A DNA stretch of 64,000 nucleotides from NCBI GenBank assembly GCA_012960245.1, contig DUBO01000025.1, positions 34,514 to 98,513 of the forward strand. The letters are read 5' to 3'. Below are positions 1 through 64,000 of this stretch, piece after piece (the stretch's first letter is position 1; every line of letters begins with the position of its first letter). A program made the position numbers and the translations under genes. Below the pieces are notes generated by a model. The model was not told the origin of the DNA. It was given only the letters and a program-made list of their open reading frames with translations, and did not search any database. Source of the DNA: Candidatus Binatota bacterium (lineage in GTDB: Bacteria > Desulfobacterota > Binatia > UBA1149).

Positions 1-1081
1 GGGCCGCTTTCTCTTCACTGGCCGGTGTCCAGTCGTTGCCGCGCCAGTCGGTGGCGTGGGCCGGCGGGTCACCGTCCATGCCTTCCCACCAGGGCTGGCC
101 GTCATCGGTCAGCGCCACGTTTGTGAATATGGTGTTGGCCGAGGCGCTGATCATCGCGTTGGGGTTGGTCTTGCTGCTCGTGCCCGGCGCGACACCGAAG
201 AATCCGTACTCCGGGTTTATGGCGTAGAGGCGGCCGTCTTCACCGAATTTCATCCAGGCGATATCGTCGCCCACGGTCCAGATTTTCCAGCCGTCCTGGC
301 ACTCGGGCGGCACCAGCATGGCGAGGTTGGTCTTGCCACAGGCGCTGGGGAAAGCCGCCGCCATGTATGTGATGTCGCCCTCGGGGCTTTCGAGCCCGAG
401 GATGAGCATGTGCTCGGCCAGCCAGCCCTCGTCGCGCGCCATGGTCGACGCGATTCGCAAGGCGAAGCATTTCTTGCCCAGCAGTGCGTTGCCGCCGTAT
501 CCCGACCCCACGCTCCAGATCTCGCGACGCTCGGGAAAGTGCATGATGAAACGGCGATCGGGTGAAAGGTCGCCCAGCGAGTGCAGGCCCTTGACGAACT
601 GGCCGTCGTCACCGAGCTGGTCGATCGCGATCTGTCCCATGCGCGTCATCGTGCGCATGTTGATGACGACGTAGGGCGAGTCGGTTATTTCGACGCCTAC
701 CTGGGATATGGGCGAACCGGCAGGTCCCATGATGTAGGGCACCACGTACATGGTGCGGCCCTTCATCGCGCCTTCGTATAGCGGGCGGACCTTTTTCTCG
801 GCGTCTGCCGGCGACATCCAGTTGTTGGTCGGGCCGGCGTTTTTCTCGTCTTCGCTGCAGATGAAGGTGAGGTGCTCCACCCGGGCGACGTCCTGGGGGT
901 CGCTGCGGTACAGGTAACAGCCCGGGTAGGTCTCCTCGTTGAGGACGGTAAAATCACCGCTGGCCACCAGCTGGTCGATCAGGCCCTGGTACTCCTCTTG
1001 TGAGCCGTCGCACCAGACCACGCGGTCGGGGCAGGTGAGCTCTGATATTTCGTTGACCCAGTCGTTAAGAACCTTGTTCAT
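1..1081 (-). CDS. pckG: GTP-dependent phosphoenolpyruvate carboxykinase (N-terminal 360 residues; cut by window edge)
   Basis: Converts oxaloacetate and GTP to phosphoenolpyruvate, GDP and CO2 in the cytosol (gluconeogenesis or anaplerosis). Read on the minus strand from an ATG at 1081, the frame is open to the left edge. The GTP-binding P-loop with the active-site cysteine, [12 protein letters not shown], lies near residues 244-255. It is followed by the metal-site stretch [21 protein letters not shown] and by [10 protein letters not shown], all typical of the GTP class rather than the ATP class. The family is about 590-620 residues, so roughly 40% at the C-terminus is missing here only because the window ends. 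No operon partner is visible; the next gene upstream is a separate methyltransferase on the same strand. Confidence 0.95.
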
Positions 1082-1219
1082 CCTGGTTATGAATACTCCC
1101 GTGGCGCTGCCTGCCCAGACCCTCGACTGCTCTTACGGGTGGGCGGTTGGACAGCGTATATCACGCCACACTAGACCGGAAAATAAACGGTTTCCACTTT
1201 TGTCGCGTAGCCGGATGGA

Positions 1220-1861
1220 TCAGCCCTTGCCGGCTTTCCAAAGCTCTACGTCGCCCGAAAGGGCCACGAATCGCTGTACCAGGCGGGGCTGGCTGAAGCC
1301 GGCCGACTCAAGTTCGTAGCCGGGGCCGCGGTCATCCGGGGGGTCCGGGCCTATGCCGGCGGCCTGGGCCAGCACGCGCGCGGGTGCTGCGGCCAGTGCC
1401 AGCCATGCGGGCCAGGCGGCCGACCAGTCGGCGACCAGCACGTGGCCCCCGGTGGCGAGCACTCTCCTGGTCTCGGCCAGCACCTGGTGGCGGGTGGCCA
1501 GTCCCAGTTCGTCGAGCACCATGGTGAGTGCGATGACATCGAAAGAGTTGTTTTCAAAGGGTAGCGATTGGCCGCAGCCTTCGAGCAGGCGCACGCGCTC
1601 TCCGCTGCCTCCCAGGCGCCGACGGGCTACGTTGAGAGCGTCGGGGGTGGGTTCCACACCGTAGAGCAGCGCCCCTGGTTCGTCGTAGGCCGCGCGCTCG
1701 AGCAGCGAACCCGTGCCGCAACCGACATCGAGCATGCGGGTGCCGGATTTTAACTCGCAGGCAGCCACCAGGTCTTCAATAAACGAACTTTCCGGCCACA
1801 ACAGTGACCGCCAGCTGCGGTTGAAGCTGTCGTACATCGACCAGGTTTCGGCAACGATCAT
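1220..1861 (-). CDS. Class I SAM-dependent methyltransferase
   Basis: A 213-residue Rossmann-fold methyltransferase. SAM-binding motif I, MLDVGCGTGSLLE, is at residues 43-55; an acidic residue follows strand 2 (GVEPTPDAL) and a motif IV-like stretch reads FDVIALTMVLDELG. The C-terminal part resembles the small-molecule and quinone methyltransferases of the Methyltransf_11 type, but the substrate cannot be told. The ATG at 1861 is chosen; Met9 is an alternative start. A perfect TATAAT lies 6 bases upstream of this ATG, which would put the transcript start at or next to the start codon. It stands alone between pckG and a divergent hydrolase gene. Confidence 0.82.
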   Translation of the reverse strand: MIVAETWSMYDSFNRSWRSLLWPESSFIEDLVAACELKSGTRMLDVGCGTGSLLERAAYDEPGALLYGVEPTPDALNVARRRLGGSGERVRLLEGCGQSLPFENNSFDVIALTMVLDELGLATRHQVLAETRRVLATGGHVLVADWSAAWPAWLALAAAPARVLAQAAGIGPDPPDDRGPGYELESAGFSQPRLVQRFVALSGDVELWKAGKG

Positions 1862-1867
1862 CTATAC

Positions 1868-1873
1868 ATTATA
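1868..1873 (-). promoter_or_regulatory. Candidate -10 element (TATAAT) for a leaderless transcript
   Basis: On the minus strand TATAAT is followed by only six bases (GTATAG) and then the methyltransferase ATG at 1861. A transcript starting about seven bases after the -10 would begin at the ATG. No convincing -35 is seen 17 bases further upstream, so this rests on the -10 alone. Confidence 0.4.
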
Positions 1874-1977
1874 GCCCACGCGACGGCGGGCGCAGGCTAT
1901 TTGTTGCAGGTCCATCCTTGTAAGCATTGTCGCCCGGTGGCAAGCATGGTGCTGCGGTGGGTACGGGGGCCTCAAGG

Positions 1978-3393
1978 ATGATCAGGGCGCTGGCCCTGAT
2001 GCTGCTGCTCGGGGCAGGGCTGGCCGCATTCTGTCACGACCTGCACCCTGTTGCGTTGGCTACCGGCCCCGACATCCTCCTGGTCACGATCGATACGCTC
2101 AGGGCCGACCACTGCTCGGCTTATGGCTACGCCATTGAGACTACGCCTTTTCTTTCCGACCTGGCCCACGAGGGGGTGCTCTACGAGCAGGCGTGGGCGC
2201 CCTCGGCTACGACGGCCCCTTCGCACGCGGCACTGTTTGCGTCGAGGTGGCCGCGCTCGATGGGCGTGATGAAGAACGGCCAGCCGGTGCCAGGCGGCGA
2301 GCTCATGTTGGCCGAACTGATGTCAAAGGGTGGATACGCCACGGCCGCTTTCGTGAGCTCGCTGCCCGTGAGCTCTCAGTTCGGTTTCGGCCAGGGCTTT
2401 GACTACTTCGACGATGATTTCAACGCCGAGGGATCCTCGCGCGATAAACGCAAGGCGCAGGGCCATGGCAGGAAGTACACGCACCGGCTCGACCGTCGCG
2501 CCGACGCCACGGCCCGGCATTTTGAGAACTGGTTGCGGCAGCGCGATGACCCGCGGCCACTGTTTGCCTGGCTGCACTTCGTTGACCCCCACTATCCCTA
2601 CGGCAGCGATCGCCTGTTGGATCTCGAATGGCCAGATTCGGTTGGGGTGTCGATACGCGCTTACGACAGCGAAATTTTGAGGGCCGACCGTGGTCTCGAA
2701 ACCGTCGTTAACGCTTTTCGCCGACACTCGGCGGCGCTCTCCCCGGGCGGAGAAACTTCGGACAGGGGTTCGGTGGTGCTGGTTACCTCCGACCACGGCG
2801 AGGGGCTGGGCGATCATGGCTGGAGCTTTCACGGCATCAACGTGTATGAAGAGGCCGTCAGGGTACCCCTGGTGCTATGGGGCAGCCCGGGAATCGACAT
2901 CGGCGACACCGTGACTGGCGACACCGTCACTGGCGATACAGTGCCGGGGCAGGTTCGCAGCCAGCCGGTTACCCTGCTCGACGTGGCGCCCACCCTGACC
3001 GGCCTCGCGGGGCTTGACCGTGCGCCGTCTTTTCTCGGCCGCGAGCTTACCGGGCCGCTGCCCGAGGACCACGCCGTGTTCCTGCAGCGACGCAACTACC
3101 GGTCGCGGAGGGTAAGGGGACGCGAAGTACGGGGGACGCTTACTGCCGTCGTCGCCCAGGGCCACAAGTACCTGGTCACTGTATCGGGGGAGCAGTCGAG
3201 TACCGCGGAGCTCTACCACCTGGCCGATGACCCCGGCGAACTCGACGACCTGTCGGCATCCAGGCCCGGGCTGTCGTTGGGACTGGCCCGCCTCTTGTCG
3301 GGATGGGAGTCGGAGTACCCGGCCGTGAAGACGGTCCGCGTTTCTGACCGCGAAGTCATAAAGGCGCTGCGGTCGCTGGGCTACGTGGAGTGA
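1978..3393 (+). CDS. Secreted sulfatase-like hydrolase, alkaline phosphatase superfamily (Thr at the nucleophile position)
   Basis: A 471-residue exported hydrolase of the sulfatase/alkaline-phosphatase fold. The metal-binding start ILLVTIDTLRADH is at residues 33-45, a second metal site VTSDHGEGLGDHG sits in the C-terminal half, and the protein ends LRSLGYVE. The active-site position reads T-A-P-S-H (Thr79) instead of Cys/Ser-x-Pro-x-Arg, so a formylglycine-dependent sulfatase is unlikely; phosphodiester or phosphate-ester substrates are possible. ATG 1978 is preferred because MIRALALMLLLGAGLAAF is a good signal peptide; an upstream TTG at 1927 is in frame but adds a poorly conserved leader. 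It overlaps the next hydrolase gene by four bases (GTGA), suggesting translational coupling. Confidence 0.85.
   Translation: MIRALALMLLLGAGLAAFCHDLHPVALATGPDILLVTIDTLRADHCSAYGYAIETTPFLSDLAHEGVLYEQAWAPSATTAPSHAALFASRWPRSMGVMKNGQPVPGGELMLAELMSKGGYATAAFVSSLPVSSQFGFGQGFDYFDDDFNAEGSSRDKRKAQGHGRKYTHRLDRRADATARHFENWLRQRDDPRPLFAWLHFVDPHYPYGSDRLLDLEWPDSVGVSIRAYDSEILRADRGLETVVNAFRRHSAALSPGGETSDRGSVVLVTSDHGEGLGDHGWSFHGINVYEEAVRVPLVLWGSPGIDIGDTVTGDTVTGDTVPGQVRSQPVTLLDVAPTLTGLAGLDRAPSFLGRELTGPLPEDHAVFLQRRNYRSRRVRGREVRGTLTAVVAQGHKYLVTVSGEQSSTAELYHLADDPGELDDLSASRPGLSLGLARLLSGWESEYPAVKTVRVSDREVIKALRSLGYVE
2902..2946 (+). repeat. Three tandem 15-bp units coding GDTVT-GDTVT-GDTVP
   Basis: Three in-frame 15-base units (2902-2916, 2917-2931, 2932-2946) within the first hydrolase gene encode near-identical pentapeptides. 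They probably form a surface loop. Slippage could change the copy number without a frameshift. Confidence 0.8.
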
Positions 3394-4808
3394 AGCGGGG
3401 GTTGCAAAGAATAGCTGCCGCCTTGTCGGTGGCCTTGTTGCTTTCGCTGTCAGCCTGCAGCGAGCCGTCATCTACCGAGCCATTCCCCACCGGTCCGTAT
3501 CCCGAAGCACCGCTGCTGGTGCTCGGCGTCGACGGTCTCGAGTGGAACGTGGTGCTCGAACTGGTCAAGCGCGGTGACCTTCCCGTAATCGCCGGCCTCA
3601 TGCGCCGCGGCGTGTACGGTAGTCTTGGCGTCGATCGTCCCACCTTGTCGCCGGTGCTGTGGACAACGGCGGCCACCGGTCACCTCGCGGCTGAGCACGG
3701 GATTTCCGGCTTCGTGTACAGGCACAAAAAAAAGACCAAGTTGTTTCGCAGCTTCGATCGTCGTCGCCCGGCTTTCTGGAACCTCCTGGGCATGGCCGGC
3801 CAGCGAGTGGCCACGGTGGGTTGGTGGCTCACCTGGCCCGCCGAAGAAGTGAACGGCGTCATGGTTTCCCAGGCCAACACGATCACCAACTCCATGCGCC
3901 GCGACGGCATGGGTATAAGCAAGGGGGCGTTGTTTACCGGCCTGCAGCGGCAGGTATGGCCGCCGGCCATGGAGGCCCGCGTGTTGGCCGTACCCGCGCG
4001 GGTTGAGAGCGAACTCGACGAGCACATGGAGCGGGTGTTGGGACGCCTGCCCGGTGATCTACCCGAGGTAGAGGCGGTACTCATGCGCCACTGTCGCTGG
4101 GCCTTGCGAGCCGACGAAACTTATCGTCGCGTGGCGCTCGACCTGCTCGCTGCTGACGAAGGGTTTGATCTGCTGTCGGTGTACTTCGGTGGATCCGACG
4201 TGCTGGGGCACCGCTTCTGGCGCTACGCCTATCCGCAGCAGTACAAGCACCCGCCCACCGCCGATATGATAGACGCACTGGGCGATGTTCTGCACGACTA
4301 CTACCGCTGGCTGGACACGACCCTGGGCGAGTTGATCGCGGCCGGGCCCGGCAACGCCAACGTGGTCGTGGTGAGCGATCATGGCATGCACGCCATTCGA
4401 CCGCGCGCGCGTTTTGCTTCTGCCGACCGCATTCCGGCCCTCAACTCGGGTGGCCACTCGGACGCGCCCGATGCCTTGCTCATCGCCGCCGGTCCCTCGC
4501 TGCCGCTGGGCGACGGTGGCCTGCCGGAGAATCGCGAGGAGATCGTCGAGCTTGGCCGCCTGGTGGATCTCGCCCCTTCGCTGCTCGCGCTGCGGGGGCT
4601 TCCCTACGGGCTCAACATGACGGGCAGACCGATGCCGGCACTGCTGTCGGCGTCCTTTGCCGAGAAATTTCCGCTGACCTCTCGCCGTCGCTGGACCAGT
4701 GACGATTGGCGTCCGAGCTGGACCACGCCCCTGTCCGAGGAGAGTCTGCAGGACGATGATTCGGAGCAACGGCTGGAGCAACTGCGCTCGCTCGGCTACA
4801 TAAAATAA
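3390..4808 (+). CDS. Lipoprotein phosphodiesterase/nucleotide pyrophosphatase-like hydrolase
   Basis: A 472-residue member of the alkaline phosphatase superfamily, closer to type I phosphodiesterase/nucleotide pyrophosphatases than to the neighbouring sulfatase-like proteins. The signal peptide ends in a lipobox, LSAC (Cys23), so it is probably a lipoprotein. The first metal site is VLGVDGLEWNV (about residues 44-54). The nucleophile region PTLSPVLWTTAATG (84-97) has threonine and serine candidates, and VVVSDHGMHAIRPR supplies later metal ligands. It ends LRSLGYIK, the same tail as its neighbours. The GTG start at 3390 overlaps the upstream stop by four bases. Likely envelope-acting; substrate unknown. 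Confidence 0.83.
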   Translation: MKRGLQRIAAALSVALLLSLSACSEPSSTEPFPTGPYPEAPLLVLGVDGLEWNVVLELVKRGDLPVIAGLMRRGVYGSLGVDRPTLSPVLWTTAATGHLAAEHGISGFVYRHKKKTKLFRSFDRRRPAFWNLLGMAGQRVATVGWWLTWPAEEVNGVMVSQANTITNSMRRDGMGISKGALFTGLQRQVWPPAMEARVLAVPARVESELDEHMERVLGRLPGDLPEVEAVLMRHCRWALRADETYRRVALDLLAADEGFDLLSVYFGGSDVLGHRFWRYAYPQQYKHPPTADMIDALGDVLHDYYRWLDTTLGELIAAGPGNANVVVVSDHGMHAIRPRARFASADRIPALNSGGHSDAPDALLIAAGPSLPLGDGGLPENREEIVELGRLVDLAPSLLALRGLPYGLNMTGRPMPALLSASFAEKFPLTSRRRWTSDDWRPSWTTPLSEESLQDDDSEQRLEQLRSLGYIK

Positions 4809-4824
4809 TCCCTGTCTGTGGGGG

Positions 4825-6237
4825 TCAGTCGAGGTAACCCAGGGCCTTGAGGGCGGCGCGTTCAGATGGGCTGATGTCCGCCTCGCCGCCATCCTTCCGG
4901 CTGCGGGCCGGTGGGTTGGCTTGCTTCCACGCCTCCAGCGCCGCGCTCATCCGGGCCAGGCGAACGGGTTGTTGGTCGGCCCGGTTGCTGCGTTCGCCCG
5001 GGTCAAGGTCGAGTCGGTACAGTTCGGGCGGCCGCTGCTCGGCGAGGATGAGTTTCCACGGTGTTTCGAACCAGGCTTCTTCGCTGCCGGCCAGGCGCTT
5101 CAGGGGCGGCGAACGAAAGGGACGTCGCTGGGCATAGAACGGCGCCACGGGCGGCTGGGCTTCTACGGACAGCCAGGCCGACAGGTCGCGGCCCTGGGCC
5201 GTAAAAGGGCGGGTGGGGTTGAGCAGGCCGGCGACGGTGGGCGCGAGGTCCACCAGCGACATGGGCGTGGTTATTACCCGCGGTGCGAGCTTTCCCTGCC
5301 ACTGCATTATGAGCGGCACGTGCAGGGTTTCTTCGTACAGCAGCGTGCCGTGGCCAAACCCGATACCGGTTTCCTGTTGCCGTTCGGCCAGAGATTCGCC
5401 GTGGTCAGAGGCGACGACGATCAGCGGAGCCTCGCCGCGTGGTGACGATTGCCGGGCGAGTTTCACGATCGCGCCGAGCGCGCTGTCCACGTGGCTGACC
5501 TCGCCGTCGTATAGCCCACGTGCAGTCTCGACCTGTCTGCCGGGGAGCACAGCCGAACGAAGAAAACGCGGCGGGTCGCTGAAGCGTCGCGGTAGCTGAT
5601 CGTGGCGGGCCATCGTGCCGCGACGCAGAGTCGACGGGGGCTCGTAGGGTTTGTGGGGTTCCCAAAGGTGTACCCACAGGAACCAGGGCCCGTCACCGTT
5701 GTTGGCAAGCCACTTGCGCGTGAGCTCGACTATTTCCCCGGAGTTGCGCCAGTGTTGCTCGCGCTGTGGCGAGTCGCTGCTGTCAAAGCCCGACAGGTTG
5801 CGGCGTGGCGGATCCAGCCCCAGGCGTGCCGTTATCGCGGCGGTGGTTTTGCCTTGCGCGCGCATCCAGTCGGCGAGCGTGGGCAGGTCGTCGACCGCGC
5901 GGGACGCGTTTACCAGCAGGCCGTGGCTGCGCGGGTACAGCCCGGTAAGAATGGAGGCGTGCGAGGGGTCGGTGGTGGGCACGGTAGCGTGTGCCGACTC
6001 AAAACGTACGCCGCCGGTCGCCAGCCGGTCGAGGGCCGGCGAGCCGTGGCCATTATTGCCGGGGCCGTAGCCCCAGCTCCCCAGGCGATCGGCCCTCAGC
6101 GTGTCGATGGTAACCAGCAACACGTTGGCGTTGGCCCGGTCAGTGGCGGGTTCGGGCTGGGAGCAGGCGCCGGCAATCAAGGTCGCGGCGACGAGCGCTG
6201 CGGCGATCCTGCCCGACATCATCATCGTGACCTGCAT
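4825..6237 (-). CDS. Lipoprotein sulfatase-like hydrolase (Thr at the nucleophile position)
   Basis: A 470-residue sulfatase-fold protein. The signal peptide has a lipobox-like LIAGAC (Cys25). The N-terminal metal site VLLVTIDTLRADR is at 39-51, the active-site position reads T-D-P-S-H (Thr89) in a TVPTTDPSHASILTG context, and VASDHGESLAER is the second metal site. The tail is LKALGYLD. Three Met codons follow the assigned ATG closely (positions 5-7), so the exact start is uncertain. It converges on the previous hydrolase with 16 bases between stops, and its start lies only 16 bases from that of the next hydrolase on the opposite strand, so the two may share a compact divergent control region. 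Confidence 0.85.
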   Translation of the reverse strand: MQVTMMMSGRIAAALVAATLIAGACSQPEPATDRANANVLLVTIDTLRADRLGSWGYGPGNNGHGSPALDRLATGGVRFESAHATVPTTDPSHASILTGLYPRSHGLLVNASRAVDDLPTLADWMRAQGKTTAAITARLGLDPPRRNLSGFDSSDSPQREQHWRNSGEIVELTRKWLANNGDGPWFLWVHLWEPHKPYEPPSTLRRGTMARHDQLPRRFSDPPRFLRSAVLPGRQVETARGLYDGEVSHVDSALGAIVKLARQSSPRGEAPLIVVASDHGESLAERQQETGIGFGHGTLLYEETLHVPLIMQWQGKLAPRVITTPMSLVDLAPTVAGLLNPTRPFTAQGRDLSAWLSVEAQPPVAPFYAQRRPFRSPPLKRLAGSEEAWFETPWKLILAEQRPPELYRLDLDPGERSNRADQQPVRLARMSAALEAWKQANPPARSRKDGGEADISPSERAALKALGYLD

Positions 6238-6253
6238 AGAAGGTACAGGTTAG

Positions 6254-7723
6254 ATGTATGGCCCGTCCTTAGCTACAGTCGCCTCCGTGAGAGTCGTGAC
6301 CGCAGCGTTGTTTAAGCGCAGGCTGAGCCCGCGCGTCGTCGTCCTGTTGTTGGCCCTGGGCGTGGCCTGCGCGGCCGGCTGCGTGGGCGATCCGGGGCCA
6401 ACTCCACGTCGGGCCTACGACGATAAACCCAACGTGCTGCTGGTGAGTATTGACAGCCTTCGCGCCGACCACCTGGGCTTCATGGGCTACGAGCGCGCCA
6501 CAAGCCCGGTAATGGACCGCCTGGCCAAGAGCGCGGTCGTCTTCGACAACGCCCACAGCAGCAGTTCGTGGACGCTTCCTGCTCACGCCGCGCTCATGAC
6601 GGGCTTGCCCGACAGCGCCCACGGCGTGAGTCGTGGAGGGCGAGCAATACCGGCCGCCGCCGAGACCCTGGCCGAGGCTTTTAGTGTTGCGGGCTATCGC
6701 ACCATGGGCTTCTACTCCGGGCCCTTCCTTCATCCGGTGTACGGCTTTGGCCGCGGGTTTGACGAGTACGTAGACTGCAGCTCCTATGGCCTGGGCTCGG
6801 CAGACGCTGACCCCAAGCGCCTGCACTCGGCGTCGCACCGCGACGTGACCGGCCCCATCGTTAAGCGCGAGCTCGAGGCGAGGGCGGCGTCACTGGGTCG
6901 CGGGCCGTGGTTTGTTTTTGTCCACCTGTGGGACGTTCACTACGATTACATACCGCCGGCACCTTACGACACGATGTTTGATCCCGATTACACGGGCTCG
7001 ATGACCGGCGTCAAGTTCAAGGGAAACCGTGATTTTAAACCGGGAATGGACGAGGCCGACCGTCGCCACGTGCTGGCGCTGTACGACGGCGAGATAGCCT
7101 CGACCGACGACACGCTGGGCAGCATCGTTCGGGCCTTGCTCGCTGAGCAGGGGGATCTCGATAACAGCATCGTGGTCGTGACCTCGGATCACGGCGACGA
7201 GTTTCTCGAGCACGGTGGCAAGGGGCACCGGCGTACGCTTTACGAAGAGGTGTTGAAGATTCCGCTGCTGCTGCGCTGGCCGGCGGGGCTCAATCCACGT
7301 CGCGTCAGCGAGGCCGTGGGCCTTGTTGACCTCGCGCCGACCCTGCTCGACCTGGCCGGGCTTCCGCCGATGGCGAGCGTGGTGGGGTCGTCGTTGGCGG
7401 GGCTCGCCCGTGGCGGTGTCGAGGCAGACCGCGCCGTCCTGGCGGAGCTCAACGTGCCGCCCTATCTGCTGAGTGCGGTCGTGCAGGGTCAGTCCAAGTT
7501 GATTACCCGCCGCCGTGGTCGCCGGCCCGAGTACTTTGACCTGCGCACGGATCCGGGCGAGCAGCGGCCCCTGCCTGCAGACAGCGGGGGCGTTTTGTCT
7601 GGCCGCCTGCGCGGGCTGCTCGACGAGGCCGAGCAGCGGGCGCTCGAACCGCTGCTGCTTTCGCCGTCTGATGTTTCGCCGGCGATGGAAGAACAGCTGC
7701 GGCAGCTGGGCTACATAGACTGA
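6254..7723 (+). CDS. Lipoprotein sulfatase-like hydrolase (Thr at the nucleophile position)
   Basis: Fourth hydrolase of the group, 489 residues from the ATG at 6254. A GTG at 6287 (Val12) would give a shorter, more usual signal peptide; neither start has a clear ribosome-binding site. The lipobox is CAAGC (Cys43 in the longer numbering). Metal site VLLVSIDSLRADH, active-site T-L-P-A-H (Thr107), second metal site VTSDHGDEFLEHGGKGH, tail LRQLGYID. The absence of Cys/Ser-x-Pro-x-Arg argues against formylglycine chemistry. Its 3' end overlaps the convergent membrane-protein gene by 13 bases. Confidence 0.84.
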   Translation: MYGPSLATVASVRVVTAALFKRRLSPRVVVLLLALGVACAAGCVGDPGPTPRRAYDDKPNVLLVSIDSLRADHLGFMGYERATSPVMDRLAKSAVVFDNAHSSSSWTLPAHAALMTGLPDSAHGVSRGGRAIPAAAETLAEAFSVAGYRTMGFYSGPFLHPVYGFGRGFDEYVDCSSYGLGSADADPKRLHSASHRDVTGPIVKRELEARAASLGRGPWFVFVHLWDVHYDYIPPAPYDTMFDPDYTGSMTGVKFKGNRDFKPGMDEADRRHVLALYDGEIASTDDTLGSIVRALLAEQGDLDNSIVVVTSDHGDEFLEHGGKGHRRTLYEEVLKIPLLLRWPAGLNPRRVSEAVGLVDLAPTLLDLAGLPPMASVVGSSLAGLARGGVEADRAVLAELNVPPYLLSAVVQGQSKLITRRRGRRPEYFDLRTDPGEQRPLPADSGGVLSGRLRGLLDEAEQRALEPLLLSPSDVSPAMEEQLRQLGYID

Positions 7724-9192
7724 TCGATCAGCATGTAGACCTTGACCTTGTGCGATGCGAACTGGGTGTCGGCTACTCGGCGGTAGTAATTTTTCAGCCA
7801 GCGGTTGCCGCCGGGCATGGGGCCGCGGGAGTGCAGCACTACGTTGGGAAGCCGACCGTCGCGCAGCGGCTTCCACGGCAGATCGCCGCGGTCGTGCATC
7901 CACGCGGTCATGCCGCGTATGCCCAGGCCCAGCGGCACGTGGTTGTCCATGTGCGAGAAAGCCAGCAGGTGGGTGCAGCCCACCGCGTAGATTGACTGTC
8001 CCGACTCCTGCATGGCGTGCACGCGTTCGGACAGCCGGTACTGCGAGGCGAGCTTGTGCCCCCGGGGTACGTTTTTACCGGGCTGCGCCAGGGGCAGCAG
8101 GACGGCCACAGCCACCGCCAGCAGCAGGGCCGCGGCGGGGTAACGACTGTTTCGTGCCAGCGCTGAGACGGGCAGGCCCAGCAACAGGCCTATGCCCACG
8201 GCCATGAAGGGCTCGACCAGGAAGCGGTCGGGGAAGCCCTGGTAGTCGTACAGCGTAAAGAGCAACGCGGCGTGGCCGCCTGCCACCAGCGCTATCCATC
8301 CCGGCCGGGCCGACAGCCAGCCGCCCACGCGAGATGGCCTGGCCAGGCACCAAAGCCAGGCCCCGGCCGCCGCGGCCACCGACAGGGCTGGCAAAACGCT
8401 CGCGCTGTTGAATCCCTCCTGCACGCGCAGGAACCAGGCCACGTGGCGGCCGAATAATTTGAATCCCGGGCCGTGGACCATGTACACCGAGGGGTAGATG
8501 ATTGTCTGCTCCCACTGCTGGGCCAGCGCGTCGTGGGCCAGGAAGTAGAGCTCGTAGGGCAGAAGCGCCAGCGCGAAGCCGGCGCAGTACAGCGCAAAGC
8601 TGCGCAGGCGCCCAGGTGCCATGAGCAGGTCGACCAGCGCAAACACGGCAACCAGCGCCGTTGATTGCCAGCACAGGAAGGCCAGTGCCGAGGCCGCGCC
8701 GCAGGCCAGCGGACGCCGCCGCGATGAAGCAAGCACGGCCCCGAGCGTGAACAGCGCCATGAAAACTTTAGGGCGCACGCCCATGGCGCCCATGCCTATG
8801 AAGCCGCTGAAGCCCAGCATCGACAGGGCGGCCACCAGTCCGGCTGCGTTGCCGCCCAGGCTGCGCGCGCACAGGAAGACCAGTGTCACCACCCCGGCGG
8901 TCGCGGCCACGCTCAGCGCGCGGGCCGAGTGAAGGTCGTTGACGCCCAGTGTTCGACCGCTGCGTATGGCGGCCGCCGTGGCCAGCATGGTGAAGGAGGT
9001 CTTCGGATCGAACTGCGACACGTGCGGGGCCACGCCCGAGGCGGCCCGTTCGGCTATGAAGAAGTAGTGCTGGTTGTCGCTGATCAGCGGTCCATCGAAG
9101 GGCGCCACGGATAGCACTCGCAGCAATGCGAAGGCCAGTACCGCGAGGGCGGCCATCGAGAACAGCCCAGCTGGTTTTTCGATTGCTGTCAC
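7711..9192 (-). CDS. Polytopic membrane protein, possibly a GT-C/GT39-type glycosyltransferase
   Basis: A 493-residue integral membrane protein with about 10-12 hydrophobic segments spread over most of its length and a short soluble C-terminus (roughly the last 90 residues). The first extracytoplasmic loop carries acidic residues (PLISDNQHYFFIAERAASG), the arrangement seen in lipid-linked-sugar (GT39/ArnT-like) transferases, but I do not see enough to name a reaction. GTG start at 9192. Given the four envelope hydrolases beside it, a role in building or modifying a surface glycan or lipid is a reasonable guess only. Confidence 0.65.
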   Translation of the reverse strand: MTAIEKPAGLFSMAALAVLAFALLRVLSVAPFDGPLISDNQHYFFIAERAASGVAPHVSQFDPKTSFTMLATAAAIRSGRTLGVNDLHSARALSVAATAGVVTLVFLCARSLGGNAAGLVAALSMLGFSGFIGMGAMGVRPKVFMALFTLGAVLASSRRRPLACGAASALAFLCWQSTALVAVFALVDLLMAPGRLRSFALYCAGFALALLPYELYFLAHDALAQQWEQTIIYPSVYMVHGPGFKLFGRHVAWFLRVQEGFNSASVLPALSVAAAAGAWLWCLARPSRVGGWLSARPGWIALVAGGHAALLFTLYDYQGFPDRFLVEPFMAVGIGLLLGLPVSALARNSRYPAAALLLAVAVAVLLPLAQPGKNVPRGHKLASQYRLSERVHAMQESGQSIYAVGCTHLLAFSHMDNHVPLGLGIRGMTAWMHDRGDLPWKPLRDGRLPNVVLHSRGPMPGGNRWLKNYYRRVADTQFASHKVKVYMLIDQSM

Positions 9193-9389
9193 GTCGGGTG
9201 TTGGGTGCCCGGTTAGCTCGGATGGGCACCACGGATTGTAGCTGATTCGGGCCTTTTTCGTGCGCAGGGGCCAACGCGGGCCTGGAGTTAGCTTGCATGC
9301 TGATCGTTCAAGCGGCGCTTGCTTAACGGGGGAGATTGGTAGAGCTTGAAGGTCTACGATGCGTAGCGAGCGCAGCAGGACGAACAGAT

Positions 9390-9656
9390 ATGGAAGCCAG
9401 TGAAATAGAAAAAATCCTGGGCGAGGCTATCGCCGGTGCCCAGGTGCAGGCAGAAGACACCAAGGGCAACAGTGGCGATCACTTCAGGGTGATCGTCGTG
9501 GCCGAGGTCTTCGAAGGCTTGGGCATGGTTGCGCGACACCGCGTGGTCTACGAGGCCCTGGGCGACAACATGCGGGAGCGTATACACGCCCTGACCATGG
9601 AGACGCTGACGCCCGAACAGTACCGCTCACAGATCGTAAGCCTCGAGGAGGGCTGA
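9390..9656 (+). CDS. BolA/IbaG family protein
   Basis: An 88-residue BolA-like protein. The start is ATG 9390, set by an AGGA ribosome-binding site nine bases upstream; upstream in-frame codons give a non-conserved leader. The core has the family pattern GDHFRVIVVAEVFEG followed by RHRVVYEALGDNM. BolA proteins bind monothiol glutaredoxins through a shared 2Fe-2S cluster and help iron-sulfur or iron homeostasis. The gene directly following, four bases away, is exactly such a glutaredoxin, so the pair very likely works as a complex. Confidence 0.9.
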   Translation: MEASEIEKILGEAIAGAQVQAEDTKGNSGDHFRVIVVAEVFEGLGMVARHRVVYEALGDNMRERIHALTMETLTPEQYRSQIVSLEEG

Positions 9657-9660
9657 AGAC

Positions 9661-9978
9661 ATGGCCACCGATATATTCAAGACCATCGAAGAACAGGTAA
9701 AAGCCGAACGCGTTGTCGTTTATATGAAGGGCACGCCCGATCTTCCCCAGTGCGGGTTTTCTAAAACTGTCTGCGAGGCCCTGCGCCTGTCCGGTGCCGA
9801 GTTCACCAGCTACAATGTACTCGACGACCCCGAGCTCAGGCAGGCCATAAAGCAGTATTCCGACTGGCCTACCATCCCTCAGCTCTATGTAGACGGCGAG
9901 CTGGTAGGGGGCTGCGACATAGTGGTGTCGCTGTACGAGAGCGGCGAGCTCGAGAAGACCCTGGCCGCCTCGGGCTGA
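9661..9978 (+). CDS. grxD: Monothiol glutaredoxin, Grx4/GrxD type
   Basis: A 105-residue CGFS-type glutaredoxin: QCGFSKTVCEAL around residues 30-41, the WPTIPQLYVDGELVGGCD glutathione-binding stretch, and standard family length. These proteins carry a 2Fe-2S cluster between two monomers, or with BolA, and deliver clusters to apoproteins. It follows the BolA-like gene after four bases. The pair's products probably help to mature the iron-sulfur enzymes encoded elsewhere in the window (complex I, CysH, RlmD). Confidence 0.95.
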   Translation: MATDIFKTIEEQVKAERVVVYMKGTPDLPQCGFSKTVCEALRLSGAEFTSYNVLDDPELRQAIKQYSDWPTIPQLYVDGELVGGCDIVVSLYESGELEKTLAASG

Positions 9979-9984
9979 GACCGG

Positions 9985-11235
9985 TCAGCCGGTTATTCGT
10001 CGCAGGATACGGTCGGCTATAAGCGAAAACATTTCTTCCAACTCGCTGTTGTCCGGCGAGAACACCATCGTTCCCTCGGGCTGGTTGGGGTTGACCATGC
10101 CGTTCTCATTTGCCAGCCGACGCAGAAACTCGAGGTCGGGTTGGGCGTATTCGTAGGGCGACGTGGGGTTGCCCAGGGCGATGGTGTAGACCGTGTAGCC
10201 CGACGCGCGCAGGAGGTCAGCTTGGTCCTCGGCCTGGGAGATGCCCAGCGCACGGATGTTGTCGCCGTTTACTGACAAGCCACCTGGCAATGAGAAGGGC
10301 CACGGCGACCAGTAGTACGACAGGTTAGGGTACAAGACCGGGTTGCCGCTGCTGTAAAATCCTACGACCTTTTTGCCGTTGTCGGGATCGAAGAGTCCCC
10401 GGTACCAGGAGCTGCTTCCGTAGGCAGCCACCACCCCGTCGTAGGGTTCGGGTGCGTAGTAGTGGTTGATGGTAAAGGTGTCACGAAACGCGGTCGGCCG
10501 CCCGTCGGTAAACAGCACCACTATTTTTACGGCGTCTTCGCGCACGGGGGCGTTGTCGAGTTCGACGCGTGCCAGCCTGAGCCCCTCGTCTATGTTGGTG
10601 TCCGAGATCGGGTCCAGGGATCCAATTATGGACTGGGCTGTCGACTTGAAGTTCTTGGTGATGGGCATGTTGGTCATGCCCCAGGTGGAGTAGGTCACCA
10701 GCGCGAACTGGTCGATGTCGTCGTCAAAGTATTCGACGAAGGCCTGTGCCGCGTCCTGCAGGTCGTCGAACGAATTGCTGGTTTCGAGCGAGTACGAGAC
10801 GTCGAGCACGAGCACGAGGTCGAGCGGAAAGCGCGTTGCCTCGCCGACCGCGTAAAGATCAATGTCGTCCTGGCCGATCAGCCGCGAGAACACTCCTGGC
10901 AGTTCGTGGTTACTCGATAGTTCTACGCGTACCGCGTCGGTGCTCGGAAAATCTATGTCGACCTCGTAGTCGAGGTTACCGCCGGCGGTGAAGTTTGCGC
11001 GCGCGATGTCGAGCGCGATCTCTTCCATCGCGGCCACGCCCTTGTGGGTGTAGCGCGATGCCGCGAGCGCGCCGGCGTCGATGGCCTTGGCCATGCGCGA
11101 GCGGGTTATGTAGGCCGTGCCGAGGTCGACGGCCAGGCCGACGGCCGCGAGCGTGGCCACGAGCGAGAGCACGAAGAGCACCAGCACCACGCCGCTTTCG
11201 CCGTTACGCCGAGTTTCCTGGTAGCGCGTCGTCAT
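9985..11235 (-). CDS. TadG-like pilus assembly protein with von Willebrand A domain
   Basis: A 416-residue protein. The N-terminus RRNGESGVVLVLFVLSLVAT matches the TadG class: a short basic leader, a glycine, then one membrane segment that keeps the protein in the inner membrane. A von Willebrand factor A domain follows (metal site LVLDVSYSLET with the D-x-S-x-S pattern, and later VVLFTDGRPTAF). The ATG at 11235 overlaps the upstream TGA by one base (TGATG), favouring it over a GTG three codons earlier. Known TadG proteins belong to Flp/Tad pilus systems; no TadA ATPase, platform or secretin gene is present here. Confidence 0.82.
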   Translation of the reverse strand: MTTRYQETRRNGESGVVLVLFVLSLVATLAAVGLAVDLGTAYITRSRMAKAIDAGALAASRYTHKGVAAMEEIALDIARANFTAGGNLDYEVDIDFPSTDAVRVELSSNHELPGVFSRLIGQDDIDLYAVGEATRFPLDLVLVLDVSYSLETSNSFDDLQDAAQAFVEYFDDDIDQFALVTYSTWGMTNMPITKNFKSTAQSIIGSLDPISDTNIDEGLRLARVELDNAPVREDAVKIVVLFTDGRPTAFRDTFTINHYYAPEPYDGVVAAYGSSSWYRGLFDPDNGKKVVGFYSSGNPVLYPNLSYYWSPWPFSLPGGLSVNGDNIRALGISQAEDQADLLRASGYTVYTIALGNPTSPYEYAQPDLEFLRRLANENGMVNPNQPEGTMVFSPDNSELEEMFSLIADRILRRITG

Positions 11236-11753
11236 CAGAACCACGCCACGTCGTAAAGATCGTCGGGCCAGGGCGACATGCCCCAGGCTGAAAGATTGAA
11301 TACCGGGTCGTAGTCGTGAGCGATTTCCACCGCGGTGAGTATGACCCCGTCGTCGAGTTCGGTTATTCCCGGTATGTTGGCCGTCGCCCCCAGCACGCCG
11401 ACCTTGCTCGCGAACGAGGAGAGTGGTCCGTTGGCGACCTGTTCAAAGATGACTGGCGTGCCGTCAAAGGCGCCCTGTCGTCGCACGCGCGAGATGATGA
11501 CTATGCCGTCAACCGAAATGTCGAGCGGGTCGTCGCTCAGCTCGGTGGCGGCCACGGCCTGCTCGGGTGTAGATCCGCGCGACACAAGTGAACCTGCTTC
11601 GCGGGTGAGATTGGCCATCACCTGGCTGAAGAAAATGAGCCTGCCCAGGTCGATCGAGCCCAGCAGGATGATCGCGAGCAAGGGGGTTATCAGCATGAGC
11701 TCCACGTAGGCCATGCCGCTTTGCCCGCGCGGTTTTCTGTCGACAAGTGTCAC
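11235..11753 (-). CDS. TadE-like minor pseudopilin
   Basis: A 172-residue TadE/TadF-type protein. It has a class III signal: basic leader RKPRGQSG, predicted cleavage after Gly13, Glu at +5 of the mature chain (MAYVE), then a hydrophobic helix LMLITPLLAIILLGSIDLG. The GTG start at 11753 overlaps the upstream stop by four bases (GTGA) and its own stop overlaps the following start, so the three genes are tightly coupled. Expected to be processed by a prepilin peptidase and to act in Flp/Tad pilus assembly. Confidence 0.82.
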   Translation of the reverse strand: MTLVDRKPRGQSGMAYVELMLITPLLAIILLGSIDLGRLIFFSQVMANLTREAGSLVSRGSTPEQAVAATELSDDPLDISVDGIVIISRVRRQGAFDGTPVIFEQVANGPLSSFASKVGVLGATANIPGITELDDGVILTAVEIAHDYDPVFNLSAWGMSPWPDDLYDVAWF

Positions 11754-12223
11754 GACCCGGCTCCCGGAAATTCTTCGTTGCGAAAGCTGGCCGAGGTGCT
11801 GAACTCGTAGCCGTCAGGCGGGAAAAGTGTCCCCAGCAGGGGAGTGATGATGTCAACGCTGTGGGTCACGCGCACAGTCATGACGTCGCCGGGGCCGCCG
11901 GGGCCGGCTACCTGCTGGCCACTGCCGTTGATGGCGGTGAGCGATATGTCGCCCTGGTCGATATCGACCAGCGAGTAGTTGTCGATAACCGCGAGTACTG
12001 AATCCTGGCGGGAGAGTTGCTGGCCCGGGTTGAGGGGATCTTCCATCGTTCCGCCAATGGTCGCGTAGCGAGCGGCCTCGCTGACGGCGTGTTGCAGCAT
12101 GGAGCGGACATAGTAGATGTGGCAGAAGTCGAAAATAGAGAACAGGAACATGGCAAACGCCACGCTCGCGAGCGCCGCTTCGGTTACCATGGTGCCTCTC
12201 TCGCCGTTTCGTCGTTGTCTCAA
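11750..12223 (-). CDS. TadE-like minor pseudopilin
   Basis: A 157-residue protein, first of the three-gene Tad group. The leader RQRRNGERG ends in the predicted cleavage glycine (Gly10); the mature N-terminus TMVTEAALAS has Glu at +5, followed by a hydrophobic segment FAMFLFSIFDFCHIYYV. The apparent start is TTG at 12223; the next in-frame Met (12 residues later) would remove the leader and is unlikely. The 225-base region upstream (12224-12448), shared with the divergent DUF4301 gene, must hold the promoters of both, but no clear -10/-35 pair was recognised. Confidence 0.78.
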   Translation of the reverse strand: MRQRRNGERGTMVTEAALASVAFAMFLFSIFDFCHIYYVRSMLQHAVSEAARYATIGGTMEDPLNPGQQLSRQDSVLAVIDNYSLVDIDQGDISLTAINGSGQQVAGPGGPGDVMTVRVTHSVDIITPLLGTLFPPDGYEFSTSASFRNEEFPGAGS

Positions 12224-12448
12224 AACCGGGTTCCCCGGTCCTCAGTCAGCAATTTGCGTGCCCGGTCGGTACTTCCAGCGAGGCGCGGTGAACTGCGCAG
12301 AAACTGTCCCCGCCGCGTCCGTACAGGTGCAGGATCGGCAGCTAAGCGTCAATAAAATGACGCCACGTATGCGTTGCTTGTCCCCCGTGGATAACTCGGC
12401 AGGGTTCTTGCGCTATAGTGTACTCTGCCCGCTCGGCGGGCCGATCCC

Positions 12449-14032
12449 GTGACGGTACTGGACCCCGAAGATATACAGGCCTGCCTTGATCACGGCCTGC
12501 CTGCCGGCGAGGCCGAGCGTCAGCTGGCATTGCTGGAGTCGGGCGTGGCGCCGGTGAGGCTGGCCCGGCCCTGCACGGCAGGGGATGGCTTGACCGTGCT
12601 GACAACAAGCGAGGCTGACCGCCTGGTGGAGGCCTGGCCGGAGCTCGGGCGCAGTTGTCGACTGGTTAAGTTCGTACCCGCTTCGGGTGCAGCCAGTCGC
12701 ATGTTCAGTGCCCTGTCGGGCGTGCTGGGCGAGGGCGACCCCCCTGGGCTCGATGAGCTCAAGCACGCGGGCCAAGAGGGTTCTGCCGACGCGGCACTGG
12801 TGGCCGAGTTTGCCGAGCGCGTGAGCGAATTCGCTTTTTACGAAGAGCTGGCACTGCGGGTAGGAGCGTCCGCTGAACCTTCCGATACCGGTCATGCCTA
12901 CCTGGGCTACGGCAGGGGCCTGCTGTCTGCCGAAGGACTTGACTACGCCCGGCTCCCCAAGGGTTTGCTGGCGTTTCATCTCTACGCTGACGGTTCGCGC
13001 ACGCCGCTCGAAGAGCAGCTGTTCGAGGCCGCGGGCTACGCGGCATCCAGTGATGGCTGTTGTCGTTTGCACCTCACCGTGTCGGGCGAGCACCTGGGGG
13101 CCTTCGAAGAACTGGTCGCTCGTGTCGCTCCGCTGTACGAGCAGCGCTTCGGCCTGCGCTTCGAGCTTTCGTTCTCCGAGCAGAAGGCTTCTACCGACTC
13201 CTTGTCGGTTGACGACGACGGTGGCTTGTTCTGCGTGGAAGGGGTGCCGCTGTTTCGTGCCGGAGGGCACGGCGCGTTGATTGCCAACCTCGCCGACATC
13301 GATGCCGACCTGGTCTTCATCAAGAACATTGACAACGTGGTGCCCGAGTCGCTGGCCGCACCGACCGTGTACTGGAAGAAGGTGCTTGGCGCCGTTCTGT
13401 TGGAGCTGAGGCGTGACGTATACGCTTCGCTGGCCGAACTGCGCGCCGAGGATTGCGGTGAATCCGCGCTGGACCGAGCCGACCTTCTGATCAGCGACCG
13501 CCTGGGCGGTGAGCCGCCGCGTGGATCGGCCGAACAGCGACGCCGTGGCCTGCTGCAGAGGCTGGATCGACCGATACGGGTGTGCGGCATGGTGCCGGTG
13601 ACTGGCGAGCCCGGGGGAGGGCCGTTCTGGGTAGAGACCGCCACCGACGAATCCGGTTCCGGGTCGTCACAGTCGGTGCAGGTGGTAGAGCCGGCGCAGG
13701 TGGACCTGTCTGATCCAGAACAGGCGCGTGTAATGGCCGCCTCTACGCACTTCAACCCCGTGGATCTTGTTTGTTCGACCAGGGATGAGAGCGGCAGGGA
13801 TTACGAGCTTGCGGGTTTCGTCGATCCGGCCACGGCGTTTCTCGTTGCCAAGTCGGTGGCCGGTCGCAGCCTGAGGGCGCTCGAGCGTCCCGGCTTGTGG
13901 AACGGTGCGATGGCCGGTTGGAATACGGTTTTTGTCGAGGTCCCCCTGGAGACCTTCAACCCGGTAAAGACCGTGAACGACCTGCTGCGCCCGACCCACG
14001 TGGGACGGATGCAGCAGGTCGACAACAACTGA
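12449..14032 (+). CDS. DUF4301 family protein
   Basis: A 527-residue protein of the DUF4301 family, recognised from KFVPASGAASRMFSAL near residues 74-89, the LPKGLLAFHLY segment, and the stretch GGHGALIANLADIDADLVF followed by IKNIDNVVP. The Gly/Ala-rich N-terminal motif and the 'KNIDN' signature recall nucleotidyltransferase-like folds, but the family's function is not established to my knowledge. Start is GTG 12449. It is monocistronic, with a TATAGT about 30 bases upstream that could be a -10. Its stop is adjacent to the convergent histone-like gene. Confidence 0.85.
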   Translation: MTVLDPEDIQACLDHGLPAGEAERQLALLESGVAPVRLARPCTAGDGLTVLTTSEADRLVEAWPELGRSCRLVKFVPASGAASRMFSALSGVLGEGDPPGLDELKHAGQEGSADAALVAEFAERVSEFAFYEELALRVGASAEPSDTGHAYLGYGRGLLSAEGLDYARLPKGLLAFHLYADGSRTPLEEQLFEAAGYAASSDGCCRLHLTVSGEHLGAFEELVARVAPLYEQRFGLRFELSFSEQKASTDSLSVDDDGGLFCVEGVPLFRAGGHGALIANLADIDADLVFIKNIDNVVPESLAAPTVYWKKVLGAVLLELRRDVYASLAELRAEDCGESALDRADLLISDRLGGEPPRGSAEQRRRGLLQRLDRPIRVCGMVPVTGEPGGGPFWVETATDESGSGSSQSVQVVEPAQVDLSDPEQARVMAASTHFNPVDLVCSTRDESGRDYELAGFVDPATAFLVAKSVAGRSLRALERPGLWNGAMAGWNTVFVEVPLETFNPVKTVNDLLRPTHVGRMQQVDNN

Positions 14033-14611
14033 TCAGCCCTTCCAGGTGTAGCGTGTGCCGCGCTTCTGTCCCTTGCGGCTCACTTTCTTAGCCTTGCGCA
14101 AACGGTCGAGCGACTGTCTGAGCTGGGCCGACGTTCCACCCAGGGCTGAGCGGATCTGCTCGGCGCCGGCCTCGCCGGCCGAAGAAAGGAAGTCTGAAAC
14201 AGCTGCGTCGATCTTCTTGCGCCCCGCGTCGGTGCGGGTGCTGAAGCTCTTGCGGCTTTTCGTTCCTGCATTCTTCGCAGGGGCGCTGCCGGCCGCGGCC
14301 TTCTTGCCGCTTCCCGGCGGGCGGCCGCGACGGGGTTTGGAGGCACCGCTCATTGCTTCGAGCAGCTCACCGATGGTGAGGTCACGGAAGCGGTCGAGGT
14401 AGGGTGAATCGGCGACCTGGTCGAGCAGGTTACCCACGGGTGTTCCGTGGGCGACAACACCGAGGGCTTCTTTAAGCGCGTTGCGCGAAGCCTCTTCGAT
14501 GGCACTGGCTACGGTCGCCATAAAACCCTTACGTGGTTTTGCAGCCGCGCGACGACGCGTGGCTTTTTTTCGTGTTTTCCGTTTTGCAGTCTTCTTTTTG
14601 CTTGTTGCCAT
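14033..14611 (-). CDS. Basic histone-like DNA-binding protein with AT-hook-like motif
   Basis: 192 residues from the ATG at 14611 (an upstream in-frame start six codons earlier is less likely). The N-terminal tail (MATSKKKTAKRKTRKKATRR) is rich in Lys/Arg/Thr/Ala like eukaryotic H1 tails. A helical middle (about residues 30-90) follows, then an AT-hook-like core RRGRPPGS near residue 95, an Ala/Lys linker, and a C-terminal segment resembling a small winged helix (EQIRSALGGTSAQLRQSLDRL ending KGQKRGTRYTWKG). Likely a nucleoid protein or regulator; no exact family name is claimed. A palindrome lies about 75 bases upstream. Confidence 0.7.
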   Translation of the reverse strand: MATSKKKTAKRKTRKKATRRRAAAKPRKGFMATVASAIEEASRNALKEALGVVAHGTPVGNLLDQVADSPYLDRFRDLTIGELLEAMSGASKPRRGRPPGSGKKAAAGSAPAKNAGTKSRKSFSTRTDAGRKKIDAAVSDFLSSAGEAGAEQIRSALGGTSAQLRQSLDRLRKAKKVSRKGQKRGTRYTWKG

Positions 14612-14686
14612 AATGGCGACAATTATCACTGTACTTATTGTGCTGCAATAAAGCCGACAATAAAAAATAAACTGATAGTGTCGTTT

Positions 14687-14709
14687 AAGGGAGTATTATT
14701 AACTCCCTT
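14687..14709. promoter_or_regulatory. Perfect palindrome (AAGGGAGT-7-ACTCCCTT) in an AT-rich intergenic region
   Basis: Eight-base arms separated by ATTATTA lie between the histone-like gene (minus, start 14611) and the 3' end of the exonuclease-helicase gene (minus, stop 14775). No U-tract follows on either strand, so an intrinsic terminator is doubtful. An operator for the downstream histone-like gene, or a weak terminator of the helicase gene, are the two readings. Confidence 0.55.
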
Positions 14710-14774
14710 TATTCAGTCTATTAACGGGAGGTACTAAACAGTGCCCGAGCGGACACCGGTGAAGAGCCCGAAAG

Positions 14775-17606
14775 TCAGTCTTTCAGCTTGCGACTGAACT
14801 GTTCTACGAAGGCGTCGAGTTCGGACAGGGGCAGCAGGTGATCGCGCGTACCCGGGGGCAGCGCGGCTCGCAGGCGGTTGAAATAGCGGCGGTCCGACCT
14901 CGGGTCTACCACTACCACTATGCCCTTGTCATCGGGCGTTCGGATTAAACGGCCCACCATCTGCTTGAGCCTCAGCAGCATGCGCGGTATCGAGTAATCG
15001 CCGAAGGGGTGGCCGCCGGCTTCCTGTACCAGTTGGCCGCGTCTTTTTATGAGCGGGTCGCTGGGTACGTCGAAAGGTAGTTTTTCTATTATGACGGCCT
15101 GGCAGGCGTCACCCGGTATATCTACACCCTGCCAGAAGGCACGGGCGCCGAGCAGTACCGCGTTATCGGTAGACATGAAAGTGCGCACGAGGTCATGCGG
15201 GTCGGCGCTGCCGGTGGCGGGCGCGATAACGGTTATGCCCTGCGACGCGAGGCGGGCGTCGAGCGCCTCGGCTACGTACTCGAGTCTTTCGCGGCTGGTG
15301 AACAGCGCCAGTGTGCGTCCACCCAGGTGGCCGGCCACCGTGGCGATGGCGTCGGCGGTACGCGGTACGAGGCTGGAGGGATCGGTACGGTCTGAGAGGA
15401 AAACGACCTCGAGATTTTTTTCGTAGTCGAAGGGGCTGCCGACTGGTTTTTCCAGGCGGTAGCGGCTGCCCGCTCTCTCTGACAGCTCGAGCGCTCCAAC
15501 CGATCCGCGCAGGTCTTCACCAACGCACACCGTGGCCGAGGTCCCGAAAAGGGTTTCGATACGGTCGAGTACCTCGCACTGGAAGTCGGCGGCGGGCGAC
15601 ACCGGGGTGGCGACCACGCGCCATGATCTGCGTGATTTACGGGTCAGCCCTCTGAAGCGTACCACGAGGTGCGAAGGGGGACGCGGCAGTATGGTGTTGA
15701 GCACTCCGGCGGCGTCGAGCAGCGCCGACGCTGCGCCAGCCTCGGGACTGTCGTCGGGCTTGCCCATGTCGTCGAGCATGCTGCCTATGCTGTCGAGCAG
15801 CTCGGCCAGTTCGAGCACGCCGTCAACCAGCGGCTGCCACTCGCTCGAGCTTACCCCGTCAGCCGGTATTGCCAGCTCGTCTACCCAGCCGCGGCGGCCG
15901 TCCGAGGCCCCGGACAGCAAGCGTGACTGGTCTGATATCAACTCCACGAGGTCCAACGCCCTCCGGGCAGCGTCGCCCGCGCGGGCATCACCCAGGGGTT
16001 TGCGTCCGCCGCTTCCCGCGACCGTTTCGAGTCGGTGGCTGATTTCAACGGCCTCGGCCGACTGCGCGTAGGCGGCGTCGGCGCGCTCGGCGAGATCGTG
16101 GATTTCGTCTACCACCAGGTGCGTGAGCGTGGGGTAGTCGGGGGGCCAGCGCAGCAACAGGTCGTGGTTGGTGACGGCGATCTCGGCGCCTTCGAGCCTG
16201 GCGCGGGCCTCGCGAAGCACGCAGTCGCCATGGCAGCTTTCGCAAGCCTGGCGGCTGCACTCGCTCGCGTCTGAGCTTGTTATTTCGCGACGGTGGCGGT
16301 CGAGGCCGGGGTTCATCTGGTACAGGGCCTGGGGGATACGGTCGACTTCGCCGTGGCCGGCACTGCGCGCGAAGGCGGCCACCAGGGGCACGGCCATCGA
16401 TGCTTCGAGGCCGGGTTGTTCGAGCTGGCGGTCGAGGAAGTCGTCCAGCCGGGCGCGGCACAGGTAGTTGGCCCTGCCCTTTATGGAAGTGAAGCGCAGG
16501 TCGGGGTAACCCATGAGGGCTGCTGCTGCGGGGATGTCCTTTTCGAGCAGTTGCCGTTGCAGCAGCTTGCTGGAGGTGGTCACCAGCACCTGCTCGCCGG
16601 TGCTGCGTGCAAACGGTATCGCGACCGCCAGGTAGGCCAGCGTCTTACCGATACCGGTACCGGCTTCGCACAGGCGCACGCTTCGTCCCTCTTCGCCCTT
16701 GAAACAGGCATAGACATGGCGCATGAGGTCTACCTGTTCCTGGCGCGGCGCGTAGCCGGCGATGACCGAGGCTCCGGCGTCCTGGTCGAGAAGACGATCG
16801 GCGATGGCCTCCACGTCAAAGGGAACGGCTTTGAGCCGGGGCGAGTCACCACTGCGCAGCTCGAGTGGGGGCTCACGTTTCAGGTCGGACACTGGCAAGC
16901 GCTTGAGCCTGGGCAACCAGTTGCAGGTGGGCCCGTAATCTTCGAGCGCTTTCCTGGCGTTGGCCCCGGCGGGATCGCCCGCGGCCGATTCTTCGAAAAT
17001 CCTCAGTACCAGGCGAGCTGTGTCCAGAGTGTCGTCCAGGGCGCGATGGCGTTCGCTGCGCCCGAGTTTCATGCGGCACAGCGTGTCGAGTTTCATATTG
17101 GGCAGGTCGGGGTACGCCAGCGCAAACAAGTCCAAGGTTTCGAGAAACTCGTGGTCACCGAAGCGCGGGTTTACCTGTTTTCTAAGCCAGCTGCCCTCGA
17201 ACGAGGTGTTGTGCGCCACCACGGCCGCGTCGCCAATGAACTCGTCGAGCGCGGCGAACACGTCTGCCGGCGCGGGGGCTGCAGCAAGATCGGCGTCGCT
17301 TATGCCGGTCAGGCGGCGGATGAAGGCGCTGAGCGGCTTGGAGCTCTTGATGAAGGTGGAAAAGACGGCGAGGCCTCTTCCGCCGGGATCAACGAGCAGG
17401 GCGCCGGCCTCTATGAGGTCATCGTCGTCGGTGTCGAGTCCGGTAGCCTCGAAATCCAGGAAACACAGCGGCCCCGCGTCGGCGAGCCTCTCGAGCAGGT
17501 CGGGATCCAGTCCGAGGTCCTCGGCGCTGACCGATGTTGACCAGTTATCGTCAAGCGTAAATCCCATTTCGTCCTGAAACGGGGCCCGTGCCTCTTCGCC
17601 AACCAT
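14775..17606 (-). CDS. dinG: DinG-type helicase with N-terminal DEDD exonuclease domain
   Basis: 943 residues. The N-terminal ~170 residues form a DnaQ-like 3'-5' exonuclease: FLDFEATGLDTDDDDLIEAG (Exo I acids), VVAHNTSFEGSWL (Exo II) and HRALDDTLDTARL (Exo III). The rest is an XPD/DinG superfamily 2 helicase: Walker A EAGTGIGKTLAYLA, DEAH-like VVDEIHDL, and C-terminal QMVGRLIRTPDDKG. Iron-sulfur ligands are probably the Cys in ANYLCRARL plus the cluster CSRQACESCHGDC. The exonuclease-helicase fusion is well known in Firmicutes DinG, less so in Gram-negatives. Expected role: unwinding R-loops and repair intermediates. Start ATG 17606. Confidence 0.92.
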   Translation of the reverse strand: MVGEEARAPFQDEMGFTLDDNWSTSVSAEDLGLDPDLLERLADAGPLCFLDFEATGLDTDDDDLIEAGALLVDPGGRGLAVFSTFIKSSKPLSAFIRRLTGISDADLAAAPAPADVFAALDEFIGDAAVVAHNTSFEGSWLRKQVNPRFGDHEFLETLDLFALAYPDLPNMKLDTLCRMKLGRSERHRALDDTLDTARLVLRIFEESAAGDPAGANARKALEDYGPTCNWLPRLKRLPVSDLKREPPLELRSGDSPRLKAVPFDVEAIADRLLDQDAGASVIAGYAPRQEQVDLMRHVYACFKGEEGRSVRLCEAGTGIGKTLAYLAVAIPFARSTGEQVLVTTSSKLLQRQLLEKDIPAAAALMGYPDLRFTSIKGRANYLCRARLDDFLDRQLEQPGLEASMAVPLVAAFARSAGHGEVDRIPQALYQMNPGLDRHRREITSSDASECSRQACESCHGDCVLREARARLEGAEIAVTNHDLLLRWPPDYPTLTHLVVDEIHDLAERADAAYAQSAEAVEISHRLETVAGSGGRKPLGDARAGDAARRALDLVELISDQSRLLSGASDGRRGWVDELAIPADGVSSSEWQPLVDGVLELAELLDSIGSMLDDMGKPDDSPEAGAASALLDAAGVLNTILPRPPSHLVVRFRGLTRKSRRSWRVVATPVSPAADFQCEVLDRIETLFGTSATVCVGEDLRGSVGALELSERAGSRYRLEKPVGSPFDYEKNLEVVFLSDRTDPSSLVPRTADAIATVAGHLGGRTLALFTSRERLEYVAEALDARLASQGITVIAPATGSADPHDLVRTFMSTDNAVLLGARAFWQGVDIPGDACQAVIIEKLPFDVPSDPLIKRRGQLVQEAGGHPFGDYSIPRMLLRLKQMVGRLIRTPDDKGIVVVVDPRSDRRYFNRLRAALPPGTRDHLLPLSELDAFVEQFSRKLKD

Positions 17607-17805
17607 CGCCCGTGAGTATCTCAGCCCGGGGGCAGGCGCCAGCCTACGGCGTACAAAAACCGGCGATGCTGTTCAGCCAGGTGCGTCGCGCTGCGTCGAA
17701 ACAGCGCCCCCCGGGGTGCCCCGGCGCTGTCAACGCAAGGGGCACGCCATGGCACGGCCGTTGCTGTTGAGAGTGGGCACGAGCGGGGACGGGATAAGTC
17801 CCACG

Positions 17806-17837
17806 GGACAGCCGCGGCAAACAGGTCCCGGCTGTCC
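17806..17837 (+). promoter_or_regulatory. Leader hairpin (GGACAGCCG / CGGCTGTCC) upstream of the RelE-like gene
   Basis: Perfect nine-base inverted repeat with a 14-base loop, ending four bases before the GGAG ribosome-binding site (17842-17845). A smaller GGGAC/GTCCC stem lies just upstream (about 17786-17802). The two stems make a structured 5' leader that could control ribosome access. It matches no riboswitch class that I can recognise. Confidence 0.5.
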
Positions 17838-17853
17838 AGGCGGAGAATTGATC

Positions 17854-18165
17854 ATGGCTAATGAAGAAACGCATAGAGAACAGGGTAGCGAGAGCGGGCA
17901 GACCACCGGCATCGCCATGGCGATGACCTACAGCGCTTACCGCGAGATGGAGATGGTGCCGGCCTCCATAGCCGACACCCTGAGCACGGCGATACTTTCG
18001 TTGGCCGATGACCCCAGGCCCGACGGAGTCGTAAGGCTCGATGACAACCGGGGCTGCTATTACCTCCCGGTCAATGGCTGGTACGTGCTGTATCACCTGA
18101 GCCTTGACCAGGATTCGCTGACCGTACTCGGGGTGCTCGACGGCCCCTATCACACTGTCCACTGA
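17854..18165 (+). CDS. RelE/ParE-fold small protein lacking the usual catalytic/basic residues
   Basis: 103 residues from ATG 17854, fixed by CGGAG eight bases upstream. Residues 26-100 follow the RelE/ParE pattern: a helical pair (AYREMEMVPASIADTLSTAI), LADDPRPDG, then strands RGCYYLPVNGWYVLYHL and DSLTVLGVLDGPYHTVH. Family toxins read roughly 'YRIRVGDYRVLY' and 'GHRREVY'; here every one of those arginines is replaced. It is therefore probably not an active mRNA-cleaving toxin. No antitoxin-like gene precedes it; a hairpin leader does, and a small unknown gene follows. The fold assignment is my reading of the pattern. Confidence 0.65.
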   Translation: MANEETHREQGSESGQTTGIAMAMTYSAYREMEMVPASIADTLSTAILSLADDPRPDGVVRLDDNRGCYYLPVNGWYVLYHLSLDQDSLTVLGVLDGPYHTVH

Positions 18166-18192
18166 CGCCCGACGGCGGCAGGCGTACCGGTA

Positions 18193-18224
18193 GCGGTGCC
18201 GGTGATTGGACCGGCCGGCACCGC
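18193..18224 (+). promoter_or_regulatory. GC-rich hairpin (GCGGTGCCGG / CCGGCACCGC) between two small genes
   Basis: Perfect ten-base arms with a 12-base loop, in the 122-base gap after the RelE-like gene. No U-tract follows, so it may be an attenuator or RNA-processing or stability element rather than a full terminator. Confidence 0.5.
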
Positions 18225-18287
18225 CTTACCGTGGCGATCAGTAACTGCATCTATCACGACAACGGAAACAGAGGGAGAGGAAGGACG

Positions 18288-18545
18288 ATGAGGGTGAAAG
18301 AAAAAACAGATGCGCGACTCGAAGCATGGCTCGAATACCAGGGAGAGGGCCGGGGCAGGGCTGTCATAGCCGGGCCCGCCGGTGCCTACCTGCTGCAGAA
18401 CCTCAGGCTGGCGGCCGCCCACGGGGTGGGCAGCGTTCGCGTCAACCTTTACAACGACCTTGACGGCAGCGCGCGCAAAAGCGTATCTGCCTGTCTCGAA
18501 AAAATAGCCAGTCGCGGAGTCAGGGTCAGCTTGAACAGGCGCTGA
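18288..18545 (+). CDS. Small protein of unknown function (85 aa)
   Basis: ATG 18288 is preceded by an excellent ribosome-binding site (GAGGAAGGA), which decides the start over an upstream in-frame codon. The sequence is basic, with no signal peptide or membrane segment. A charged N-terminal helix (KEKTDARLEAWLEYQ) leads into GRAVIAGPAGAYLLQNLRLA, GSVRVNLYNDLDGS and a C-terminal helix and strand ending [10 protein letters not shown], which suggests a small alpha/beta fold. I recognise no family. It sits 122 bases after the RelE-like gene with a hairpin between, and its 3' end overlaps convergent thiE by 20 bases. Confidence 0.7.
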   Translation: MRVKEKTDARLEAWLEYQGEGRGRAVIAGPAGAYLLQNLRLAAAHGVGSVRVNLYNDLDGSARKSVSACLEKIASRGVRVSLNRR

Positions 18546-19206
18546 GGGCGTCCAGCAAGCGGGTGGTTTCCAGTCCTGGATCGGGGGCCGACATTACCGC
18601 CCCGATTACCGACACGCCCGCGCAGCCTGTGGCCATGACGCTTTCGACACAAGCGCTCACGATTCCTCCCACAGCGATAACTTTTACGGCCCCGGCCGAT
18701 TCCACCACCCGCTCCAGGGCTTCTATGCCCTGGGGCGGGCCATATTTTTTCTTCGATCCGGTGGCGTACACCGGGCCGAACTGCAGGTAGTCAACCACGC
18801 CCTGCTTGGCCGCCAGCCGGGCTTCTTCGACCGAATGAATCGACAGTCCCAGCATTGCGTGTTCACCCAGCAGGCGCCTCGCGTCGCGGGCATCAAGGCC
18901 GCTCGAGGGCAGGTGTGCGCCGTCGGCCCCGGCGGCCAGCGCCAGGTCGAGTCGTTCGTTTACCAGCAACAGCGCGCCAGCACGGCGGGTGATGGCACGA
19001 AGTTCCAGTGCCAGCTTGAGCAGCGGTCCACCGGGCAGCTGTCGTTGGCGCAGCTGGACCGCGCGGCAGCCGGCCTCGCAGGCCGCCTCGACCCGCTCAA
19101 GCAACTGCTCGTTGGCCAGGGCGTCGTCGGTGATGACGAACAGCGGCGGGCGTGGAAAGGACGGCGTCCGAGGCTCCTGCCGCGGCAATATCTTTTCAGC
19201 CGACAA
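18526..19206 (-). CDS. thiE: Thiamine-phosphate synthase, ThiE/TenI family
   Basis: 226-residue TIM-barrel protein that would join the thiazole and pyrimidine moieties into thiamine phosphate. Supported by FVITDD near the start, [34 protein letters not shown], and [20 protein letters not shown]. The segment after 'GAHL' is PSSGLD instead of the usual G-Q-x-D, and 'LSIHSVEEA' follows, so a TenI-like variant is possible. The apparent start is TTG 19206, overlapping the end of thiG by 11 bases. Third gene of thiS-thiG-thiE, the order in which transcription would run. Confidence 0.85.
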
Positions 19207-20008
19207 GGCCTGTTACGGGTGACGAGGCCGTGGCGTATTTTTTCATCGCTATGCGTCCCGCCATCCAGGCCTTGCGCCCGGCCTCCACGCCCAGCTTCAT
19301 GGCCTCGGCCATGAGCACCGGGTTATCGGCGCCGGCTATGGCGGTGTTCATCAGCACCGCGTCGCAGCCCAGTTCCATCACCCGTGCGGCGTCCGAAGCG
19401 GTGCCCACGCCGGCGTCAACGATCACCGGTACGCCCGAGTGTTCGCGGATGATCGAAATGTTCCAGGGGTTGCGTATGCCCAGGCCCGAACCGATGGGCG
19501 CGGCCAGGGGCATGACGGCCGGGCAGCCGATGTCTTCGAGCCGTTGGCAGGCCACGGGGTCGTCGGTTACGTAGGGCAGCACGTCGAAGCCTTCATCGAC
19601 GAGAATTTTTGCCGCCTCCAGTGTCGCCGCTACGTCGGGGAACAGCGTGCGCTCGTCGCCGATGACCTCCAGCTTGACCAGTTTTCCGACACCCGCTTCG
19701 CGCGCCAGCCTGCAGGTGCGAACGGCCTCGTCGGCGGTGTAGCAGCCGGCCGTGTTGGGAAGTATCGTGTAGTGCTCGGGGTCGAGATAGTCGAGCAGGT
19801 TTTCTTCGTCAGCGTTGGTGATGTTCACGCGTCTTAGCGCGACCGTGACGATTTCTGCGCCCGACGCCTCGACAGCTATCCTCGTCTGCTCAAAGTCGAC
19901 GTACTTGCCGGTGCCCACGATGAGCCGGCTTTTGTAGCGCCGGCCGGCCAGCTCAAAATAGTCGCCAGTTGTTGTTTTGCCATCAGCCACCGCTTCGTTG
20001 TCAGCCAC
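19196..20008 (-). CDS. thiG: Thiazole synthase
   Basis: 270-residue ThiG, which builds the thiazole phosphate ring from deoxyxylulose phosphate, glycine imine and ThiS thiocarboxylate. Signatures: [37 protein letters not shown], the Schiff-base lysine region LVKLEVIGD, and [24 protein letters not shown] start at 20008; an N-terminal stretch of about 15 residues precedes the conserved core. Five bases separate it from the upstream thiS stop, consistent with one operon. Confidence 0.95.
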
Positions 20009-20013
20009 CGTAC

Positions 20014-20244
20014 TCAGCCTCCACCCACAAAGTTGACGATTTCAACCTGGTCGCCCGCCGCCAGCCCGGTACGTTCCCAGTCTTCGCTGCTGATGATGTT
20101 GCGGTTGAGCTCGACCGCGCAGCGCTTGCCCGCCAGGCCCAGCCGTTTGATCAGGGCAGCCACGCTGCAGCCGTCGGGCACGCTGGAGGCTTCGCCGTTG
20201 ATGGTCAGCTGTGTCGTCTCTTCGGGCATAGTCTCTTCGGGCAT
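20014..20244 (-). CDS. thiS: Sulfur carrier protein
   Basis: A 76-residue ubiquitin-like ThiS, the thiocarboxylate sulfur carrier for thiazole formation. It has the ITNGE-like LTINGEA start, [13 protein letters not shown] in the middle and the C-terminal [10 protein letters not shown]. The tail has three glycines where two are usual, still exposing the Gly-Gly needed for adenylation. Two ATGs 15 bases apart (20244 and 20229) arise from a duplicated MPEET unit, so the start is ambiguous by five residues. The activating ThiF is not in the window. Confidence 0.9.
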
Positions 20245-20263
20245 GTCTCTTCGGTATATCGCG

Positions 20264-20288
20264 TATCGGGGTCCAACTGACCCCGATA
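20264..20288. repeat. REP-like perfect hairpin (TATCGGGGTC-5-GACCCCGATA)
   Basis: Ten-base perfect arms with a CAACT loop, in the gap between divergent thiS and alr. The GGGGTC...GACCCC core is like palindromes found dispersed in many Gram-negative genomes. It could also act as an operator for either gene. No second copy was noticed in the window. Confidence 0.6.
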
Positions 20289-20332
20289 GCCGCGGCCCGC
20301 CTTCTTTACAAGTCAGGCCCTGCTTGGTACTG

Positions 20333-21511
20333 GTGACCGTGGCGCGTTCGTCGCAGGTTGGCAAAGCCCCGTCTGTGGGTACTTCGGATTCAGGGTCCGG
20401 GCTGCAGCAAGCGCGCGCCACCATCAATCTCACCGCCCTCAGGCACAACTACCGGCAGGTGCTCGGCCTGCTGTCGGGATCCGACACCACCGTCATAGCC
20501 ATGGTCAAGGCCAACGCCTATGGGCACGGCGCCGCCAGGGTCACCCGCGCGCTGGTAGACGAGGGATGCACGACTTTCGGCGTGGCCACGCTCGAAGAGG
20601 CTCGCGAGCTGATCGAAGAATCGGCCTGCGCGGCTGAGCAGATAATCGTCTTCGGCGGGGTGTTGCCTGGTTCTGCGGCTGCGGCCGTTGCGCTGGGTGT
20701 GCAGGTGGCCGCCCACAGCGAGGCCACCGTACAGGCACTGGCGCGCGAGGCCACTGCTGTCGGCCGCGAGGTAGCCGTGCACATCAAGGTCGACACCGGC
20801 ATGCACCGTCTCGGGGTCGAGCCCGAGCAGGCCGGCCGCTTCGCCCGCCTGCTGGCTGATACCGAGGGCACGCGCCCGGTGGCCCTGTGCTCGCATTTTG
20901 CCCAGGCCGAGTCAGTGATCGGCAGTGTAACCGAGGGCCAACTGGAGGCCCTGCTGCTGGCCGACCGGCTCGTGCGCGACGAGGGCATGGAGCTTACCCG
21001 TCACCTGGCCAACAGCGCGGGCGTCATGACGCGCCCGGAGGCCTGGCTCGACCGGGTTCGCCCCGGCATCATGCTCTACGGCCTGTACCCCGACTCGTCG
21101 CTGCTGGGCAAGGTGGAGCTCAAGCCGGTGATGACGCTCGAGGCTCCCGTGTTGCGCGTCGCCGAACTTGGAAGCGGGCAGGGCATAGGCTATGGCCACA
21201 GCTTCCATACCACGAGGCCAAGCCGCGTGGCGACCCTCAGGTGTGGTTACGCGGACGGATATCCCAGGGCCCTGGGCAATCGCGGGCGGGTGCTGCTGGG
21301 CGGAGGGTTGGCGCCGGTCGTGGGCCGTGTATGCATGGATCACACGGTGGTCGATGTAACCGATCTCGGCGAGGTGCGCGAAGGCGACAGCGCGGTGATG
21401 TGGGGCGACAGCCCGTCCACCGAAGACGTGGCCGTGGCGGCAGAAACTATTTCGTATGAGCTGGTGGCGAGGGTGGGAGCCCGGGTAGAGCGTCGCTATA
21501 AGGATGACTGA
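20333..21511 (+). CDS. alr: Alanine racemase
   Basis: PLP enzyme interconverting L- and D-alanine for peptidoglycan. 392 residues from GTG 20333; TTG 20324 and GTG 20339 are alternatives and no strong ribosome-binding site decides. Conserved motifs: MVKANAYGHGA with the PLP lysine, HIKVDTGMHRLG, RPGIMLYG, the catalytic tyrosine region GIGYGHSF, and GRVCMDHTVVDVT. The encoded leader before 'ARATINLTALRHNY' is longer than in most family members. First gene of a long co-directional run into purine and folate genes; its stop overlaps purH by eight bases. Confidence 0.93.
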   Translation: MTVARSSQVGKAPSVGTSDSGSGLQQARATINLTALRHNYRQVLGLLSGSDTTVIAMVKANAYGHGAARVTRALVDEGCTTFGVATLEEARELIEESACAAEQIIVFGGVLPGSAAAAVALGVQVAAHSEATVQALAREATAVGREVAVHIKVDTGMHRLGVEPEQAGRFARLLADTEGTRPVALCSHFAQAESVIGSVTEGQLEALLLADRLVRDEGMELTRHLANSAGVMTRPEAWLDRVRPGIMLYGLYPDSSLLGKVELKPVMTLEAPVLRVAELGSGQGIGYGHSFHTTRPSRVATLRCGYADGYPRALGNRGRVLLGGGLAPVVGRVCMDHTVVDVTDLGEVREGDSAVMWGDSPSTEDVAVAAETISYELVARVGARVERRYKDD

Positions 21512-23138
21512 CATCGACGATGGAGCAGGCAAAGTGCAGGCAGCAGGCGAGCGGGTAGAACAACAGGTGCAAGCGAATATTAACAAGGTGAGCACGGCGC
21601 TGGTAAGCGTGAGCGACAAAACGGGCGTGGTGGAGTTCTGCCGCGGACTTGCCGCCCTGGGCATAAAGATCCTCTCCACGGGCGGCACGGCCCGGGCGCT
21701 GCGCGACGCCGGGCTCGAGGTCGTCGACGTCAGCCAACACACCGGCAGTCCCGAGATTCTCGACGGCCGCGTCAAGACACTGCACCCCCGCGTGCACGGC
21801 GGCATACTGGCGCGCAGGCAGGACCCCTCTCATCGTCAACAGGTCGAGGAAAACGACCTGGAGTATATCGACCTTGTGTGCGTCAACCTCTATCCCTTCG
21901 CCGAGGTTACCGCGCGTGACTGCAGCTTCGAGGAGGCCATAGAGAATATCGACATAGGCGGCCCGTCGATGGTTCGCTCGGCAGCCAAGAATCACGCCGA
22001 CGTTGCCATAGTGGTTGACCCGGACGACTACGACGTCGTCCTGGCCGAGATCGGCGAGACCGGCGGCGTGGCCGACGCCACCAGGCGCAGGTTAGCGACG
22101 ACGGCCTTTCGCGCCACGGCGGCCTATGATGGCATGATCGCCGATTACCTCGGGCGCGACGAGGACGGCGACTTTGGTGAGACCATTCACCAGCAGTGGA
22201 GCCGTGTGCAGGGTCTGCGCTACGGCGAGAACCCACACCAGCGCGCGGCTTTCTATCGCGCTCCCGGGGTGGAAGGCCCCTCGATAGCGACCGCCCGCGT
22301 GCTCCAGGGCAAGGAGTTGTCTTACAACAATATTGTTGATGCTGACGCCGCCCTGCAGTTGGTGAGCGAGTTCGAGCAGCCGGCCTGCATGGTGATAAAG
22401 CACACCAACCCCTGCGGTGCCGCGTTGGCAGGATCAGCAGCCGAGGCGTTCCGGCTGGCCCGTAGCTGCGACCCGGTTTCGATTTTCGGCGGCATCGTGG
22501 CGCTCAACCGCGAGCTCGACGGCGAAACTGCCGAGCTCATGAAGGACGTGTTTCTCGAGATCGTGTTGGCGCCTTCGTTCAGCGATGAGGCCCTGGCCTT
22601 GTACTCGTCCACCAAGAAGCTGGCCAATGTCCGACTGCTCGAGGTGGATTCGGCCCTGACCGGTGGCGAGCAGGCGCTCGACATGAAGAGGGTGCTGGGT
22701 GGATTGCTCGTGCAGACACGAGACCTCGAGCCCTCGCTGGCCGCCGACTGCCGGGTGGTGAGCGCGCGCCAGCCGAGCGCGGCTGAACTCGAGGCCATGG
22801 ATTTTGCCTGGAAGGTCTGCAAGCACGCCAAGTCGAATACCATTGTGCTGGCCCACGGCGATCACGTGGCCGGCGTGGGAGCCGGCCAGATGAGCCGGGT
22901 CGACTCGGCGAGGATAGCCGTGGCGCGGGCAGCCGAGCACGGCCTGGACACCGCGGGTACGGTGGTGGCTTCGGACGCGTTCTTTCCCTTTCCCGATGGC
23001 TTGCAGGTCTGCGCCGATGCCGGCGCGACGGCGGTCATACAGCCGGGAGGAAGCATGCGCGACGACGAGATCATAAAGGCGGCCGACGCCGCCGGCATGG
23101 CGATGGTTCTGACGGGGGTGCGTCATTTTCGCCACTAA
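21504..23138 (+). CDS. purH: Bifunctional AICAR formyltransferase/IMP cyclohydrolase
   Basis: 544 residues; catalyses the last two steps of IMP synthesis. The N-terminal cyclohydrolase has [19 protein letters not shown] and [13 protein letters not shown]. The C-terminal transformylase has [12 protein letters not shown] and [12 protein letters not shown], then [18 protein letters not shown]. The ATG at 21504 overlaps alr; it leaves about 27 non-conserved residues before the core, so a GTG at 21534 or 21588 could be the real start. Followed closely by purD. Confidence 0.95.
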
Positions 23139-23171
23139 CCCCGAAGTAGTGAACACGGTAGCGGTAACAGC

Positions 23172-24458
23172 ATGAAGGTGATGGTTGTTGGTAGCGGCGG
23201 ACGCGAGCACGCGCTGGCCTGGAAGCTGGCCGGGGAGGACTGCGTTGAGCAGTTGCTGGCCGCACCTGGGTCAGTGGCCATCGCCCAATGCGCCGAGTGC
23301 CTGCCAGTAGCTGCCGACGACGTCGAAGGGCTGGTGTCGGTGGCCCTTGAACGCGGCGTTGACCTCGTGCTGGTCGGCCCCGAACAGCCGCTGGCCGCCG
23401 GGCTGGTTGACCTCGGCCGTGAGCGTGGGCTGAAGGTGTTCGGCCCGGGCCGCGACGGCGCGCAACTGGAATCTTCCAAGGCGTTTACCAAGACCCTGCT
23501 CGACGAGGCCGGCGTTGCCACGGCGCGCTGGGGCGAGTTCACACAGGTGGCTCCCGCGCGGGCTTTCGCCGAGGAGCTGGGCTTGCCGGTGGTCGTCAAG
23601 GCTGACGGACTGGCGGCCGGCAAGGGCGTGGTCATCTGCGAGGACGCCGAGCAGGTCGACGAAGCTCTTGTCTCCATGCTCGAGGGCGGCCGCTTCGGCG
23701 AGGCCGGCGCACGCGTGGTCGTTGAGGAGTTCATGTGCGGCGAGGAGCTGTCGTTCATTGCGCTCACCGACGGGCGCACGGTGCTGCCGCTGGCCACTTC
23801 GCAGGATCACAAGGCCGTGTTCGACGGCGACAAGGGCCCCAACACAGGCGGCATGGGCGCTTACTCGCCCGCGCCAGTCTGCGACCAGGCAATGCAGGCG
23901 CTGCTGTTGTCCGACGTGCTCGAACCCACCGTCGCTGCACTTGCAGCCCGCGGCATAGATTACCGCGGCGTGCTCTACGCCGGCATCATGGTCACCGACG
24001 AGGGACCCAAGGTACTCGAGTACAACGTGCGCTTTGGCGACCCCGAGTGCCAGCCGCTGATGATGCGGATGCGAGGCAGCCTGGCCGAGGCCGCGCTGGC
24101 CTGCGTGGAAGGCACGCTTGAGCGCGTGAGGCTGGACTGGGCCGACGACGCGGCCGCCTGCGTGGTGATGACGGCGCCGGGCTACCCGGGCGAATACAGC
24201 AAGGGAGACGTCATAGAGGGCATCGCCGCAGCCAACGACTTGGACGGCGTCAAGGTGTTCGAGGCCGGTACTTCTCGCGATGACGACGGTCGCGTGGTCA
24301 GTTCAGGCGGCAGGGTACTGGGCGTGACTGCCACCGGCGGCAACATAGCCGCGGCCCTGCACGGGGCCTACTCGGCGGTATCGGCGATCAGCTGGCCGGG
24401 CGCGCATTATCGCCGCGACATCGGTCACAGGGCACTCGACAGCGGGGCGTCCGGATAA
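23172..24458 (+). CDS. purD: Phosphoribosylamine-glycine ligase
   Basis: 428-residue ATP-grasp ligase for the second step of purine synthesis. N-terminal MKVMVVGSGGREHALAWKL, ATP-grasp PVVVKADGLAAGKGVV, the signature GPNTGGMGAYSPAP, and EYNVRFGDPECQPLMMRM near the C-terminal third. Standard length. Lies 33 bases after purH and 39 before purE in the same direction. Confidence 0.96.
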   Translation: MKVMVVGSGGREHALAWKLAGEDCVEQLLAAPGSVAIAQCAECLPVAADDVEGLVSVALERGVDLVLVGPEQPLAAGLVDLGRERGLKVFGPGRDGAQLESSKAFTKTLLDEAGVATARWGEFTQVAPARAFAEELGLPVVVKADGLAAGKGVVICEDAEQVDEALVSMLEGGRFGEAGARVVVEEFMCGEELSFIALTDGRTVLPLATSQDHKAVFDGDKGPNTGGMGAYSPAPVCDQAMQALLLSDVLEPTVAALAARGIDYRGVLYAGIMVTDEGPKVLEYNVRFGDPECQPLMMRMRGSLAEAALACVEGTLERVRLDWADDAAACVVMTAPGYPGEYSKGDVIEGIAAANDLDGVKVFEAGTSRDDDGRVVSSGGRVLGVTATGGNIAAALHGAYSAVSAISWPGAHYRRDIGHRALDSGASG

Positions 24459-24497
24459 GCAGGCGCCGCATAAGCAGGCGACAGGGAGAGATAGTAA

Positions 24498-24998
24498 ATG
24501 GCGAAGTTCAAACCACTGGTGGCAATACTCATGGGCAGCAACAGCGACCGCGAGGTCATGTCGGCTGCGTCCGACGCGTTGACCGAACTGTCGGTAGCCC
24601 ACGAGGTCGTGGTGACCTCGGCTCACCGTTCGCCCGAGCAGACGGCCGACTACGTGCGTGCAGCACCCGGTCGCGGCGTGAAGGTGTTCGTGGTGGGTGC
24701 CGGGCGAGCCGCGCACCTGGCCGGTGCCGTGGCGGCGCACACCACGTTGCCAGTGCTGGGCGTGCCGCTGGAGTCGGGCGCGCTCAAGGGCATGGACGCT
24801 TTGCTGGCCACCGTGCAGATGCCCGCCGGTGTGCCGGTGGGCACGCTGGCCATAGGCGAGGCCGGCGCGCGTAACGCGGGCCTGCTGGCGGCCCAGGTGC
24901 TGGCCTTATCCGACACCGCCCTGGCCGGGCGCTTCAAGCGCTTGCGAAAACGCATGACGGCGGCCGTGCCGGGAGTGGTCGAGCAGGTCGACCCCTGA
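24498..24998 (+). CDS. purE: 5-(carboxyamino)imidazole ribonucleotide mutase
   Basis: 166 residues, preceded by a clear GGGAGAGA ribosome-binding site. PurE signatures: [50 protein letters not shown], and [24 protein letters not shown]. It moves the carboxyl group of N5-CAIR to C4, working with PurK, which is not in this window. Part of the alr-purH-purD-purE run. Confidence 0.95.
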
Positions 24999-25029
24999 GG
25001 GGCTTGCCGGCGACCTCGTCGAACTGTTG

Positions 25030-25671
25030 ATGGATTCTACGCCGACGATGGCCGAGCAGGCCGAACAGCTTGAGGCGGCCGTGCTGCGCGCCGCCGATGT
25101 AATCAGGGCCGGTGGCCTGGTGGTGTATCCGACCGAAACTATTTACGCCCTGGGCGCCGACGCTGGCAACGCAGAGGCCGTGCAGCGCTTGCTGGCCGCC
25201 AAGGGCAGGGACGATGGGCGTGGTATGTCGGCGCTGGTTGCCGATCTCGGGCAGGCGCGCGCCCTGCTGGACACTAATCCCGGCCCCGAGGCGGTGGAAC
25301 TCGCGCGGCGCTGGTGGCCCGGGCCCCTGACGCTGGTGTTACCCGCCGCTGCCGGTCTTTCCCGCGGGCTGGTAGGAGAGTCCGGAGGCGTGGGCCTGAG
25401 GTGCAGCAGCGACCCGGTGGCGGCCGCCCTGCTCAAGGCCGCGGGTGTGCCCCTGACCGCTACCTCGGCCAATCCCTCGTCGCTGGAGCCTGCGCGCAGT
25501 GTGCAGACCGCTCGCGAATATTTCGGTGACAGCGTGGCCTGTTATGTTGACGACGGCCCGCGCATGGCCGAGTCTGCAAGCACGGTGGTTGAGTTTTTGG
25601 ATGGTCGGGCCTATCTGCGAAGGAGTGGCTCTGTTGACGTTACGGGCACGATAAACGTGCAAGGTGGGTGA
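25030..25671 (+). CDS. tsaC: L-threonylcarbamoyladenylate synthase (Sua5/YciO/YrdC family)
   Basis: 213 residues; would make threonylcarbamoyl-AMP for the t6A37 modification of ANN-decoding tRNAs. Motifs: [62 protein letters not shown] and [11 protein letters not shown]. Some YrdC-like proteins are not TsaC, so the specific name is a little less sure than the family. ATG 25030 is used (a TTG precedes it directly). The stop overlaps the next gene by four bases (GTGA). Confidence 0.85.
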
Positions 25672-26987
25672 GAGAAGTGGCCAGGTTCAGACCGTTTAAG
25701 GGAATACGTTTTGCGGGTGAAGCCGCGGGCGACATGGACGCGGCGGTCGCCCCGCCCTACGACGTTATCAGTGCGGAGCAGCGCGACGCGTTGTACGACG
25801 CCGGCCGTTGGAACGTCACCCGGCTGATCCTCAACCGAGACGGACACGCCGAGGCGGGCCGCCTGTTCCGGGAGTGGACGGAGCAGGGCAACGTGGCCCC
25901 CGACGCCGAGGATAGCTTTTATCTCTACAGCCAGGAGTTCGAGGTCGAGGGCAGGCTGTTGCGCCGCACGGGCGTGATAGGCGCGCTGGCCCTTGAGCCC
26001 TTTTCACGCGCGGTAGTACTGCCGCACGAGCGCACCTTTTCTCATCACAAGAAAGACCGCCTCGAGCTCACCACCGAGGTACGGGCCAATCTCAGCCCTA
26101 TTTTCGGTCTCTACTCCAACCCCGATTTCAAGCCCGAGCCTCCATCGGGCTGGGACAGCCCGGCAGACATCGACGTTGAGCACCAGGGCGTGCGTCATCG
26201 CATGTGGGTGGTTGCCGACCAGGAGGCGGCCGAATCGGTTCAGGCGGCGCTGGCCGGTCGCCAGGTATACATAGCCGACGGCCATCATCGCTACGCGACC
26301 GCTCTCAACTATTACGCCCAGCTCAACGACGGGGCTGACCCTCCCTCGGCGGACGACGCGCCGGGTGACTCCGAGCAGCCGGACGCGCACGTGATGGCTT
26401 TCCTGGCCACCTTCGAGGATCCGGGCATGGTCATACTGCCCACCCACCGCGAGCTGGTCAGCAGCGGTGGCGCCGATCACGGCAGGTTTGAAGAATCGTT
26501 GTCTTCTGGCTTCGAGCTGCAGCGCTTTGAGCGTACGCCAGACGGAAGGGGAGAACTGCTGGCCGCGCTCGAGCAGGCCGGTGCCGCGGTCAACGCCTTC
26601 GGCGTGGCCTTGAAAGACCTCGATCACTACTTGCTGGTGAGCAGGCCAGCCGTGGCCGAGGCGGGTTCGCCGCTGGCCGCGCTCGACGTAAGCGCGCTGC
26701 ACGGCGCGGTGCTGGCAGAGGCGCTGCAGGCGGCGGGCGGAAGTGGCCCGCCGGAAATAACCTACACAGTGGATGCAGCGTCGTTGCTCGACAGGGTGGA
26801 CGCGGGTGAGCTCGAGGGAGGGTTTCTTCTCAACGCTACGCGCAGCGAGCAGATCGCCGACGTGTGTCTGGCCGGCGAACTCATGCCCGAAAAGTCGACG
26901 TATTTTTATCCCAAGCTACTCACCGGCCTGGTCTTCCATTCGCTGGAGGCCATGAGCGGCGAGCAAAAACACCGCGCGAACGGCTGA
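25668..26987 (+). CDS. DUF1015 family protein
   Basis: 439 residues of the DUF1015 family, shown by FRPFKGIRF and VAPPYDVIS near the N-terminus, [31 protein letters not shown] and the [15 protein letters not shown] motif with paired histidines. The family is widespread in bacteria with no settled function that I know of; the conserved His/Asp sites suggest an enzyme. GTG start overlaps the tsaC stop; thyA starts 11 bases after its end, so it is embedded in the nucleotide-synthesis operon. Confidence 0.85.
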
Positions 26988-26998
26988 GCGGTCCCACC

Positions 26999-27793
<795 letters not shown>

Positions 27794-27810
27794 CTGGTGG
27801 GTCGCGGCCG

Positions 27811-28311
27811 GTGATCGTTGCTTGCGTAGTGGCCGTTGCCGAGAACGGCGTCATCGGGCGCGATGGCGGCCTGCCGTGGCGGTTGCCGGCCGACCTGGCT
27901 TACTTCAAGCGTCTGACCGAGGGGCACCGGATGATAATGGGACGGCTCACCTTCGAGTCTATCGGGTCGCGTCCCTTGCCCGGCCGTCCCTGCGTGGTGG
28001 TGAGCGGCCAGGGCGACTACCAGCCCGACGGCGTTGTCGTGAGGCCGTCGGTCACTGCCGCGCTCGACTATTGCCGCGAGCAGTTGTCGGACGATGACAC
28101 TGTGTTTGTCGCCGGCGGCAGCCGGGTATTCGCCGAGGCCCTGCCGTTGAGCGACCGGGTGTACCTGACGCTGGTGCACGCGAATGTTGAAGGTGACACG
28201 AAATTTTCGCTCGAGGCACTCGACGGCTGGAGCCTGTCGGAAGACACCCGCCGCGAGAGCGATGAGAAGAACCCCTACGCGTTAAGTTTCAGGGTCTACG
28301 ACAGGCCCTGA
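27811..28311 (+). CDS. folA: Dihydrofolate reductase
   Basis: 166 residues; reduces dihydrofolate produced by ThyA. Typical features: VVAVAENGVIGRDGGLPWRLPADLAYFK, with the substrate Asp and Trp of the Met20-loop region, MGRLTFESIG, and VFVAGGSRVFAEAL for NADPH binding. The start is GTG 27811. Last gene of the alr-purH-purD-purE-tsaC-DUF1015-thyA-folA run. It converges with the TPR gene 18 bases later. Confidence 0.95.
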   Translation: MIVACVVAVAENGVIGRDGGLPWRLPADLAYFKRLTEGHRMIMGRLTFESIGSRPLPGRPCVVVSGQGDYQPDGVVVRPSVTAALDYCREQLSDDDTVFVAGGSRVFAEALPLSDRVYLTLVHANVEGDTKFSLEALDGWSLSEDTRRESDEKNPYALSFRVYDRP

Positions 28312-28329
28312 CGCCGGCCGGGCTGACCT

Positions 28330-28950
28330 CTAGCTCGGGATTTTTTTCAGCAGGCGGCGCGCGCGTACGGCGTAGCGTCGGTTGGGTAGGCGCAGGTAGG
28401 CGGGCAGGTGCTGGTAGGCGTGGCGTGCCTGGTCCAGCGTCTCGCGGGCGTCGTCGCTCTGCCCGAGCGCGGCGGCAGACTCGCCGGCAATGAGCCATCC
28501 CTCTACGCTGCTGGTGTTGATCTTGACCGCCATGCGCGCCTGCTCAAGCGCTTCGCGCGGGCGCTTGGCCTCGGCGTACCAGCGCGCCAGCGCCAGGCGG
28601 GGTTCGCCGTAGAGAAAGCCCGGCGAGATTTTCAGTGCTCGCTCCACGTCGGCTAGTCCGCGCTCGGTGTCGCCGGTGTGCAGCCGTGCAAGTCCCAGGA
28701 AGTAGTTCGTCTCGGCCGCCTCGTCCATGCGCGCGATGGCCTTCTCCATGTGCGGCACGGCCTCGGCGTGCCGACCCTTGTCGACCAGTATGCGCCCGAG
28801 GTCGTTGTGCGCGCCAACGTCGTGATCGTTTACGTCTAGCAGTTTCTTGAGTTCGTTGACGGCGTTGTGGCGGCGCCACAACGAGGCCGGGTTGAACCAG
28901 CGCCCGCTCACCCTCGCGTTGGTCAGCCAGACGACCAGGCCCACGATCAC
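28330..28950 (-). CDS. Membrane-anchored TPR protein (start uncertain)
   Basis: At least 206 residues. TPR-like helical repeats run from about residue 35 to 180 (for example NDLGRILVDKGRHAEAVPHMEKAI and NYFLGLARLHTGDTERGLADVERAL), with a basic C-terminus RRYAVRARRLLKKIPS. The first usual start codon (GTG 28950) leaves only half of a membrane helix, while the frame stays open upstream to 29022 and encodes a strongly hydrophobic stretch (FFLFYLLSYLLHN). This suggests a start near 29013, possibly at CTG, or an error in the sequence. The job is unknown; TPR proteins mediate protein contacts. Confidence 0.7.
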   Translation of the reverse strand: MIVGLVVWLTNARVSGRWFNPASLWRRHNAVNELKKLLDVNDHDVGAHNDLGRILVDKGRHAEAVPHMEKAIARMDEAAETNYFLGLARLHTGDTERGLADVERALKISPGFLYGEPRLALARWYAEAKRPREALEQARMAVKINTSSVEGWLIAGESAAALGQSDDARETLDQARHAYQHLPAYLRLPNRRYAVRARRLLKKIPS

Positions 28951-29026
28951 GAGCGCCAGCAGCGGGTTGTGCAGCAGGTAGCTGAGGAGGTAGAAGAGGA
29001 AGAAGGTGCGCAGTTGGCGCTACCAG

Positions 29027-29296
29027 TCAGTCGCCGTCTTCGCAGAAGTGCGAGCGGGCGATGCGTTCCTTGAGGTACTCGAGCGTGCCCAGGTCCTCGA
29101 TGATGTCGCCGCCGGTGTCGTAGAAGAATATTTCACCCTGCTTGTTGCGGCCCACCGCCACCAGCCACTCCAGCTCGTCGCGATCTTCGAGCAGGTAGTT
29201 GATGGCCTGCGAAACCCCCTTGCCGGGGATAATCGTCACGGTGGCGCGTTTTGGCCGCTTTTTTACAGGGCTTAAGGTTGCAATCTTCTTTTTCAT
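29027..29296 (-). CDS. Conserved-looking small protein of unknown function (89 aa)
   Basis: 89 residues from ATG 29296, with a GAGGG ribosome-binding site just upstream. Basic N-terminus (KKKIATLSPVKKRPKRATV), then VTIIPGKGVSQAINYLLED, a strand-rich middle DELEWLVAVGRNKQGEIFFYD and an acidic C-terminus. No signal, no membrane segment and no recognised family. It lies between rlmD and the TPR gene on the same strand, so may be co-transcribed with both. Confidence 0.6.
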   Translation of the reverse strand: MKKKIATLSPVKKRPKRATVTIIPGKGVSQAINYLLEDRDELEWLVAVGRNKQGEIFFYDTGGDIIEDLGTLEYLKERIARSHFCEDGD

Positions 29297-29336
29297 GGCG
29301 ACCCTCAGGTGCCGACAGGATGCTGTTCTGCCAGGC

Positions 29337-30668
29337 TCAAGTCAACCTGAGTGTGCACACGCTTTCGACGTGAAATGTGTGGGGAAACAGGTCCACGGGC
29401 TGCACTTTCTCAAGGCGGTAGCCTTGGTCGACCAGCACCCGCAGGTCGCGGGCCAGCGTGGAAGGGTTGCAGGATACGTAGACGATTTTTTCGGCTTCCA
29501 GCCGTGCGATGTCGTGAGCCGCCGAGCCGAGCCCGCTGCGGGTGGGGTCGACAACCACGAGATCAGGCCGTTGTCTCACACCGGCGGCGAGGTACTCCTC
29601 GGCGCGTGCCGTGACGGCGCTTACATGCCTGAACGAGGCCCGGTGCGCCGAGCGTTCAAGCGCGTGCGCGGCCGCGGCGTCGGATTCCACGGCCACCAGT
29701 TGGTCGGCCAGCGGTGCCAGCGGCAGGGTGAGGTTGCCCGCCCCGGCGTAGAGCTCGAGGATGAAGCGTTTACGTTCACTGCCGGCCGCCTCGAGTACCC
29801 GTTGCACGAGCAGTTCGTTGGCCAGCGTGTTTACCTGGCCGAAGGCTGTGCCGGGAGCTTCGATGGTCGGGCCGTCTGGCACTGGCCGCCAGCGCCGCCG
29901 GGTGTCGCCCCAGTCGCGTTTCCAGCCCTTGCCCCAGGCAACGACGCCTTTTACCGGGCAGCCTGGCTGATCGAGAAACTCGCGTACGCGCGCTGTGTCC
30001 GAGCGGCGCAGGCGGCCGCGGCTGTTGATGGCCACCACCAGCCCAGCCATGCGCCCGCGCGACACGATCTCAACGCGCGTGGCCTGCGTGGACATGCCGG
30101 CCACCAGTTCTTCGACCAGCGGCATGGCGTTCCTGATGTAGGGCTCGGCCAGCATGCAGTCGTCCACGGGTACCAGGCGATGGGTAGAGGCGCGGTAGAA
30201 GCCCATCCTGTGTCCGGCGAAGCGCAGCTTGAGTCGGTTGCGGTAGCCCAGGTTGAGCGGTGACGGGTCGGGCGCGGCGACGGGGGGATTGTCGATGCGG
30301 CCGATGCGGGTGATGCAGTCGACCAGGGCGTCGCGCTTGGCCTCGAGCTGGGCCTGGTAGTCGACGTGCTGCCAGGGGCAGCCGCCGCATTCCTTCACCA
30401 GCGGGCAGGGTGGCTCCACCCTGGCTTCGCCCGCTGTGAGTACTTCTGCGACCACGGCCTCGTCGTAGCCAGAGTGCGTGGCAGTGATGGTCGCGCGCAC
30501 CCGGTCACCGGGCGCAGCGCCCTCCACGAACACCACCCGGCCCTCGTGGCGCGCAATGGCGGCGCGGCCAAAGGAGAGGCTCTCGATGTCCAGCTCGAGC
30601 TCTACCGGGGTCTCCGGTGTCGCGCTGTCTTTTGCCGCGCTGTCTTCTACTGTCGTGCTGTCATCCAT
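29337..30668 (-). CDS. rlmD: 23S rRNA (uracil-5-)-methyltransferase, RlmD/TrmA family
   Basis: 443 residues from ATG 30668. An N-terminal TRAM-like OB domain (about 20-80) is followed by the [4Fe-4S] motif CPLVKECGGCPWQH (C-x5-C-x2-C, with a later Cys in VPVDDCMLAEP). The SAM domain has FILELYAGAGNLTLPLA, VVDPTRSGLG and the catalytic cysteine motif YVSCNPSTLARDL. Methylates C5 of a uracil in 23S rRNA (RlmD modifies U1939 in E. coli); RlmC or TrmA specificity cannot be excluded from sequence alone. The 260 bases upstream (30669-30928) hold no feature I can support. Confidence 0.88.
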   Translation of the reverse strand: MDDSTTVEDSAAKDSATPETPVELELDIESLSFGRAAIARHEGRVVFVEGAAPGDRVRATITATHSGYDEAVVAEVLTAGEARVEPPCPLVKECGGCPWQHVDYQAQLEAKRDALVDCITRIGRIDNPPVAAPDPSPLNLGYRNRLKLRFAGHRMGFYRASTHRLVPVDDCMLAEPYIRNAMPLVEELVAGMSTQATRVEIVSRGRMAGLVVAINSRGRLRRSDTARVREFLDQPGCPVKGVVAWGKGWKRDWGDTRRRWRPVPDGPTIEAPGTAFGQVNTLANELLVQRVLEAAGSERKRFILELYAGAGNLTLPLAPLADQLVAVESDAAAAHALERSAHRASFRHVSAVTARAEEYLAAGVRQRPDLVVVDPTRSGLGSAAHDIARLEAEKIVYVSCNPSTLARDLRVLVDQGYRLEKVQPVDLFPHTFHVESVCTLRLT

Positions 30669-30928
30669 CTGCTGGTGCCGTGGCCCGTTATCCTGCGTCC
30701 CCGAACGGCGGCGGCAGCAGAGAGTGATAGGGGCAGCCTGCAGTGGCAAACGGGGCCGGCTGGCCGGGGGATCTTCCTTCTCTCAGCTGGCAGGGCTGAT
30801 CCTCCGGGGACCTGGTGGACATTGGACCCAAGCGGGCAGCAGCCCGGCGTTTGTTTTATGCTCACAGGAGCATCATTTGGCGACGGGGAAAGTAACCAAC
30901 GGTGCGGCTTCTGAGTTGGGAACGTTAG

Positions 30929-31549
30929 TTAGCCTTTGAACTGCACGGTCTCTTTGAACCTATTTAGGCTACCGAGTAGATCATCGAAAGACTTTGAAGT
31001 AGTAGCCTCATCTTTCTCATTTTTCGAGAACAAGTCCCCGATACCGCTCTGCTGTGCGCTCAGGCTGTAAATGTAACCTCCCGACATGAAGTACAAATAG
31101 CCTCTTGTCGAATTCATTCTCGTTTCCGTTTTCATGTCGACGAGCGGAGAGCCTCCAGGGATTTCAAAAACAAAAAAATATTCTTCGCGTTCATCCGTGT
31201 TTAAAAGCTCTTCATGGAGCATTTTCGTGCCCGGGAAACGAGATTGCATATCCGGAAGAACTACATTTTGAATTAGATCGCGATACACCACCGTCGCGTT
31301 CGCTGGCAACGGTGAGTAATCAATGCGTCTCAGCTCTCCAAAATCATCATGAAATGAAACAAAGCCACTGGTTTCAAACGTTTGATCCTGGATTCTTAAG
31401 CCTAGTCCCATATTCGGAACAGGAACAGTGAAATTTTCATGAGGCGAGGTGTAGAGGCCATTCGCAACTTGACTTTGAGTCGTTGCACATCCTGCGACGA
31501 CTAAGCTGCCGATTACCAATCCGATCAAGGTCAGTACAGGTTTCATCAT
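30929..31549 (-). CDS. Predicted lipoprotein in a low-GC patch
   Basis: 206 residues. A classic lipoprotein signal, LIGLVIGSLVVAGCATT (Cys at 21), leads into a soluble domain with ENFTVPVPNMGLGLRI and TREEYFFVFEIPGGSP-like strands; I recognise no family. GC content counted over sample lines is about 43-52%, against about 65-68% for neighbours, and codon use is correspondingly different, so recent acquisition is likely. Its ATG overlaps the stop of the upstream 85-residue gene by one base (TAATG), with GAAGGAAAA as ribosome-binding site. Confidence 0.75.
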   Translation of the reverse strand: MMKPVLTLIGLVIGSLVVAGCATTQSQVANGLYTSPHENFTVPVPNMGLGLRIQDQTFETSGFVSFHDDFGELRRIDYSPLPANATVVYRDLIQNVVLPDMQSRFPGTKMLHEELLNTDEREEYFFVFEIPGGSPLVDMKTETRMNSTRGYLYFMSGGYIYSLSAQQSGIGDLFSKNEKDEATTSKSFDDLLGSLNRFKETVQFKG

Positions 31550-31806
31550 TATTTTCCTTCGAATTTAGATTGCGGCATTACGTTCCCTACCGACCCCGAC
31601 TCATAGTACCTAATAAGGTCGTCGGCAATAGCCATCCAGTGGCAGTACTCGCAGTCGACACGACCGGAACCTGGCCGACCGTCGTTATGTGCGTGTCCGC
31701 AGTCATTGGAATGCTGGATCTTGAACCGCCCCGTCCAGTTAATTGCCGGTGCCCGGTGTGTCAAACCGGTAACGCTTCGAGCACCGATCTTGTTCGCCCG
31801 GCGCAT
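31549..31806 (-). CDS. Small Cys/His-containing protein of unknown function (85 aa)
   Basis: 85 residues from ATG 31806. It contains NDCGHAHND and VDCEYCHWMA, a spacing of Cys and His that could bind a metal. No family is recognised. Support for a real gene is its one-base overlap with the lipoprotein start and the ribosome-binding site contained in its last codons; against it, the N-terminal half has no clear ribosome-binding site. It shares the low-GC character only in its 3' half, so it may be a remnant at the boundary of the inserted patch. Confidence 0.4.
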   Translation of the reverse strand: MRRANKIGARSVTGLTHRAPAINWTGRFKIQHSNDCGHAHNDGRPGSGRVDCEYCHWMAIADDLIRYYESGSVGNVMPQSKFEGK

Positions 31807-31934
31807 ATCCCTGGCTCCACGGGGGAGAATAGCAGCCGCCTGGACGAGGCAATGCAGCCAGGAAGCAAGTCGGGGCGCGCCCGGCAGCAGCGGCCCCTGA
31901 TTACTGGTCGCACGCGACCGGCTGGCTTCCCTTC

Positions 31935-31964
31935 TTGACTAGGCTGCTCACCGTGGCCTAGGTT
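31935..31964 (+). promoter_or_regulatory. Candidate sigma-70 promoter for a leaderless metallo-hydrolase gene
   Basis: TTGACT (31935-31940), 18-base spacer, TAGGTT (31959-31964). The ATG of the next gene is at 31971, exactly where transcription would start, so the mRNA may have no leader. Confidence 0.5.
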
Positions 31965-31970
31965 GAGGCC

Positions 31971-32714
31971 ATGCTGCGACTGACCGTCCTCGGTTCGGCG
32001 GATGCCTTCAACAGCGGGGGCTATCTGCACAGCGCCTACCTGCTCGAAGGCAAGGCCGGCACGCTGCTGCTCGAGTGCGGGCCGTCGGTGCTGGCCGGCT
32101 TGAAACGCCAGGGGCTTAACGGCGACTCCATCGACGCGGTGCTGGTCTCGCACCTGCACGGTGATCACTTCGGCGGCATTCCCTTCCTGTTGCTCGAGTA
32201 CCTGTTCGAGTCGCCGCGCACGCGGCCCTTGCTCGTGGCCGGCCCGGCTGGCACGCAGGAGAAGGTGGAGCAGCTCTACGACTGTTACTACAGCAGGGAT
32301 CACCTCGATCGCCTGGGCTTTGACCTGCGCTACATTGAGATCGCACCCGGTGACGAACTCGAGTTGGCGGGCCTGGAGGTCGGCGCCTTCGAGGTGCCGC
32401 ACGGCGCCGAGCCCTACTGCCTGGGCTACAGGATCGAAGACAGCTCGGGGGGGAGCCTGCTGTTTTCCGGCGACTCGGCCTGGACCGAGGACTTCGTCGA
32501 GCGCAGTGCCGGGGTCGATCTGTTTCTGTGCGAGTGTTGCTTCATGGACAAGATCACGGACTTTCACGTGAGCTACGCCCAGCTGGCGGCAAACCGTGAG
32601 CGTCTTGGTTGCGAGCGCCTGCTGGTCACGCACTCGGGCTCGGCCGTCAGGCAGGCCGCGGATCTCGATGCCGAGCTGGCCGTGGACGGGCAGGTAGTGG
32701 AGCTGGGCGCCTAA
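31971..32714 (+). CDS. MBL-fold metallo-hydrolase, RNase Z-like
   Basis: 247 residues of the metallo-beta-lactamase fold. The metal motif HLHGDHFGG is near residues 62-70, preceded by VLVS. Further ligand regions are FEVPHGAEPYCLGY, LLFSGDSAW and the C-terminal LVTHSG. The N-terminus LTVLGSADAFNSGGYLHSAYLLEG is as in RNase Z and its relatives that cleave small phosphodiesters; the long exosite arm of true tRNase Z is not evident. Cytosolic; substrate unknown. Overlaps the convergent NUDIX gene by four bases. Confidence 0.85.
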   Translation: MLRLTVLGSADAFNSGGYLHSAYLLEGKAGTLLLECGPSVLAGLKRQGLNGDSIDAVLVSHLHGDHFGGIPFLLLEYLFESPRTRPLLVAGPAGTQEKVEQLYDCYYSRDHLDRLGFDLRYIEIAPGDELELAGLEVGAFEVPHGAEPYCLGYRIEDSSGGSLLFSGDSAWTEDFVERSAGVDLFLCECCFMDKITDFHVSYAQLAANRERLGCERLLVTHSGSAVRQAADLDAELAVDGQVVELGA

Positions 32715-33316
32715 TCGGCCCGCGCAGAGCGCACGCAGTCGAGAAAATTGAGAGTAATAGAGTAGGTGGCGCCCCAGATGTTGTGGCGGCCAGCGGTTAT
32801 CACGGGCATGTCGTACTGCGTGCCGCCCCAGCTTTTCTTCACGCTGCCACGATGGGCCGGGTCGCCCAGCAGGTCGACGGGTACGGTGAACACGTCGGCC
32901 ACCTCGCCCGGGTTGGGCGACAGGGTCGCCCCTTGGTCAAGTACGCCTACAACGGGCGTGATCAGGTACTCCACGCCCAGGGTGTACACATCGTCCAGGC
33001 GGCCTATGACGCGCACGTCGCCGGTGGCTATGCCCAGCTCCTCGGAGGCCTCGCGCAGGGCGGTGTCCTCGGGGCCCTGGTCGTGGGGGGCCTTCTTGCC
33101 TCCGGGAAATGACACCTGCCCGCCGTGGCTGGGCAGGCTGTCGGTGCGCAGGGTGTAGAGCAGCTCGTAACCAGTTTCTGTGGCCAGCAGCGGCAGCAAC
33201 ACGCCGCAGGGCGTCGAGCGATCCGAGGGCAGCTCCACGCGGGTGCGCTGGTCGAGATGTCCTTGTATTAGGCGGGCCAGTGGCATGGGGCGACATCGTG
33301 GCCCGTGGACGGTCAT
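32711..33316 (-). CDS. NUDIX hydrolase, CoA pyrophosphatase-like
   Basis: 201 residues. The NUDIX box runs from FPGGKKAPHDQGPEDTALRE into EASEELGI and is preceded by HGGQVSFPGG, the pattern of the CoA/acyl-CoA pyrophosphatase (NudL/PCD1) branch. The later RVIGRLDDVYTLGVEYLITPVVG also fits that branch. It would split CoA or its derivatives to phosphopantetheine and ADP moieties. ATG 33316 is used; Met11 is an alternative. Divergent from thiI with 38 bases between starts. Confidence 0.85.
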   Translation of the reverse strand: MTVHGPRCRPMPLARLIQGHLDQRTRVELPSDRSTPCGVLLPLLATETGYELLYTLRTDSLPSHGGQVSFPGGKKAPHDQGPEDTALREASEELGIATGDVRVIGRLDDVYTLGVEYLITPVVGVLDQGATLSPNPGEVADVFTVPVDLLGDPAHRGSVKKSWGGTQYDMPVITAGRHNIWGATYSITLNFLDCVRSARAD

Positions 33317-33354
33317 TTGCCAAGCGGGTGCCGGTGGGGCTAGGTTCAGTCGTC

Positions 33355-34614
33355 GTGGCAGAAGAACAACGCAGGCTGGTGATCGCGCACTACAATGAGA
33401 TCACGCTCAAGCTCGGGAACCGGGGCGCCTTTACCGCGCGCCTCCTCGACAACATGCGGCAGGCACTGGCCTCGCTGCCCAGTGGCGCGGTGCGTTCGCA
33501 GGACGGGCGCGTGACGGTAGAGCCGGGGGCGGCTGATCCCGAAGAAGTCTGCCGCCGCCTGGCCCAGGTGCCGGGCATCGCCAACCTGTCGGTAGCCACC
33601 GTTTGCGAGCCCGACATGGATTCGCTGCTGGCCGAGGTCGAGCGGATGATAGCCGGCTGGCAGCCCGCGGGCAGCTTCAGGGTGAGGGTGCGCAGGGCCT
33701 GGAAGGGCTTTGCACTGGAATCTCCCGAGATAGGCGCCCGCGTGGGTGCCGTTGTGGCCGATCGTACGGGAGCGCCCGTCAACCTTAGTCGGCCCGACGA
33801 GGTGGTCTACGTGCACGTGGTTCGCAACGCGATCTACCTGTCGCTGGGCCGCGTGCAAGGCTGCGGTGGCCTGCCGGTGGGCACCGGTGGCCGGGCCCTG
33901 CTGTTGCTCTCGGGCGGCATAGACTCGCCCGTGGCCGGGCTGCGCATGATGCGGCGTGGCTGCCGGGTGGACGCCGTGCATTTTCACAGCGTGCCTTACC
34001 TCGACCGCAGCAGCATGCGCAAGGCGCGCCGGTTGGCCGCGGTGCTGGCGCGTGGGCAGTCGGCCACGAGGCTGCACATGGTGGCTTTTGGCGAGGCCCA
34101 GGCCGAGGTGGTGCGCTTGGTGCCGCGGCCCTTGAGGGTGCTGATGTACCGCAGGTTGATGGTCAAGATAGCCTCCCGCCTGGCCAATCGGGGAAAGGCC
34201 GCCGTGCTGGTAAGTGGCGAGAGCCTGGGCCAGGTGGCTTCGCAGACCATGGCCAACCTGGCCGTCATAGAGCAGGCTGCCGAGCTGCCGCTGTACCGGC
34301 CGCTGCTGGGTATGGACAAGCTCGAGATCACCGACTACGCCAGGGCTGCCGACACTTACGAAATATCGATCGAGCCCGACCAGGACTGCTGCACCCTGTT
34401 CGTGCCACGCCACCCGGCCACCAGGGCGGCGCTTGAAGACGTTCTAAGGGCAGAGGCCGCACTCGAGGTCGAGGCCTTGATAGACGCCGCCGTCGAGGCG
34501 TCGGAATACGAGTACATAAAGTCTGACTGGGAGCAGCAGGTGCAGGAGGAGGTCAGCGCGGATCCTCTCCTGGGAGCCGGTGGGCCCCCCGACGTCTCTG
34601 CCGAAAACCGTTAA
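33355..34614 (+). CDS. thiI: tRNA 4-thiouridine synthase / thiamine thiazole sulfur donor enzyme
   Basis: 419 residues from GTG 33355. Order: ferredoxin-like/THUMP region (about 1-165, with ALASLPSGAVRSQDGRV and SFRVRVRRAWKGFALESPEIG), then the PP-loop adenylation domain with LLLSGGIDSPVAGLRMMRRG, SGESLGQVASQT and DQDCCTLFVPRHPATR. There is no C-terminal rhodanese domain, so sulfur would be passed as in the short ThiI enzymes. It makes s4U8 in tRNA and in some bacteria charges ThiS; the thiSGE genes lie 13 kb away. Confidence 0.93.
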   Translation: MAEEQRRLVIAHYNEITLKLGNRGAFTARLLDNMRQALASLPSGAVRSQDGRVTVEPGAADPEEVCRRLAQVPGIANLSVATVCEPDMDSLLAEVERMIAGWQPAGSFRVRVRRAWKGFALESPEIGARVGAVVADRTGAPVNLSRPDEVVYVHVVRNAIYLSLGRVQGCGGLPVGTGGRALLLLSGGIDSPVAGLRMMRRGCRVDAVHFHSVPYLDRSSMRKARRLAAVLARGQSATRLHMVAFGEAQAEVVRLVPRPLRVLMYRRLMVKIASRLANRGKAAVLVSGESLGQVASQTMANLAVIEQAAELPLYRPLLGMDKLEITDYARAADTYEISIEPDQDCCTLFVPRHPATRAALEDVLRAEAALEVEALIDAAVEASEYEYIKSDWEQQVQEEVSADPLLGAGGPPDVSAENR

Positions 34615-34645
34615 GCTTCTGTTCCGGGCTGTGGTCTGCCAGGGG

Positions 34646-35095
34646 TTATTCGGGCCGGCCGGGATTTTTCCAGAGCTTGTCGAGGGCTTCGCGGTTGCGC
34701 TTGCGATCGCTCGTGGGCCCGTGGTCGAGCTTGCCGACGAAGAAGTACAGCTCGCGCACTAATTCCCGCCCCATCTTTTCGTTCAAGCGTTCGCGCAGCT
34801 GCTTCTTGAGAAGGTCGAGCTCCTGCAGCCATGACGAGTTACGCACAGCCACGATCAATCGGTCGCCGTCCAGCCGTGTGGGCTGCGCGTTGCGCGCTAT
34901 GGCCGGACCGACCACTTCGTCCCAGGCATCCCAGGCCCGGTAGTCGTCGAGCTTGCGCTCAAGTCCCATGCGCTTGAGGGTTGAAGTAAACAGTTCGCCC
35001 AGTTTTTTGGGCTTGTCGGCTCGTTGACTCACCGGCGGAGATTCGTAGCGCCGGGCGAATGCTTTGTCCAACCTTTTTAATGACAGCCCTTGCAT
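34646..35095 (-). CDS. DUF721 (DciA-like) protein
   Basis: 149 residues from ATG 35095. The DUF721 core is clear: AWDEVVGPAIARNAQPTRL, DRLIVAVRNSSWLQELDLL, then LRERLNEKMGRELVRELYFF. Members of this family include DciA, the helicase loader found in bacteria without DnaC, but many DUF721 proteins have not been tested and DciA usually sits near other genes. The N-terminal 40 residues are basic and probably flexible. Its start region faces the nrdJ promoter region. Confidence 0.8.
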   Translation of the reverse strand: MQGLSLKRLDKAFARRYESPPVSQRADKPKKLGELFTSTLKRMGLERKLDDYRAWDAWDEVVGPAIARNAQPTRLDGDRLIVAVRNSSWLQELDLLKKQLRERLNEKMGRELVRELYFFVGKLDHGPTSDRKRNREALDKLWKNPGRPE

Positions 35096-35177
35096 CAATA
35101 CGGGTTTTTGTGTTTTATTCGCCCCCGATCGCGCATGACTGGGGGCTGAGGCAGAATTTGCTTTTTTTCCTCCAATA

Positions 35178-35193
35178 CCACAACATGTAGTGG
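35178..35193. promoter_or_regulatory. Probable NrdR box 1
   Basis: CCACAACATGTAGTGG is a 16-base palindrome agreeing at most positions with the known NrdR box (ACACWATATWTWGTGT-like). It lies upstream of the ribonucleotide reductase gene, the expected target of this repressor. Confidence 0.6.
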
Positions 35194-35208
35194 TACGGTG
35201 ATCGGACG

Positions 35209-35226
35209 CCTACCAGATAAGGTAGG
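35209..35226. promoter_or_regulatory. Possible second NrdR box (degenerate palindrome)
   Basis: CCTACC-6-GGTAGG palindrome whose centre lies 32 bases from that of the first box, the about three-turn spacing known for paired NrdR sites. Its sequence is less like the consensus than box 1. Confidence 0.45.
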
Positions 35227-35300
35227 TATCAGACAGCGACAGATTAGTGTTTTATCAGTGAGTTCGGGTAGTTCCCCGGCGGTAAGGAGCGGAGGCGGAA

Positions 35301-38171
35301 ATGGAAAAGAAGTCGGGGATGGTGGTACAGGCCACTGAGATACTGGAAACCGAGGCGCTGGAGGCTACAGGCGAGGCTACGACCGGGTTGTCTTTCAGCA
35401 GGCGGCTGTCGAGTGAGGGGGTTGATCCCTGGTCGACCGTAGAGTGGGAATACCGCGACGCGCTCATACAGGGCGAGGGCGGCAAGGCGGTTTTCGAGCA
35501 GAAGGGGGTGGAGTTTCCTGCCACCTGGTCACAACTGGCCACCAACGTGGTCACTTCCAAGTATTTTCGCGGCGCGCTCGGTACCGACGCCCGCGAGACC
35601 AGCGTCCGCCAGCTCTTAGGCCGGGTCGTCGAGACCATCACCGGCTGGGGCGAGCGCCAGGGCTACTTTGTCGATGACGAAAGTCGCGACATTTTTCGCG
35701 ACGAGCTGACCCATATTCTCCTGGGCCAGCAGGCCTGCTTTAACAGCCCGGTGTGGTTCAACGTCGGGGTGGAAGAGCATCCCCAGTGCTCGGCCTGTTT
35801 CATCCTGTCGGTCGACGACACCATGGACTCGATCCTGCAGTGGTACCGCGACGAAGGCATCATCTTCAAGGGAGGCTCGGGCTCGGGCGTCAACCTGTCG
35901 CGCCTGCGTTCTTCGAAAGAAACGCTGTCGGGCGGCGGCACGGCCTCGGGGCCGGTGTCTTTCATGAAGGCCGCCGACGCGTCGGCCGGCGTGATCAAGT
36001 CGGGAGGCAAGACCCGCCGCGCTGCCAAGATGGTGGTGCTCGACGTCGACCATCCCGACATCAACGAGTTTGTCGACTGCAAGGCCGGCGAGGAAAAGAA
36101 GGCCTGGACGTTGATCGACGCTGGCTACGACGGCTCGATCGACGGGGACGCTTACGCGTCGGTCTTTTTCCAGAACGCCAACAACTCGGTGCGCGTGAGC
36201 GACGAGTTCATGCAGGCGGTGGTCAACGACAAGGAGTGGAGAACCCGCAACGTCAAGGACGGCGAAGTCTGCGAGACCATGCGCGCTCGCGAGCTGATGG
36301 GCCGCATCGCCGAGGCCACGCATTTCTGCGGCGACCCGGGCATGCAGTTCGATACCACGATCAACGACTGGCACACCTGCCCCAACAGCGGCCGCATTAA
36401 CGCGTCGAACCCCTGCAGCGAGTACATGCACCTGGACAACTCGGCCTGCAACCTGTCTTCGCTCAACCTGATGAAGTTCCAGTCCCCGGACGGCAAGTTT
36501 GATGTTGATGGTTTCCGCCACGCGGTAGACATCATGACGACTGCCCAGGACATCCTGGTCGACAATTCCAGCTACCCGACCGACCAAATTGGCGACAACG
36601 CCCGGGCCTATCGAGAGTTAGGCCTGGGCTATGCCAACCTGGGCGCCATGCTCATGTCGTTGGGGATGCCTTACGATTCGGACGAAGGCCGGGCGTCTGC
36701 AGCGGCTGTTACCTCGTTGATGTGCGGCGAGGCTTACCTGCAGTCGGCGCGGCTGGCCGAGGCCCGCGGACCTTACGCGGGTTACGCGCGCAACCGCGAG
36801 CCCCAGCTTCGCGTGCTGGGCAAACACCGCGCTGAGTCCCGCGAGCTGGATTCCAGCCGGGTGCCCCTGGACCTGCTGTCGGCCGCCCGTGATGTCTGGG
36901 AAGAAGCTGAAACCGTGGCCACGGAGCACGGCGTTCGCAACTCCCAGCTGACGGTGCTGGCGCCCACCGGGACCATCGCCTTCATGATGGATTGCGACAC
37001 CACCGGGGTGGAGCCGGATCTCGCGCTGGTCAAGTACAAGAAGCTCGTGGGTGGTGGCACCCTGAAGTTCGTCAACAACACGGTCCCTTCGGCGCTCGTG
37101 CGGCTTGGCTACGAGAGTCGCGAGGTCCAGGACATCGTGGAGTACATAGACGAGCACGACACCATTGAAGACGCTCCCCACCTCAAGGACGAGCACCTGG
37201 CGGTGTTTGACTGCGCTTTCAAGCCGCGCAACGGCGCGCGTAGCATAGAGCCGCTCGGTCACCTGCGCATGATGGGTGCCGTGCAGCCGTTTATTTCGGG
37301 CGCGATCTCGAAGACGATCAACATGCCCAACGAAGCCACCGTCGACGAAATCGAGGGGGCTTACATCGAGGCGTGGAAGCTCGGCTTGAAGGCTGTCGCC
37401 ATTTACCGCGACGGTTGCAAGCGCATACAGCCGCTCAACACGAGCGGTACGGAAAACAGCTTGGCCACGGCGGGGAGTGGTGATTCAGCTGCTGCCGATT
37501 CAGCTGAAGGCGAGTCCTCCGTGGGTCGGCCCGTGCGCAGGCGCCTGCCGACCGACTGTTCTTCGTGCAGGCACAAGTTCGAGGTGGCCGGCCACGAGGG
37601 CTACATCCACGTGGGTTTCTACGACGACGGCACCCCTGGCGAGATCTTCATCAAGATGGCCAAGGAGGGCAGTACGATCTCCGGCCTGATGGACACCCTT
37701 GCCACGCTGACCTCGCTGTCGTTGCAGTACGGCGTGCCGCTGAGCGCGCTGGTGTCCAAGTTCTCGCATGTGCGCTTCGAGCCCTCGGGCTTTACCAAGA
37801 ACCCGGACATCCCGATAGCCAAGTCGCTGACCGACTACATATTCCGTTTCCTGGGCACGCGCTTCGGTCAGCCGGTGGTTCCGGCCGGTGTTGTAACCCC
37901 TGGCGGCGAATCAACTGCGGGCCGGGAGTCCGGGGATGTCTCGAAGAGTGTCTCCACCCCGGTACCGTTGAGAGTGGTTCCGGCGGCCAGGCCGACCGAC
38001 ACTTCGGCGGCTGGCGGTGGTCGGGAGGAAGGCCGCCGCGAGGAAACCAGCGTTGATTTCATCCTGCCGCAGTCCGACGCGCCGAGCTGCGCCGACTGCG
38101 GTGCGATCATGGTCCGCAACGGCGCTTGCTACAAGTGTCTTAACTGCGGGGCGACCAGCGGCTGCTCGTGA
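35301..38171 (+). CDS. nrdJ: Adenosylcobalamin-dependent (class II) ribonucleotide reductase
   Basis: 956 residues, after a strong AAGGAGCGGAGG ribosome-binding site. Reduces ribonucleotides to deoxyribonucleotides using B12. Features in order: GQQACFNSPVWFNVG, HPQCSACFILSVDDTMDSI, GSGSGVNLSRLRSSKE, active-site NPCSEYMHLDNSACNLSSLN, ILVDNSSYPTD, VLAPTGTIAFMMDCDTTGVEP, and a C-terminal zinc-ribbon-like module with CADCGAIMV and CYKCLNCG. Residues 730-760 and 875-930 are low-complexity linkers. The large B12-RNR type works without a separate beta subunit and tolerates oxygen and anoxia. Control by NrdR is likely from the two upstream palindromes. Confidence 0.96.
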   Translation: MEKKSGMVVQATEILETEALEATGEATTGLSFSRRLSSEGVDPWSTVEWEYRDALIQGEGGKAVFEQKGVEFPATWSQLATNVVTSKYFRGALGTDARETSVRQLLGRVVETITGWGERQGYFVDDESRDIFRDELTHILLGQQACFNSPVWFNVGVEEHPQCSACFILSVDDTMDSILQWYRDEGIIFKGGSGSGVNLSRLRSSKETLSGGGTASGPVSFMKAADASAGVIKSGGKTRRAAKMVVLDVDHPDINEFVDCKAGEEKKAWTLIDAGYDGSIDGDAYASVFFQNANNSVRVSDEFMQAVVNDKEWRTRNVKDGEVCETMRARELMGRIAEATHFCGDPGMQFDTTINDWHTCPNSGRINASNPCSEYMHLDNSACNLSSLNLMKFQSPDGKFDVDGFRHAVDIMTTAQDILVDNSSYPTDQIGDNARAYRELGLGYANLGAMLMSLGMPYDSDEGRASAAAVTSLMCGEAYLQSARLAEARGPYAGYARNREPQLRVLGKHRAESRELDSSRVPLDLLSAARDVWEEAETVATEHGVRNSQLTVLAPTGTIAFMMDCDTTGVEPDLALVKYKKLVGGGTLKFVNNTVPSALVRLGYESREVQDIVEYIDEHDTIEDAPHLKDEHLAVFDCAFKPRNGARSIEPLGHLRMMGAVQPFISGAISKTINMPNEATVDEIEGAYIEAWKLGLKAVAIYRDGCKRIQPLNTSGTENSLATAGSGDSAAADSAEGESSVGRPVRRRLPTDCSSCRHKFEVAGHEGYIHVGFYDDGTPGEIFIKMAKEGSTISGLMDTLATLTSLSLQYGVPLSALVSKFSHVRFEPSGFTKNPDIPIAKSLTDYIFRFLGTRFGQPVVPAGVVTPGGESTAGRESGDVSKSVSTPVPLRVVPAARPTDTSAAGGGREEGRREETSVDFILPQSDAPSCADCGAIMVRNGACYKCLNCGATSGCS

Positions 38172-38204
38172 GCGGCCGGGTCGCAGGCATCCGGAAGAAA
38201 CTAT

Positions 38205-38513
38205 TCAGGGCGAGTGACTGAAGCGAAACAGGAACTCGTCGTCGGCCACGACACCGAGCTTCTGCCGGGCCACCGCTTCGAGCACCCTGGGGTCATTGCG
38301 CAGTCCTTGGAAATCCTGGTAGAGAGAGTCGTTGCGGGCAATGCGCAGGCTTGCCTCGGCCGACAGGCGTTCGAGCCTGTTGTTGAGATCGCCGGCCTGG
38401 CGAAGACCGTGGCGTCCGAAAACGAGGCTACCCACCTGCAGTATGAAAACCCCGGCCAGCACCCAGACCATCAGAGCGAGCTTACGCGCGTCTCGTTGTT
38501 TTCGCCTGGCCAT
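38205..38513 (-). CDS. ftsB: FtsB/DivIC-like cell division protein
   Basis: 102 residues: short basic cytosolic tail (MARRKQRDARKL), one membrane helix (ALMVWVLAGVFILQVGSLVF), a periplasmic coiled coil (DLNNRLERLSAEASLRIARND) and the family's C-terminal pattern RVLEAVARQKLGVVADDEFLFRF. FtsB works with FtsL and FtsQ in the divisome to activate septal wall synthesis. It lies beside and divergent from eno; an eno-ftsB neighbourhood is common in bacteria. The symbol rests on the family pattern and this context. Confidence 0.82.
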   Translation of the reverse strand: MARRKQRDARKLALMVWVLAGVFILQVGSLVFGRHGLRQAGDLNNRLERLSAEASLRIARNDSLYQDFQGLRNDPRVLEAVARQKLGVVADDEFLFRFSHSP

Positions 38514-38570
38514 TCCACTGTTGAGGATACCCCAGCAGTTAGCGCTACACTACAGGGCAAGTATGATTGA

Positions 38571-39902
<1,332 letters not shown>

Positions 39903-39921
39903 TCATGGAAGGGAGCGGAGT

Positions 39922-40584
39922 ATGCCACTGATAAACGAGTTGCTCGAATTCGTGATGACCGATGGCGCCAAGTTGTTGCTGGCGCTCGTGCTCGGCGGCG
40001 CCATGGGCATGGAGAGGGAGCTCACCGGCAAGCCCGCTGGACTACGCACCAACCTGCTCATCGCCGTGGGCGCCGCGCTGCTGACGATCGTGTCGCGTCA
40101 CGTCGCCGGCGAGTCGGGTGACCCCGGCCGTATCGCGGCGCAGGTGGTAACCGGCGTCGGCTTTATCGGTGCCGGGGCCATCATACAGGCGCGCGGTGCG
40201 GTGACCGGTTTGACTACGGCCGCCACCATATGGGCGGTCGCCGGCGTGGGCATTGCTGCCGGTAGCGGGGCCTGGGAAGCCGCCGTGGCCTCGACGGTGA
40301 TAATAATTTCCTGCCTCGTGTCGTTGCGCGGCTTGGAGTCACGCGTGCGTGGGCGTCGTAGTCTCGTGCGTTACAATGTCACGATGCTAAGCGGTGCTGA
40401 TTCTGTGCCGGTCATTGACGCTGTGCATTCTAACCCTTCGATAGACGCAGAATCGCTTACAGTACGCGTAGATGGGCCGCAGCGAAGCGTAGAAATCACC
40501 TGCGTGGGCAGTAAAAAAGCGCAGCAGGAATTGTTTCGCGAGTTTTGTGCGCTCGATGGAGTGCAGCAAGTGCAGAGCGACTGA
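39922..40584 (+). CDS. MgtC/SapB family membrane protein
   Basis: 220 residues. The N-terminal membrane part (about 1-135, four to five helices) carries the family signature GGAMGMERELTGKPAGLRTN and VTGVGFIGAGAIIQ; the C-terminal ~80 residues form a soluble ACT-like domain. GGGAGCGGAG precedes the ATG. MgtC proteins of pathogens modulate the F-ATP synthase and magnesium stress survival; most environmental homologues are uncharacterised. It lies 19 bases after eno and could be co-transcribed with it. Confidence 0.88.
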   Translation: MPLINELLEFVMTDGAKLLLALVLGGAMGMERELTGKPAGLRTNLLIAVGAALLTIVSRHVAGESGDPGRIAAQVVTGVGFIGAGAIIQARGAVTGLTTAATIWAVAGVGIAAGSGAWEAAVASTVIIISCLVSLRGLESRVRGRRSLVRYNVTMLSGADSVPVIDAVHSNPSIDAESLTVRVDGPQRSVEITCVGSKKAQQELFREFCALDGVQQVQSD

Positions 40585-40629
40585 CGGTGGGAGCTATTTC
40601 TGGCCCTGTTCGTTTATCGTTCTGAACTA

Positions 40630-40659
40630 TTGACTCCGACCATCGGTGAAAACTATAAT
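40630..40659 (+). promoter_or_regulatory. Strong sigma-70-type promoter
   Basis: TTGACT (40630-40635), 18-base spacer, perfect TATAAT (40654-40659), in locally AT-rich sequence. Transcription should start near 40666 and give a leader of about 80 bases before the Lys-rich protein gene. This is the best-looking promoter in the window. Confidence 0.8.
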
Positions 40660-40747
40660 TTTAGGTAACAGTACAATGGAAAGAAAAAAGAGAGTCGTGT
40701 GAAGTTTCGTCGGACGGTGCCGGTAGAGGAGTGAAGGAGGATACACA

Positions 40748-41068
40748 ATGGCAGTACGAAAAAAGAAAGCTACTAAGAAGAAGGCAACCAGGAAGAAGGC
40801 CGCCAAGAAAAAGGTAACCAGGAAGAAGGCTACCAAGAAGAAGGCGACCAGGAAAAAGGCAACCAAGAAAAAAGCTACTAAGAAGAAGGCCAAGAAAAAG
40901 GCCAAGAAAAAAGTAGCCAAGAAGAAAGGCAAGAAGAAGGTAGCCAAGAAAAAGGCTACCAAGAAGAAGGCCAAGAAAAAGGTAGCCAAGAAGAAAGGCA
41001 AGAAGAAAGCCAAGAAGAAGGCTACCAAGAAAAAGGCCACCAAGAAGAAAGCCAGGAAACGAAGATAA
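40748..41068 (+). CDS. Lysine-rich histone H1-like protein
   Basis: 106 residues, about 60 of them lysine, the rest nearly all Ala, Thr, Val, Arg and Gly; no acidic or aromatic residues. The sequence is built of KKKAT/KKKVA/KKKG units, like the tail of histone H1 and bacterial H1-like nucleoid proteins (Hc1-, AlgP-like). A strong GAAGGAGGA ribosome-binding site and a consensus promoter argue for high expression, and a terminator follows. Expected to bind DNA or RNA non-specifically and to compact the nucleoid. The direct DNA repeats inside are codon repeats of this tail. Confidence 0.88.
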   Translation: MAVRKKKATKKKATRKKAAKKKVTRKKATKKKATRKKATKKKATKKKAKKKAKKKVAKKKGKKKVAKKKATKKKAKKKVAKKKGKKKAKKKATKKKATKKKARKRR

Positions 41069-41079
41069 CCAAACCGATT

Positions 41080-41121
41080 GAGCCTGCCCGGTCGTTGCTT
41101 CGGTGACTTCCGGGCAGGCTC
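41080..41121 (+). terminator. Twelve-base perfect hairpin downstream of the H1-like gene
   Basis: GAGCCTGCCCGG (41080-41091) pairs with CCGGGCAGGCTC (41110-41121) across an 18-base loop. No U-tract follows; it probably protects the mRNA end or assists the terminator at 41161. Confidence 0.6.
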
Positions 41122-41139
41122 TACCCGACGACGAAACAA

Positions 41140-41155
41140 GAACCCTTAGGGGTTC
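41140..41155 (+). repeat. Small hairpin GAACCC-TTAG-GGGTTC
   Basis: Six-base stem with a four-base loop between the 12-base hairpin and the U-tract terminator. Probably part of the same 3' structure. Confidence 0.45.
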
Positions 41156-41160
41156 AAGGG

Positions 41161-41190
41161 GCCTCCCGGCAAGTGTCGGGGGGCTTTTTT
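41161..41190 (+). terminator. Rho-independent terminator
   Basis: GCCTCCCG pairs with CGGGGGGC (one G-T pair) around an eight-base loop and is followed directly by six T. It should end transcription from the strong promoter at 40630. Confidence 0.85.
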
Positions 41191-41271
41191 CGTTTGGGGT
41201 TTTGTGCGCCGCAGGTGAGCGCATAGGCGTTTCCTTCCTTCGTCGGTAGGGGGGGGAGATAACCGTTCCGG

Positions 41272-41300
41272 TTGACTCAGGTTCACTCTACGCTTAATAC
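41272..41300 (+). promoter_or_regulatory. Sigma-70-type promoter for the SCP2 gene
   Basis: TTGACT (41272-41277), 17-base spacer, TAATAC (41295-41300). Transcription would begin near 41307, about 47 bases before the ATG at 41354. Confidence 0.65.
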
Positions 41301-41353
41301 GCCATCGACAGCGTGGCCTTGCTCAAGAGCGCGGCGAGGGGCGGAAGTTAAGC

Positions 41354-41695
41354 ATGGTAAGGGCCGACAACATTCAGAAGGTATTCGAAGAGATGCCCAA
41401 GCGCTTCAACTCGGCGGCCGCCGCTGGGTTGACGGCTGTCTACCAGTACGAGCTTTCCGGCGACGGTGGCGGCACCTGGCACGTGGTGATCACTGACGGT
41501 GTCATCGAGGGAGACCTGGCCCAGGCCGGGACCCATACAAAGCCCAACATTTCGATAACGATGTCGGTCGCCGATTTTCTCGACATGATCAACGGCGAAC
41601 TCAACCCCCAGATGGCCTTCATGGGTGGCAAGCTCAAGATCAAGGGTGACATGAGCCTCGCCATGAAGATGCAGCAGATCTTTCCAACCGGCTGA
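41354..41695 (+). CDS. SCP2 sterol-carrier domain protein
   Basis: 113 residues comprising a single SCP2 domain: N-terminal helices (NIQKVFEEMPKRFN), strands VYQYELSGDGGGTWHVVITDG, then NISITMSVADFLDMINGEL, PQMAFMGGKLKIKGDM and a hydrophobic C-terminal helix. The domain binds lipids or fatty acyl-CoA in a tunnel. No catalytic domain is attached. It is monocistronic with its own promoter; the role could be intracellular lipid handling, but the ligand is unknown. Confidence 0.88.
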   Translation: MVRADNIQKVFEEMPKRFNSAAAAGLTAVYQYELSGDGGGTWHVVITDGVIEGDLAQAGTHTKPNISITMSVADFLDMINGELNPQMAFMGGKLKIKGDMSLAMKMQQIFPTG

Positions 41696-41732
41696 ACGCG
41701 CCGCCGGGTGGGGCGCTCAGCGCCACTGCCGT

Positions 41733-42500
41733 TCAGGAATCTTCGCTCGAAGCAGAATCGTTCGTTGCCAACTCGGCAACTTCGGGGCTGTTCGGGCCGC
41801 CCGCGTCCATCACGGTGTGTATACCGCACTCGCGCTTGTTACTGCCCGCCCAGCGTCCCGATCTCGCTTCGCCGAGCGAGGTGCAGGGCGCGCAGCCTAT
41901 GGAGGCGTAGCCCCTTTCAAATAACGGGTGTTCGGGCAGTCGGTGGCAGTTGAGGTACTTGTAGGTGTCCTTTGACGTCCAGCGGGCCAGCGGGTTTATC
42001 TTGACCACGCTTCCGGCCAGCTCAACGTGCCCCATAGCGGCCCGTTCTTCGGTCTGGTTACGCCGCCGGCCGTTGATCCAGGCCGAGGTTCCTGCCAGCG
42101 CTTTTCTCAGCGGCTCGACCTTGTTGATCTGGCAGCACAGGTCCGGGTCTCTATCGTAGAGATTGTCGCTGTGCTTGGCCCGGAACTCGTCGGCGCTCAT
42201 CTCGGCTTCGAGTTGTCTCAGGTTGAGGCCCAGCAGTTTCACGATATTGTCGCGGTACTTCAGCGTTTCGGCAAAGTGAAAACGGGTTTCGATGAAGACC
42301 ACCGGGATGTCGGGCTTTATGGTACGCAGCATGTGCGCAAGTACCACGCCGTCGTGCTGGAAAGAGCAGGTGAGGATGATGTCCTCGGGGAACTCGGTCA
42401 CCGCCCAGCCCAGTATCTGCTCCGGCGACGCGCTTTCAAACTGGTCGTTAAGCTCGGCCAGCCTTGACGGGGATATCGGAGCTTCTGGACTGGCAGCCAT
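41733..42500 (-). CDS. cysH: Assimilatory adenylyl-sulfate (APS) reductase
   Basis: 255 residues. Reduces APS to sulfite for cysteine synthesis. The iron-sulfur ligands that distinguish APS from PAPS reductases are present: a Cys-Cys pair (LCCQINKVEPL, about residue 128) and C-x2-C (SIGCAPCTS), followed by RSGRWAGSNKRECGIH with the catalytic cysteine. The substrate-binding P-loop region ILTCSFQHDGVVLAHML is near residue 42. The extra 20 C-terminal residues are Ser/acidic-rich. ATG 42500; divergent from anmK. Confidence 0.92.
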   Translation of the reverse strand: MAASPEAPISPSRLAELNDQFESASPEQILGWAVTEFPEDIILTCSFQHDGVVLAHMLRTIKPDIPVVFIETRFHFAETLKYRDNIVKLLGLNLRQLEAEMSADEFRAKHSDNLYDRDPDLCCQINKVEPLRKALAGTSAWINGRRRNQTEERAAMGHVELAGSVVKINPLARWTSKDTYKYLNCHRLPEHPLFERGYASIGCAPCTSLGEARSGRWAGSNKRECGIHTVMDAGGPNSPEVAELATNDSASSEDS

Positions 42501-42516
42501 CTACTTAAAATGACAG

Positions 42517-42522
42517 TATAAT
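42517..42522 (+). promoter_or_regulatory. Candidate -10 element (TATAAT) upstream of anmK
   Basis: TATAAT ends five bases before the GTG at 42527 and 16 bases before the ATG at 42539, implying a very short or absent leader. No clear -35 is seen. The reverse strand reads TATACT here, which could serve cysH. Confidence 0.4.
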
Positions 42523-42526
42523 CGGA

Positions 42527-43732
42527 GTGTCGCAAGCAATGGTTAAAGCGCGGCCACTGGTCGTGGTCGGTTTGATGTCGGGCACATCCCTTGACGGGGT
42601 GGACGCAGCGCTGGTCAGGATAGTGCGCAGCGCCGGTGGCCGGGTGGCTATAAAACCGCTCGCCTCACTCGTGAGGTCCTGGCCGCGGGGCTTGAGGCAG
42701 CGACTGGTGGATGCTTGCGAGGGACAGGCTGTGAGCGTAGCCGAACACGCGGCGGTTTCACTTGACCTCGCGAGGGTCTTTGCCTCGGCGGTGGAAGACG
42801 TGCTGTGCGCTGCTCGAAGATCCACACCGCCCGACCTCGTGGCCAGCCATGGCCACACGTTGTGTCACCTGCCGGCGCGCAACACAGTTACAGTGCAGGC
42901 AGGGGACGGCGCGCTGCTGGCCGAACTCACGGGCACGACTGTCGCCAGCGATTTTCGCGTGGCTGATACGGCCGCCGGTGGACAGGGTGCGCCGCTGGTC
43001 CCCTTCGTTCACCACGAGTTGTTTTCCCATCCCCGGCACGACCGCGTCGTACAGAACCTGGGCGGCATAGGCAACGCGACGCTGCTTCCCGCCGGACGCG
43101 ATGCAGCTGCCGTGGGCGGTAGCGACACCGGTCCTGGCAACATGCTCATCGACGGCTGCGTTGAACTGCTCAGCTCGGGGCGTCGCCGCATGGACAAGGG
43201 GGGGCGCATGGCTGCCCGCGGTACGGTTAGCCGGGAGCTGGTGGCGCAGGTAATGCGGGCGCCTTTCTTTCGAAGGAAACTACCGGCCTCCACCGGCAGG
43301 GAAGAGTTCGGGCGGCACCTTGCGGCCGGACTGGTGGAGTCGGGCCGCAAGCGTGGCCTCGCCGCCGATGACATCGTGGCCAGCGCGACCATGGCCACGG
43401 CGGTAGCCATGCGGCGAAGCCTGTCGCGCATGGGCATGCCCGATCCTCGCGAACTGTTGCTCTGCGGCGGCGGCGTACTGAATCCCACGCTGGTGGCGAT
43501 GGTAGCCGAGGCCTTTCCTTCTTCGCAGGTGAAGTCGGTAGCAGGGTGTGGCGCAGACCCCCTCATGCTCGAGGCCCAGGCTTTTGCACTGCTCGGCTTC
43601 TGCCTGGTCGAAGGTCGAGCGGCGGGCCTGCCGGCCGTCACCGGTGCCGCCGGCGCGAGGGTACTGGGCAGGATAAGCCCGGGAGCCAACTACAGGGGCA
43701 CGGTGTTGGCGCCGGGCAGGCGGAAGCGTTGA
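42527..43732 (+). CDS. anmK: Anhydro-N-acetylmuramic acid kinase
   Basis: 401 residues (397 if ATG 42539, which has GGAG 11 bases upstream, is the start). Cleaves the 1,6-anhydro bond and phosphorylates MurNAc released during wall turnover. ASKHA-fold motifs: VGLMSGTSLDGVDAAL, VASHGHTLCHLP, QNLGGIGNATLL, GSDTGPGNMLIDG, the active-site Asp region RRMDKGGRMA, and LLLCGGGVLNPTL. First gene of anmK-amgK-murU-patatin with four-base or shorter junctions, a complete salvage set. Confidence 0.93.
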   Translation: MSQAMVKARPLVVVGLMSGTSLDGVDAALVRIVRSAGGRVAIKPLASLVRSWPRGLRQRLVDACEGQAVSVAEHAAVSLDLARVFASAVEDVLCAARRSTPPDLVASHGHTLCHLPARNTVTVQAGDGALLAELTGTTVASDFRVADTAAGGQGAPLVPFVHHELFSHPRHDRVVQNLGGIGNATLLPAGRDAAAVGGSDTGPGNMLIDGCVELLSSGRRRMDKGGRMAARGTVSRELVAQVMRAPFFRRKLPASTGREEFGRHLAAGLVESGRKRGLAADDIVASATMATAVAMRRSLSRMGMPDPRELLLCGGGVLNPTLVAMVAEAFPSSQVKSVAGCGADPLMLEAQAFALLGFCLVEGRAAGLPAVTGAAGARVLGRISPGANYRGTVLAPGRRKR

Positions 43733-44814
43733 GCGATCCACGCATAGAGACGTGGCTCGACGCCACCATCGCCGACCTGTGGCCCGGTGCCCGGTGCGAG
43801 TCCCTGGCCGAGGTCGCTGGTGACGCCTCTTCGCGTGTCTACGCCAGGGTCTCACTGTCGGGTAGCCAACAAGGGGGAGACAGCTGCCCCGCGTCGGTGG
43901 TGCTGATGATCCTGCAGGACGCGGGCGTGGCCATGTCATCTGACGAGCTGGGAGTTTTTGCCGAGGGCGGTCCCGACGAGCTGCCTTTTGTCAACGTGCT
44001 GCGATTCATGGCCCGCTCTTGTCCCGCGGTTCCGCGGCTCTACGCGGTTTCGGATGCCCGTGACCTGCTGCTGCTCGAAGACCTGGGCGACACTCCCCTG
44101 TGGGACGCTGCGGGTCTGGACGGCGCCGACCCGGTGGCGTTGTTCACCGCTGCGCTGGAGCTGCTCGCGGCCCTGCAACACGACTGCATCGACGACGGCA
44201 GTGGCTGCTACGCTTTCGGCCAGGCCTTTGACCACGAACTGTTCGCCTGGGAAGTGGAGCACTTTCTCGAGTTCGGGCTGTTGCCTGCTGCGGCGAGCGG
44301 CATCGATGAGTGCCGGGCCGAGCTGGGCCTTGTCGTGGACAGGCTGGCGGCCCTGCCTCGCGTGTTCTGTCATCGCGACTACCACGCTTGGAACCTGATG
44401 GTGCAGGGCGGCGGTAACGACGACCTGCGCATTCGCCTGATCGACTTCCAGGACGCGCTCATGGCGCCTTCGCTCTACGACGTGGCCTCGCTGTTGACCG
44501 ACCGCGTGACGCCCACCCTGCTGCAGCCCGACATGGAGAGCGAGCTTCTCGCTCGCTGGCACTCGCTGGCAGATTCTGCGGCCGGCTTGTCCTTTGACCA
44601 GGTGGTTGAGCAGTACGAGTGGCTGGCCTTGCAGCGAGTGCTCAAGGTGGTCGGCAGGTTCAACTACCTGGCCACGGTGAAGGGCAAGCCGGCCTACGCC
44701 CGGATGCTGCCCGGCGTAGTGGTTACCGCGCGGCGCTTTGCTGCGCGAGTCGAAGGCCTGCCGGTGACCCGCCGGTTGCTGGACGAACAGGTGCGTGAAA
44801 AGGTGCCCACGTGA
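43729..44814 (+). CDS. amgK: N-acetylmuramate/N-acetylglucosamine 1-kinase-like phosphotransferase
   Basis: 361 residues from TTG 43729, which overlaps the anmK stop (TTGA) and follows an AGGCGGA ribosome-binding site. Aminoglycoside-phosphotransferase fold: N-lobe with GDASSRVYARVSL, hinge LLLLEDLGD, catalytic loop VFCHRDYHAWNLMV and metal-binding LIDFQDALMAPSLYDVASLL. The fold alone is broad; the AmgK name rests on close sequence character and on lying directly before a MurU-like gene, as in Pseudomonas and Caulobacter. Makes MurNAc-1-phosphate in that pathway. Confidence 0.85.
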   Translation: MSDPRIETWLDATIADLWPGARCESLAEVAGDASSRVYARVSLSGSQQGGDSCPASVVLMILQDAGVAMSSDELGVFAEGGPDELPFVNVLRFMARSCPAVPRLYAVSDARDLLLLEDLGDTPLWDAAGLDGADPVALFTAALELLAALQHDCIDDGSGCYAFGQAFDHELFAWEVEHFLEFGLLPAAASGIDECRAELGLVVDRLAALPRVFCHRDYHAWNLMVQGGGNDDLRIRLIDFQDALMAPSLYDVASLLTDRVTPTLLQPDMESELLARWHSLADSAAGLSFDQVVEQYEWLALQRVLKVVGRFNYLATVKGKPAYARMLPGVVVTARRFAARVEGLPVTRRLLDEQVREKVPT

Positions 44815-45572
44815 CAGGCATGATACTGGCGGCTGGGCTTGGTACGCGCTTGCGACCGTTGACCGACAATACGCCCAAGGCCATGGTCCCGGTCGCAGGC
44901 CGTCCCCTGGTCGACTACGCGCTCGACACGCTGCTGGCGGCAGGCATAACCGACGTGGTTATAAACCTTCACCACTTCGGCGAACAGATACGCGGCCACC
45001 TCGGCGACGGCTCGGATCGCGGCGCGCGTATTCGCTACAGCGAGGAGCACCCCCTGCTCGACAGTGGCGGTGGAATCCTGCGCGTGCGTCCGATGCTGGG
45101 CGAAGGCGCGTTCGTGACGATCAACGCCGACACCATAGTCGACGTGGACCTCGCCGAGGTGCTTCGCTTCCACGAGCAGCACAAAGCCCTGGCCACGCTG
45201 GTGTTGCGCAAGGACGCCGACATGGACCAGTTCGGTGTCATCCGCACCGACGGCGAGGGCCGCGTTCGAGGGTTTCTTGACTCCAGCGACCCCTCGGCCG
45301 AAGGAGCGCTGGAACCCTGGATGTACACCGGTGTGCAGGTACTGGAACCGGAAGTGTTTGATTTTATGCCGGCGGGCGGCGTGTTTTCTATCACCAGGCA
45401 AACTTACCCACGCATGGTCGTGGCCGGCGAGCGCGTTTTCGGGTACATTTTTAAAGGGCTTTGGCTCACGGTCGGAACGCCCGAAGAGCTGGAGCTGGCC
45501 GAGCTGGCCCTGGCTGGGCAGGCAGCGGGCCGACAGGGTCCTGCCGGTGGCGAGCGGGCGGCGGAGAACTGA
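44811..45572 (+). CDS. murU: N-acetylmuramate-1-phosphate uridylyltransferase-like nucleotidyltransferase
   Basis: 253 residues. Nucleotidyltransferase signature MILAAGLGTRLRPLTDNTPKAMVPV; sugar-binding SEEHPLLDSGGGI; metal-binding INADTIVDVD; late PRMVVAGERVFGYIFKGLWLTVGTPEE. MurU makes UDP-MurNAc from MurNAc-1-P, re-entering peptidoglycan synthesis downstream of MurA/MurB. Family relatives act on other sugar phosphates, but the four-base GTGA overlap with amgK supports this substrate. A short Gly/Ala-rich tail follows the domain. Confidence 0.87.
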   Translation: MTGMILAAGLGTRLRPLTDNTPKAMVPVAGRPLVDYALDTLLAAGITDVVINLHHFGEQIRGHLGDGSDRGARIRYSEEHPLLDSGGGILRVRPMLGEGAFVTINADTIVDVDLAEVLRFHEQHKALATLVLRKDADMDQFGVIRTDGEGRVRGFLDSSDPSAEGALEPWMYTGVQVLEPEVFDFMPAGGVFSITRQTYPRMVVAGERVFGYIFKGLWLTVGTPEELELAELALAGQAAGRQGPAGGERAAEN

Positions 45573-45573
45573 T

Positions 45574-46923
45574 TTGGGTATCAGCATAGTACAGAAGAGC
45601 GACCTCTCGGTTCGCAAGAAGGACGCCAAGGTGGCGCTGGTACTCGCCGGTGGTGCGGTTACCGGCGGTGCTTTCAAGCTGGGTGGCATCAAGGCTCTCG
45701 ACGACTTTCTCATCAACTGCAAGACCACCGACTTTGATCTCTATGTCGGCCTGAGCGCTGGCGCCCTGCTGGCCGCGCCACTGGCCGCCGGCGTTCCGCC
45801 CTCCGAAATGTTGCGGGCACTCGACGGGTCATCGGTGCAGTTCTCACGGTTTCGGCCCGGCGATTTCTACGGGGTAGACGGCGGCGACTGGGTAGGCAAG
45901 CCCGTTGAGTACGTGCTCGACCTTATGACTTACCTGCCGGGTATAGTCGTGGACATGTTTTCGCAGGCCCCCGACCTGGTCGAAGAAGTCAGGCCGGCGT
46001 TGGGCGTGTTTGCCCGCTATCCCTCGCTCAGCTCGCTGCAGGACGTGGCCATGCCGATAGCCCGCGCGTTGTTCGCCCGCCGCATTCCGTTTCCCACCGA
46101 TTACTTGCCCTCGGGCGTGTTCACCAACAACGGCATCGAGCGCTACATGCGTCACAACATGGAGAACAATGGTTTTCCGAACGAGTTTCGCAGCCTGCAG
46201 CGCTACACGGGCAAGGAGCTGTACATATCGGCCATGAACCTCGACACCGCCGAGCGGGTGGTGTTCGGCCACGACGAGGACTGCTCGGTCACGGTGTCCG
46301 AGGCCATACAGGCTTCGACCGCGCTTCCTGTTTTCTACAAGCCGGCGCGCATCAACGGTGTTGATTACGTGGACGGCGGCGTTCGTCGTACGGCCAACAT
46401 CGACGTGGCCATGGAGCACGGCGCCGATCTCATCATCTGCTACAACCCTTTCAGGCCGTTCTCCAACCGCGTGACGCATCGCTACGACGCTGACCGCGGA
46501 ACCTTTGTGACCGAGGGAACCCCGCTGGCCGACCAGGGTGTGGGCACGGTCATAAACCAGGTGTTCCGCACCCTGCTGCACTCGCGTATCCAGTACGGAC
46601 TGCGCGCCTACCAGGACGACCCCAACTTCCAGGGCGACATCATCGTGATCGAACCCGCCGAGTCGGACACCCATTTCTTTTCGATGAACCCGGTGGCTTT
46701 CTGGGAAGGGCCGCGTGCCGGCCGGCACGGCTACACCTCGGTGACCCAGTCGATCGAGAACCACTACGACATCGTCAAGCAGATACTAGGATCCTACGGC
46801 ATCCTGATGACCCGCAGGGAAGTCCGCGAGGGGCTCGAGCGTATGAAGCGCCACAGCTTTGGCGAGGGCAGCAGCGATGTGCTGGTTCGCGATGTCCCGC
46901 GCCGCGACCTCAACGTGGCCTGA
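45574..46923 (+). CDS. Patatin-like phospholipase
   Basis: 449 residues from TTG 45574, with GGAG seven bases upstream; it starts two bases after the murU stop. Patatin signatures: oxyanion-hole GGAVTGGAFKLGG, nucleophile elbow GLSAGALLA (G-x-S-x-G) and the catalytic Asp in YVDGGVRRTANIDVA. The long C-terminal part (about 290-449) has no domain I can name. No signal peptide. It should hydrolyse acyl esters of lipids from the cytosolic side. Its link to the wall-salvage genes is only positional. Confidence 0.88.
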   Translation: MGISIVQKSDLSVRKKDAKVALVLAGGAVTGGAFKLGGIKALDDFLINCKTTDFDLYVGLSAGALLAAPLAAGVPPSEMLRALDGSSVQFSRFRPGDFYGVDGGDWVGKPVEYVLDLMTYLPGIVVDMFSQAPDLVEEVRPALGVFARYPSLSSLQDVAMPIARALFARRIPFPTDYLPSGVFTNNGIERYMRHNMENNGFPNEFRSLQRYTGKELYISAMNLDTAERVVFGHDEDCSVTVSEAIQASTALPVFYKPARINGVDYVDGGVRRTANIDVAMEHGADLIICYNPFRPFSNRVTHRYDADRGTFVTEGTPLADQGVGTVINQVFRTLLHSRIQYGLRAYQDDPNFQGDIIVIEPAESDTHFFSMNPVAFWEGPRAGRHGYTSVTQSIENHYDIVKQILGSYGILMTRREVREGLERMKRHSFGEGSSDVLVRDVPRRDLNVA

Positions 46924-46958
46924 GCGATTCTATCCGGCCCGCGACCGGGGGCTGGCCG

Positions 46959-46982
46959 GGCCGGCGAGGCTGTCAGCCGGCC
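46959..46982 (+). terminator. GC-rich hairpin after the salvage operon
   Basis: GGCCGGC (46959-46965) pairs with GCCGGCC (46976-46982) over a 10-base loop, 36 bases after the patatin stop. There is no U-tract, so termination is uncertain. Confidence 0.4.
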
Positions 46983-47040
46983 GCTGTCTTCAGCTGATCA
47001 AATACACTGTTGAAGTAGCGGTAATGCCTGCCCCTTCACG

Positions 47041-47069
47041 TTGACTTGCCGCCCTGCGGTGGCAATAAA
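47041..47069 (+). promoter_or_regulatory. Candidate promoter of the first nuo operon
   Basis: TTGACT (47041-47046), 17-base spacer, AATAAA (47064-47069), some 63 bases before the nuoA start at 47132. Confidence 0.45.
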
Positions 47070-47131
47070 TCGGCGTTCAGCGGGCGCGTGCCGAGGCCTT
47101 TTTGCATGGCGCGGCGGGCCTGCGGCAGCTG

Positions 47132-47485
47132 ATGTCCCAGTATATTCCTGTTCTTGTCACTTTTGCTCTTGCGGCGGTCATCGTCGGCGTAATGGTGTCG
47201 ATCAACTCTTTTCTGGGTCCGCGCAGTCACAGCCGCGTAAAGGACGAGTCATTCGAGTGTGGCAATGAGCCCACCGGCCCGGCCTGGGTCAGGTTTTCGA
47301 TCCGTTTCTACATCGTGGCGATTCTCTTCATAGTTTTCGATATCGAGGTCGTGTTTCTCTATCCATGGGCGGTTATTTTTCGTGAGCTGGGCCTGTTCGG
47401 CTTCATTGAGATGTTGATGTTCGTGGGCGTGCTGGGAGTGGGCTTTGTGTACTCCTGGCGCAAGGGGGCTTTCGAGTGGAGCTAA
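47132..47485 (+). CDS. nuoA: NADH-quinone oxidoreductase subunit A (copy 1)
   Basis: 117 residues, three membrane helices. Contains the conserved loop FECGNEPTGPAWVRFSIRFY with the quinone-channel cysteine, and ILFIVFDIEVVFLYPWAV. Membrane subunit of complex I at the hydrophilic-arm junction. First gene of a ten-gene run; its stop overlaps nuoC by ten bases. In the usual order nuoB should follow, but it is absent from this cluster. A second NuoA is encoded at 59769. Confidence 0.95.
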   Translation: MSQYIPVLVTFALAAVIVGVMVSINSFLGPRSHSRVKDESFECGNEPTGPAWVRFSIRFYIVAILFIVFDIEVVFLYPWAVIFRELGLFGFIEMLMFVGVLGVGFVYSWRKGAFEWS

Positions 47486-47988
47486 GCGCGCAGGTAGCCG
47501 CTGCCGTGCCCGGCTGCGGTGCCGAGCAATACGATTGCGCCAGTGGCACGGTACTCGTAGTCGAGCCCGAGCAGCTGCTGGCTGCCCTTCGTTTTCTCAA
47601 GCAGGACCCCGGCCAGGACTACAACGTGCTGGTCGACCTGACGGCCGTCGACCGCGTGGCCACCGAGGGCGTCATCGAGGTGGTGTACCAGTTGCGCAGC
47701 ATCGCTGCCGGCCGCCGGCTGATGGTGAAGACCCGCCTGGCTGGCGAACCCTGGACGCTGGCTTCGGCCACCCCGCTGTGGGGTTCGGCCAACTGGGCCG
47801 AGCGCGAAGCCTGGGACATGTTCGGCCTGCGCTTCACCGGTCACCCCGACCTCAGGCGCATACTGATGTACGAGGAGTTCGAGGGCTACCCGCTTCGCAA
47901 GGACTATCCCTACAACAAGCGGCAGCCGCTGGTCGAAGAACGCGACCCGATCGCCAACCCCTGGCCGGGCACTGGTAACCCGACGTGA
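47476..47988 (+). CDS. nuoC: NADH-quinone oxidoreductase subunit C (copy 1)
   Basis: 170 residues. Peripheral-arm subunit recognised by YNVLVDLTAVDRV, TPLWGSANWAEREAWDMFGL (the family's W-x-E-R-E-x-(W/Y)-D-(M/L)-F/L-G signature), [26 protein letters not shown] start inside the end of nuoA; its stop overlaps nuoD (GTGA). Directly follows nuoA with no nuoB between them. Copy 2 is at 60719. Confidence 0.94.
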   Translation: MELSAQVAAAVPGCGAEQYDCASGTVLVVEPEQLLAALRFLKQDPGQDYNVLVDLTAVDRVATEGVIEVVYQLRSIAAGRRLMVKTRLAGEPWTLASATPLWGSANWAEREAWDMFGLRFTGHPDLRRILMYEEFEGYPLRKDYPYNKRQPLVEERDPIANPWPGTGNPT

Positions 47989-49199
47989 CCGATAGCCGGG
48001 CCGATATCCATGGCGCGATGGCGCCCGATCCTCTCACCGAGGAAATGGAAATACAGATGGGACCGTCGCACCCGGCGACGCACGGTACCCTCAAGTTCAA
48101 TCTCCGCCTGGACGGCGAGACCATCCGTGCCTGCGAGACCGAGATCGGCTACCTCCACCGCGGTTTTGAAAAGATGTGTGAGCAGGGAACCTGGAACCAG
48201 GTTATTCCTTACACCGACCGCTTGAACTACGCGTCGCCGTTGATCAACAACTTTATTTTTGTAGAGGCGGTTGAACGTCTCGCGGGGATAACGGTGCCGG
48301 CGCGCTGTTCGTGGATACGCACCCTGTTGTCGGAGGTTTCGCGCATAGCCGATCACCTTACCGCGCTGGGCATGGGGGCCACCGAGCTGGGAGCTATAAC
48401 GGTCGGGTTCTACATGAACGAAGCCCGCGAGCGGCTCTACAACCTTGCTTCTACCGCCACCGGGGCGCGCGTGACCGTGAGCTACGGCAGGGTGGGCGGA
48501 CTGGCCCGTGACCTGGACGAACAGTTTTTTGAAGAAATAGGCCCGGCCCTCGAACACGTAAAAAGGGTGATGGTCGATTGCGAAAAACTGCTGGAGAGCA
48601 ATCGCATTTTTCTCGACCGCATGGCCGGTGTCGGCGTGCTTGAACTGGAGCGTGCCCTCGACATGGGCGTCACTGGCCCCATGTTGCGCGCCTGCGGCCT
48701 GGCCAGTGATCTTCGCCGCGATGAGCCCTACATGGTTTACGATGAACTCGACTTCGACGTACCGGTGGGCAGCAAGGGCGACAACTTCGATCGCTTCAAC
48801 GTGCGTTTCGAGGAGATCTTCCAGTCCATCAAGATGGTCGAGCAGTGTATCGAGCGTATGCCGAGCGGCCCGTGGTGCATAGACGATCCAAAGCTGGTGC
48901 TGCCTCCCAAGGAAAAAGTCTACGGCTCTATCGAGGGGTTGATGAACCAGTTCAAGCTCGTCATCGAGGGTGTGCGCATTCCCGAGGGCGAGGTCTACTT
49001 CGCGGGTGAAGGCGCCAACGGTGAGCTGGGGTTTTTCCTGGTCAGCGACGGCAGCGGCCGACCCTACCGCGTGAGGGTGCGCCCGCCCTGCTTCTACTCG
49101 GTGGGCGCGCTGGAGAGCATGGTGACCGGGGCCAAGCTGTCGGATCTCGTGGCGGTGTTCGGCATGGTGAACATGATCGGCGGGGAGTGCGATCGCTGA
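47985..49199 (+). CDS. nuoD: NADH-quinone oxidoreductase subunit D (copy 1)
   Basis: 404 residues, the 49-kDa subunit that with NuoB forms the quinone pocket. Conserved IQMGPSHPATHGTLKF, IGYLHRGFEKMCE, PYTDRLNYASPL, LLSEVSRIADHL and the C-terminal GECDR. Distinct from copy 2 (61231) along most of its length, so an old paralogue rather than a fresh duplication. 27 bases separate it from nuoE. Confidence 0.95.
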   Translation: MTDSRADIHGAMAPDPLTEEMEIQMGPSHPATHGTLKFNLRLDGETIRACETEIGYLHRGFEKMCEQGTWNQVIPYTDRLNYASPLINNFIFVEAVERLAGITVPARCSWIRTLLSEVSRIADHLTALGMGATELGAITVGFYMNEARERLYNLASTATGARVTVSYGRVGGLARDLDEQFFEEIGPALEHVKRVMVDCEKLLESNRIFLDRMAGVGVLELERALDMGVTGPMLRACGLASDLRRDEPYMVYDELDFDVPVGSKGDNFDRFNVRFEEIFQSIKMVEQCIERMPSGPWCIDDPKLVLPPKEKVYGSIEGLMNQFKLVIEGVRIPEGEVYFAGEGANGELGFFLVSDGSGRPYRVRVRPPCFYSVGALESMVTGAKLSDLVAVFGMVNMIGGECDR

Positions 49200-49226
49200 G
49201 GCCCGTGCTCGGCGACCAGTAACTAC

Positions 49227-49745
49227 ATGGGCCAAGAGTCAGGCAAAGAGCAGGAGTCCCCGGTGTTCAGCGATGAAGCGCTGCGGCGCTTTGAAAAAAT
49301 TGTGGCGAGTTATCCCGAGCGTCGCGCGGCTCTCATGCCGGTGCTGTGGCTGGCCCAGGAAGAATTCGGCTGGATAAGCCCGCCCACGCAGGCATACGTG
49401 GCCGGCTTGCTCGAACTGCCTGTAGCCTGGGTGGAGGGTGTGGTGTCGTTTTACACCATGTACCGACGGCGGGATATGGGTTGCCGGCTCGAACTGTGCA
49501 CCAACGTGTCGTGTCGTCTCAAGGGTGCCGAGAAAGTGCTGGCCGCCATGGCCCGGGAGCTGGGCGTGGAGCCCGGACAGACCACCCGTGACGGGCGCTT
49601 CACCCTCGACCGCGCCGAGTGCCTCGGGGCCTGCGAGCTGGCGCCGGTGTTGCAGGTGGACGCAGGGCGCTACGTGGCGAGGCTCGACGTGCCCCGTGCG
49701 CTTGAGCTCATAGGGCAGCTCAAGAGGGGCGAGGCCGATGGCTGA
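49227..49745 (+). CDS. nuoE: NADH-quinone oxidoreductase subunit E
   Basis: 172 residues, thioredoxin-like [2Fe-2S] subunit of the NADH-input module. Cluster ligands: C-x4-C in ELCTNVSC and C-x3-C in AECLGACE. Its partners NuoF and NuoG are not next to it or elsewhere in the window, which is unusual as E, F and G form one module. The start of nuoH lies inside its last codons. Confidence 0.95.
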   Translation: MGQESGKEQESPVFSDEALRRFEKIVASYPERRAALMPVLWLAQEEFGWISPPTQAYVAGLLELPVAWVEGVVSFYTMYRRRDMGCRLELCTNVSCRLKGAEKVLAAMARELGVEPGQTTRDGRFTLDRAECLGACELAPVLQVDAGRYVARLDVPRALELIGQLKRGEADG

Positions 49746-50841
49746 GTGGATAGAAGGGGGGCTGAAATCCCTGCTCGTCCTGGTGATGGTGCTGCAGCTG
49801 TCGCTGTTCCTGTTGTGGCTTGAGCGCAAGGGTAGCGCCCTGATACAGAACCGCGTGGGAGCCAACCGCGCCAACATCTTTGGCGGCTTGTTGCCCTTCA
49901 ACCTCGGCATTCTCAACACCGCCGTCGCCGATCCGCTCAAGCTCTTCAGCAAGGAAGACTTCCGCCCCGAGTCGGCCGACCGCGTGGTGCACTCGGTGGC
50001 CCCGTTCATGGCGTTGTTTCCGGCCATGATAGCTTTTGCCGCCATACCTTTCGGCGACACGCTGACCATTGGCACGCGGGTGGTGAACCTGCAGGCCGTG
50101 AGTCTCGACGTGGGCCTGCTCTACATCCTGGCTACCGCTTCGATGGGTGTCTATGGCGTGGTGCTAGCCGGCTGGGCGTCCAACAACCGCTGGGCGCTGC
50201 TGGGCAGCGTGCGAGGTACAGCGCAGATGATCAGCTACGAGGTCGCCATGGGGCTGGCGCTCGTGAGCAGCGTGCTGTGGTGGGGGACGCTCGACCTGCA
50301 GGAAATAGCCCGCGCCCAGGGCGAACTCCTCTTCGGTTTTCTCCCCGCCTGGGGCGTGTTTACCCAGCCGCTGGCCTTCATCATCGTGCTCGTCGCGGGC
50401 ATGGCCGAGACCAAGCGAGTACCCTTTGATCTTCCCGAGGCCGAGTCGGAGCTCATTGCTGGTTACTTCACCGAGTACTCCGGCGGTAAGCAGGCCGCCT
50501 TCATGCTGGCCGACTTTGCCGAGGTAGTGATGGTGGCCGGCCTGGTCACGGCCCTGTTTTTCGGCGGCTGGCAGGTACCGTGGCTCGGTAGCGCGGGCTG
50601 GAATTTTCCCGGCCTCGATCTCATCGCGGTCTCGCCGCTGGCGGTAACACTGATGCAGGTGACAGCCTTCACCTTCAAGGTCGTGTTTTTCTGCTGGCTG
50701 CAGTTTCTCGTGCGCTGGACCGTACCCCGCCTGCGCTGGGACCAGCTGATGAATCTCGGCTGGAAGGGCATGCTGCCGCTGGCGCTTGCCAACTTGCTGG
50801 TCACGGCCGTCATCGTCTTGTTCAAGGAGGGGCTCGTGTGA
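49738..50841 (+). CDS. nuoH: NADH-quinone oxidoreductase subunit H (copy 1)
   Basis: 367 residues, eight or so membrane helices. Core motifs LLWLERKGSALIQNRVGANR, GWASNNRWALLGSVRGTAQMISYEVAMG, and VPFDLPEAESELIAGYFTEYSG (charged quinone-site loop). Anchors the peripheral arm and lines the quinone channel. Overlaps nuoE by eight bases and nuoJ by four. Copy 2 is at 62376. Confidence 0.95.
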   Translation: MAEWIEGGLKSLLVLVMVLQLSLFLLWLERKGSALIQNRVGANRANIFGGLLPFNLGILNTAVADPLKLFSKEDFRPESADRVVHSVAPFMALFPAMIAFAAIPFGDTLTIGTRVVNLQAVSLDVGLLYILATASMGVYGVVLAGWASNNRWALLGSVRGTAQMISYEVAMGLALVSSVLWWGTLDLQEIARAQGELLFGFLPAWGVFTQPLAFIIVLVAGMAETKRVPFDLPEAESELIAGYFTEYSGGKQAAFMLADFAEVVMVAGLVTALFFGGWQVPWLGSAGWNFPGLDLIAVSPLAVTLMQVTAFTFKVVFFCWLQFLVRWTVPRLRWDQLMNLGWKGMLPLALANLLVTAVIVLFKEGLV

Positions 50842-51401
50842 GCGAGCTGGTCTTCTACCTGCTGGCCGCCGCTACCGTGCTCTGCGCGCTGGGCGTGATA
50901 ACCCGGCCCAACCCGGTGCACAGCGCGTTGTCCCTGGTGATGACGCTGTTCATGCTGGCGGTGTTTTACATATTCCTCGAGGCTCATCTCGTGGCCGCGC
51001 TGCAGATCATAGTTTACGCGGGCGCGGTGATGGTGTTGTTCCTGTTCGTCATCACTCTGCTCAACCTCAAGGGAGACCCCGACGAGCCTGCCCATCCCCT
51101 GCTGCGCATCGTTGCCTACGCGGTGGCCGCCACGCTGGCGGCGGGCGTGGCCGTTGTACTGATGGGCGACACCGGCGCTGTTTCAGGGGGAGCGGGCGCG
51201 GGCGCCGTGCTGGCCGAGGGCTTCGGTGGCACCCGGGTCCTGGCGCGGATGCTCTTTACAGACTACCTGGTGGCGTTTGAGCTGACCTCGATGCTGTTGC
51301 TGGTGGCGGTGGTGGGCGCGGTGGTCCTGGCCCAGCGCGAGCCGGTGGCTGAAGCCCCGTTGGCAGAAACCCCCTTGGCAGAAAACGGAGAGGACGCCTG
51401 A
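50838..51401 (+). CDS. nuoJ: NADH-quinone oxidoreductase subunit J
   Basis: 187 residues, five membrane helices, with the family's central motif [20 protein letters not shown] around residues 55-74. Part of the E-channel region of complex I. The C-terminus has a duplicated [10 protein letters not shown]-like tail that looks non-structural. GTG start overlapping nuoH; nuoK follows after one base. Confidence 0.94.
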
Positions 51402-51402
51402 C

Positions 51403-51705
51403 GTGGTCGGCCCTGCTCACTTCCTGGCCCTGAGCGCGGCGTTATTTTTTATCGGCGCGGCGGGCGTTGCCACGCGCCGCAATATTGTCGTCATCTTCAT
51501 GTCGGTTGAGCTCATGCTCAACGCCGCCAACCTCGCCTTCGTGGCAGTGGCCCGCGGGCTGGGCACGATGGAAGGGCAGGTAATCGTGTTTTTCGTGATG
51601 ACGCTGGCAGCTGCCGAGGCCGCCGTGGGCCTGGCCGTCATCCTGGCCATGTTCCGTAACCGGCAGACCGTGGACGCCGGGGAGATATCGTTACTCAAGT
51701 GGTAA
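51403..51705 (+). CDS. nuoK: NADH-quinone oxidoreductase subunit K
   Basis: 100 residues, the standard length, three membrane helices. The two buried glutamates are in [15 protein letters not shown] and [16 protein letters not shown]. Small MrpC-like channel subunit. GTG start at 51403; its end overlaps nuoL by seven bases. Confidence 0.95.
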
Positions 51706-53648
51706 TAGCCGAACACTGGCTCAGGTGGATACCGCTGCTGCCGCTGTTGGGAGCAGTGCTGCACGTGGCGGTGGGCTACCGCGTGGGTCGCAGGGCCACC
51801 GGCGTGTTGGCCTGCTCGGTGGTGGGTGCGAGTTTCCTGCTGGCTTTGCGCGCCTTCTCGGCGCTGGTGTCGGCGCCCGAGGGCGCGGTGCTGGCCGACG
51901 ACGTCTATCGCTGGATCGCGGTGGCGGGCTTCAACATCGACGTACGCTTTGTACTCGACTCGCTCAGCGTCGTGATGTGCCTGGTCATCACCGGCGTGGG
52001 CTTCCTGATCCACGTGTACTCCACCGGCTACATGGCCCACGACGACGACTACGCGAGATTCTTCGCTTACCTGAACCTGTTTACCTCGGCCATGCTGGTG
52101 CTGGTGATGGCCGACAACCTGGTGCTGATGTTCGTGGGTTGGGAAGGCGTGGGCCTGTGCAGTTACCTGCTGATCGGCTTCTGGTACACCGATACGGCCA
52201 AGGCGTCGGCTGGTAAGAAAGCCTTCGTGGTCAACCGCGTGGGCGACGCGGCTTTCGTGCTTGGCACCTTCCTGTTGTTCTGGGCGCTGGCACCGGGCGC
52301 TTCCGACCTGGGCGCTTCGTCGTTGAGGTTTGCCGATATCAACGCCGCTGCCCCCGGGCTTTCGCCCGGCCTCGTGACGGCCGCTGCCCTGCTGCTGTTC
52401 GTTGGTGCCACGGGCAAGTCGGCGCAGATACCGTTGTTTGTCTGGCTGCCCGACGCCATGGCCGGGCCCACTCCGGTGTCGGCTCTCATACACGCAGCCA
52501 CCATGGTTACGGCCGGGGTGTACATGGTGGCGCGGCTGAACGGTCTGTTCGAGGCAGCGCCCGCGGCGATGACGGTGATCGCCTGGGTGGGTGCCATCAC
52601 GGCCCTCATGGCCGCGACCGTGGGCGTGGTGCAGAACGATATCAAAAAAGTGTTGGCCTACTCGACCGTGAGCCAGCTGGGCTACATGTTCCTGGCCCTG
52701 GGCGTGGGTGCCTTCGGCGCGGCGGTGTTCCACGTCATGACCCACGCGTTCTTCAAGGGCTTGCTGTTTCTCGGCGCGGGCAGCGTCATCCACGCGCTGC
52801 ACGAGGAACAGGACATCCGCAAGATGGGCGGGTTGAGGGCGAAGACGCCCGTGACCTGGGCCACTTTCGCCGTGGCCACCCTGGCCATCGCCGGTGTGCC
52901 CGGGCTGGCGGGTTTCTTTTCCAAGGACGCGATCCTTGCCGCGACCTTCGCCGGTGGTCACTACGGCTTGTGGTTGATCGGGCTTGCCGGCGCGGCGCTG
53001 ACGGCGTTCTACATGACCCGCTTGCTGCGCCTGGTTTTCTTTGACTCCTTCCGCGGTGATCGCGAGCGCGGAGAGCAGGCCCACGAGAGCCCGCGGTCGA
53101 TGACGGTTCCGCTCATCGTGCTGGCCGTATTGTCGGTTGGGGGTGGTTACCTGGGCGTGCCTCACGCGCTTGGCGGGCACGACGCGCTGGGTTCTTTCCT
53201 GGCCCCGTCGGTTTCGTCAGCCGCCCACGCCGCGCACTCGGTACACCTGTCGGTGGCCGTGGAGTGGTTACTCATGCTGGTGTCGACCACGGTGGTGCTG
53301 GGGTCGATGGGATTTGCGTGGAAGTTGTACTCGGCCGGCCCTGACGCCGACGTCGTCGTGCGCGGCGCGCTGGGCAGGGCCTGGCAGTGGATGGCCTCTG
53401 CGTGGCGCGTGGACGAGGCCTACGAGCGCCTGCTGGTGCGGCCCATAGGTCGCGGTGCGGGGTTCCTGTGGAAGTCGGTTGACGTGGGACTGATCGATCG
53501 CTTTGCCGACGGCGTGGCCATGGCGGTCGGCGTGCTGGCCGAAACCTGGCGCCGCTGGAACAGCGGCAGCGTGCAGCACTACGCCTTGAGCTTGCTGGCC
53601 GGCGCGCTGGCGCTGGTGGCGGCGGTGTTGCTGGGCGGGAGCGGCTGA
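51699..53648 (+). CDS. nuoL: NADH-quinone oxidoreductase subunit L
   Basis: 649 residues, the distal antiporter-like proton-pumping subunit. Motifs: [18 protein letters not shown] with the conserved Glu, [36 protein letters not shown]-type segment near residues 235-275, and [22 protein letters not shown]-terminal lateral helix region is present. GTG start; followed by nuoM after three bases. Confidence 0.96.
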
Positions 53649-53651
53649 CCG

Positions 53652-55169
53652 ATGGACCAGCAGCTGCTCAGCCTGTTGATAGCCGTGCCCGTTGTGGGTG
53701 CCGCGCTGGTGGCCCTGGCGGGCCCGGGCGCGGTGAGGAGCATGCGCGCGATTGCCCTGACCGCGTCGCTGGCTGTTTTTGCCGTGGCACTGCGCATCGC
53801 GGCGCTTTTTGATTCGAGTACCGGCGAGTTCCAGTTCACCGAGCAGGCTGCCTGGATACCGCAGATGGGCGTCACCTGGTCGCTGGGGCTCGACGGCATC
53901 TCGCTGTTGCTGGTGCTGCTCACGGTCTTCCTGACGCCGCTGGTGGTGCTCAACTCGGCCACCTCGATCAACAAGCGGCAGAAGGGCTACCTGGTGAACG
54001 TGCTGCTGCTCGAGTCGGCCATGCTGGGAACGCTCGTGGCCACCGACGTGCTGGTCTTCTACGTTTTCTGGGAGCTGATGCTGGTGCCCATGTTCCTGCT
54101 CATCGGCATCTGGGGAGGCCGGCGCAGGGTCTACGCGAGCATGAAGTTCGTGTTGTTCACGATGGTGGGCAGCCTGCCCATGCTGGTGGCGCTGGTCTGG
54201 CTGGGCCTGGCCCACGCGGGAGCCACCGGCGCTCCGAGCTACGCGATGACCGACCTCTACGATCTCGAGCTCACGCGCAGCGCCCAGGCCTGGTGCTTTG
54301 CAGCCATGGCCTTGTCGTTCGCCATCAAGGTTCCCATGTGGCCGCTGCACACCTGGCTGCCTGACGCTCACGTCGAGGCGCCCACCGGCGGCTCGGTGAT
54401 ACTGGCCGGCGTGCTTCTCAAGATGGGCACCTACGGATTTCTGCGCCTGGCCATGCCCATATGTCCCGACGTACTGGGGACCGCCATGCCGATTATCGGC
54501 GCGCTGGCGGTGGTGGGCATCATCTACGGCGCACTGGTTGCCATGGTGCAGCCGGACATGAAAAAACTGGTCGCCTACTCGTCGGTAAGTCACCTTGGTT
54601 TTGTCATGCTGGGCTTGTCTTCGCTCAACGTCGTGGGTGTAGAAGGCGCCGTATACCAGATGATCAGCCACGGCATCTCCACCGGGGCGCTGTTCCTGCT
54701 CGTGGGCGTTCTTTACGAGCGACGCCACACGCGCCTGATAGCCGACTTCGGCGGACTGTGGCGGCAGGTTCCACTCTACGCATTCTTTCTGCTCGTGGTC
54801 ACGCTGTCGTCCATCGGCCTGCCGGGCCTCAACGGTTTCGTGGGCGAGTTCCTCATCCTGCTCGGTGCCTTCAAGGCCAGCCCCGTGCTGGCCATCCTCG
54901 CCAGCAGTGGCGTGGTGCTTGGAGCTGTTTACATGTTGTGGATGTTCCAGCGGGTGATGTTCGGCGAAATCGACAAGGCCGAGAATCGCGAGATCTCAGA
55001 TCTCAACCGGCGCGAGCTTGTCATCCTGGTCCCGCTGCTGGCGCTTATCGTGTTGATGGGCGTGTACCCGCGGCCGTTCCTGAAGACCATGGAGGCCTCG
55101 GTAGAACTCACCCTTGAGCGAGCGGGCATCACGCCCGTGGAAACAGCGCGGGTGGAGGTGAGCAGGTGA
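53652..55169 (+). CDS. nuoM: NADH-quinone oxidoreductase subunit M
   Basis: 505 residues, antiporter-like pumping subunit. VFYVFWELMLVPMFLLIGIWG carries the key Glu, KVPMWPLHTWLPDAHVEAPT the discontinuous helix with Lys, and KKLVAYSSVSHLGFVMLGL follows. Standard length and topology. Overlaps nuoN by four bases (GTGA). Confidence 0.96.
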   Translation: MDQQLLSLLIAVPVVGAALVALAGPGAVRSMRAIALTASLAVFAVALRIAALFDSSTGEFQFTEQAAWIPQMGVTWSLGLDGISLLLVLLTVFLTPLVVLNSATSINKRQKGYLVNVLLLESAMLGTLVATDVLVFYVFWELMLVPMFLLIGIWGGRRRVYASMKFVLFTMVGSLPMLVALVWLGLAHAGATGAPSYAMTDLYDLELTRSAQAWCFAAMALSFAIKVPMWPLHTWLPDAHVEAPTGGSVILAGVLLKMGTYGFLRLAMPICPDVLGTAMPIIGALAVVGIIYGALVAMVQPDMKKLVAYSSVSHLGFVMLGLSSLNVVGVEGAVYQMISHGISTGALFLLVGVLYERRHTRLIADFGGLWRQVPLYAFFLLVVTLSSIGLPGLNGFVGEFLILLGAFKASPVLAILASSGVVLGAVYMLWMFQRVMFGEIDKAENREISDLNRRELVILVPLLALIVLMGVYPRPFLKTMEASVELTLERAGITPVETARVEVSR

Positions 55170-56650
55170 ATCCCTTGCCCCTCAATCTCTTGCCCCCCGG
55201 CGCAGACTACGCCGCCGTCATGCCGCTGCTGTGGGCCTTCGGTGCGGCGGTGCTGGTACTCATCGCCGAAATGTTCTGGCCCTACCAGTCGCGTCGTGGC
55301 GTGGGTTGGTTGACGATAGCGGCCCTCCTGGCGATAGCCGTGCTGGGCAGGGCGCCCATGGAGGCGGTTTACTTCGGACCGATAGCGCTCGACGCTTTCA
55401 GCGGCTGGTGCAACGGCTTGTTGTGCATCGTGGCGGCCTTGTCGGTGCTCATGTCGCTCGACACGCTGGAGGTCAACGGCGTGACCAGGGGAGAGTATTA
55501 CCCTCTGCTGTTGTTCGCCGTGGCCGGCGGCATGGTGATGGCCGCTGCTACCGATCTCGTGGTGATGTTTCTCGGCCTGGAGACGATGTCGATCGCGGTC
55601 TACGTGCTCGCGGGTATGGCCAAGGCGCGCAGGCGATCGAACGAAGCCTCGCTCAAGTATTTTCTCCTGGGGGCCTTTGCCTCGGCCTTCATGCTCTACG
55701 GCATCGCCCTGCTTTACAGCCAGGCCGGCAGTACCGACCTCGCGGCGATGGCCGGACTCGCGGGCGAGGGCGGAACGTCGGCCGTCACCCGGCTCGGCGC
55801 GGCCCTGCTGCTGGTGGGCTTTGGTTTCAAGATAGCGGCGGTTCCCTTTCATCTCTGGGCTCCCGACGTGTACGAGGGTGCTCCCAGCCCGGTGACCGCC
55901 TTCATGGCCACCGTGGTCAAGGCTGCCGCCTTTGCCGCGCTGCTCAGGTCGGTGCTGCTGGCCATGCCCTGGGTCGCGGTCGAACTGCAGACCCCGCTGT
56001 GGGTGGCCGCCGCGGCCACGATGACCGTGGGCAACCTGGCCGCGCTCAGGCAACGCAGCCTCAAGCGCATGCTGGCCTTTTCGTCGGTGGCCCACACCGG
56101 TTACCTGGCGATGGCCGTGGTGGCGGGCACGAGCGAGGCCGCCGCGGCGCTGCTCTTCTATCTCGCCGCTTACGCCGCGATGAACCTGGGCGCCTTCGCG
56201 GTGATGATGTCGCTGGCCGACCGCGGTCGCCCGGCCGAAAATATTTCGGACCTCGCCGGCCTCGGAAGAGCACGCCCGCTTGCCGCCCTGGCCATGACGG
56301 TGTGCATGCTGTCGCTCACCGGGATTCCTCCCCTGGGTGGTTTCGTTGCCAAGGTGTCGCTGTTCAGCGCGGTGCTCGACGCTGGCTTTTATACCCTGGT
56401 GGTGGTGGCCGTGCTCAACAGTGTCTTGTCGGCGGCCTACTATCTCGGTGTTATTCGCGCAATGTATTTTGACGATGCCGATTCTGTGGCTGTCGGCGGC
56501 GCTTCGGCGGCCTCCCGGGTATTGCCTTCGCGGCCGGCGCTCACCGTCTCGGTCCTGCTGGCCGCGGGGGCGGTCGTTTTAATCGGCCTGTCGCCCTCAC
56601 CCCTGTTGGGATCCAGCCTGCGCGCGCTGGCGGCAGTTGCCGGCTTCTGA
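55166..56650 (+). CDS. nuoN: NADH-quinone oxidoreductase subunit N
   Basis: 494 residues, third antiporter-like subunit. Features FLGLETMSIAVYVLAGM, FKIAAVPFHLWAPDVYEGAPSP and KRMLAFSSVAHTGYLAM, and ends with a normal hydrophobic C-terminus. Last gene of cluster 1, so the complete membrane arm A, H, J, K, L, M, N is encoded here. Confidence 0.96.
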   Translation: MNPLPLNLLPPGADYAAVMPLLWAFGAAVLVLIAEMFWPYQSRRGVGWLTIAALLAIAVLGRAPMEAVYFGPIALDAFSGWCNGLLCIVAALSVLMSLDTLEVNGVTRGEYYPLLLFAVAGGMVMAAATDLVVMFLGLETMSIAVYVLAGMAKARRRSNEASLKYFLLGAFASAFMLYGIALLYSQAGSTDLAAMAGLAGEGGTSAVTRLGAALLLVGFGFKIAAVPFHLWAPDVYEGAPSPVTAFMATVVKAAAFAALLRSVLLAMPWVAVELQTPLWVAAAATMTVGNLAALRQRSLKRMLAFSSVAHTGYLAMAVVAGTSEAAAALLFYLAAYAAMNLGAFAVMMSLADRGRPAENISDLAGLGRARPLAALAMTVCMLSLTGIPPLGGFVAKVSLFSAVLDAGFYTLVVVAVLNSVLSAAYYLGVIRAMYFDDADSVAVGGASAASRVLPSRPALTVSVLLAAGAVVLIGLSPSPLLGSSLRALAAVAGF

Positions 56651-56716
56651 AGCAGCGCCGTTCTGCGGTGGCCGGGCCCGGGGTCGGCTGCGGGCAGGTA
56701 TCGGCACAGCAGCCAT

Positions 56717-56756
56717 AAAAAAAGCCGGGCAACGCAGGGGGGTGCGCTACCCGGCT
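56717..56756 (-). terminator. Terminator-like hairpin oriented against the nuo/btu transcripts
   Basis: AGCCGGG...CGCA...TGCG...CCCGGCT forms a two-part stem at 56723-56756. On the minus strand it is followed by seven T (the A-run at 56717-56723), making a good intrinsic terminator for antisense transcription. On the plus strand there is no U-tract. An unused-looking GGAGGAG lies downstream at 56777-56783. Confidence 0.5.
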
Positions 56757-56867
56757 GTGGGCCAAGGGAAAAAAAAGGAGGAGAAAACCTTTACCCTTGC
56801 TGCTCAGCTTTGGCCGTCTTGTTCGCGGCTATCAGTACAGTTGACGGGCCCCAGCCGGGTTCATTCA

Positions 56868-57815
56868 ATGTTGACGCCGGATAAGGAAACTTTTTTGCGC
56901 CGAGCGGCCAAAGCCACTGTTTTACTGGTCATCCTTGGGGGCATGGCCCCCCTGGCCAGCGCCGCTGGCCAATCGTCGGCCAGCGGGTCGGCAGCAGAGC
57001 TGCCCGAGCGGGTGGTGTCGCTGGTGCCGTCGGTGACCGAGACCCTGTTTGCGTTGGGGGCCGGCGACCTGGTGGTGGGCGTGTCCGACCAGTGCGACTA
57101 CCCCGAGCGGGTGGCGGCCCTGCCGAGGGTGGGTGGTTTTCTCGCCCCGGTGATAGAGCGGGTGGTATCGCTGCGGCCCGACCTGGTGATCACTTCGCCC
57201 AGTCCTGGAAACCAATCGGGAGTCAACGCCATCAAGGCGGTGGGGATACGGGTGCTGGTTGTGCGCGACGCTACACTTGAACAGTTGAACGCGGCCATAC
57301 TCGAGGTGGCCGTGGCCGTTGGCCGGTCGGACGAGGGCCGCAAGCTGGTGGACTCGATCGACGCTGAGCTCGAAGCAGTGCGCGCGCGCGTGGCCGGCCT
57401 GCCGCGGCCGCCGGTTGCGCTGGTCGTAGGCCACAGGCCGCTGGTTCTTGCCGGGCCGGCGGGTTACCTCGGCGAGTTGCTCAACATCGCTGGCGCTCGC
57501 AACGTGGCCGACGAGGCCGGCGGCGCGTGGCCGGTAGTCGATCCAGAATTCCTCGTGGCCTCGGCACCCGAGGTGTTGTTTGACGTAGGCATGGGCAGCG
57601 AAGCGTCCAGCGGTGATCCCCTGGTGAGGTGGAGCGGCTGGCCGGAGATGCCGGCGCTGCTAAAGCGACGTGTGCATGCGAGCGACGGCGACCTGTTGCT
57701 CAGGCCCGGCCCGCGCGTAGGCCGCGCGGCGCAATTGGTGGCCGATTACGTCCACCCCGCGCGGGCTGTACCGGCAGGCGAAGCCCCGGCGCCACGAGTG
57801 GGTGAGCGGCCGTGA
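56868..57815 (+). CDS. btuF: Periplasmic cobalamin-binding protein of an ABC importer
   Basis: 315 residues from ATG 56868, with an export signal (RRAAKATVLLVILGGMAPLASAA). BtuF-like core: RVVSLVPSVTETLFALGAGD, CDYPERVAALPRVGGF, and the rigid-helix two-lobe fold typical of class III binding proteins. Lacks a lipobox. Iron-siderophore or haem ligands are possible for this broad family; B12 is favoured by the resemblance to BtuF and the B12-requiring NrdJ in this genome. Stop overlaps btuC by four bases. Confidence 0.8.
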   Translation: MLTPDKETFLRRAAKATVLLVILGGMAPLASAAGQSSASGSAAELPERVVSLVPSVTETLFALGAGDLVVGVSDQCDYPERVAALPRVGGFLAPVIERVVSLRPDLVITSPSPGNQSGVNAIKAVGIRVLVVRDATLEQLNAAILEVAVAVGRSDEGRKLVDSIDAELEAVRARVAGLPRPPVALVVGHRPLVLAGPAGYLGELLNIAGARNVADEAGGAWPVVDPEFLVASAPEVLFDVGMGSEASSGDPLVRWSGWPEMPALLKRRVHASDGDLLLRPGPRVGRAAQLVADYVHPARAVPAGEAPAPRVGERP

Positions 57816-58828
57816 ACAGCGCCGCCAGGCTCACGGCCTCGCGCAGGCGCTGGGGCTTGGCCCTTTGCGCCGCGGTGGCGCTGGTCTGCGCGGTGGTGGC
57901 CCTGCTCGTGGGCAGCGTAGAGCTCGACCTGGGCGCGGTAATGGCGGGAGTGGGGCCCGACGACACGATTTTCTGGAAGCTCAGGCTGCCCCGGGTGGCG
58001 CTGGCGGCCATGGTGGGTGCCGGTCTCGCCGCCTCGGGGGCGGCCCTGCAACCGGCCCTGCGCAACCCCCTGGCCAGCCCTGACATCATAGGCGTGTCGG
58101 GCGGCGCGGCACTGGCGGCGGTGCTGGCACTGGCCTGGATGCCGGCCTGGGCCTCTACTGCGGGAGTGCCGCTGCTCGCTTTCGTGGGCGCCGGCGCGGC
58201 CGCTGCCTTCGTCTACCGTGCGTCGCTGGTCAACGGCCGCCTCGATCCCTACACGCAGATTCTAGTTGGCGTGATCTTCAACACCTTCTGCGCCTCGCTG
58301 ATACTTCTGGTCAATGCCCTGGCCGATGCCTCGCGCACCCGCTCGATAGTGTTCTGGATGATGGGCGGAGTGTCGGTGCAGCCCTGGCCGGCGCTGGCGC
58401 TTGCGGGGTCGTTGTTTGCCGTGGGAATAGTCATGCTCATGGGGCAGGCGCGCGCGCTCAACCTCTCGGGGCTGGGCGACGACACGGCGGCGAGTCTTGG
58501 TTTTGACGCCGGCCGTTGCCGGGCCACCGTGTTTGCCGCTTCGGCCCTGGTGGTGGGGGCGTCGGTGGCCTTGACCGGCGTGATCACCTTCGTGGGCCTG
58601 GTGGTTCCCCACCTCATGCGCCGCTTGCTCGGCAGCGACAATCGCCTGTTGTTGCCCGCCTCGGTACTGGGAGGTGCCGCTTTCCTGGTGGCCTCGGACA
58701 CGATTGCCCGCTGGGCGCTGGCTCCTGTCGAACTGCCGGTGGGGGCCATAACGGCGATGACCGGTGGCCCGTTTTTTCTTTACCTGCTCAGGCGCCACGG
58801 CCGGGCGCGGGCGGAGGACGGACCGTGA
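57812..58828 (+). CDS. btuC: FecCD/BtuC-type ABC permease
   Basis: 338 residues with about nine to ten membrane helices. Family motifs: LRLPRVALAAMVGAGLAASGAALQ, NPLASPDIIGVSGGAAL and GVITFVGLVVPHLMRRLLGSDNR. Forms the inner-membrane channel as a dimer. GTG start overlaps btuF and its stop overlaps the ATPase gene, so the three are a single transcriptional unit. Confidence 0.88.
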   Translation: MNSAARLTASRRRWGLALCAAVALVCAVVALLVGSVELDLGAVMAGVGPDDTIFWKLRLPRVALAAMVGAGLAASGAALQPALRNPLASPDIIGVSGGAALAAVLALAWMPAWASTAGVPLLAFVGAGAAAAFVYRASLVNGRLDPYTQILVGVIFNTFCASLILLVNALADASRTRSIVFWMMGGVSVQPWPALALAGSLFAVGIVMLMGQARALNLSGLGDDTAASLGFDAGRCRATVFAASALVVGASVALTGVITFVGLVVPHLMRRLLGSDNRLLLPASVLGGAAFLVASDTIARWALAPVELPVGAITAMTGGPFFLYLLRRHGRARAEDGP

Positions 58829-59658
58829 GCCACGCTTCGGACGGCAGCCAGGCGCCGCTCACGCTCACTGGGGTCAACTACGCCTATCCTTCGGGAGGCG
58901 ACGGCGGCGGACGGGTGTACGAACTGTCGCTGCAGGTCGAGAGGGGCGGGATGCTGGCCGTGGTGGGGCCCAACGGCTCGGGCAAGACCACCTTGCTGCG
59001 CCTGGCTGCGGGCCTGCTGCTGCCCGACAGTGGCCAGGTGAACTGCTGCGGAAGCAGCACCAGCGTGGCTTCGCGAGGGGATCTGGCCCGCAAGGTGGCG
59101 CTGGTAGGCCAGCAGCCTGCGCTGGGTTTTCCTTACTCGGTCATCGAGGTGGTGCTCATGGGGCGCGCGCCCTACCTGGAGGGGCTGTCGCTGGAGAGCG
59201 AAGAAGACCTGGCGGTGGCCCACGACGCCATGCGGGCCACGGGCACTGACCACCTGGGCGGGCGTGTTTTTGATTCGCTGTCGAGCGGCGAGCGGCAGCG
59301 CGTTTCGGTGGCCCGGGCGCTGGCGCAGCAGCCCGAGCTGTTGTTGCTCGACGAGCCCGGCGCCTTTCTCGACATACGCGAGCAGACCCGGCTCTACGAC
59401 CTGCTCGAGGAACTCAACGGGTCGCGCGGCACGGCCGTGGTCTCGGTACTGCACGATCTCAACCTGGCCGCGTTGTACTTTCCGACGGTTGCCCTGCTCA
59501 ACAAGGGCCGCCTGCACGCGGTCGGGGCACCGGCCGAAGTACTCAGCTACGCGACCGTCCGCGAGGTTTTTCGCACCGACGTTTACGTGGCTATCAACGA
59601 TCTTACGGGGCAACTCAACGTGCTGCCGATCAAGGGGGGGGCAGGCAATAATGAGTAG
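58825..59658 (+). CDS. btuD: ABC importer ATPase (BtuD/FecE type)
   Basis: 277 residues. Walker A VVGPNGSGKTTLLRL, Q-loop VALVGQQPALGFP, signature SLSSGERQRVSVARAL, Walker B LLLLDEPGAFLD and switch His in VSVLHDLNLAA. Powers BtuCF. GTG 58825 is set by the overlap with btuC. The last 30 residues (TDVYVAINDLTGQLNVLPIK) are the usual C-terminal extension of this subfamily. Confidence 0.88.
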   Translation: MSHASDGSQAPLTLTGVNYAYPSGGDGGGRVYELSLQVERGGMLAVVGPNGSGKTTLLRLAAGLLLPDSGQVNCCGSSTSVASRGDLARKVALVGQQPALGFPYSVIEVVLMGRAPYLEGLSLESEEDLAVAHDAMRATGTDHLGGRVFDSLSSGERQRVSVARALAQQPELLLLDEPGAFLDIREQTRLYDLLEELNGSRGTAVVSVLHDLNLAALYFPTVALLNKGRLHAVGAPAEVLSYATVREVFRTDVYVAINDLTGQLNVLPIKGGAGNNE

Positions 59659-59663
59659 AAGTA

Positions 59664-59705
59664 TTGCTTAACTCTATTGGGCCTTAGCACGCCCGTTGCT
59701 TAACT
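59664..59705. repeat. Direct repeat TTGCTTAACT, 32 bp apart
   Basis: Ten-base copies at 59664-59673 and 59696-59705, start-to-start 32 bases (about three helical turns), just upstream of the second nuo cluster. Possible binding sites for a dimeric regulator. Confidence 0.45.
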
Positions 59706-59713
59706 GACGCGGT

Positions 59714-59742
59714 TTGACAACCGATGGGGAGGGCGGTACTGC
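59714..59742 (+). promoter_or_regulatory. Candidate promoter of the second nuo operon
   Basis: Perfect -35 TTGACA (59714-59719), 17-base spacer, weak -10 TACTGC (59737-59742). Such a strong -35 with a poor -10 often needs an activator, which fits the direct repeats just upstream. Confidence 0.45.
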
Positions 59743-59768
59743 TTTTGCGATAACCCCCGCATATTTCC

Positions 59769-60209
59769 ATGCTTTTTGACTACGCTAACATCCTTGTCTT
59801 TGTCGCCCTGGGGCTGTTTCTGCCCGCCATGATGATGGGGCTGGGCGCGTTGCTGCGCCCTCACAATCCTGAGAAGCAGAAGCTGACCACCTACGAGTGC
59901 GGCGAAGAGGTCAGCGGCAACTCGTGGATCAACTTCAACATCCGTTTTTACCTCGTCGCGCTCATCTTCATCGTCTTCGACGTCGAGGTCGCTTTCATAT
60001 ACCCGGTGGTCACTGTCTTCAGGGACTGGGTCGCCGACGGGCGGGGCCTGTTCGCCCTGGTCGAGATACTGATCTTCGTTTCCATACTGCTTGCCGGCCT
60101 GGTCTACGTGTGGACCAAGGGAGACCTGGTCTGGTTGAAGAGTGTCGTCACCCAGGGCGACGAGCCCGAGCCGACATTGCCCGGAGGTAGCCGCCATGTC
60201 GCTGATTAA
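59769..60209 (+). CDS. nuoA: NADH-quinone oxidoreductase subunit A (copy 2)
   Basis: 146 residues, three membrane helices. Conserved [21 protein letters not shown] and [17 protein letters not shown]. Differs from copy 1 in sequence and has a longer, acidic, soluble C-terminus (about 25 residues). Overlaps nuoB by 14 bases. No clear ribosome-binding site precedes the ATG. Confidence 0.93.
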
Positions 60210-60717
60210 CTCCGCGCCCGAGATGGTGCTGACATCGACCGTTGACCAGGTATTGAACTGGACACGCAAGAGTTCGCTCTGGTACATGCTGTTCGGACTG
60301 GCCTGCTGCGCCATCGAAATGATGCACACCGGCGGCCCGCGAGCCGACCTCGACCGCTTCGGAATGGCCCCCCGCGCCACGCCGCGGGTGTCAGACCTGA
60401 TGATCATAGCCGGCACCCTGACCTTGAAGATGGCCCTGCGCACGAGGGTGCTCTACGAGCAGATGCCCGACCCCAAGTACGTGGTGTCGATGGGCAGCTG
60501 TTCGAACTGCGGAGGACTTTTTCAGTACGCCTACTCGGTGTGCGACGGCGTCGACAAGGTCATACCGGTGGACGTGTACGTGCCCGGTTGCCCGCCGCGG
60601 CCCGAGGCCCTGACCGAGGGCCTGATCATGCTGCAGAAGAAGATCATGCAGGAAAAGTGGATCACCCGTTCCTCGGACACGCCCCGTCTTGCTGGGCCTG
60701 TAGGCGAAAGGGCCTGA
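60196..60717 (+). CDS. nuoB: NADH-quinone oxidoreductase subunit B
   Basis: 173 residues from ATG 60196. Carries the N2 [4Fe-4S] cluster ligands: [20 protein letters not shown] and [11 protein letters not shown]. The only nuoB in the window, so whichever complex cluster 1 encodes must borrow this subunit or one elsewhere. Followed by nuoC copy 2 after one base. Confidence 0.96.
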
Positions 60718-60718
60718 A

Positions 60719-61225
60719 GTGGACTCGACCGGGATTCACGCTGCCCTGCGCGGGCGTTTCGACACCGCGGTAGGCGAACTGGCCCCGGGGCCCTTCGAAG
60801 CCTCGATCGAAGTAGACGCTTCGGTCATCGAGGCGGTGTGTACTTTTCTTCGCGACGAAGAGGGCCTCGAGTTCGACAATCTCAGCAACCTGAGCGGCGC
60901 CGACTACCCCGATCTCGAGCGCATACAGGCCGTGTACTCGCTTTTTTCGTACAAGCAGCGGCACTCGATCACGCTCAGGGTCAACGCCGACCGTGCCGCC
61001 CCGGTGATCCCCACGGTAGAAGCCGTGTGGCCGGCAGCCAACTGGCTCGAGCGCGAAATCTTTGACCTGCTCGGTGTCGAGTTCAGCGGACACTGCGACC
61101 TTCGCCGTATCCTGCTGCCCGAGGACTGGGTGGGTTACCCGCTGCGCAAGGACTACGAAGAGCAACCCGACTACCACGGAATATCCACGGTGCGTGAGAG
61201 CCTGCTCACCATGAAGAGGGACTGA
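60719..61225 (+). CDS. nuoC: NADH-quinone oxidoreductase subunit C (copy 2)
   Basis: 168 residues. [69 protein letters not shown]. The [11 protein letters not shown] ending is the standard one; copy 1 has YPYNKRQPLVEERDP instead. GTG start. Five bases separate it from nuoD copy 2. Confidence 0.94.
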
Positions 61226-61230
61226 AGCAG

Positions 61231-62376
61231 GTGTCGGTAGAACTCGAAGTACACGACTCCCTGGGACTGCCCACCGAGGAGATGACGCTCAACATGGGGC
61301 CGCAGCACCCCAGCACCCACGGCGTCCTGCGTTTTATCGTCAAGGCCGATGGCGAGGTCATGCGCCGCGCCATACCTGACATCGGTTACCTGCACCGCAG
61401 CATCGAGAAGATAGCCGAGAAGGTGGGCTGGCATGGCTTCATGCCTTACACCGACCGCGTGGATTACGTGGCGGCGATGGCCTGTAACCAGGGCTGGGCC
61501 ATGGCGGCCGAGCAGCTGGCGGACATCGAGGTGCCGAGGCGTGGCGAGTACTGCCGCGTGATCGCAGCCGAGCTCAGCCGTATCTGCAGCCACCTGCTAG
61601 GGGTCGGCGCCATGGGCATGGACATGGGCGCGATAACCCCGTTTACCCACGCCATACGCGAGCGCGAAATGATCATGGACCTCATCGAGGAGCTGTGCGG
61701 CGCGCGCCTGACCTTTAATTACATGCGCATCGGTGGCGTGGCCTGGGACCTTCCGCACGGTTTCGTCGAGAAGGTGAGCCACTACCTGGATCACCTCGAG
61801 CCGGTCATCGAAGAGTTCAACCAGCTGCTGGGTTTCAACAGGATTTACGTCAAGCGACTTGCCGACGTGGCCACGGTCGACGCCGACATGGCCATTGCCT
61901 GGGGCCTGGTCGGGCCCAACCTCAGGGGGTCGGGCGTGGACTTCGACGTGCGCCGCGATCTCCCCTACAGCGTTTACGAAGATTTTGACTTCGATGTGCC
62001 CCTGGGCAGCGGCGAGATGGGAAGCACCGGCGACTGCTGGGACCGTTACATAGTGCGCATGCGAGAGATGGTGGAGTCCATACGCATTCTTCGACAGGCG
62101 CTCGCGGGTATTCCCGAGGGGCCCGTGATCGCCAGGGTTCCGCGCAACTTCAAGCCGCCCGTGGGCGACGTGCACGTCAAGATAGAAGCCCCGCGTGGTG
62201 AGCAGAGTTGGTACGTGTCGAGCGACGGCAGCGAGTACCCGCACCGGGTGCACATACGCACGGGGTCTTTCACGGCCATGGGCATAATTGACCGCTTGAG
62301 CCACGGACTGATGATCGCCGATCTCGTGGCGGTGATAGCCAGCATGGACATAGTGGCTCCGGAAGTTGACCGCTGA
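61231..62376 (+). CDS. nuoD: NADH-quinone oxidoreductase subunit D (copy 2)
   Basis: 381 residues. [62 protein letters not shown] and C-terminal EVDR. Closer to the commonest bacterial NuoD than copy 1 (for example PYTDRVDY against PYTDRLNY). GTG start; its last base is the first base of the nuoH ATG. Confidence 0.95.
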
Positions 62377-63581
62377 TGCAGGCGTTTCTCGACACCTTGC
62401 TCGGCGACGCCACCGGACTGGAACGGCAGCTGGGCTATCTCGCGGGCATGGCGGTGTTCGGCTCGGTGGTGGTCTTTGGTTTCGTGCTGCCCTTTGCCGG
62501 CATCGTGACCTGGGCCGAGCGTCGTATCTGGGCGCGCATACAGTCGCGTGTCGGGCCCAACAGGGTGGGGCCCTTCGGCTTCCTGCAGTGGCTGGCCGAC
62601 GGCGTTAAAAATATTCTCAAGGAGGACATCATTCCCACGGTGGCCGATCGACCGCTGTTCAGGTTTGCGCCCTACGTGGTGATGGTGGGCTTTGTTGCCG
62701 CCTTCGTCTGCGTGCCGTTTTCCGGTGACCTCATCATCGCCGATCTCAATATCGGCATTCTCTATGTCACGGCGGTCACCTCGCTGGTGGTCGTGGGCAT
62801 ACTCATGGCCGGCTGGTCGTCGAACAACAGGTGGTCGCTGCTGGGCGGCATAAGGGCCGCGACACAGATCATCAGCTACGAGATTCCCGCGGGCCTGGCG
62901 ATTTTTCCGGCCGTGTTGCTGTCGGGAACGCTTTCGATGCAGGGCATCATCGGCGAGCAGGGCGCCGCGCCGTGGCAGTGGCACATGTTCCACAGCCCCT
63001 TCGCGTTGCTGGGCTTCGGGCTGTTTTTTACGGCCGCGCTGGCCGAGGGCAACCGCACCCCGTTTGACCTGCCCGAGGCCGAGTCCGAACTCGTGGCGGG
63101 TTTTGCCACCGAGTACAGCGGCATGCGATCCACGCTGTTCTTCATGGCCGAGTGGGGCAATCTCTACGTCATAGGCGCGCTGGTCACTACGCTCTACATG
63201 GGTGGCTGGCAGGTGCCGCAGTTCACTTACAACCCGGTGCTGATGAACCTCGCCCAGGTGGGCGTTTTCCTGGGCAAGTCTCTCGCCTGCGTGTTTTTCA
63301 TGATCTGGCTCAGGGCCACGCTGCCGCGCGTGCGCGTCGACCAGCTCATGGCCCTGTGCTGGAAGTACATGGTGCCGCTGGCGATGCTGTCCGTGTTAGG
63401 TACGGCCACGCTGATGGTGGCAGTGCCCCAGGGCAGCCACACCCTGCGCATGGCTACCTTTGCCGTGGTGGTGGGCGTTGTGATCCGCTTTGCCTTCAAG
63501 GTCCGTTTTCATCTCAAGCGTGCACGCGCGCTTGATTACTCCAGCCTCTCATCGGGCGCGTCCCAGGGCCTGTCGTCATGA
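62376..63581 (+). CDS. nuoH: NADH-quinone oxidoreductase subunit H (copy 2)
   Basis: 401 residues, membrane subunit. WAERRIWARIQSRVGPNRVG, GWSSNNRWSLLGGIRAATQIISYEIPAG, RTPFDLPEAESELVAGFATEYSG. About 35 residues longer than copy 1, mostly at the two ends. Overlaps nuoD by one base (TGATG) and nuoI by four. Confidence 0.95.
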   Translation: MQAFLDTLLGDATGLERQLGYLAGMAVFGSVVVFGFVLPFAGIVTWAERRIWARIQSRVGPNRVGPFGFLQWLADGVKNILKEDIIPTVADRPLFRFAPYVVMVGFVAAFVCVPFSGDLIIADLNIGILYVTAVTSLVVVGILMAGWSSNNRWSLLGGIRAATQIISYEIPAGLAIFPAVLLSGTLSMQGIIGEQGAAPWQWHMFHSPFALLGFGLFFTAALAEGNRTPFDLPEAESELVAGFATEYSGMRSTLFFMAEWGNLYVIGALVTTLYMGGWQVPQFTYNPVLMNLAQVGVFLGKSLACVFFMIWLRATLPRVRVDQLMALCWKYMVPLAMLSVLGTATLMVAVPQGSHTLRMATFAVVVGVVIRFAFKVRFHLKRARALDYSSLSSGASQGLSS

Positions 63582-64000
63582 GCGCGGTAACAAGCTGGCT
63601 GCAGGACGTAACGACATCGTGCTCCACCGTTTTCGAGGGGCTGTCGATCACTTTCTCGCATTTCTTTCGCAAGCCTTACACGGTGGAGTATCCCGACCGC
63701 ATGGAGACGCGCGTGCAGGATACGCTGCCGTTTCGCTACCGCGGCATGCTCGAAGTCGATCTTGAGATCTGCACGGGTTGCCTGGCCTGCGAGCGCGCCT
63801 GTCCTATCGAGTGCATCGTCATCGACGCGACCAAGGACAAGGCCACGCGGCAGTTGATTCTCAATCGCTTCGATATTGATCTTGCCAAGTGCATGTACTG
63901 CGGGCTGTGCTCCGAGCCCTGTCCCACGGGATCGATACATCACACCCGCGAGTTCGAGGGCTCTGATTATTCTCTCGAGAGTATGATGCGGCGTTACGTA
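63578..64000 (+). CDS. nuoI: NADH-quinone oxidoreductase subunit I (C-terminus beyond window)
   Basis: First 141 residues, cut by the right edge. Two 4Fe-4S ferredoxin motifs are complete: CTGCLACERACP and CMYCGLCSEPCP, which bind clusters N6a and N6b between the NADH module and N2. The N-terminal amphipathic helix region (TSWLQDVTTSCSTVFEGL) fits membrane association. The A-B-C-D-H-I order suggests more nuo genes to the right. Confidence 0.94.
   Translation, partial: MSAVTSWLQDVTTSCSTVFEGLSITFSHFFRKPYTVEYPDRMETRVQDTLPFRYRGMLEVDLEICTGCLACERACPIECIVIDATKDKATRQLILNRFDIDLAKCMYCGLCSEPCPTGSIHHTREFEGSDYSLESMMRRYV

Follow-up and report, generated by a model that had tools for sequence, protein, structure and literature searches.

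A shared C-terminal LGY tail on Thr/Ser-nucleophile alkaline-phosphatase-superfamily enzymes of bacteria and haloarchaea is a candidate docking peptide supplied in cis or in trans

Results

The window, a stretch of 64,000 nucleotides from a Binatota (UBP10) MAG, carries four clustered ORFs of the alkaline phosphatase (AP) superfamily, all of which are present as a first-pass annotation had described. P0001 (1978..3393, + strand, 471 aa), P0003 (4825..6237, − strand, 470 aa) and P0004 (6254..7723, + strand, 489 aa) belong to PF00884 (Sulfatase; Pfam E 4e-39 to 1e-42), and P0002 (3390..4808, + strand, 472 aa) belongs to PF01663 (Phosphodiest; E 4e-26, 92.9 bits against a curated cut-off of 23). 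Judged by eye rather than by a predictor, the N-termini of all four look exported, in agreement with that annotation, with a lipobox-like Cys in P0002, P0003 and P0004 and a Sec-type N-terminus in P0001; the lipobox-like C43 of P0004 is at least 90% conserved across 27 sequences. The membrane glycosyltransferase of PF15971 (DolP-mannose mannosyltransferase-like) at 7711..9192 (− strand) is a conserved neighbour. Two of its homologues sit among homologous genes in loci L106 and L110, and three other loci of the same order contain homologues of the window enzymes in alternation with PF15971-like glycosyltransferases. In one comparison of neighbouring genes, L140 and L142 are without the query ORF, and the neighbour in L119 overlaps the query ORF and is therefore doubtful. 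The enzyme cluster of the window is conserved together with glycosyltransferases. The proposed role on an envelope polymer is supported by this interleaving, and, going by gene content, the window enzymes probably act on an envelope glycan.

The active-site motifs of the PF00884 proteins are T-A-P-S-H in P0001 (Thr79; 2212..2226, +), T-D-P-S-H in P0003 (Thr89; 5959..5973, −) and T-L-P-A-H in P0004 (Thr107; 6572..6586, +). In the alignment, Thr, the predicted nucleophile, occupies the column of the sulfatase Cys and His replaces Arg, so that none of the three has the Cys or Ser of C/S-x-P-x-R that marks a formylglycine site, as had been claimed. They share the PF00884 domain with the S1 formylglycine sulfatases (SulfAtlas) but have T-x-P-x-H in place of C/S-x-P-x-R; in VIA, P0004 matches 6hr5 best (Z 41.7). 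According to PMC5066984, Thr is found in 30 of 59 PF00884 seed sequences, and these are not accepted as sulfatases without experiments. Nor do P0001 (35 bits) and P0004 (27 bits) reach the 500-bit NCBIfam cut-off of P_eth_NH2_trans for phosphoethanolamine transferases (EptA/MCR).

Ser87 of P0002 (3648..3650, +), the predicted nucleophile, falls at the nucleophile place of Xanthomonas NPP in a HMMER alignment, which bears out the claim of a Thr/Ser NPP-type site in this protein. Its D48, D270, H274, D330 and H331 are conserved and are, we take it, the NPP metal ligands (D, D, H, D, H). With the nucleophile and five metal-ligand positions in place, P0002 would belong to the NPP family (Xac NPP 2gsn, ENPP1-7), which it resembles in the PF01663 domain, in these positions and in VIA Z of 23-27. 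It differs from the family in having Ser for Thr and an LGY tail. A phmmer search with the P0002 sequence by itself gave no solved chain at E 0.1 or better.

All four window proteins end in L-R/K-x-L-G-Y plus two residues: LRSLGYVE in P0001 (3367..3390, +), LRSLGYIK in P0002 (4782..4805, +), LKALGYLD in P0003 (4828..4851, −) and LRQLGYID in P0004 (7697..7720, +). These are true C-termini, so the common motif noticed at first pass is real, although its local framing was too narrow, as 21 of the 24 superfamily proteins found in the window genome carry the tail. A six-frame scan of the window and 17 genome stretches for ORFs of 100 aa or longer yielded 1,123, of which 18 have the motif at their end, every one a superfamily gene. 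Across the whole genome, L-G-Y-x-x-stop is matched 11 times (once without a true stop codon), and a reversed-pattern control not at all.

A survey of how widely the tail occurs, which the first-pass annotation had proposed, finds it in records labelled as six bacterial phyla and in haloarchaea. With superfamily membership defined by two HMMs built from the window genome's own proteins, the 3,111 ORFs outside the superfamily (100 aa or longer) in 44 loci are all without the tail. A tail-first search of 59 phylum genomes gave 25 matches, 21 of them in superfamily ORFs, and eight haloarchaeal plasmids gave 5/5. Rescanning the loci from 30 aa up added ten short tail ORFs: truncated ends of known enzymes, enzyme ends displaced by a frameshift (two), a remnant, a TPR-like ORF and two small ribbon-helix-helix (RHH)-like proteins. 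Within the tail, G and Y do not vary across 48 PF01663-type rows; across 27 PF00884-type rows G does not vary and Y is at least 90% conserved. The linker ahead of the tail is not conserved and varies in length. The tail and the small LGY proteins are without description in the literature that we searched, a scope taking in few subscription papers; among the papers listed as matching tail letter strings, none is related to it.

A role of the tail in sorting or secretion, as a signal recognised by its own dedicated machinery, would fit the observations that at most 9 residues follow LGY in 125 of 146 tail-bearing proteins and that the four window proteins look exported. Such a signal should be common to unrelated exported proteins, against which stands its absence from the 3,111 other ORFs. 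The motif is sometimes 10 to 45 residues from the end (in a set that includes tail-first loci and is biased towards tails), and L085 has one natural internal copy followed by TPRs. In haloarchaeal carriers the catalytic core begins at once, with no signal peptide ahead of it, and the small LGY proteins also lack one. Since carriers without a signal peptide exist, we regard a sorting signal as very improbable. A TPR receptor for the tail was considered and set aside, as the single natural fusion in L085 is too little to build on.

The tail follows the type of nucleophile. Among 92 PF00884-type ORFs, near-copies included, 60 with Thr/Ser have the tail and 5 do not, while it is on none of the 23 with Cys; the other four fall in neither group (three without a motif in view, one with Pro). 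Leaving out tail-first loci, the numbers are 50 and 4 for Thr/Ser, and 0 and 23 for Cys. In a tree built without four fragments, the Cys rows form one side of one branch, so that the link between Thr and the tail counts as a single evolutionary event. Outside the tail-first loci, seven array paralogues in which the nucleophile or metal ligands have been lost are tail-less.

Twelve bacterial and four haloarchaeal small RHH-like proteins end in the same tail. Their kinship to RHH proteins is weakly supported, with NikR at E 0.02 and three of 15 matching Pfam RHH_1 at E ≤0.1 (best E 0.0056). When 15 of them are aligned, the L, L, G and Y of the tail are the sole invariant columns. All 12 bacterial proteins have an NPP-type gene within 4 kb, and none of the 16 NPP-type neighbours with the C-terminus in view (11 loci) has the tail. 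In haloarchaea, the directly adjacent sulfatase-like proteins are also tail-less (3/3); as a control, five of five haloarchaeal RHH matches without an LGY end have no annotated sulfatase/phosphatase-family gene within 4 kb. Because small LGY proteins adjoin enzymes without a tail, it seems that the tail is supplied either in cis or in trans. It may be that the enzymes linked to RHH-like proteins are a subfamily in which the tail was never present, the group compared here having been drawn by similarity to a tail-bearing protein. The window genome gave no match to a small LGY protein. Neither tail nor small partner is in view for L015, L018 (whose site is atypical), L095 (14 kb examined, as L217) and one ORF each of L112 and L113, and the same is true of some active copies in PF01663 arrays (tail-first loci left out).

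In the AlphaFold models of P0002 and P0004, the tail is a low-confidence helix behind a low-confidence linker (pLDDT about 55-64), placed nowhere with confidence in either. An ordinary structural strand of the fold, the reading that would have spoken against a special role, is not seen, and on these models the tail sits on a flexible linker. Among the 60 listed matches, no solved chain aligns past position 504 of the 512-position profile, and a 24-position tail profile has 25 PDB matches up to E 10, with no superfamily chain among them. The tail might instead be a cis latch that packs against the catalytic domain of its own chain and takes no part in complexes. Its near restriction to the superfamily and its fusion to the enzyme in most cases would agree with such a latch, as would seven carrageenan-sulfatase rows whose aligned ranges reach the last residue of the model. 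The low confidence in both models, the variable linker length and the small tail-bearing proteins beside tail-less enzymes all argue against it, and we consider a latch unlikely.

Sulfate-activation genes occur in three of the 12 small-protein loci (Sat in L228, CysD/CysN in L229, APS kinase in L230), few in number and above rough chance (P 0.0004 to 0.0015, assuming 14 kb per locus and a 3.5 Mb genome). The APS kinase of L230 has its own extra LGY helix. Glycosyltransferases are annotated in 7/8 haloarchaeal loci. Both observations would suit a tag for regulation or assembly to which a separate, shared protein binds, such as a glycosyltransferase or a sulfate-activating enzyme, rather than the catalytic domain. 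The carriers, however, lie in different compartments, some exported and some without a signal peptide. No general association between APS kinase and these enzymes was seen: of 30 APS kinase loci, taken with 1.5 kb on either side, none contains a superfamily ORF. The CysD tail, dropped as independent evidence, may be ordinary because E. coli CysD itself ends in KKRQGYF. A tag of this kind is, in our judgement, also improbable.

Discussion

Here, we have shown that Thr/Ser-nucleophile AP-superfamily enzymes share a C-terminal LGY tail that is nearly confined to their superfamily. Two known systems are instructive. The choline sulfatase of Sinorhizobium meliloti (SmCS) is a formylglycine enzyme. 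With its AP-superfamily fold, SmCS (PDB 6fny/6g5z) is the rank 1 Foldseek match of P0004 (E 9e-27; VIA Z about 36), but its tail is long (residues 449-512), unlike that of the LGY class, and the LGY profile does not pick out SmCS among its 25 PDB matches. In PMC5870055, the C-terminal tail of SmCS is described as driving oligomerisation and meeting the active-site entrance of the partner. The second system is Agl30 (VNG1056C) and Agl31 (VNG1057C) of Halobacterium salinarum, AP-superfamily "sulfatase-like" proteins, one of them cytosolic, encoded in a glycosylation cluster and, according to PMC11980604, shown to be sulfotransferases by deletion and by gained sulfation in Haloferax. We would infer kinship with the LGY class. 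In that study, both proteins work when tagged at the C-terminus and thus do not require a free one; "ribbon-helix-helix" appears there only in a reference title.

We argue that the LGY tail is a docking peptide of Ser/Thr-nucleophile AP-superfamily enzymes, acting in cis or, through a small RHH-like adaptor, in trans, and give this a probability of about one half. It is the best reading because the catalytic domain is common to all settings. The tail would form a short helix, carried by a flexible linker, that docks onto a catalytic domain from the same family, most likely that of another protomer, at or near the mouth of the active site, and this binding could assemble or gate the active enzyme. 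Usually the tail would be fused to the enzyme; in a cytosolic subset it would come in trans, on a small RHH-like adaptor encoded beside the tail-less enzyme. The enzymes may modify glycans by transfer or removal of sulfo- or phospho-groups, and the four window proteins could work on an envelope glycan with the neighbouring membrane glycosyltransferase. Of the first-pass interpretation, the Thr/Ser enzymes, the envelope glycan and a partner-binding tail are kept and the sorting signal is given up; the phosphoester chemistry it favoured is plausible, with sulfo-transfer at least as live. More tentatively, and with the odds rather against it, these proteins could be a widespread, undescribed class of bacterial and haloarchaeal AP-fold glycan sulfo-/phosphotransferases, activated or assembled by a universal LGY peptide on their own C-terminus or on an RHH-like adaptor, with an APS/PAPS-dependent cytosolic branch unrelated to the classical sulfotransferase fold.

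We would like to point out that PF00884 and PF01663 proteins with a Thr/Ser site are common and often carry sulfatase or phosphatase annotations. A simple mark at the C-terminus by which to tell them from formylglycine sulfatases would be of immediate help to annotation. The cis/trans pattern offers a directly testable partner protein for the tail-less enzymes, and it is conceivable that it reflects a new way for prokaryotes to build or control glycan sulfation or phosphorylation.

Results

The four ORFs described in the first-pass annotation, with their active sites and tails, are present, and Pfam and alignment agree. P0001 (1978-3393, plus strand), P0003 (4825-6237, minus) and P0004 (6254-7723, plus) are PF00884-type proteins with a T-x-P-x-H site. 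In P0002 (3390-4808, plus), which is PF01663-type, Ser87 occupies the place of the NPP threonine and the metal-ligand positions are kept. By structural comparison (VIA), P0004 falls among S1 sulfatases, with an rmsd of 2.0 over 345 to 6hr5 (Z 41.7), and P0002 among ENPPs, with an rmsd of 2.6-2.7 over about 273 (Z about 27). The nearest named records, bacterium UBP10_UBA1149 and one 'Proteobacteria' MAG, have a P0002 identity of 94-96%, and additional records are labelled Deltaproteobacteria, Binatota and Binatia. From these labels, the window is taken as part of a Binatota MAG.

Homologues of P0002, P0003 and P0004 (37-49% identical) are found at three other loci of the same order (L102, L106, L110), with one or two homologues of the 7711-9192 glycosyltransferase lying between them; three of five glycosyltransferase homologues scanned passed the PF15971 cut-off. 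At 14 or 15 of 42 loci, the PF01663 gene has a PF00884-type gene no more than 5 kb away. Beside the window's enzyme cluster, at 9985-12223, are Tad-pilus-like genes, which are kept in the two closest records; Pfam assigns one ORF to VWA/Tad and one to TadE, and a further ORF is TadE-like.

The shared C-terminal LGY tail is a class mark of these alkaline phosphatase superfamily enzymes. Pfam search of the window's own genome found it on 21/24 superfamily proteins (PF00884-type 16/19, PF01663-type 5/5); L003, the sole protein there with C-A-P-S-R, has no tail. The best ORF ends in the tail at 26 of 30 loci from this genome and its relatives, the others being L085 (motif internal), L096, L097 and L098. 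Record labels of the carriers at 44 named loci include Binatota, Eisenbacteria, Planctomycetota, Acidobacteria/Blastocatellia, Myxococcota and Gemmatimonadota, and none of the 3,111 non-superfamily ORFs of at least 100 aa at these loci bore the tail. It ends 41 of 42 query genes, the sole exception running off its contig. Searching 59 phylum genomes for the tail itself gave 25 matches in 7 genomes: 21 superfamily ORFs, an orphan tail in the own genome, a contig edge, an unrelated 332-aa protein (TctC-like by inspection) and a small protein. The consensus of 146 proteins is E-(R/Q)-L-(R/K)-(S/A)-L-G-Y-(I/L/V)-(E/D), with exactly two residues past LGY in 90 of them.

The orphan tail (L065, own genome C2:30339-30365, minus strand) reads ...VERLKALGYLN-stop in a short open frame directly after a tRNA-like sequence (recognised by eye), a picture that would fit a superfamily gene end stranded at an insertion or assembly join. 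In the PF01663 protein at L085:1276-3360 a TPR array follows the internal motif, and a TPR-like ORF at L215:6771-7457, with a PF01663-type ORF on the other strand, ends in ERLKALGYL.

Among 92 PF00884-type ORFs, the tail is present in 60 and absent from 5 with Thr/Ser as nucleophile, and present in none and absent from 23 with Cys; with loci from the tail search excluded, the counts are 50/4 and 0/23 (Fisher P 7e-16, near-copies counted). All Cys rows fall on one side of one branch (SH-aLRT 98), and the tail requires seven changes on the same tree. Since the tree has a single split, the link between Thr/Ser and the tail is a clade property and does not count as several independent observations. 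The same tail also marks a second family, PF01663, whose catalytic positions are kept in 93 tail-bearing rows (gaps in four). The 21 PF01663 rows lacking a terminal tail include seven array paralogues, from records labelled Eisenbacteria, Effluviviaceae or 'bacterium', that have lost the nucleophile or ligands; others look active. The PF01663 tandem arrays (L123, L124, L131, L132, L135, L136, L139) mix tail-bearing enzymes, tail-less active-looking copies and tail-less pseudoenzymes lacking nucleophile and metal ligands.

The proposal that the tail is a sorting signal is rejected, as eleven haloarchaeal plasmid proteins that start near the catalytic core still end in it. They are all of the haloarchaeal CDS in that set, a sample ordered by coverage, which favours tails, and including three that were neighbours of matches; the Paenibacillus CDS in the same set has no tail, nor do three further haloarchaeal sulfatase-like proteins, which lie beside small LGY proteins. 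Searching eight haloarchaeal plasmids for the tail gave 5 matches, all annotated as sulfatase, sulfatase-like or alkaline phosphatase family proteins. That the tail is an ordinary strand of the fold is not supported by AlphaFold models, in which linker and tail are predicted at pLDDT near 55-64 versus a confident core (at least 90 at 311/472 and 299/489 residues).

The tail also occurs on small ribbon-helix-helix-like (RHH-like) proteins. One of 73 aa, a match of the tail search, directly precedes a tail-less PF01663 gene (L157, L213), and L097/L214 is a second case. A search of 198 phylum genomes with the 73-aa protein returned 10 matches, spread over 9 genomes and each aligned through the last residue; with L214 and L215, bacterial genes total 12. 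All 12 lie no more than 4 kb from a PF01663-type gene; the two are separated by an ATP sulfurylase gene at L228 and by about 3.6 kb at L229. At the 11 loci where the enzyme C-terminus is in view, the tail is found on 0/16 PF01663-type genes versus 93/113 elsewhere (Fisher P 7e-11, with a comparison group biased because its members were chosen for resemblance to a protein that has the tail). L213 and L231 also hold, at a greater distance, PF00884-type ORFs with the tail. The nine weak haloarchaeal matches to the small protein (E 0.002 to 0.5) include four with an LGY end; of these, three directly adjoin a tail-less sulfatase-like gene, and the fourth lies about 3 kb from a sulfatase gene that is cut off in the stretch read. 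The five without LGY, whose C-termini were read, have no annotated sulfatase/phosphatase-family gene within 4 kb, and three adjoin RelE/ParE toxins. In the alignment of 15 small LGY proteins, the L, L, G and Y of the tail are the sole invariant columns.

Discussion

Sat, CysD/CysN or APS kinase is encoded at three of the 12 small-protein loci, the APS kinase of L230 having an extra LGY helix; the genes of L213 form a polysaccharide cluster that includes a Wzt-type ABC transporter. PAPS is not expected where exported proteins act, and those of the window may perform phospho-transfer, sulfo-transfer or hydrolysis. For the cytosolic branch sulfo-transfer is the lead, because of the sulfate-activation neighbours, two superfamily proteins of Halobacterium shown to be glycan sulfotransferases (PMC11980604), and the ascamycin cluster, where a 'sulfatase' essential for production occurs with CysD and APS kinase (PMC4257720); the likeness to the latter is in this gene company, nucleophile aside. 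On a Paenibacillus cellulositrophicus plasmid (L270), cysC, which encodes adenylyl-sulfate kinase, forms one run with a tail-less Thr-type sulfatase-like gene and two other sulfatase-like genes.

The suggestion that the tail binds a partner is supported by its occurrence on small proteins beside tail-less enzymes (it is on none of the 16 PF01663-type genes); the partner itself we infer. A precedent for binding between tail and catalytic domain is choline sulfatase (PMC5870055). Carriers of the tail are exported proteins, haloarchaeal proteins that have no signal peptide, and the small partners. Because the catalytic domain is what all these settings share, it is most likely the tail's binding target. 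The tail would contact the catalytic domain in trans, from protomer to protomer, or alternatively a small adaptor would present the tail to it.
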